From IMG/VR virus record IMGVR_UViG_3300042197_000465, positions 1-21,984 of that record: 21,984 nt of DNA. The stretch is one strand, 5' to 3'. The notes below the pieces were generated by a model, which searched no databases, was not told where the DNA came from, and worked only from the letters and a program-made list of their open reading frames with translations. A program made the position numbers and the translations under genes. The DNA is from a virus. Shown piece by piece: positions 1-21,984 of this stretch. The first letter of the stretch is position 1; each line of letters begins with the position of its first letter.

Positions 1-141
1 CTGCTGAACCGCGCTGGCATCGGCAGCACAGGCAAGCTCACCAGCAACAAGGACGGCTGGTGGATTGCTTGGGCGCCGATGCCCAAGATCCCGCCAGAGA
101 TCAAGGCGCTGATCGAACCAACATACAAGGGAGAGAAATGA
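1..141 (+). CDS. C-terminal fragment of an unidentified phage protein (5' end outside window)
   Basis: Frame 1 is open from the first base to TGA at 139-141, giving 46 residues with no usable start, so this is the end of a longer gene. The fragment contains WWIAWAPMPKIPPEIKALIE, a Trp- and Pro-rich stretch followed by a short helix-like segment, and ends in a Lys/Glu-rich tail. I do not recognise the family. It is followed with a 4-base ATGA overlap by a 12-codon ORF and then a zinc-ribbon gene, so it belongs to the same + strand operon of short, probably early or middle genes. Codon content and the coupled stop support real coding. Confidence 0.6.
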   Translation: MLNRAGIGSTGKLTSNKDGWWIAWAPMPKIPPEIKALIEPTYKGEK

Positions 142-176
142 GCATCGAAGCAAAACCAAAGGAAAAGAACGGATGA
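138..176 (+). CDS. 12-residue micro-ORF coupled at both ends by ATGA overlaps
   Basis: ATG at 138 overlaps the TGA of the upstream gene, and its own TGA (174-176) overlaps the ATG of the downstream zinc-ribbon gene. The encoded peptide is MSIEAKPKEKNG, lysine-rich. A good Shine-Dalgarno, AAGGGAGAG, lies just upstream (about 128-136). The ORF may be a real micropeptide or simply a translational bridge carrying ribosomes from one gene to the next. It is too short to assign by homology. The placement of both overlaps and the strong ribosome binding site are the evidence; expression is an inference. Confidence 0.4.
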   Translation: MSIEAKPKEKNG

Positions 177-364
177 GTATGTGCTCTGAGTGCGGGTCTT
201 GGAACACCAAAACACTTGAGACAAGAAGAGACACAAGATGGAACTATAGGTGGAGAAGGAAGCAATGCAACGATTGTCAAACAGTGTTCACGAGCTACGA
301 GATACCAGAAGTGTTTCTCAATCTGCAAGAGCCGCTGGAAGGCGGAAAGCTCGAACGCCGGTAG
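173..364 (+). CDS. Small zinc-ribbon protein, NrdR N-terminal-like
   Basis: 63 residues. Cys4-x2-Cys7 and Cys32-x2-Cys35 form a four-cysteine zinc ribbon. Between the pairs is a basic segment (ETRRDTRWNYRWRRKQC), and the second pair is followed by FTSYE. This order (C-x2-C, Arg-rich strand, C-x2-C, F-T-x-Y-E) closely matches the zinc ribbon at the N-terminus of the ribonucleotide-reductase repressor NrdR, which reads C-x2-C ... RRRR-x-C-x2-C ... FTTYE. The ATP-cone domain of NrdR is absent, so this is a stand-alone DNA-binding-type ribbon. It also resembles Ogr/Delta-type phage activators, though less closely. ATG at 173 has AAGGA 9 nt upstream and is coupled to the micro-ORF; ATG at 179 is an alternative. 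A regulatory role is inferred only. Confidence 0.7.
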   Translation: MSMCSECGSWNTKTLETRRDTRWNYRWRRKQCNDCQTVFTSYEIPEVFLNLQEPLEGGKLERR

Positions 365-479
365 CCCCGTGGGCATGGCCGTTCCCAACAGAGTCAATCC
401 CACCAAGCGGCCCCGTGCCGCTTAAACCCAGCAACCGAACGCTCCGCGAGGAGTCCCTCATTGAATATGGAGATCCACC
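365..479 (+). other. Non-assigned gap before the DUF3310 gene
   Basis: This 115-bp stretch has no gene I can support. Two frames remain open through it. One gives a 16-residue ORF from ATG 375 to TAA 425. The other runs to TAG 486 and could start at GTG 415 (23 residues). Neither has a convincing ribosome binding site. The 3' part carries GGAG at 469-472, which serves the next gene. I see no clear promoter or terminator. Confidence 0.3.
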
Positions 480-743
480 GTGGTAGATCAAATGACACCT
501 GAAGAAGAGGAAGCTTGGAAGATGAAAGCCGACGCCATGCAAGTGGGCGGCACCCACTACAAAGATATGGCCGTACAACCGTGGACGGTGATGTCGGCGC
601 TGCTGACCCGCGATGAGTTCATCGGGTTCTTGAAAGGCAACATCATCAAGTACTCAATGCGGCAGGGGCGCAAAGACTCCGATGACGCGGGCAAGTGCCA
701 GCACTACATCCAGAAGTTGCAGGAAGAACTTCTGAAGTGGTGA
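480..743 (+). CDS. DUF3310 family protein (T7 gp1.7 nucleotide-kinase-like)
   Basis: 87 residues. The family signature is clear: VGGTHYK (22-28), AVQPW (31-35), then GFLKGNIIKYSMR (49-61), with K65 and a C-terminal HYIQKLQEE helix. The same pattern (P-S-H-Y ... F-K-G-Y-x-x-G-N-I-x-K-Y-x-x-R-x-G-x-K) occurs in T7 gp1.7, a dTMP/dGMP kinase, which gives the family its nucleotide-kinase name. Catalysis by short stand-alone DUF3310 proteins is not established. The start is GTG at 480 because GGAG (469-472) lies 7 nt upstream; ATG 492 has no such site. It is the last gene of the + strand operon, and its stop lies 4 nt from the stop of the convergent endolysin gene. A nucleotide-metabolism role is an inference. 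Confidence 0.85.
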   Translation: MVDQMTPEEEEAWKMKADAMQVGGTHYKDMAVQPWTVMSALLTRDEFIGFLKGNIIKYSMRQGRKDSDDAGKCQHYIQKLQEELLKW

Positions 744-747
744 TGCG

Positions 748-1263
748 CTACGCCAGCAGCATCAGGAGCGCTTGGCGCCGCACGTCGGTCACGCGGCGCC
801 CCCAGCCGCTACCGAACGTGGACCAGGTGGAGAGCTCTTGCAACCAGTTGAGCCGCGAGGCGCTGTACGCTTCGATGATCTGGCGGGGGTCAGCCTCCCG
901 CACCGCCGCCAGCGTCATCGGGCCGATCGCGCCGTCAGCGGTCACGCCGATAGACTCTTGCAAGAACTTGGCCGCGCGGCCCGGACCCGAGTTGATCGCC
1001 GTGTCGAAGACGCAGTAGTCGACGCCGGTCGGCAGGTCGTCACCCTTGATCTTGTCCCAGTACTTTTCCTTGTAGAGCGGCGCGACGTCAGCCGGCACCA
1101 GCGCCTTGATCTCGTCAACGGTGCAAGGGCGCCCGATCCACTTCTCCCAAGTCGACTTGGTGCAGCCGAGGTTGGTGGCGCCCCCAGGATCGGCGGGGTG
1201 GTCAACGAAGCCGCCCTCGTGATGAAGGACGTACTCAAGACACTTTTCAAAATTGCCAGTCAC
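748..1263 (-). CDS. Endolysin, glycoside hydrolase family 108 with peptidoglycan-binding domain
   Basis: 171 residues, normal length for the family. The N-terminal domain has the catalytic motif HHEGGF, with the presumed catalytic glutamate E16, followed by D-H-P-A-D-P-G-G-A-T-N-L-G (21-33), the hallmark of GH108 N-acetylmuramidases. The C-terminal part carries VTADGAIGPMTL, typical of the PG_binding_3 domain that accompanies GH108. It cleaves the glycan backbone of peptidoglycan. There is no signal peptide or membrane segment, so export depends on a holin, consistent with the membrane-protein genes just upstream. The start is GTG at 1263, overlapping the upstream TGA as GTGA, with GAGGG (1271-1275) 7 nt before it. 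It is the last gene of the late operon. The fold call is very likely; the catalytic residue assignment rests on family knowledge. Confidence 0.93.
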   Translation of the reverse strand: MTGNFEKCLEYVLHHEGGFVDHPADPGGATNLGCTKSTWEKWIGRPCTVDEIKALVPADVAPLYKEKYWDKIKGDDLPTGVDYCVFDTAINSGPGRAAKFLQESIGVTADGAIGPMTLAAVREADPRQIIEAYSASRLNWLQELSTWSTFGSGWGRRVTDVRRQALLMLLA

Positions 1264-1673
1264 TTCTTAGCCCTCATGTCGATGATTTTCTCGAGTGTGC
1301 GCCCGCCGAAATAAAAGGACATGATCAACATCCCCCACTGGCCGAGCAGTTGGACATACGACTCGTTGGTGTCCTTGCCAAACGCAGACATCATAGCGAA
1401 GGTAAAGTAGCCCGCCAAGATGAAAATCAGCGTCATCGGGCGGATGTTCTTCGACAGCCAGCTATCAGACCGCATATCGGCCGCGTGCCTGTCCGTCAGA
1501 TTCTGCTGCTCTGCTTTGAAGAGCTCAGTCTCGTTCGCCATCTTGGCGAGCTCGCCGGACTGCTGGAGCTGCGCCAGTTCTGCCTGAGCCTTGGCTTTCG
1601 CCTCGGGGTCAGGCACGACCTTGTCAAGTATCTTGCTGGCGAACGGCAGGAGGGCTGTCAGGGCTGGGAGCAT
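1260..1673 (-). CDS. Holin-type membrane protein of the GTA 3TM-holin family
   Basis: 137 residues from ATG 1673, chosen because GGAG (1681-1684 on the complement) lies 7 nt upstream and the protein then begins MLPALTALLPFASKILDKVV, an amphipathic or hydrophobic segment usual for this family. A longer in-frame start at 1724 would add 17 atypical residues. After the N-terminal segment come a charged Ala/Gln/Glu helix (22-58) and two membrane spans (about 79-98 and 107-124), then a basic tail. This matches the 'holin of 3TMs, for gene-transfer release' family. It probably permeabilises the inner membrane to release the endolysin encoded immediately downstream with a 4-base overlap. The first 50 bp are shared, in another frame, with the upstream membrane-protein gene. 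Confidence 0.8.
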   Translation of the reverse strand: MLPALTALLPFASKILDKVVPDPEAKAKAQAELAQLQQSGELAKMANETELFKAEQQNLTDRHAADMRSDSWLSKNIRPMTLIFILAGYFTFAMMSAFGKDTNESYVQLLGQWGMLIMSFYFGGRTLEKIIDMRAKK

Positions 1674-1917
1674 TGTGTTTCTCCAGTGCGGTGGACAAGC
1701 TCTTGCGACCGACGACACCGCCAATCGCTCCGATACACAAGAGCATCACATCTTTCAAAATCGCCAGAAACGCCTCGTCAATCGGACTGATGCGCTCCAT
1801 GTCGTGCTCGACGAACATGACGCCCAATATGATTGACAGCACCGAGACAACCAGAATACCAGTCAGCGACAGGACAATGACTGCCCAGACTCTGGTTTCA
1901 ATGTCCTCGTTTGTCAT
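1624..1917 (-). CDS. Small two-span membrane protein, possible holin or antiholin partner
   Basis: 97 residues with two strong hydrophobic segments (about 11-36 and 49-70), a short acidic loop (EHDMERISPIDE), and a hydrophilic, Pro/Ser-rich C-terminus. ATG 1917 overlaps the upstream TGA as ATGA, with no strong Shine-Dalgarno of its own, so translation is probably coupled. Its last 50 bp overlap the start of the 3TM-type holin gene in a different frame. Size, two spans, charged tail and position between a coiled-coil membrane protein and a holin fit a class II holin or antiholin. I do not recognise a specific family, and the function is inferred from context. Confidence 0.65.
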   Translation of the reverse strand: MTNEDIETRVWAVIVLSLTGILVVSVLSIILGVMFVEHDMERISPIDEAFLAILKDVMLLCIGAIGGVVGRKSLSTALEKHNAPSPDSPPAVRQQDT

Positions 1918-2429
1918 TGACTATGCTCGACGATGAAGTTGATCATGTGGAACAAGATCAGGCCGCCCGTGAACAGCACCATCGCAATCAGCGCACCGTC
2001 TGCCGTGATTCGGATGAGTTTCTTTCGGCGCCGGATCTGCTCGTAGACCATCTTCTCTCGCTGCTCCTTGATCCTGCGCCGCATCATCAAGAACTCGTTG
2101 TAACCCTCGAGGCCCAACCACCAGAGCTCCCCGACGTGGAACATATGCCGGATCTCTTCTTCCATCTGGCGGATCTTGACCTGGGCCGCATACGAATCGA
2201 ACGCTTCAGCAGTCGCAGACTTGCTGAACACCAACTTCTTGAAAATCGGCGGAGGCCGGGATGCTGCCTCGGCCTCGCTCGACATCCACTCTTGCAGATC
2301 AGCGACCGCACCCGCCCACTTGCCCAACTGGCTGAAGACCTCCTCGGCCTCCTTGCCGACCTCGACCGCTGCCTTCAAGCCATTGAAAACGGCGGTCGCG
2401 GTGGCCAGCAGTGAGACGGGATCGAGCAC
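1914..2429 (-). CDS. Coiled-coil protein with a single C-terminal membrane anchor, function unknown
   Basis: 171 residues from GTG 2429, supported by AAGG 7 nt upstream (inside the end of the preceding gene). An in-frame extension to 2546 would run over that gene in another frame and gives atypical Arg/His/Gly-rich sequence, so I rejected it. The N-terminus is Ala/Val-rich and helical (LDPVSLLATATAVFNGLKAA), followed by a charged helical region, a tryptophan-rich patch (ELWWLG, 101-106), a very basic helix (116-140, including IRRRKK), and one membrane span near the end (about 145-166). This topology leaves most of the protein on one face of the membrane. It sits in the lysis cassette and may assist holin function or act in a spanin-like role, but no lipobox or Rz signature is visible. 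Confidence 0.65.
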   Translation of the reverse strand: MLDPVSLLATATAVFNGLKAAVEVGKEAEEVFSQLGKWAGAVADLQEWMSSEAEAASRPPPIFKKLVFSKSATAEAFDSYAAQVKIRQMEEEIRHMFHVGELWWLGLEGYNEFLMMRRRIKEQREKMVYEQIRRRKKLIRITADGALIAMVLFTGGLILFHMINFIVEHSQ

Positions 2430-2431
2430 TA

Positions 2432-2596
2432 TTACACCTTGGCCACCAGGCTGACGAGCAGCACGATGATCGTCCCGGCGGCGCCCATTAGGATGTGCTC
2501 GATACGCTTGAGGCGAGCGTTGATGCCCTCGTACCTCACCGCGCAAACTTCTTCGTGTGTCATGAGACGTGTCTCGACTTCGTCAATACTGCCCAT
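2432..2596 (-). CDS. 54-aa XhlA-like small membrane protein
   Basis: A short gene of 54 residues: MGSIDEVETRLMTHEEVCAV, then a basic amphipathic helix (RYEGINARLKRIEHIL, about 21-36), then a C-terminal membrane span (GAAGTIIVLLVSLV, about 38-52) ending in AKV. The layout of an acidic N-terminus, a coiled-coil 'INxRLxRIE' helix and a C-terminal transmembrane segment is that of XhlA/haemolysin-type phage lysis accessory proteins. ATG 2596 has AGGAG about 8 nt upstream. TAA at 2432-2434 lies 2 nt before the GTG start of the next gene, whose Shine-Dalgarno is inside this gene's last codons. It is the first gene of the lysis cassette, 15 nt after the last ejection-protein gene. Confidence 0.75.
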   Translation of the reverse strand: MGSIDEVETRLMTHEEVCAVRYEGINARLKRIEHILMGAAGTIIVLLVSLVAKV

Positions 2597-2611
2597 TGAA
2601 AAGACTCCTGC

Positions 2612-4750
2612 TTACATTCCACCCATTAGGGCGTTTCGGTTTTCGGATTCTGGCGCCAATTCATTGATTACGGGCTCCGTTACAAAGCGCGCCGTCGCGC
2701 CCTTGGCCAGACCATAGGATGCCGGATCGCGAATAATCTTTAGAACTTTGGTGCGCTCAAATGCTGGCAGCGTGTTCAGCAGTTGGTCGAAGCTTTCCGC
2801 TGTCTCAGCGGCCTTAGTCAACTGCTGCCAAGTCTTTCGAGCGATTTTCTTTTCAAGCGTGTCGATTCCCTTGTTCAACGCGGCGCCCGACGCGCTTAGA
2901 CCCCACGGCACCCGTATCTTTGCTAAATGATCTTTCAACAGTTCGCTGTACGCCTCGCGCCCGGCAGCGGCTTGCTCAGTCGCGCGCACGGCGCGGCCTG
3001 CTGTTTCACCGATTCTGCTGAGCGTCCCCATCGCGGCTTCGCTCATCTGCTTGACCAGATCATAGTTTCCGGGACCAAACACTTCTCTGACTTTTTCAGG
3101 GCTGCGGCCCGTGACTAGGTCAACAAATTCTTTCGGGTTGCGCTCAAACATTTCCAACGCTTCAGCCGCCAGTTGGCGTTGCTCGACAGCCTGACGACCT
3201 TTGGCATAAGCATCTAAGTATTCGGTGTACTTGGCGCTACCCGATGCTTTGTTAATTGCGTCATCAATCGCTGGTTTAAGTTCTGTTAAAAGACCGGCGG
3301 TCAGTTCTTTCTGCGCGGTCGGAGTGAGCTTTGCGCCCAGTAGATCCCGCACCGCGCTGTTTACAGAATTTCGTCGTATGGCATCAAGAGCAAATGCGTC
3401 GATGACGCCGCCTGCATCTGTCCATTTTCGGATGTCTTGAACAACACGCGGGATAACTTGCTCGATATCTGAATTGGCCGCATATCTTGGGTTGCGAAGC
3501 ACCCCCAACAGCTGTCGTTCAATTGCTTCTGTTTTCAATGGTTCCAGCCCGTGCGCTTTCATGCTGTCGAGCGCTCGCTGTGCAAATCGACCGGCCTCAC
3601 CAAACGCTAGCGAACCTTCCGCAGCAGATGTTGCAACTCTCTCAGCAGCGTCCTCAAGCTCCCCCATGTATGTGTAACGCCCCGGCACTCGCGGCTGACC
3701 TGCAACTTGACCTGGCATCAATTCACCTGTGTCGGGCGAGTACGGCGTTCGGGCCCGCTCGCCGATACGTTCACCGGCAGCCGTAAAGCGTCGCACATCT
3801 TGGACTTTTTGGCCGGCTGCCGCGCCCATCCGCGCCGCTTCAGCTTGCAAACGCTGCCTGATTACTTCGTCAGCATTGATACCCGCCAAAACAACATCGC
3901 GCTCAGGCAACAACTGCTGGTTAAGCGCATTGATGTCCGCTTCTCGTGCTGCCTGAGCAGCAACAGGCGTGCGTCCGCCTGCGAGTTCGGCTAGTTGATT
4001 GACCGCTTCCCGACGCTGCACCGGAGTAATACCAGCCTGTGGACCGGTGACCGGACCAAACCGTTCTGGCGCCCGTGCTGCTGCACGTTGCAACAGCGCT
4101 TGGGTGGTCGGTACATAGAGGTCGTCCGACCCTGCAAGCGCCTGTTGAGCAGTCGAGCCTGCGGGCGCAGAGCGAAGCGCCGCTTGCGCGGCGTCCAAAT
4201 TGCTCCCGAGCGCTTCTCGAGCAAGCGCCGCCGCACGCTGTTGCGGAATCTGTCGAGCATCCGCAAGGCGCCCAAGCCCTGCGCTGACAGCTTGACCCAC
4301 TACGCGACCGCCCGCCTCCATTGCGCCGCCTGCTGCAATGTCAAACGTCGCTTGCTGGAGCGCCTCATCCGGCGTTAGCGCAGGTTGCGTGCCAAGGTAA
4401 GTGTCCGCCAGTCGAAGAATCTGACGAGCGCCAGCGTATCCTGCGCCTGCGCCAGCCAGCGTTCCAAGACCCGGCGCGCCGACAGTCCCCAGCGCCGCGC
4501 CGCCAATGCCGCCCAGCATCTCAAGAGTTGGGCCGGCTAGTTGCCGCGTGGCGACAAGCCCCTTGTACAGGTTCGGATACTCTTGCGCCCATGCAGGCGG
4601 CTGCGCGCGGGGGCCAGGCAATGCGTCAGGCGAAGCAAAAACGGGCTGCGCGCTTGACGGGTCAAAGCTTGGCTGTTCGACCGGACGAGCTGTGCTGAGG
4701 TCAAACCCCGACTGTTCGACCGGACGGGCTGTGCTTAGATCAAATGCCAT
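2612..4750 (-). CDS. Large probable internal virion / DNA-ejection protein (712 aa)
   Basis: The N-terminus contains a 13-residue repeat: FDLSTARPVEQ at 3-13 and 16-26, then the degenerate FDPSSAQPV at 29-37. A Pro-rich linker follows, then a Gly/Ala-rich hydrophobic stretch (about 76-112) that could insert in or cross a membrane. The rest is long, Ala/Glu/Arg-rich and helical, without an obvious enzymatic motif; I saw no lytic-transglycosylase signature. The third position after two other helical virion-type genes matches the P22 gp7/gp20/gp16 ejection-protein block, so a role in forming the DNA-translocation conduit is inferred. ATG 4750 shares one base with the upstream stop (TAATG), with GAGGTG a few bases before it. 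It could instead be another internal head protein. Confidence 0.7.
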   Translation of the reverse strand: MAFDLSTARPVEQSGFDLSTARPVEQPSFDPSSAQPVFASPDALPGPRAQPPAWAQEYPNLYKGLVATRQLAGPTLEMLGGIGGAALGTVGAPGLGTLAGAGAGYAGARQILRLADTYLGTQPALTPDEALQQATFDIAAGGAMEAGGRVVGQAVSAGLGRLADARQIPQQRAAALAREALGSNLDAAQAALRSAPAGSTAQQALAGSDDLYVPTTQALLQRAAARAPERFGPVTGPQAGITPVQRREAVNQLAELAGGRTPVAAQAAREADINALNQQLLPERDVVLAGINADEVIRQRLQAEAARMGAAAGQKVQDVRRFTAAGERIGERARTPYSPDTGELMPGQVAGQPRVPGRYTYMGELEDAAERVATSAAEGSLAFGEAGRFAQRALDSMKAHGLEPLKTEAIERQLLGVLRNPRYAANSDIEQVIPRVVQDIRKWTDAGGVIDAFALDAIRRNSVNSAVRDLLGAKLTPTAQKELTAGLLTELKPAIDDAINKASGSAKYTEYLDAYAKGRQAVEQRQLAAEALEMFERNPKEFVDLVTGRSPEKVREVFGPGNYDLVKQMSEAAMGTLSRIGETAGRAVRATEQAAAGREAYSELLKDHLAKIRVPWGLSASGAALNKGIDTLEKKIARKTWQQLTKAAETAESFDQLLNTLPAFERTKVLKIIRDPASYGLAKGATARFVTEPVINELAPESENRNALMGGM
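4673..4744 (-). repeat. 39-bp-period direct repeat encoding FDLSTARPVEQ copies
   Basis: Two 33-bp near-identical copies at 4673-4705 and 4712-4744 (39-bp period, three visible mismatches) lie at the 5' end of the 712-aa gene and encode the tandem FDLSTARPVEQ units. A third, degenerate unit is visible only at protein level. Confidence 0.85.
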
Positions 4751-6792
4751 TAGCGCACCTCGCGGACCTGTTTTTTATCCGGGCTGACCCACGCACGATT
4801 ACCTTTACCGTCTACCATAAAAGTCCAATCTGCGCCGACGCCTTGTGGGCGAGCAGGTGCAGCAGCAGGTGCAGCAGCAGGTGCAGCAGCAGGTGCAGCA
4901 GCAGGGGCGGCAGCAGGGGCGGCAGCAGGGGCGGCAGCAGGGGCGGCGCCCGCCCCAAGACCGTCAAGCCGCTTTTGTGCTCGTGCAGCGCCCGTCCGTA
5001 CAATCTCTTGCAGTTCTCGCGCCGCCGCAATGAACTCTTTCTCGCTCTGCGCGATGCTCATGCGGCTGATGGCAGCGGTCGCTTTGTCGCCTTCGGTATT
5101 TGAAATGTGACCGCCGCCGCGAAGCGTCTCATATGCTTGCAAGAACGATTGCCCTTGCGTTTGTTGAAAACGCGCATAAAAGTCGGCAGCAGGAGTGCCT
5201 TGCACAAAACGAAGACCGGGCAGAAAAGTAAAGCCGACGACGTTTTGAAAGCCAGGGTGGGGCCGAGTCGCCGTCTGCACAACTTTGCCGGACGCATCTT
5301 TGATTTCTGGTCGCCCAACCATCGCGTCTAGATTGGCCACTGCTCGGTTTGCTTCTGCAATAGCCGACGGCAGATTATCCTGCGCGTCACGATCGCTTTT
5401 GGCCGATGCAACGCCTCTCGCGCGCGCGTTGGAGATGGAAAACTGAAAATCCGGGTCCGCAGCGCGCTCGGCTTGCTGTTGCATCAAATTCAAACGTCGT
5501 TCTGCAAGATTGGCGTTTGACTCTGCTTGATCAAGCCGACGCCGCTCGTTCGCAATACGATCTTGTGCAAGTTTATCGCCCGGCAACGCCCCCTGTTGCC
5601 GCATACGCTCCGTCTCAGCGCGAAGTCTAGAAAGTTCAGTAGCGGCTTTAGTCTGCTCGGCACGCGCCTCGTCGAGCGCTTTCTGCTCAGGTGTCCTTGC
5701 TGCGGCAGGCCGAGCGCCAGCCTCCAAAGTAGATATTTGCTGACCGAATGTTGGGCTAAGCGGATTGTCGTCTACCGTCACAGTTCTATCGCCCAACTGA
5801 ACTCGAGCAGGTTTTGGTGCGGTAGCGACTTGCCCAGCGATATTCATTCTTTGGTTAAGTTCAGCGGTTCGCGCTTGAGAAGCGCCCGCAGCGGCTTGAG
5901 ATGCGGCGATAGCCGCTTCAGTCCGTTGCTGCTCAAGCTGAGACAGTGGACGAGCTCCAGTCTCCAAAGTAGATATTTGTTGATTGAAGGTCGGGCTTTG
6001 TGGGTTGAGATCAACAATCGCCACTCTGTCCCCCAACTGCACTTGCGTGGGTTTAGGTGCTGTTTCCGCTCGTGTTGCGACGCCCATCTGCTGTTGAATT
6101 TGCGCCAACCGCGCGCCAGACGCTTGTCCCGCTGCTTGCGACGCTGCGGTAGCCGCTTGTCGTTGAGCCAGCAGGCTGGCGGACTCGGGCGCGGCGCCTT
6201 TGCTGTATGAACCAAGTTCTTGTCCAAACGTCGGACTGTTCGGATTGTCGTCTCGAAAGATAACTCGATCGCCAACGTCTACCTTAGCAGACTTTGGCGA
6301 CACCAGCTCTAGACGCTTGTCGGCGTCGACCTGATACATTTGAACAGTGCTTGGATCGTACTCTGGTCGAATGGATTCTTTTAGGTTTGGCGCTATTCGA
6401 CCAACCAAATCGCGCCATCTATCGTACGACGTTTGATCATTGACATCCGCCAGTGCAAACCGCAACGTGCCGAGCGAGTCAACCTCGGCTTTTCGCTGCG
6501 CCGCTTCAGCTTGTCTGCGTTCGCGTTGGCCTTTAAGCAACTCTCCGTACATCTGCCGACCAGGCGCACCATAACGCAGCGCCATCTCAGGGCTAGCAGA
6601 CAAGTCTGCGTAGGGCACACCGGCCAGCGCGTTCTCTTGTTCCTGTTGGCGCATCAGTTGCTCAGCTTGCATACGACGTAACTGATTGCCTTCACGCGCA
6701 GCCTCAAGCTGACTCAACTGAGCCATCATGTTCAGCGGAGACTCAAACCGGGGTTGCTGGATCCCGGCTGCGATCAGTTGGTTGATTGCCAT
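4750..6792 (-). CDS. Repeat-built probable ejection / internal virion protein (680 aa)
   Basis: The first 110 residues are Gln/Glu/Ala/Arg-rich and coiled-coil-like. Residues 171-410 contain three units with an exact 80-residue period starting at 171, 251 and 331. Each begins V-x-[VL]-G-D-R-x, continues D-x-N-P-x-S-P-T-F-[GN]-Q, and is followed by an Ala/Gln-rich helix. A further coiled coil covers about 380-450. An Ala-Ala-Pro-Ala linker (about 615-646) precedes a short C-terminal beta-like segment (DWTFMVDGKGNRAWVSP). No enzyme motif is visible. It lies second in a block of three large helical virion-type genes between the tail fibre and the lysis cassette, matching the P22 ejection-protein position. 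ATG 6792 follows the upstream TGA by 2 nt, with GGGGA about 9 nt before it. Assignment is by position and composition. Confidence 0.7.
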   Translation of the reverse strand: MAINQLIAAGIQQPRFESPLNMMAQLSQLEAAREGNQLRRMQAEQLMRQQEQENALAGVPYADLSASPEMALRYGAPGRQMYGELLKGQRERRQAEAAQRKAEVDSLGTLRFALADVNDQTSYDRWRDLVGRIAPNLKESIRPEYDPSTVQMYQVDADKRLELVSPKSAKVDVGDRVIFRDDNPNSPTFGQELGSYSKGAAPESASLLAQRQAATAASQAAGQASGARLAQIQQQMGVATRAETAPKPTQVQLGDRVAIVDLNPQSPTFNQQISTLETGARPLSQLEQQRTEAAIAASQAAAGASQARTAELNQRMNIAGQVATAPKPARVQLGDRTVTVDDNPLSPTFGQQISTLEAGARPAAARTPEQKALDEARAEQTKAATELSRLRAETERMRQQGALPGDKLAQDRIANERRRLDQAESNANLAERRLNLMQQQAERAADPDFQFSISNARARGVASAKSDRDAQDNLPSAIAEANRAVANLDAMVGRPEIKDASGKVVQTATRPHPGFQNVVGFTFLPGLRFVQGTPAADFYARFQQTQGQSFLQAYETLRGGGHISNTEGDKATAAISRMSIAQSEKEFIAAARELQEIVRTGAARAQKRLDGLGAGAAPAAAPAAAPAAAPAAAPAAAPAAAPAAAPARPQGVGADWTFMVDGKGNRAWVSPDKKQVREVR
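4853..4948. repeat. 12-bp minisatellite, eight units in two variants, encoding an Ala/Pro linker
   Basis: Four perfect gcaggtgcagca units (4853-4900) are followed by four gcaggggcggca units (4901-4948; the last base of the array differs). The array encodes (AAPA)n near the C-terminus of the 680-aa protein. Units are identical within each block and differ at two positions between blocks, suggesting two recent expansions. Confidence 0.95.
5640..6282 (-). repeat. 240-bp in-gene repeat, three units
   Basis: Three units at about 6282-6043, 6042-5803 and 5802-5640 encode the 80-residue repeats of the 680-aa protein; the third diverges in its helical half. DNA identity is still visible between units 2 and 3: the 17-mer tccaaagtagatatttg occurs at 5723-5739 and 5963-5979, exactly 240 bp apart. 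Confidence 0.85.
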
Positions 6793-6794
6793 AA

Positions 6795-7613
6795 TCAGTA
6801 GTCCCCAACACTAAACGGCATTGTCGCCGGTGCAGCGTACATCGTCCGCGTTACGCCGGGATTCATGCCGCCACCAAAGTACCGATCCATCAACTGATTC
6901 TGCATATAGAGGTTCGCCCCTTGGCCAAACGCGCCCGTCAGCGCGTTCGCAGCGCCGATCTGGCCAGCGGCCTGAGAGGCGCCCATCGAGCCGAGCGCGG
7001 CGGCTTGAGCGCCGCCCAGGTTCGCCATCTGGCCAGCAATGTTGGATGTCAGCCCTTGGCCCGCCTGGACCTGCTGCATGAGCGGCAGGAGGCGCGCGCT
7101 CCGCTCGCCAGCAAACTGGCCGTACTCCATTGAGCCGAGCCCTGCTCGAGCCGCTCGGTCGGCTTGGAACCGCTGGAAGGCGTTGCCGTACTCTTGTGAG
7201 GCCAGATCTTGGCCGTAGCGCTGGAGCGCCTTGCCGGTGCCGCCTGACAGCAGACCGCCGCGTGCGGCGGCGCTCCGCTCAAGCGCCTTCAGCCCTTCGG
7301 ACAGCCGGAAAGCGTAGCCGGGATCAGCTTGGTACTGGAACTGCTCGGCAGCCAACTCAGCCGGCGACAGACCTGCCGATGCGCGGTACTGCTGCGGGTT
7401 TCGCAGCTCTTGCATCAACATATTCTGCGCCTCAAGACCCGCCTCGCGGAACGGCTCTTGCAGACCAAGCTGGCGCTCGAACATCCGCTCTTGCGCCGCA
7501 ATGCCTTCGCGCGTTGCGTCAGCTTGGGTTTGGGCAGCCTTGCGAGCCGATCGCGCGCCAAACAGACCACTGAGAACGCTGCCGCCCAACAGGGCCATAG
7601 TGACTGGTTCCAT
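6795..7613 (-). CDS. Phage DNA transfer / ejection protein (272 aa)
   Basis: It begins with a hydrophobic glycine-rich segment (ALLGGSVLSGLFGARSARKAA, about 7-27), then Gln/Glu-rich helices. The central motif DPGYAFRLSEGLKALE, then ARGGLLSGGTGKALQRYGQD and YGNAFQRF, is one I associate with a common phage 'DNA transfer/injection protein' family. The C-terminal half is Gly/Ala/Gln/Met-rich. In P22-like phages such proteins are packaged in the head and leave through the tail before DNA. It is the first of three large helical virion-type genes, in the position of the P22 gp7/gp20/gp16 block. ATG 7613 has AAAGGA 7 nt upstream, next to the preceding stop. The family call is good; exact equivalence to one P22 protein is not claimed. 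Confidence 0.8.
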   Translation of the reverse strand: MEPVTMALLGGSVLSGLFGARSARKAAQTQADATREGIAAQERMFERQLGLQEPFREAGLEAQNMLMQELRNPQQYRASAGLSPAELAAEQFQYQADPGYAFRLSEGLKALERSAAARGGLLSGGTGKALQRYGQDLASQEYGNAFQRFQADRAARAGLGSMEYGQFAGERSARLLPLMQQVQAGQGLTSNIAGQMANLGGAQAAALGSMGASQAAGQIGAANALTGAFGQGANLYMQNQLMDRYFGGGMNPGVTRTMYAAPATMPFSVGDY

Positions 7614-7624
7614 CTCGCTATCCT

Positions 7625-7846
7625 TTAAGCCTTCAAGGCTTTGAGTTCATCCAGCGTCGTGCAGGCGTCTGCAAGGGCGGGCAGGTCACGCAGGCGCTGC
7701 TTCTCAGCGACGACCGCAGCGTTGTCGGCGCCCGTCTCCAGATTACGCTGGAACTGTACATCAAGCGCCGCCAGAAGGGGAGCCCGCTCGGCACGCAGCC
7801 GATCTTTCGTGATGGTGCGGGCCTTCTCGAAGTTGATGGTGATCAT
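7625..7846 (-). CDS. Conserved small phage protein, 73 aa, function unknown
   Basis: MITINFEKARTITKDRLRAE opens a charged helical protein that continues with ERAPLLAALDVQFQRNLETG and ends in an L-P-A-L-x-D-A-x-T-T-L-D-E-L-K-A-L segment. I recognise this general pattern (IDFEKAR-x-I-x-K-x-x-L-R-x-x-R-x-P-x-L-x-x-L-D) as a common small protein next to phage fibre genes; it resembles tail-assembly or chaperone-type helical proteins, but no function is established to my knowledge. ATG 7846 overlaps the upstream TGA as ATGA; a longer start at 7861 would add five residues and break that coupling. The gene lies between another small protein and the first ejection protein. Confidence 0.75.
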   Translation of the reverse strand: MITINFEKARTITKDRLRAERAPLLAALDVQFQRNLETGADNAAVVAEKQRLRDLPALADACTTLDELKALKA

Positions 7847-8040
7847 TCGGTGTACTCCCAAGCGTCTCTGAACGTCCGGTCAGTCGGTACGTCCGAGGCG
7901 TCGATGATCTGGTGGGGCTTGCCTTCAGGCACGACCCGAGCCACAAGCTCTTCGATTGTGTGCTCGGCTAGGTACTCAGGCGTCGGGATGACGATCGCCA
8001 CGATGCCGTTGTCTTGCGGGTAGATAATTCGTTTGTTCAT
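7843..8040 (-). CDS. Conserved small phage protein, 65 aa, function unknown
   Basis: MNKRIIYPQDNGIVAIVIPT begins a short beta-then-helix protein with TIEELVARVVPEGKPHQIID and a terminal DRTFRDAWEY. The pattern 'VPEGKPyxIvD...ipxDRTFRxAWe' recurs in small phage proteins encoded beside tail fibres. The role is unknown; a fibre-assembly helper is a guess from position. ATG 8040 has AGGTG close upstream, immediately after the fibre stop (8044-8046), and its TGA overlaps the next gene's ATG. Confidence 0.75.
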   Translation of the reverse strand: MNKRIIYPQDNGIVAIVIPTPEYLAEHTIEELVARVVPEGKPHQIIDASDVPTDRTFRDAWEYTE

Positions 8041-8043
8041 AGG

Positions 8044-9522
8044 TCACCTGAAGACTGCGACGCAGTAGAGGGTTCGATCGTATGCGCCTTGTACATTGAC
8101 GCCAGACGTAGTTTGGGCCACCAGCGTAGAGTACCGAGTGTCTGCCGACGTTCCGACGGCGGTGACGTTGGTAGCGTAATTAGCATCCGGGAGCGCGGTC
8201 GTGAAATTGAGTGTGTAATCGCCCGCACCGTTGTCGGTAATGCTGCTGACGTTGCCGCTTGCACGAGCCGCTGGCGTGCCTGTCCCGTCAAAGTTGATCC
8301 ACGCCCGGCAGCCGTAAGCGGTTGCGACTGAGCCGTAGCCAGAATTAAACTGAAGCAAACTGGTCGACGTGACACGCAAGCGCTCTGCTGCGGCGGCGCC
8401 TGCTGCCATCGTCTTGAACGACAGATCGAAGTCTTCAGACCCGGCTGTGACGTCAGTCGACACGGCCTCGATCGTTGCGCCGACCTCGGTGTTGGACGCG
8501 GCTGTCTCGACGGCAAACTCCATGCCGACGCCTGCCCCAGCGCCAGGCGTGCCGCTGATCTGCTTGTCGATTCGCATGGCTTGCGAAACGGAATTGGTGA
8601 CGCCGCTCAGAATTGTGACGTGCAACTGCTGTTGCGGACTCAGTTCGTTGATGCCAACCAGTCCTGTCGTTGCCACATAGACTCGAGGCGACGACGCAGT
8701 TTTGATCGTAAACGCGCTGGTGCTTTCGATGTATGCCGTAGCGAGTTCATTACCAAATATCAAGTCGCGCGTCGCGTCGCCAATCCGCGCCATCGCACCA
8801 AGCGACCCTAGAACGTCAAACAAGTACGCCGGCGTAGCGGTGCTGATACCGACTCGGTCAGTCGACGCGTCAACAAACAGCAGGTCTGCGATCCCATCAC
8901 CCTCAACGCGGAAGTCCTTGTCAGCACCCGCTTCGTTGAAGACCGCAGCGCCGTTGACCGTCATGTCGCCCGTCTGCGTAATGTTGCCAGTCTGCGTAAT
9001 GTTGCCGGTCAGGCCAATGTCGCCCGTCTGTGTGGTGTCGCCGTAGTGGATGACGTCCACGTCGTTGGAGCCGCCTGACTGGCCGAACGTCATCACGGTG
9101 TCGGTGGCGCGGATCACCGGCGTGCTGGCCACCGTAATACCGATCTGCCCTACCGCAGCCAAGTAGATGCCGGTGTCGGTGTCGGATGCAAACGTGTAAG
9201 GCGGCGCCGCTGCCGAGCCGCTGGCCGCAAGGATCTGCGACAAGCTGAGTGAGTTTGAAATGTTGTCAACCGTCCAGATCGTAACGTCGGACGCGTCCTT
9301 CAGCACGAACTTGTAGGTGGTGGCGGTCAACCAGACGTTCGCCTCGCCGCGCGAATCCAGAATGATAGGGTTGGTGTTGGGCGTGGTCGCGGTTGCGTCG
9401 GTGTAGGTTGCAAGCGGCGTGGTCGTCCCGGCTGCGTAGGTGTACAGTTTCCCCGCCACCAACGGGTTGCCGTTGTTGTCGAAGAATTGAAGCTTTGGGA
9501 CTGCGGACAGGTTGGCGCTCAT
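8044..9522 (-). CDS. Tail fibre / receptor-binding protein (492 aa)
   Basis: The N-terminal domain (about 1-92) carries G-N-P-L-V-A-G-K-L-Y-T-Y-A-A-G, LATYTD and NPIILDSRGEANVWL, a well-known virion-anchoring module of podovirus fibres and tailspikes. A middle region has four hexapeptide repeats of the TQTGNI type, then a beta module (FNEAGADKDFRVEGDG, then FVDASTDRVGISTATP) with the V-G-I-x-T-x-x-P signature of phage fibre shafts. The C-terminal domain (CRAWINFDGTGT, ASGNVSSITDNGAGDYTLNF, ALPDANY) is a familiar fibre tip domain. The protein is probably a trimer that binds the host surface. No endosialidase or lyase active site is evident. ATG 9522 has GAGG 7 nt upstream and overlaps the preceding stop as ATGA. 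Confidence 0.88.
   Translation of the reverse strand: MSANLSAVPKLQFFDNNGNPLVAGKLYTYAAGTTTPLATYTDATATTPNTNPIILDSRGEANVWLTATTYKFVLKDASDVTIWTVDNISNSLSLSQILAASGSAAAPPYTFASDTDTGIYLAAVGQIGITVASTPVIRATDTVMTFGQSGGSNDVDVIHYGDTTQTGDIGLTGNITQTGNITQTGDMTVNGAAVFNEAGADKDFRVEGDGIADLLFVDASTDRVGISTATPAYLFDVLGSLGAMARIGDATRDLIFGNELATAYIESTSAFTIKTASSPRVYVATTGLVGINELSPQQQLHVTILSGVTNSVSQAMRIDKQISGTPGAGAGVGMEFAVETAASNTEVGATIEAVSTDVTAGSEDFDLSFKTMAAGAAAAERLRVTSTSLLQFNSGYGSVATAYGCRAWINFDGTGTPAARASGNVSSITDNGAGDYTLNFTTALPDANYATNVTAVGTSADTRYSTLVAQTTSGVNVQGAYDRTLYCVAVFR
8965..9036. repeat. 18-bp tandem repeat, four units, in the tail fibre gene
   Basis: Four 18-bp units such as gttgccagtctgcgtaat (8983-9000) encode six-residue TQTGxx repeats in the fibre shaft. 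Units 1 and 2 differ at only two or three bases; units 3 and 4 are more diverged. Confidence 0.8.
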
Positions 9523-10076
9523 AGCGAAACCTCAAAAACGGTCAGGATGGCCGATGGGACGGCCGGACAAAAGGCGGTAGCGGCTTCGCTAACCAATGTG
9601 ACGTTGATGTTGGACACCGCCCACATAAGCTCAAAATAACTGTTACCTTGCATATCCAGCATGAAATTCCACGACACAACTTTTTCGTCGTTGTTGTCTT
9701 TGACCCGCACTCGGCTGGCAGAGTCTGGTACGTCGACGCCGTTGATACGCGGCCAAACATACAGCTGGGAGTTAGAACCGGACGATTTGTCGACTTGCAG
9801 CGAAAACTCAAAGTTGTAGGTCGACGTGTCCGGTACAACAATTCTTGAAGTAGGGGTGCCACGGTTAATGCCAAACGATGTTGACGTGTTGTTGTACGTC
9901 ACCGCATAAGCCGTATCCGGCGCGGCAGCCGTCTGCGTAGTGGTGTCAAAGAACGAACCGTGCCGAGGCTTGCGATTAAAGAACCGATACCACTCTCTCG
10001 ACATGATGTCGGACTCGCCCTCTTCGAGCAAGGGCACCCGTTGTGCCGGTATCCTAAACGGTTGCGGGTTAGGCAT
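9519..10076 (-). CDS. Tail protein with jelly-roll-like C-terminal domain, candidate tail needle/knob
   Basis: 185 residues. The N-terminal 45 are Pro-rich, then EEGESDIMSREWYRFFNRK; the 'x-M-S-R-E-W-Y-R-F-F' element is frequent in podovirus tail proteins. The rest is beta-rich, with alternating hydrophobic strands (YNFEFSLQVDKSSGSN, VVSWNFMLDMQGNSYFELMW, SAILTVFEV), resembling TNF/C1q-like jelly-roll trimer domains. It follows the gp4-like and gp10-like genes directly, the P22 position of the tail needle gp26, whose Sf6 relative has a TNF-like knob. It lacks the long coiled coil of gp26, so a short plug or knob is more likely. It overlaps the gp10-like gene by 8 bp and the fibre gene by ATGA. 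Confidence 0.65.
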   Translation of the reverse strand: MPNPQPFRIPAQRVPLLEEGESDIMSREWYRFFNRKPRHGSFFDTTTQTAAAPDTAYAVTYNNTSTSFGINRGTPTSRIVVPDTSTYNFEFSLQVDKSSGSNSQLYVWPRINGVDVPDSASRVRVKDNNDEKVVSWNFMLDMQGNSYFELMWAVSNINVTLVSEAATAFCPAVPSAILTVFEVSL

Positions 10077-11574
10077 TGGTCGCGCTCACACTCAGTTCAG
10101 CGCCCATGATAGCGATCTTCACCGGGTCTGTCCCGCTGAGCTCATACACCCGGTCGCGCAAGCGCTCGGTCATGCCAAGTCGGCGCCAGATCACGCGCTG
10201 GCCTGTCTCACCGATCTTGCCCATCGAGCGCCAGTGCTCGTTCGACCAAGTGTGACCGCCGTCGTCTGACCAGCGAAGCATTGCCTGCGGGTCCGATCCT
10301 TGACCCGTCACCAGTCCCACGCCCGCCTCGCAGTCGAGCTGCAAGCTGTGCTGGGCCGTGCGCTTTAGATTGTTCTGGCCGGTGGGCAGCGCCCGCCACG
10401 TCCGCAGCCAGCGCTGCGTGTCGCCATCGTCTGCGTAAGTGTCTAGGTCAAGCTCGTACAACTTGCCGTTCAGGTAGTCACCCACGATGATCTTGCCGTT
10501 GTAGCCGGCCATGCAGTTGGCGCGGTGCCGGGTGAAGGCGCTTGCAACCCAGCCCGCGCGCTCGTGCCAGCGTCCGGTCGCAAGATCGTAAACCCAGGTC
10601 TTTCCGGCGGTCGGGAACGTCAGGATGTAGAACTGATGACCGTCCTGTTGGTAGACCATCGAAATGGCGTCATCCATGCGGCTGTAGGACTGGATAGCGT
10701 ATTCGATTGCGTGCGTGCTGATCCGCGTGCCGATGTAGCCGTTTGAGACGTAGACGATGCCCTGCCCTTGGGCGTTCCGGCCTAGCCAGAAGACCTTGTT
10801 GGCGAGCTTTTGAACCGAGTACTGCGCCGCGCAGCCCAACTCGTTAAAGGCACCCGCGATCCGCTCGAGCGGGAAGTCAGGGCCGCCTGCGTTGTACCAG
10901 ACCTCAGTCGTAAACGTCCCAAAGACCCAGACCTCACGGTTACTGACCAGCACCGACAGAATGTTGTCTGGAGCGCCTTCTGCGCTTGCAAAGTCCAGCG
11001 GATCGACCGAGGTGCCGTCCAGCAGTGCGGTCACCCATAACTTCTGGCTATCAGGTTCGCTGAATACGAAGTATCCGTCAATGAAGCCTACCGAGGAGGC
11101 GCCGGGGAAGTCCGGGTCGGTGATCTCAGCGAACGCGGTCGTGCTGGCGTTGTAGATGTAGCTGGTGCCCGAGGCGTCCCCACAAGCCAAAAACAACTGC
11201 GTGCCGTTGTCGGCCATCGTCACTTGCCCTGTGCCGACGTCTGTGCTGACGGTGCCCCGCAGCGTGGCGGCGTAAGTACTGTCGACCTCCCACAGTTTTG
11301 TTTCAGGGTACGGCAGCGTAGCGGGCGATTCGACTGTGACGACGTAGAGCTTCCCGCCATAGACGTGCAGCCCTCGGATCGGACCGTTGTCGAGTGTGGT
11401 AGCCGGCGAGCCGCTGACCGTCAGCGTGATCGGTTTCAGACCTGGCGCGCGCTGCAAGAAGGCAGGCTCTTTGCCGCCCTCGGCGACCACCTCGGGGAAG
11501 AGGTTGACGCAACGGTCGTTGGCAGCGTTGATGCTGCGCGCGACATAGGAGGCGCCGAGGATCGGGGTCTTCAT
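10069..11574 (-). CDS. P22 gp10-like packaged DNA stabilisation protein (501 aa)
   Basis: The N-terminus reads ILGASYVARSINAANDRCVN followed by LFPEVVAEGGKEPAFLQRAP and G-L, diagnostic of the phage stabilisation protein family that includes P22 gp10 (about 470 aa; this one is similar in length). The remainder is a long beta-rich chain with repeated strands such as GLHVYGGKLYVV, GYFVFSEPDSQKLWV and GKIIVGDYLNGKLYELD, which suggests a propeller-like fold. In P22, gp10 forms a hexameric ring under the portal and gp4 collar and keeps packaged DNA in. ATG 11574 shares a base with the gp4-like stop (TGATG), supporting coordinated synthesis of the two neck proteins. Confidence 0.93.
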   Translation of the reverse strand: MKTPILGASYVARSINAANDRCVNLFPEVVAEGGKEPAFLQRAPGLKPITLTVSGSPATTLDNGPIRGLHVYGGKLYVVTVESPATLPYPETKLWEVDSTYAATLRGTVSTDVGTGQVTMADNGTQLFLACGDASGTSYIYNASTTAFAEITDPDFPGASSVGFIDGYFVFSEPDSQKLWVTALLDGTSVDPLDFASAEGAPDNILSVLVSNREVWVFGTFTTEVWYNAGGPDFPLERIAGAFNELGCAAQYSVQKLANKVFWLGRNAQGQGIVYVSNGYIGTRISTHAIEYAIQSYSRMDDAISMVYQQDGHQFYILTFPTAGKTWVYDLATGRWHERAGWVASAFTRHRANCMAGYNGKIIVGDYLNGKLYELDLDTYADDGDTQRWLRTWRALPTGQNNLKRTAQHSLQLDCEAGVGLVTGQGSDPQAMLRWSDDGGHTWSNEHWRSMGKIGETGQRVIWRRLGMTERLRDRVYELSGTDPVKIAIMGAELSVSATNA

Positions 11575-12314
11575 CAGTACCCGCCGGAAAAGATATTGAA
11601 CCGCTGACGACGTCGATTCACCAAACTGTATGGCATTGCCATAATATCGTCAGGATTGTTGATCCGCTTGATGTTGCGCTTGGACACCATCGCGATTCGC
11701 TGGACTTGAGGTGTGGGTTCGACGCCAAACTCAGGCGCGAGCTCGCACGCCAAGCAGTAGCGGAACGCTCGCAGGTAGCCTGGCGGAAAGTTCAGCGTGG
11801 TGTTGAGCGTAGCCGGTTGTGAAAGCTCGCGAACCGACACCAAATGAAACTCCAGATCCTTGGTCGGACGCGGGTACAGGTACATCTCGATGTTCGGGTA
11901 GGTCATGTTGACCCACATGACCTGCGGATAAGTGCTGCCGGCAGTCTTAAGCGCGATGCCGTTGTACTGGTCCTGGTTGATGAACAGCACGTCGTAAGAC
12001 AGACCGCTCTGGGTGTCTTTGAAGTAGGTGCTGTCGTCCAGCAGGATCGGTCGCGTGCCGACGAAGTCACCCGTCGGTCCGAATGTTCGACTGATCGTGT
12101 TGGCCGGCCAAGTAAAGACGTCGTCCCGGGTCGAGAAGACAGACAGCCGCTCGGTGCTCCAGCTGTCCAGCATCTGGTTCATGGCGACCAGAGCGTCTGC
12201 CGACGTGTCGCTGGACGGCTGCTCACCTTCAGCAAGCTGACCCAAGAGGCGCAGCGACCCGTTGATGATGTCGCCGGCGGTGACGCCAGCGCCTGAAAGC
12301 GTAAGAACAGTCAT
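11574..12314 (-). CDS. P22 gp4-like tail accessory / head-completion protein (246 aa)
   Basis: The N-terminus is V-T-A-G-D-I-I-N-G-S-L-R-L-L-G-Q-L-A-E-G-E, followed by A-L-V-A-M-N-Q-M-L-D-S-W-S-T-E-R-L, the characteristic opening helices of P22 gp4-type tail accessory factors. A beta region with Y-D-V-L-F-I-N-Q-D-Q-Y, then NIEMYLYPRP, and a C-terminal helical pair (PGYLRAFRYCLACELAPEFG) follow. P22 gp4 is 166 aa, so this is a longer member of the family. It is expected to bind the portal dodecamer after packaging and start tail assembly. ATG 12314 overlaps the preceding TGA as ATGA. No muramidase-like motif is evident to me. Confidence 0.92.
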   Translation of the reverse strand: MTVLTLSGAGVTAGDIINGSLRLLGQLAEGEQPSSDTSADALVAMNQMLDSWSTERLSVFSTRDDVFTWPANTISRTFGPTGDFVGTRPILLDDSTYFKDTQSGLSYDVLFINQDQYNGIALKTAGSTYPQVMWVNMTYPNIEMYLYPRPTKDLEFHLVSVRELSQPATLNTTLNFPPGYLRAFRYCLACELAPEFGVEPTPQVQRIAMVSKRNIKRINNPDDIMAMPYSLVNRRRQRFNIFSGGY

Positions 12315-12535
12315 TCAACTGACTCCTCAGACGGAGGCGGTGGCGCGGGCACTTCAGCCCACTGCTGCCTCCAGATGCCGTCCACTTGCACGGGATCCAC
12401 ATCGACCACCATCATACCCGGACTGGGGCGCGGGCGGGGTGTCGGGACGACCAAGAGCACCCCTGCCTTCTTGAGCGCCGCCACGTCGGTGCCGGGCGGA
12501 ATGGAGCCGTCTGCGCGTAAAAGAAACTGTTTCAT
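12311..12535 (-). CDS. Conserved small phage protein, 74 aa, function unknown
   Basis: MKQFLLRADGSIPPGTDVAA, then a short hydrophobic strand (GVLLVVPTPRPRPSPGMM), a DG-x-W-x-Q-x-W motif (VDGIWRQQWAEV) and a Pro-rich acidic tail. I have the impression that short proteins starting 'MKxFilhaDGtiPxxTd' and containing 'PRPxxGM...DGxWxQxW' occur widely beside gp4-like genes, but I know of no assigned function. It is coupled by ATGA overlaps both to the glycine-rich gene upstream and to the gp4-like gene downstream. Confidence 0.8.
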   Translation of the reverse strand: MKQFLLRADGSIPPGTDVAALKKAGVLLVVPTPRPRPSPGMMVVDVDPVQVDGIWRQQWAEVPAPPPPSEESVE

Positions 12536-13662
12536 AGGTAGGTCACCACTCGAACGTAACCATCACCACCGTCACCGCCAGCGCCTGAGTCGAACGCGCC
12601 GCGTGAGGCCGCGCCGCCACCGCCACCGCCACCTGGGTAGCCGCCTGCACCCCCTGCGCCTGCCGCGCTTGCGCTTTGACCGCCACCACCGCCGCCTGAA
12701 CCGCCAACAACATATCCGGCTGCTGCGTCAGGTCCATTGCCGCCTGCCGCACCCGCAACGCCGGCAGTACCGCCGCCCCCAAAATTTGACGAAATGTCAG
12801 CAGTCAGCGCTGCGCCGCCTAAGCCACCTTGCCGACCGTCTCTGTCTATGCCCGAAACGGACGACCAACCACCGCCACCACCACCGCCGCCCGGTCTAAA
12901 GCCGCCCCGACCGCCTTCTGCACTTGTTGCAGAAGCAGAGCCCAGCCCGCCCGTCGCTGAGTAAAAAGTTAAGCTTGTTGATGATGCGTAAAGGTAAACC
13001 GCGTCGATGGCGTTGTAAGTCACCGACGCTGCGCTTATGATTGTCCCGCCATTTCCTCCGCGAGCAACGTAACCTACAAACGCTGAGTCAGACCCTTTTG
13101 TACCAACGATTCCGGCAGATGCGTTTGTTGAAATCCCGGCACCGCCCGCACCGCCGCCTCCAACGGTTACAGTTTCGGTGGCGTTTAAGGCATTTGCCGG
13201 AAGAGATATGGCCATTCTTGACGCAGCCGCCCCGCCTCCGCCGCCAGCCGCAGTCAACGCAGCGGTATCGTTACGTCCGCCCGAGGCGCCTCCGCCTCCA
13301 CCGCCGTACATCAGCACCTCAACAAACCTCGCCCCTGTGGGCTTCGTCCATGTCGATGTGCCAACGGTTGTGAACTCTTGAATGTCGACCGGCCCGGTGG
13401 ATGTGCCGGGGTCGTTCAAAACGATGTTGTAGACGGTTTTATTGTTGTAGCCCGTTGCGACTATGATCGCGTAGTACAGACCGTTGGCAGCGTAAAAAGC
13501 GTACTTGCCTTCAGAGTCAGAAGTAAGCGGGTTACTGGCTGGTGTAAAAACGATGTCCGAGTACAGCGTTGCCAGCGTGCCGTCAGCCTGATAGACGAAT
13601 ATCGACGCGCCAGCTATTGGCGTGTCAAACGGCGACAGGATGACATCATAGAAGCTCTGCAT
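12532..13662 (-). CDS. Glycine-rich adhesin-like virion protein with fibre-type N-terminal domain (376 aa)
   Basis: Residues about 5-85 resemble the anchoring domain of the tail fibre at 8044-9522: P-I-A-G-A-S-I-F-V-Y, LATLYSD, T-P-x-S-N-P-L-x-x-D-S-E-G-K-Y. Residue about 95 starts FTTVGTSTWTKPTGARFVEV and then enters long glycine runs (seven- and eight-Gly stretches separated by short polar loops) to the end (GDGGDGYVRVVTYL). 'TWTKPxGaxxVxVxxxGGGGGG' is the usual opening of phage glycine-rich domains, related in style to polyglycine-sandwich adhesins such as S16 gp38. Host attachment is inferred. ATG 13662 has GGGAG 7 nt upstream and overlaps the previous gene by 17 bp. The location between decoration-like genes and neck genes is unusual for an adhesin. 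Confidence 0.82.
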   Translation of the reverse strand: MQSFYDVILSPFDTPIAGASIFVYQADGTLATLYSDIVFTPASNPLTSDSEGKYAFYAANGLYYAIIVATGYNNKTVYNIVLNDPGTSTGPVDIQEFTTVGTSTWTKPTGARFVEVLMYGGGGGGASGGRNDTAALTAAGGGGGAAASRMAISLPANALNATETVTVGGGGAGGAGISTNASAGIVGTKGSDSAFVGYVARGGNGGTIISAASVTYNAIDAVYLYASSTSLTFYSATGGLGSASATSAEGGRGGFRPGGGGGGGGWSSVSGIDRDGRQGGLGGAALTADISSNFGGGGTAGVAGAAGGNGPDAAAGYVVGGSGGGGGGQSASAAGAGGAGGYPGGGGGGGAASRGAFDSGAGGDGGDGYVRVVTYL

Positions 13663-13831
13663 CCTTTTGCTCCCGGCGACGGCGCGGTCGCAGCTCGTTT
13701 ACCGGCTCCGGTGCCGGTTGTTCGCCCGGAGTATACCGCTCCCAGCCGTGTTTTTCATCATGCTCGGCTTCAAGGTCAAGCGATGCGATTTTTTCCCCGT
13801 GGACCGGGTGCTTCAAGTAGATGAGTGGCAT
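13646..13831 (-). CDS. Conserved small phage protein, 61 aa, function unknown
   Basis: MPLIYLKHPVHGEKIASLDL leads into E-A-E-H-D-E-K-H-G-W-E-R-Y and a basic tail (ELRPRRRREQKDAE). The short 'KHPxHGxKxAxxxxEAexDExxGWxRY' pattern is common in phage head-neck clusters. The role is unknown. The start at 13831 is chosen because the in-frame extension to 13870 would run through the hairpin and overlap the upstream stop. No clear Shine-Dalgarno precedes the ATG; the UUCG hairpin ends 9 nt upstream, so its structure may matter for initiation. Confidence 0.7.
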   Translation of the reverse strand: MPLIYLKHPVHGEKIASLDLEAEHDEKHGWERYTPGEQPAPEPVNELRPRRRREQKDAELL

Positions 13832-13840
13832 AGGTGTAGA

Positions 13841-13860
13841 GCGGGGGCCGAAGCCCCCGC
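13841..13860 (-). terminator. GC-rich UUCG-tetraloop hairpin after the second decoration-like gene
   Basis: On the - strand GCGGGGGC-TTCG-GCCCCCGC is a perfect 8-bp stem with a UUCG loop. It lies between the stop at 13867 and the ATG at 13831. It is not followed by a T tract, so it may be a weak attenuator, an RNA-processing or stability element, or a translation-modulating structure rather than a classical terminator. Confidence 0.7.
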
Positions 13861-13866
13861 TGGTTA

Positions 13867-14226
13867 TCAAGCAGCCGCCATGATGACCCAGTTGGTGCCG
13901 TCTTCACAGACCAGCGTTGCAAACTTGCCAGCGGTAGCGGCCAGAATGGCCGTGCCCGCCGTGCCAGAGTTCAACGGCTTGACGTTAGACGACGCCGAGA
14001 TCACCGTGTAGGTACCCGACAGGTTTTTGATGGTGACGGTCCGACCGATGTAGTCGGCCCCGCTGGGCAACGTCACCGTGACGTTGGCAGCAGAACCGTT
14101 ACAGATCACATAGTTCTCCTCATCGCCCAGCGTGAAGCTGGCGGTCTTGGTGACCGGAGCGTTGAGGTAGAGCGCTGTGAGAGCAGGGTCGGAGTACGCC
14201 ACGCCAACGGGTTTGTTATTGGACAT
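13867..14226 (-). CDS. Beta-rich decoration-like virion protein (119 aa)
   Basis: The C-terminal 90 residues (ASFTLGDEENYVICNGSAAN, VTVTLPSGADYIGRTVTIKN, then LVCEDGTNWVIMAA) form a small beta domain of a type common at the ends of phage fibres and in capsid-associated proteins. The first 25 residues (SNNKPVGVAYSDPALTALYL) are a probable attachment arm. It lies second after the coat gene in the late operon, where head decoration or stabilisation proteins are usually found, and is separated from the next gene by a hairpin. ATG 14226 has AAAGGAG 7 nt upstream. Decoration is an inference from position and size; a fibre-derived domain is the alternative. Confidence 0.72.
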   Translation of the reverse strand: MSNNKPVGVAYSDPALTALYLNAPVTKTASFTLGDEENYVICNGSAANVTVTLPSGADYIGRTVTIKNLSGTYTVISASSNVKPLNSGTAGTAILAATAGKFATLVCEDGTNWVIMAAA

Positions 14227-14238
14227 GACGTAACTCCT

Positions 14239-14646
14239 TTAGGCGATCTTGTAGACCGTGTACGCGCCTTCCGCAGTCTTGCGGAACCGGAACGCTGCGC
14301 TCGAGGTAACAGCAACCGCAACGAAGGCGTTGCCGCCATCGGTGAGGCCAGTCGCCGTAGCCAGCGTGACGGCACCGCTCGACGTACCGATGTTGACCAG
14401 GTTCAGATCAAACGTGCTGCCAACAGTAGCGTTGGGCAGCGCCGCGTCGATCAGAGCAGCGGTCGGCAGCGTGTAGGTCGCAGCAGAGGTCGAGGGGTTA
14501 GCCACCAGCATACCGCCCAGAATCTGAGCAGCAGTCAGGGTCGCTGTGGAGGTTGCGGTCTGCGGTGCGTCAGCGTAGCCCATCGTGGTTTCTGCACGAT
14601 TGCCTGCGCCGAGTTGATAACCGCCTGCACCATTAGGAAGAGCCAT
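14239..14646 (-). CDS. Head decoration-like protein immediately after coat (135 aa)
   Basis: MALPNGAGGYQLGAGNRAET begins a flexible N-terminus. A beta-rich domain follows, dominated by Ala/Thr/Ser/Val: TLTAAQILGGMLVANPST, TYTLPTAALIDAALPNATVG, STFDLNLVNIGT, FRFRKTAEGAYTVYKI. Low charge, no Cys and a position directly after the coat gene suggest an abundant virion protein. ATG 14646 has AAGGA 8 nt upstream. It is separated from coat by a UUCG hairpin, so its level relative to coat may be set at that structure. It shares its general style, but no obvious sequence identity, with the next protein. Confidence 0.72.
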   Translation of the reverse strand: MALPNGAGGYQLGAGNRAETTMGYADAPQTATSTATLTAAQILGGMLVANPSTSAATYTLPTAALIDAALPNATVGSTFDLNLVNIGTSSGAVTLATATGLTDGGNAFVAVAVTSSAAFRFRKTAEGAYTVYKIA

Positions 14647-14671
14647 GATTCAATCCTTTCAAAATTTGGTG

Positions 14672-14691
14672 AAAGGGGCCGAAGCCCCTTT
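14672..14691 (-). terminator. UUCG-tetraloop hairpin after the coat gene
   Basis: On the - strand AAAGGGGC-TTCG-GCCCCTTT is a perfect 8-bp stem with a UUCG loop, 3 nt after the coat stop (14694-14696). The 3' side of the stem ends in three T but no longer T tract follows, so partial termination or 3'-end protection of the coat mRNA is more likely than full termination. Confidence 0.7.
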
Positions 14692-14693
14692 GT

Positions 14694-15896
14694 TTAGCCC
14701 CACATCCGCACAGCCATCTGCGGACGGATCACCGAGTAGCCGTAGAGCACGTCAACCCGGCAAGGCATACGGTCGTTGTTGATGTCGTACTGACGCACGA
14801 CACGCAGACTGATGCCATTGTGGACTTGACGGCTGGCCATGTCGACACCCTGCGGCATCACCAGATCGGCCGTCGCGAACGTGATGGCGTCGCGATGATA
14901 GATCAGGTTCTGCGGGTACTGGGTGCTGGCGCTTCCCAAGAAAGTCACAACTGCCGAGGCTTGCGGGAACGAATCCACGGTCGCCAGAGCTTGGCTGGCG
15001 GTGTAGATCGCCGGGCTCACGCTCACCGTGTAGGCGCCGCCCGATGCGGTGGCGTCAGCGGTGGCGACGAACTGCTGGAGCGAGCCAGTCGACTCACGGG
15101 TCTGGGGGTTGACCGAATAGACGCTCGCGATGGTGAACACGTCACCCTTCTTGATCGTCTGCGAACCCGTTCCGGTGATGGCGATGCTGGTGGCGCCTTG
15201 GCTAGACACGGTCGTGGTGACAGTGTGGGCGCCAGTGCGCGTGCCGGTCGTATGCTGCTTGATCGACTGGCTCATGTTGAGCTCTTCGTAGCCCAGAATG
15301 CCTTCGCCCATCAGACCAGACTTGAACTGCTTGCTGATCGTCGACACCGGGTTGAACAAGCCCTTCATGCCCTCAACCAGCGCCGCGTTGGCCGCCGGGT
15401 TGACGGTCGCGTAGCGAGGCGACATGACCGCAGCCGCTTCGTTCAGCTTCTGTTGAGCTTGCAACAGCACCAAGCTGGTACCAGGAGTGGTGCCAGGCGT
15501 GCCAACCGACTGGAAGATGTTTTGGAACGAGTTCGCCACGTCCGCGTCGATACTGGAGGCCAACTGGCTGATCCGGGGCTTGAGAACCCGCTCAGCGAAG
15601 TCGTCCAACTGCATCGTCAGTTCGGCGGTGGTGAAGTTGACGCCGATGTGCTTCTGGCTGGCAACGGTCAGCGTGGTGTACTGCTCGTTGTCGTCCTGCA
15701 CTTGCAGCGCCGCACCATCAGTCACCAGAGCGCGGTCCGGCAGACGGATACGGAGAGTTGAACCAATCTTCGCACCTTCTTGGGCGAAGCTCGAGTCGTA
15801 CTGCCGATTTACAGTACGGGTGATCACAAGGTTGTTCTCGAGAATTTCGAGAATTTTCCTCGTGATCATGTCAATCGTTAAGAGACTGTTGCTCAC
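14694..15896 (-). CDS. Major capsid protein, P22 coat family (400 aa)
   Basis: The N-terminus (SNSLLTIDMITRKILEILEN, then VNRQYDSSFAQEGAKIGSTL and RIRLP) is typical of P22-type coat proteins with an HK97 fold. A central beta-rich insertion (about 240-320, starting ITGTGSQTIKKGDVFTIASV) matches the I-domain region of P22 gp5. The end (PQGVDMASRQVHNGISLRVV ... CRVDVLYGYSVIRPQMAVRM) is also family-like. P22 gp5 is 430 aa. I chose GTG 15896 because AGGTGA lies 5-6 nt upstream and relatives begin M-x-N-x-L-L-T; the alternative GTG 15905 adds three residues and has no ribosome binding site. The gene is separated from its scaffold by an antisense HNH gene. Confidence 0.92.
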   Translation of the reverse strand: MSNSLLTIDMITRKILEILENNLVITRTVNRQYDSSFAQEGAKIGSTLRIRLPDRALVTDGAALQVQDDNEQYTTLTVASQKHIGVNFTTAELTMQLDDFAERVLKPRISQLASSIDADVANSFQNIFQSVGTPGTTPGTSLVLLQAQQKLNEAAAVMSPRYATVNPAANAALVEGMKGLFNPVSTISKQFKSGLMGEGILGYEELNMSQSIKQHTTGTRTGAHTVTTTVSSQGATSIAITGTGSQTIKKGDVFTIASVYSVNPQTRESTGSLQQFVATADATASGGAYTVSVSPAIYTASQALATVDSFPQASAVVTFLGSASTQYPQNLIYHRDAITFATADLVMPQGVDMASRQVHNGISLRVVRQYDINNDRMPCRVDVLYGYSVIRPQMAVRMWG

Positions 15897-15900
15897 GGTT

Positions 15901-15930
15901 TTCACCTATTAAAGAAAGTTGTGATAAGAT
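15901..15930 (+). promoter_or_regulatory. Possible weak promoter for the HNH gene
   Basis: TTCACC (15901-15906) and TGATAAGAT (TG extension plus TAAGAT at 15925-15930) are spaced 18 bp and point toward the + strand HNH gene. Each box matches the sigma70 consensus at 4 of 6 positions, so this is a weak candidate only. It overlaps the coat translation-initiation region on the other strand. Confidence 0.25.
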
Positions 15931-15961
15931 TACCTTGTGCAGACACCAAAGGAGGCACACC

Positions 15962-16591
15962 ATGAACAGCGTCTTTATGAACGGAATCGAATTTCGATTG
16001 TTTGATCACTTGTACGCCGTATCTCGATGCGGAAAAGTTCTCAGAGCGAACACCCTTTACACGCCAAATGTGCGGCCCGACGGCTACTTGTCTGCCGGGC
16101 GACGCCGATTGGTCCACCGTATGGTTGCAAAATGCTGGCTGCCCACATTTAGCCCGGAATTGCAAGTGCACCACATTAATGGCAATCCTGCGGACAATCG
16201 AGCCGAAAACCTTGAATGCCTCACCCAACGAGATCACATGGTTATGCGCCATGCCGACCATTTGGAAAGATTTAGTCGGTACGAACGCACGCCCGAAGTG
16301 CGGGAAAAGTTGCGGCAGGCACGGCTTGGCAGCGTGACATCTGAAGAAACCAAAGCCAAACAGCGAGCCGCTTTGCTTGGGCGCAAGCGTCCGTACTTTA
16401 AGCGTGCGGGACACAGCGAAGAGTCGAAACGGCAACGCAGCCTCAATCACCCTCGCAACACGGGTTGCAGGGTGCTTGGAGTTGAGTACCGCTCCTTCGC
16501 AGAAGCCGCTAAAGCTACAGGCATTCACAGGTTTACGATTCGCAAAAGGTGTCTTTCTGAGAACTTTCCTGACTACCAGGTCATTGACTGA
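15962..16591 (+). CDS. Free-standing HNH homing endonuclease with NUMOD domains (209 aa), antisense to the late operon
   Basis: Domains in order: a NUMOD4-like N-terminus (IEFRLFDHLYAVSRCGKVLR, 9-28), an HNH_3 nuclease core with H52 and VHHINGNPADNRAENLECLT (69-88; H70, H71, N79 and N83 are likely metal or DNA contacts), a basic NUMOD3-like region (about 107-165, with EVREKLRQARLG, SEETKAKQRAALLGRK and SEESKRQRSLN), and a C-terminal NUMOD1/helix-turn-helix (VLGVEYRSFAEAAKATGIHR). This is the architecture of phage homing endonucleases. ATG 15962 is fixed by AAAGGAGG (15948-15955). It is the only + strand gene in the late region, and its stop overlaps the end of the scaffold gene by 11 bp. No intron is evident: both flanking genes look complete. 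Confidence 0.92.
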   Translation: MNSVFMNGIEFRLFDHLYAVSRCGKVLRANTLYTPNVRPDGYLSAGRRRLVHRMVAKCWLPTFSPELQVHHINGNPADNRAENLECLTQRDHMVMRHADHLERFSRYERTPEVREKLRQARLGSVTSEETKAKQRAALLGRKRPYFKRAGHSEESKRQRSLNHPRNTGCRVLGVEYRSFAEAAKATGIHRFTIRKRCLSENFPDYQVID

Positions 16592-17357
16592 GTCGAGCTT
16601 GCATTTTCCTGATCTGACGCTGCCGTTCGGCTTCAATCCAGTCGCTGACCGACATTTCTTTGACAGACCGGGGATCGGTCGTATCGAACTTCGGTGCGGT
16701 CGAACGGTTTGAAGACACAGGCGCGATCGGATCAGGCGCTTTGGTTGATTTGCGGACAACGGGCGGATTGTCGGCCAGTTTGGCTTCGATCTTCCCGATC
16801 TCTTTGGCCTGCAAGAACGGCGGCAGTTGAGCGATCCGGTTGGCTTCTTTCGGGTTGGCACCGAGGTGATACGCGATGTCCGGCCCCATGTCAGACGCTT
16901 GGATCGTTTGCGCCATCACGGTCGTAATACGCAGACTCGGGTTGTAGACGACTTGTTCAAAGTCTTCGTACTTGTCCCGGGCCGCTTCTTCACGCTCCGC
17001 ATAACCTTCCAGCAGTTGAGACTGTTGGCGCTCAAGATCGCGTTGCTGGATCAGTTCTTGAGCCTTCTTCTCAGCCAGCGCTTGCGCGTAGGCGTCGACG
17101 GACTCGAACTGGTCAGCAGGCGGAACATCTTGAGGCACCGACGGAGTCTGGGGCTGCTGGCGCGTTTGGCGCTCCCATCGTCGCTGCTCTTTCGCAAGCC
17201 TCTTGCGTACAATTTCGTCCAGCTCTTCTTGAGTGAACGTCTTGGCCGGCGTATCGGGTTCGGCAGCCGCTTGGGTAGGCTGCTCAGGCAGTTGGTCCGA
17301 GGCCGTCTCGGGGGCTGCCGGCGCGGGGGTTGAATCCGCTGTGAGATTGTTTTCCAT
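16581..17357 (-). CDS. Scaffolding protein (258 aa)
   Basis: An acidic Pro/Ala/Thr-rich N-terminus (about 1-38) precedes KTFTQEELDEIVRKRLAKEQ and RRWERQ (39-64), the typical head of phage scaffold proteins. Gln/Glu-rich helices follow, and the end is basic (SVSDWIEAERQRQIRKMQAR), where P22-type scaffolds bind the coat. P22 gp8 is 303 aa. The gene lies between portal-side genes and coat, as expected, apart from the inserted HNH gene. ATG 17357 is preferred over GTG 17390: the latter falls inside the leader hairpin and lacks a ribosome binding site. A weak GAGTGG precedes the ATG. Its expression is probably boosted by the promoter at 17405-17432. Confidence 0.88.
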   Translation of the reverse strand: MENNLTADSTPAPAAPETASDQLPEQPTQAAAEPDTPAKTFTQEELDEIVRKRLAKEQRRWERQTRQQPQTPSVPQDVPPADQFESVDAYAQALAEKKAQELIQQRDLERQQSQLLEGYAEREEAARDKYEDFEQVVYNPSLRITTVMAQTIQASDMGPDIAYHLGANPKEANRIAQLPPFLQAKEIGKIEAKLADNPPVVRKSTKAPDPIAPVSSNRSTAPKFDTTDPRSVKEMSVSDWIEAERQRQIRKMQARLSQ

Positions 17358-17376
17358 TTTCCACTCTGGCGAGCAC

Positions 17377-17393
17377 CTGGTGAACCGCACCAG
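17377..17393 (-). promoter_or_regulatory. 5'-leader stem-loop of the scaffold-coat transcript
   Basis: CTGGTG-CGGTT-CACCAG is a perfect 6-bp stem with a 5-nt loop. It lies about 5 nt inside the start predicted from the promoter at 17405-17432 and 19 nt before the scaffold ATG. A stem so close to the 5' end could protect the mRNA from decay, as known for ompA-type leaders; this role is inferred. Confidence 0.5.
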
Positions 17394-17404
17394 TACGGTG
17401 TAGA

Positions 17405-17432
17405 TTTATACAGTATTTCGGTCGGCTGTCAA
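17405..17432 (-). promoter_or_regulatory. Near-consensus sigma70 promoter before scaffold and coat
   Basis: On the - strand TTGACA (17432-17427, 6 of 6) and TATAAA (17410-17405, 5 of 6) are separated by 16 bp in a locally AT-rich spot. Transcription should start near 17398, about 40 nt before the scaffold ATG. The TGA stop of the upstream 50-aa gene lies inside the -35 box. This is the best promoter I see in the window. Confidence 0.75.
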
Positions 17433-17581
17433 GCAGATTCTGCGGGCGGCTGCACCTGCTGCTCGACCTGCGCTCGCAACTTCTGCCAGATCGCAACGGA
17501 CACTTCCAGCGGTAGCTTGCCCAGCCCCATCGCAATGATGTTGGCTTCTTCGACCGTGATCTTGATCGTGAACTCTTGCAT
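17429..17581 (-). CDS. Small conserved phage protein, 50 aa, function unknown
   Basis: MQEFTIKITVEEANIIAMGL, then GKLPLEVSVAIWQKLRAQVE and a short Gln/Pro-rich tail. The sequence reads as a beta strand followed by helices; 'FxIxIxxeEaNiIxxALgxLPxevsxxlixkLxxQ' is a pattern I associate with short phage proteins in many genomes, with no assigned function. ATG 17581 shares a base with the preceding stop (TGATG), so it is translated by coupling. Its last codons overlap the -35 box of the scaffold promoter. Confidence 0.8.
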   Translation of the reverse strand: MQEFTIKITVEEANIIAMGLGKLPLEVSVAIWQKLRAQVEQQVQPPAESA

Positions 17582-17886
17582 CATGCCGCCCAAGGGAGTC
17601 CGTTAGCGGTGGTTGGGTTCAGTTGCTTCTCGACCTTGGCAGTCAGTCCTGCTTCGATCTCGGCCTTCTGATCGCCCAAAGACTCATAGACCCAGCCCAG
17701 CACGATTTCCTCGGTCAGTTGATCGTAGGGGATGAATCCGGGTTCGTCGGGGTTGTTTAGGTAGGTGGTTGTGCCACCGTGGGAGGCTGATGCAGAGTCC
17801 TGCTGTGCGGTGCAAGCCCACGCCACGTTGATGACAAAACCCGTGTCGGTGGTGCGGGTCATGTTCTGGATAGTCCAAGTGATCAT
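17581..17886 (-). CDS. Conserved phage protein, 101 aa, function unknown
   Basis: WTIQNMTRTTDTGFVINVAW forms the first beta strands, then a Ser/Gly/Thr loop, an F-I-P-Y-D-Q-L-T-E-E-I-V-L-G-W-V segment and a terminal GLPW. 'W-x-I-x-x-x-x-R-x-x-x-x-G-x-V ... FIPYexLTExxVlxWV ... GxPW' is a pattern I associate with a widespread small phage protein of unknown function, usually encoded with fibre or head genes. ATG 17886 has GAGG 8 nt upstream and follows the fibre-like gene's stop by 3 nt. It is coupled by TGATG to the 50-aa gene. A virion or assembly role is inferred from location only. Confidence 0.8.
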   Translation of the reverse strand: MITWTIQNMTRTTDTGFVINVAWACTAQQDSASASHGGTTTYLNNPDEPGFIPYDQLTEEIVLGWVYESLGDQKAEIEAGLTAKVEKQLNPTTANGLPWAA

Positions 17887-17889
17887 GGT

Positions 17890-19125
17890 TTAGTCCTCAA
17901 TAAACTCGTGAACAGCGTCAAGACCGAAATGGTCATTGACGAACTTAAGCAGACGCTCAACATCAATCTTCAGCACCTTACCCGTGGGCGTGTGCTTGGA
18001 ACGGAAGATCCATTCGTTGGTTTCGGCATCGTGCGGTGAGAACAGCGTAGCGTTACCCGCAGCGTCCATGACGTAGGCTTCACCAGCCGAGGAATAGATC
18101 GAGATGCCGTTAGCAAGAGTGCCGACAGGGGCTGTGCCGTCGAAGATGTCAAGGTGGTTGGTGCCGACTGTGGTAGCTCGCTCTGCACTCCCGCCAACTT
18201 TGACGTTGCTGTTTGTTCCTTCCACAAACAACGCATGGGTGTTGGTGTCAGACTCGACACGGAAGTCGTAGTCGTTGCCGGGGTCGTTGAAGACTGCTTC
18301 GCCTGCCGCAAGTTGAAAACGTTCGACTGGAGTGGTTGTCGCAGCGGGAGTGGTGTTAAAAACAATTCGACCCGGTGAACTTGTGGAACTCCATGTGCCA
18401 GCGCCAATAAACTGAATTGATGCACCATCCGCAGTCAACGTTGGAATTTCACCAGTTCCTGCAATTGTCCCAAGTGCAGTTGATGACCCAATTGAAGATG
18501 CAACCCTCTCAATAGAAAAAGTTTGCCCAGTTGTTCCGCTAACTTGTAGCTTGTACCCCGGCGAACTCGTCCCGATGCCCACGTTGCCCGCAAAGTAATT
18601 CGCCGCTGTCCCGCTGGCGTAGATGTTCCACTTGTCCGTGCCGCTGGAGACAAGAGAGGTGATGCCGTAGTTGTTTGTGCCGGAAGTCAGATCATTGATG
18701 TAAATCCCATGTTGATTGGTAGCAGAAGAACCTGCGCCGAGCGAAAGATTTGATACTCGCACACCATACGCATTTCCGACTGTAAACGATGTTGCCTCTG
18801 TGCTGTTAACGACATAGAGTCCATACACTCCATTAGTTGCTGCAGAAGTTGCAGTAATCTGAGATTGAACCCCAACCTGTGATGTTCCCGTCAAAGCAGT
18901 ATTTCGTGCGTAAACAGAAATTCCTGCGCTACCAGCACCCCCCACCCCCATATACCCGTTCACCCTCACCGTGTCGGTAGAGGCATCGCCAAGGATCGTG
19001 TTGCCGGTAACGTCCAGATTCGCTGTAATCTGGATGTCCCTCGGACAGACGTATGTATCGCCGGACTGAGCCGCTTGGATCTGCGGGACGGCTGTATTCA
19101 ACAAAAGCAGTTCGTATGCGGCCAC
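17890..19125 (-). CDS. Fibre-like structural protein encoded between portal and scaffold (411 aa)
   Basis: Residues 1-50 form a short arm (MAAYELLLLNTAVPQIQAAQ) followed by ITANLDVTGNTILGDASTDT. The middle is Gly/Ser/Thr-rich beta repeats with GNVGIGTSSPGYKLQVSGTT, the classic phage fibre-shaft signature, and FNDPGNDYDFRVESDTNTHA, closely related to FNEAGADKDFRVEGDG of the main fibre. The C-terminus (SPHDAETNEWIFRSKHTPTG, then KVLKIDVERLLKFVNDHFGL) is different: a short charged region and a terminal helix that could cap or chaperone the trimer. The GTG start at 19125 has AAGGAG 8 nt upstream. It may be a head fibre or a second tail fibre. The function is inferred from motifs. Confidence 0.8.
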   Translation of the reverse strand: MAAYELLLLNTAVPQIQAAQSGDTYVCPRDIQITANLDVTGNTILGDASTDTVRVNGYMGVGGAGSAGISVYARNTALTGTSQVGVQSQITATSAATNGVYGLYVVNSTEATSFTVGNAYGVRVSNLSLGAGSSATNQHGIYINDLTSGTNNYGITSLVSSGTDKWNIYASGTAANYFAGNVGIGTSSPGYKLQVSGTTGQTFSIERVASSIGSSTALGTIAGTGEIPTLTADGASIQFIGAGTWSSTSSPGRIVFNTTPAATTTPVERFQLAAGEAVFNDPGNDYDFRVESDTNTHALFVEGTNSNVKVGGSAERATTVGTNHLDIFDGTAPVGTLANGISIYSSAGEAYVMDAAGNATLFSPHDAETNEWIFRSKHTPTGKVLKIDVERLLKFVNDHFGLDAVHEFIED

Positions 19126-19137
19126 AGCACGCTCTCC

Positions 19138-19365
19138 TTAAATTGGGTTGTATGACGTGCCGTTACTGGTCAGCACCGTCTCGACAACGTAAAAGCTTGT
19201 TCCAGAGCTGTTGAGCACTTCTTCGTCAACAGTGTAGGGTGTTGCATTGCTCGTCAGCACGATCCACGGCGGGCCAGGGTTCGGCCCGGCGAAGTCAGTC
19301 GCCAGCGTAATGACCGTGCCCAGCCCGAGCGACAGGCCGTTGCGGGTGGCGACACCGAAGCTCAT
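19138..19365 (-). CDS. Small beta-rich virion-type protein, 75 aa
   Basis: MSFGVATRNGLSLGLGTVIT opens a Gly/Thr/Ser/Val-rich protein with a repeated ending: VLTSNATPYTVDEEVL, then VLTSNGTSYNP, two 'VLTSNxTxY' copies 37 residues apart. ATG 19365 overlaps the upstream TGA as ATGA, so I prefer it to the in-frame codon at 19431, which would add 22 Arg/His-rich residues and overlap the upstream gene heavily. No family is recognised. The neighbours suggest a small structural or fibre-associated protein. Confidence 0.65.
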   Translation of the reverse strand: MSFGVATRNGLSLGLGTVITLATDFAGPNPGPPWIVLTSNATPYTVDEEVLNSSGTSFYVVETVLTSNGTSYNPI

Positions 19366-19664
19366 CGGATATTGATGGGTTTGGCGTACACGGTGCCGGC
19401 TGACCCAATCTGGATCGCGCTGACGCGCCACGGTGCGCCGGTGCCTTGCGGCACGATGAACGGGATGGGCGTGTTGGCAGGGATTGGAGTGTCGCTGCTG
19501 GTTGCCGTTACACCCTCACCGACTGAGACGTAAGCCGCTGTGGTTGACCAGATCACCACGCCCTGCGGGCCAGCCGGCCAGGTGCTGGTGCTGCCAGCCG
19601 TGCCGGTGTACGCAGCGTTTGCCGCAGCGAACTGGGCATCGGTCATAGGGTTCAAAAGTTCCAT
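19362..19664 (-). CDS. Small beta-rich virion-type protein, 100 aa
   Basis: MELLNPMTDAQFAAANAAYT, then STWPAGPQGVVIWSTTAAYV and a beta-rich remainder including IPFIVPQGTGAPWRVSAIQI and GTVYAKPINIR. No charged clusters, no Cys and no membrane segment are seen. The composition (Ala/Thr/Gly/Pro/Ile) is that of small virion beta domains. ATG 19664 has AAGGA 7 nt upstream, overlapping the TAA of the preceding gene. It is coupled by ATGA to the 75-aa gene, so the two may act together. I do not recognise a specific family; head decoration or a fibre-attachment role is possible. Confidence 0.7.
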   Translation of the reverse strand: MELLNPMTDAQFAAANAAYTGTAGSTSTWPAGPQGVVIWSTTAAYVSVGEGVTATSSDTPIPANTPIPFIVPQGTGAPWRVSAIQIGSAGTVYAKPINIR

Positions 19665-19673
19665 AATGCGTCC

Positions 19674-20036
19674 TTACGCGAGGAATTTGAGTTTGTACAA
19701 GGTGGAATAGTACAACGCCAGGATTTCGTCAATGATGTTCTGGAGCGGTGTGCAGTCCTTGTCGACCACCTTGTAGCGGGTGTTTTCGATCTCTTTGACA
19801 TGATCCTCAAGGAACTCGACCACGTTGTTTGTTTTCTTGGCCGACTGCAACGCAATCGGCCCGATCAGTCCGTACTTGCCTTGGTAGGCTTCTGCAAAGT
19901 CGTCCGCCAAGTCAATGATGCCCGTGTAGAACTTGTTCAGCGCTTTGTGTTTGGCGTACGACCTTGTATTGAGGTGTACAGAGTGCGTGACATCTCGCGC
20001 CAGAAACAGTTGGCCAATGAAGACTTCGCAGGTCAT
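19674..20036 (-). CDS. DUF5856-like helical phage protein (120 aa)
   Basis: An all-helical protein: FIGQLFLARDVTHSVHLNTR, SYAKHKALNKFYTGIIDLAD, DFAEAYQGKYGLIGP, then a second helical pair ending in LQNIIDEILALYYSTLYKLK. The histidines and acidic residues in 'H-S-x-H-L-x-T-x-S-Y-A-x-H-K-A-L-x-x-F-Y-x-G-I-x-D-L-x-D' give the look of a ferritin or Dps-like helical bundle; I associate this pattern with phage proteins labelled DUF5856, from memory and unverified. The function is unknown; metal binding or protection of packaged DNA is conceivable but not shown. ATG 20036 overlaps the portal TGA as ATGA, so it is made with the portal protein. Confidence 0.72.
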   Translation of the reverse strand: MTCEVFIGQLFLARDVTHSVHLNTRSYAKHKALNKFYTGIIDLADDFAEAYQGKYGLIGPIALQSAKKTNNVVEFLEDHVKEIENTRYKVVDKDCTPLQNIIDEILALYYSTLYKLKFLA

Positions 20037-21984
20037 TGCGGCATCCCTTGTTCAGGCATCATTGGCTGTTCTGGGGTCAGTTGCTGCGGCATGGCCGCTA
20101 GATTGCCCAAATCCATCACGTCGCGCAAGGTCTGAACGACCACTTCCTGCACCTGTTCAGGTGACATGGCCTGCGACAGCGCTTGGACCCGACGTGTTTC
20201 AGCCTCGTAGGCTTTGATGTCGTTGGCCTGTTGCTTGATGGCCAGATCCTGCGCTTCCATTGACTGGTTGACGTTCTGAAGCAGGCCCATCATCTGTTGC
20301 AACTGCGCGTTCAGCGCTTCGATCTGCTGGTTGGCCGCCTGGATCGCCGGATCGTCTTCGTCTTGCAGCAGTTTGGGGTCGATCATCTTTTTGAGGCGCG
20401 CTGCAAGCTCTTGGGCGCCTGGCCAATCCATGTTTTTGACGAACAGGTCGCCTGCGGCCATCCACAGTTGCGGGTTGCCTTGCAGGATCTGGCCCATCGC
20501 GTCCATCGACTCTTGGCGTTTGGTCATGTAGCTGGGGCCAGTCGTGACGCGGACGTCGTACTTGCCGACGTTGGGGTTGTAGATCTTCTGGATGACGATG
20601 CCCTGCTGGTCCACGATCTTTGTGACCGCCTGCTGCTGGCTGGGGTCAATGACCGCTTGGTCCACCTCGCCATCAATGCCAATGATGCGAGCAATCCGAC
20701 GGGTGTCGTAAATCTTGGGTACCAAGTCAATGATCTGACGCGTGATGTAACGGATGGCTCGAGCCAGGTTGTCGACGTAATGAAACGTGCCGGTGTTGCT
20801 TTGCTGCTGGCGGGCGAGGATGGCCCGGCCAGAACGCTCGTTTGAAGTTGCGCCAAGGCTGGGGTCGTACTGGCCAGTCGTTGCTTTGAGGTCATCCGAC
20901 GCCCCCATTTTGGCCTGTATGAGCCCCGTTTGAGCCATCGGAGGGGTAGACCGCTGCGGCAGCGGCAGAGGCACGCCTTGACCGTCTGTGGCGTCTGGAT
21001 TGACCTCGAGATACGGCCAGTTGTTGACGTTAGCCGTCTTCCACTGGTGCTCGTAGCCTTCAAACTGTCCGCCGTAGCCAATAAACGGCGCTTTGGGGGC
21101 CAGCGCCAGCATTTCTGCTTCTTGGCTGACCCAGTAGTTGTACAGTCGCTGGGCGTCCTTGGCGTTACGCACCAGGCCCGAAATCTGCACGTCGCCGTTG
21201 ACTTCGTACTCGTTTCCGACCACTCGGACGACCGGAATGTATTGGCCGGGCCAGTCACGCTCTTCCAACACCTCAAAACCGTTGGTTTTGATCCATTTCA
21301 CCTGTTTTCGGTCGACTTTGCGGCTTCTGATCGGCTGCAAGCCCATCTGACGCATCTGTTTGTCTTGCGGATCGTCCGAAAAGAACGTCTGGCCGTTTGG
21401 GTACAAGTTGAGCGTGGCTTCTTTGTGCTCGTAGTAGAAGTACTCCGCAATCCGGATGGTCAGTTCCGCGACCCACTGCGTGAGGTCTGCGTCGCCTATG
21501 CCTTGCGCCATGATCGACGTCACGGGCGAGGCTTTCGGGTACATCCGGTGGTAGTCTTCTTTAGTGATTTCTTCAGTAATGAAGCACCACTGGGCGTCTG
21601 CCCCGCAAGGGTCTTGGATCATCGGGTCCATGTAGACTGAAAACGGGTTTCTGACCCGTCCAATCTTGATGTCCTGATCAAAACTCGTGTCGTCGCAATA
21701 CTCGGTCAAAACGCGTATGTAGCCCTCACCGTGGACGACTTGGTTCTCGCAAGCCGTATCGTAAGCGACGTCAGCGTCTGAAATGTACTCGATGTGCCGA
21801 ACAATGCCGTCCAGCACTTCCGCCATTTCAATGTCAGCGTTGTCGTCGACCGGGATAACCTTGCCGCTGGGTCGGTTCTGCCGTTGGTCGTTGGTGACCT
21901 GACGGACGTGTTGAGGCAGTTTGTTGACGGTCAGGCAGGGGCGGGCGTTGATCGTCTGCCCTTGGGCGCTGCCTCGAGTCTTCA
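20033..21984 (-). CDS. Portal protein, P22 family (N-terminus beyond the right edge)
   Basis: The frame is open from the stop at 20033 to the edge of the window, about 650 residues, so the ATG at 21826 is internal, not the start. The visible beginning (NKLPQHVRQVTNDQRQNRPS, then VIPVDDNADIEMAEVLDGIV) and DVAYDTACENQVVHGEGYIR match the opening of P22-type portals (gp1, 725 aa). The middle contains the wing and stem regions, with NERSGRAILARQQQSNTGTF typical of the family. The C-terminal 110 residues are Gln/Ala/Glu-rich and coiled-coil-like (ANQQIEALNAQLQQMMGLLQ), corresponding to the barrel of long P22 portals. It forms the dodecameric DNA channel at one capsid vertex. Terminase genes would be expected beyond the edge. 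Confidence 0.94.
   Translation of the reverse strand, partial: KTRGSAQGQTINARPCLTVNKLPQHVRQVTNDQRQNRPSGKVIPVDDNADIEMAEVLDGIVRHIEYISDADVAYDTACENQVVHGEGYIRVLTEYCDDTSFDQDIKIGRVRNPFSVYMDPMIQDPCGADAQWCFITEEITKEDYHRMYPKASPVTSIMAQGIGDADLTQWVAELTIRIAEYFYYEHKEATLNLYPNGQTFFSDDPQDKQMRQMGLQPIRSRKVDRKQVKWIKTNGFEVLEERDWPGQYIPVVRVVGNEYEVNGDVQISGLVRNAKDAQRLYNYWVSQEAEMLALAPKAPFIGYGGQFEGYEHQWKTANVNNWPYLEVNPDATDGQGVPLPLPQRSTPPMAQTGLIQAKMGASDDLKATTGQYDPSLGATSNERSGRAILARQQQSNTGTFHYVDNLARAIRYITRQIIDLVPKIYDTRRIARIIGIDGEVDQAVIDPSQQQAVTKIVDQQGIVIQKIYNPNVGKYDVRVTTGPSYMTKRQESMDAMGQILQGNPQLWMAAGDLFVKNMDWPGAQELAARLKKMIDPKLLQDEDDPAIQAANQQIEALNAQLQQMMGLLQNVNQSMEAQDLAIKQQANDIKAYEAETRRVQALSQAMSPEQVQEVVVQTLRDVMDLGNLAAMPQQLTPEQPMMPEQGMPQ

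Follow-up and report, generated by a model that had tools for sequence, protein, structure and literature searches.

The analysed stretch of DNA, hereafter the window, is the 21,984-nt record of an uncultivated virus (IMG/VR type). It carries a P22-like late region on its minus strand (Table 1). The scaffold/coat module is of the P22 type, with a coat protein that matches PF11651, a scaffolding protein that matches phrog_8865 as gp8 does, and a portal protein that matches phrog_156. The scaffold and coat genes are separated by 675 nt in the window. This space is filled by an antisense HNH endonuclease gene, the 3' end of which overlaps that of the scaffold gene. The HNH_3 endonuclease of the window is probably a homing enzyme. 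In 135 of the 141 relatives measured, the coat gene begins no more than 40 nt after the scaffold gene. The junction holds an insert of 568-776 nt in six of the 141 (L014, L043, L051, L066, L108 and L133), and the site is possibly a hot spot for insertions. The slot between the portal and scaffold genes differs from that of P22 and looks variable among relatives; in the window it contains a tail-fibre-like gene and small genes (DUF5856, DUF7936) at 17890-19125 and 19362-20036 on the minus strand.

Table 1. Late genes of the window and the elements of the scaffold leader, in the order of transcription of the minus strand
Feature	Position	Strand	Assignment or basis
Portal gene	20033-21826	-	phrog_156
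50-aa ORF upstream of the leader	17429-17581	-	TGA stop at 17431-17429, within the -35 box
-35 box, TTGACA	17427-17432	-	Sequence; same box and position in L082, L120, L008, L138 and others
-10 box, TATAAA	17405-17410	-	16-nt spacer to the -35 box; predicted start about 17398-17399
Predicted H-type pseudoknot, 22 nt, CCG-UA-CUGGUG-CGG-UU-CACCAG	17377-17398	-	Covariation, changes on the tree, distant phages
S1, CCG with CGG	17396-17398 with 17385-17387	-	Part of the pseudoknot
L1, UA	17394-17395	-	Part of the pseudoknot
S2, CUGGUG with CACCAG	17388-17393 with 17377-17382	-	Part of the pseudoknot
L3, UU	17383-17384	-	Part of the pseudoknot
Second hairpin, GCUC-GCCA-GAGU, between the knot and the start codon	17363-17374	-	Weak in the window: 4 bp, one G-U
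Scaffolding protein gene, downstream of the leader	16581-17357	-	phrog_8865, E 1e-32; ATG at 17357-17355
HNH endonuclease gene, between scaffold and coat	15965-16591	+	HNH_3, E 2.7e-11
Major coat protein gene	14694-15905	-	P22_CoatProtein PF11651, E 1.6e-38; phrog_283

An earlier note on this DNA had described a TTGACA/TATAAA pair with 16-bp spacing before the scaffold gene, and had placed the stop codon of a 50-aa gene inside the -35 box. Both descriptions were exact. The two boxes match the consensus at 11 of 12 positions, and the site escaped the stock promoter scanner only through that program's demand for T as the last base of the -10 box. The note had also recorded a 6-bp stem-loop between the promoter and the scaffold ATG. 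The stem is exact, with the loop CGGTT, but it forms only half of a predicted H-type pseudoknot: it corresponds to S2, and the CGG of its loop can pair with a CCG that immediately precedes the stem to give S1. MFE folding of the window leader was unremarkable (z 0.24); ordinary MFE calculations cannot show pseudoknots. The SD of the window is poor.

About 150 related scaffold gene leaders were lined up by anchored parsing and MAFFT, and 84 distinct leaders formed alignment A1. The S1 pairing, between the stem loop and the three bases just 5' of the stem, was present in nearly all of the approximately 150 leaders, and its versions in relatives included CCT/AGG, CTG/CAG, ACG/CGT, ATG/CAT, TTG/CAA, GCG/CGC and CCC/GGG. 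The general form of the knot has an S1 of 3 bp, an L1 that is mostly UA, an S2 of 6 bp (sometimes 5), no L2 and an L3 of about 2 nt. An H-type pseudoknot needs 1-2 nt to cross a deep groove of 5-6 bp, and the loops are long enough to span the grooves, with L1 mostly 2 nt over a 6-bp S2 and 1 nt in many 5-bp versions; L1 of the distant 5-bp versions is 3 nt. One variant clade (leaders L432 and L110) has a much longer L3 (CCCTACGGGCGGGGTATAAACACCCGG), possibly reflecting a rearranged knot.

Both crossing stems covaried strongly in 87 related leaders. Standard pairs occupied 86.3% of the pair cells in A1, and 71.9 ± 0.8% after the columns were shuffled. The covariation score was 0.415, against 0.179 ± 0.010 for shuffled columns and at most 0.106 with slid partners. 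Both sides changed in nine of the ten pairs, comprising three S1 pairs and six S2 pairs. The fourth S1 pair considered (columns 5-20) had zero covariation and was hence left out of the model. When mapped on the scaffold-protein tree, the paired state changed at least 26 times in S1 and at least 58 times in S2 (at least 84 in total), counts that include a few one-sided changes to G-U. A C.A mismatch inside S2 was kept in one subfamily (CTGGCC/GACCAG). The only invariant unpaired positions in A1 were the A of L1 and a G located 3' of S2. A hairpin of at least 4 bp lay between the knot and the start codon in 57 of 70 unique tails, compared with 26% of shuffles, and an SD of at least 4 nt, where present, overlapped the 3' arm of this second hairpin in 39 of 45 cases. 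In near relatives, the knot was located 13-23 nt 5' of the scaffold start codon. Taken together, these comparisons establish the RNA structure to the extent that comparative evidence is able to.

To survey its distribution, two DNA-only patterns of the knot, blind to proteins, were scanned over IMG/VR. Among the matches listed, in which some contigs were counted twice, the knot was directly 5' of a scaffold homologue in 254 of 261 occurrences. The other seven of these listed matches comprised three contig ends with scaffold-like starts, one site with no sequence left and three real exceptions. At L263 (3446-3467) and L179 (minus strand), a knot identical to the scaffold type lies between a tailspike gene and a lysis cassette, directly before a small lipoprotein-family gene (phrog_462), and in L263 endolysin and holin genes come next. 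At L198 (2043-2064), the knot and the SD hairpin precede a gene for a small, possibly membrane, protein of 86 aa without a known family. A covariance model gave a single copy per genome for 37 of 40 records and a single copy in the window, and there was at most one strong match per genome, before the scaffold gene. A weaker candidate in the window at 7844-7892 (E 2.3) was rejected, being within coding sequence and having an imperfect S2. In a genome-wide pseudoknot scan of 30 genomes, matches equalled those of the reversed control, except for the scaffold sites and a second site in genome G007.

The knot extends well beyond the near relatives. A fully Watson-Crick version occupies the same place in named phages with scaffolds only 30-39% identical. 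The distant carriers include Thalassomonas phage BA3, Shewanella phage X14, several Vibrio phages, VvAW1 and four uncultured Manatee Spring phages; Pseudomonas phage PAE2, found through its coat protein (41% identical), has the knot as well. Nine distinct fully paired versions were found in distant named phages, where 1.1% was expected per shuffled leader. By the same test, the knot was absent from P22, Rhodoferax phage P26218, EBPR podovirus 1, PBR31, phiAX1 and CV-1-33. Related contigs were also present among MAGs of Burkholderiales, Rhodoferax and other Proteobacteria, although phage contigs may be placed in the wrong bin. The knot was visible by eye in most of the MAG contigs inspected, in L432 only as the longer-loop variant.

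Promoters were examined in the same leaders. A sigma-70-type promoter was defined by -35 and -10 hexamers 15-19 nt apart and by position-specific enrichment in relatives, and both features were found. A strong promoter of this type stood just 5' of the knot in 47.5% of 261 unique upstream regions, compared with 3.7% of shuffles, and one of at least the window's quality in 7.3%, compared with 0.02%. After clustering, a promoter was present in 39 of 98 upstream clusters (representatives), against 6% when shuffled, and a control position gave 5 of 98. Its presence varied with the space available: 8 of 58 leaders had one where the upstream ORF ended within 8 nt of the knot, and 88 of 124 where the gap was at least 25 nt. 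Promoter-like pairs were also seen 6-9 nt 5' of the knot in BA3 (GTGACA-17-TATTAT), X14 and others. The distance from the end of the -10 box to S1 had a mode of 7 nt among 124 strong promoters (63 of them), and was spread over 3-8 nt after de-duplication into 98 clusters. The clustering weakened the case for taking a sharp 7-nt spacing as proof of a 5' cap. With this spacing, the predicted 5' end of the transcript would be no more than a few bases from S1.

Judged from these leaders, the promoter and the predicted knot are a common pair, in which the promoter is optional and the knot is the constant part. The earlier note had staked its reading, an internal promoter joined to a 5' structure, in part on conservation of the boxes and the stem in relatives. 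Both are indeed kept in many relatives and in distant phages, but the conserved unit is the knot, which persists without the promoter. As to the polymerase, a search without a positive control did not find a T7-type RNA polymerase in 26 relatives, so host polymerase probably transcribes all late genes. The idea that host polymerase might serve this promoter early in infection is unsupported. Terminator-like inverted repeats with T runs lie between the upstream gene and the scaffold gene in L524 (PAE2) and L515 (PBR31), suggesting that scaffold and coat can be a separate transcription unit.

A scan with a third DNA pattern revealed a second pseudoknot class (CCGTACCAGTTCGG..AACTGG). A small phrog_6228 gene was downstream in 88 of 98 unique occurrences of this pattern; the loci of the class include L563, L607, L645, L323, L053 (3835) and about 80 more. 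Approximately half of the sites were shortly upstream of scaffold and coat genes. These knots mostly followed right after a stop codon and lay 26-55 nt from the start codon, mostly without SD sequestration. A hairpin of at least 5 bp came after the knot in 61 of 77 cases, compared with 13% of shuffles, and its stem covaried. The hairpin loop was mostly (N)GGAT, reminiscent of CsrA/RsmA sites; such GGA loops were clear only in the phrog_6228 class and were not seen in the window. In genome G007, both classes occurred in tandem. The G that is invariant 3' of S2 in A1 was not invariant here, and the UA of L1 was the main unpaired sequence conserved across the classes, with few others.

These distributions do not support the proposal that the element is dedicated to scaffold and coat and raises coat supply. 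It stands only before the scaffold gene, with the coat gene 675 nt further on past the HNH gene, and other copies precede phrog_6228 and lysis genes. From the comparisons above, what is conserved is an RNA leader that belongs to late genes, mainly to the scaffold gene. A search of Rfam (4227 families) at the gathering score gave no match in the window, at 8 near loci or at 14 further loci. The best sub-threshold match, obtained at a permissive E-value, scored 14.3 bits against a cut-off of 60 and was dismissed as chance. Our literature search did not find a paper on such a scaffold-leader element. We regard the pseudoknot family as new to the curated libraries checked, and this RNA leader is very probably real and previously undescribed.

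The knot is kept where the promoter is missing, implying that its job is independent of the transcript start site. Together with this independence, the ATG-proximal position, the near-fixed distance and the SD hairpin point to a post-transcriptional role at translation initiation. Our leading reading, held at a little short of even confidence, is that the leader acts post-transcriptionally and sets scaffold translation initiation. In this reading, the site is an RNA leader that is linked to a promoter and acts in cis on the scaffold gene. The knot would border the ribosome footprint on its upstream side and, together with the SD hairpin, constitute a translational operator that determines how frequently ribosomes start on the scaffold mRNA. 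A trans-acting protein would switch the state of the operator. P22 scaffold reportedly lowers its own synthesis, which makes free scaffolding protein the first candidate for this regulator, although the identity of the repressor is the weakest step of the proposal. By acting on scaffold instead of coat, such control would fix the scaffold:coat ratio; this ratio is important because the P22-type scaffold is reused.

Several observations sit uneasily with this operator. P22, the source of the described autoregulation, has no knot, and in the window itself the second hairpin is weak and the SD poor. The occurrence of the same knot before phrog_6228 and lysis genes is a poor fit to an operator for scaffold only, and since few unpaired bases are conserved across the classes, sequence-specific protein contact is not evident. 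The copies before other genes and the scarcity of conserved unpaired bases both fit a structural barrier that protects mRNA. The knot might shield late mRNA segments from decay that depends on the 5' end (RppH, RNase E entry or scanning), acting as a 5' end cap behind a promoter or, within an operon, protecting the downstream segment after processing. Precedents for 5'-terminal stem-loops exist in E. coli (Emory 1992 and Bouvet 1992, cited in PMC3997798). At the 7-nt mode (63 of 124), about one unpaired base would be left at the 5' end, and the free drift of sequence under a constant structure, like the copies before non-scaffold genes, would be expected of such a shield. However, with the spacing spread over 3-8 nt after clustering, some promoters would start inside S1, and many copies stand right after a stop codon without a nearby 5' end. 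Moreover, a plain hairpin would serve the purpose, and a shield does not explain why the distance to the ATG is conserved or why there is an SD hairpin. We consider protection possible, though not probable, and rank it as the main rival to translational control, the most likely explanation.

Other explanations fared worse against the comparative data. An RNA acting on RNA polymerase, by antitermination or pause control like the put RNA of HK022, could aid passage through the late operon; the operons are long, promoters are near the knot in many relatives, and intrinsic-terminator-like repeats lie upstream of scaffold in PAE2 and PBR31. But PBR31 has its terminator without a knot, promoterless copies lie deep in the operon immediately 5' of a start codon, and put elements, which lie close to promoters, are paired hairpins that contain no pseudoknot; we hold this role to be improbable. 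A small-molecule riboswitch is more doubtful still. Compact H-type pseudoknots are known riboswitch folds (the preQ1 family) and the position before the RBS hairpin is conserved, yet there is hardly any conserved unpaired core, as nearly all positions change in compensated pairs; there is no Rfam riboswitch match, and the downstream genes encode virion and lysis functions, not metabolism. S2 is also an inverted repeat near a promoter, as would be expected if overlapping repeats formed a DNA operator for a transcription factor. This we judge very improbable, because the arms change yet stay complementary, S1 and S2 cross, G-U pairs are present, and the element has one fixed orientation relative to the gene and is retained where the promoter is absent. 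Although the window leader folded by itself has an ordinary MFE, chance or coding constraint without a functional RNA has a negligible likelihood: the region is non-coding, all shuffled and slid controls were exceeded, and the same fold recurred in the nine distant leaders at the low expectation noted above.

If translational control is the correct reading, the knot may be a portable module. In P22-coat phages of Beta- and Gammaproteobacteria, unassembled scaffold, or another late protein, would throttle scaffold synthesis through the knot, and copies would have been recruited to phrog_6228 and lysis genes under the same signal. We offer this extension as a speculation that is rather unlikely in its full form.

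How one operon yields the proper scaffold:coat ratio is an old question, best known from P22, and no RNA site is known to have been assigned to the described autoregulation of P22 scaffold. The phages with the leader resemble P22 around gene 8: the phrog_8865 profile matches both scaffolds, the order is portal, scaffold, coat, and the coat is of the P22 type. They differ in that portal and scaffold are only 13 nt apart in P22 and the lederbergviruses. P22 does contain a knot-like sequence 21 nt before gene 8 (CGGC-A-GTGT-A-GCCG-AG-ACAC, L399 about 3851-3872), and none of 200 shuffles was as good. This candidate was rejected since IME10 has a broken version of it and Proteus phage V3 has none. 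In T7, the internal promoters phi9 and phi10 precede scaffold and coat. The window likewise has an internal promoter before scaffold and coat, but T7 uses its own RNA polymerase and promoters, whereas the promoter here is sigma-70-type. The stabilising 5'-terminal stem-loops of ompA and papA and the T7 gene 10 leader are comparable in having a structure near the 5' end behind a strong promoter; the present element differs from them as a pseudoknot that is kept also at internal, promoterless positions. A pseudoknot in the leader of a self-regulating protein is described for the E. coli rpsO (S15) operator (PMC3014915); rpsO is a cellular ribosomal-protein gene, unlike a phage scaffold gene.

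A close parallel is T4 gene 32, where a phage pseudoknot operator mediates translational control of gp32, and which a 2010 review considered perhaps the only viral example in translation autoregulation (PMC3014915, PMC535899). As in gene 32 of T4, T2 and RB69, the scaffold leaders would place a small H-type pseudoknot with coaxial stems upstream of the RBS of a protein whose proportion is sensitive. The scaffold gene differs in that it does not encode an SSB, belongs to other phages and has an SD hairpin. The A+U-rich UUAAA/UAAA repeats that lie between knot and start codon in gene 32 are not present, and the tails instead form hairpins with the SD. The scaffold-leader family is also much wider and has accumulated compensated changes in its pairs by the dozen. 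Because a defined 22-nt RNA is now in view, along with its natural variants and their compensatory changes, the scaffold:coat question becomes directly testable, and the carriers include cultivable phages (Shewanella X14, Thalassomonas BA3, Vibrio isolates and PAE2). Together with T4 gene 32, these leaders would bring the phage classes of pseudoknot leader to two, and they would be by far the more widespread in sequence data.
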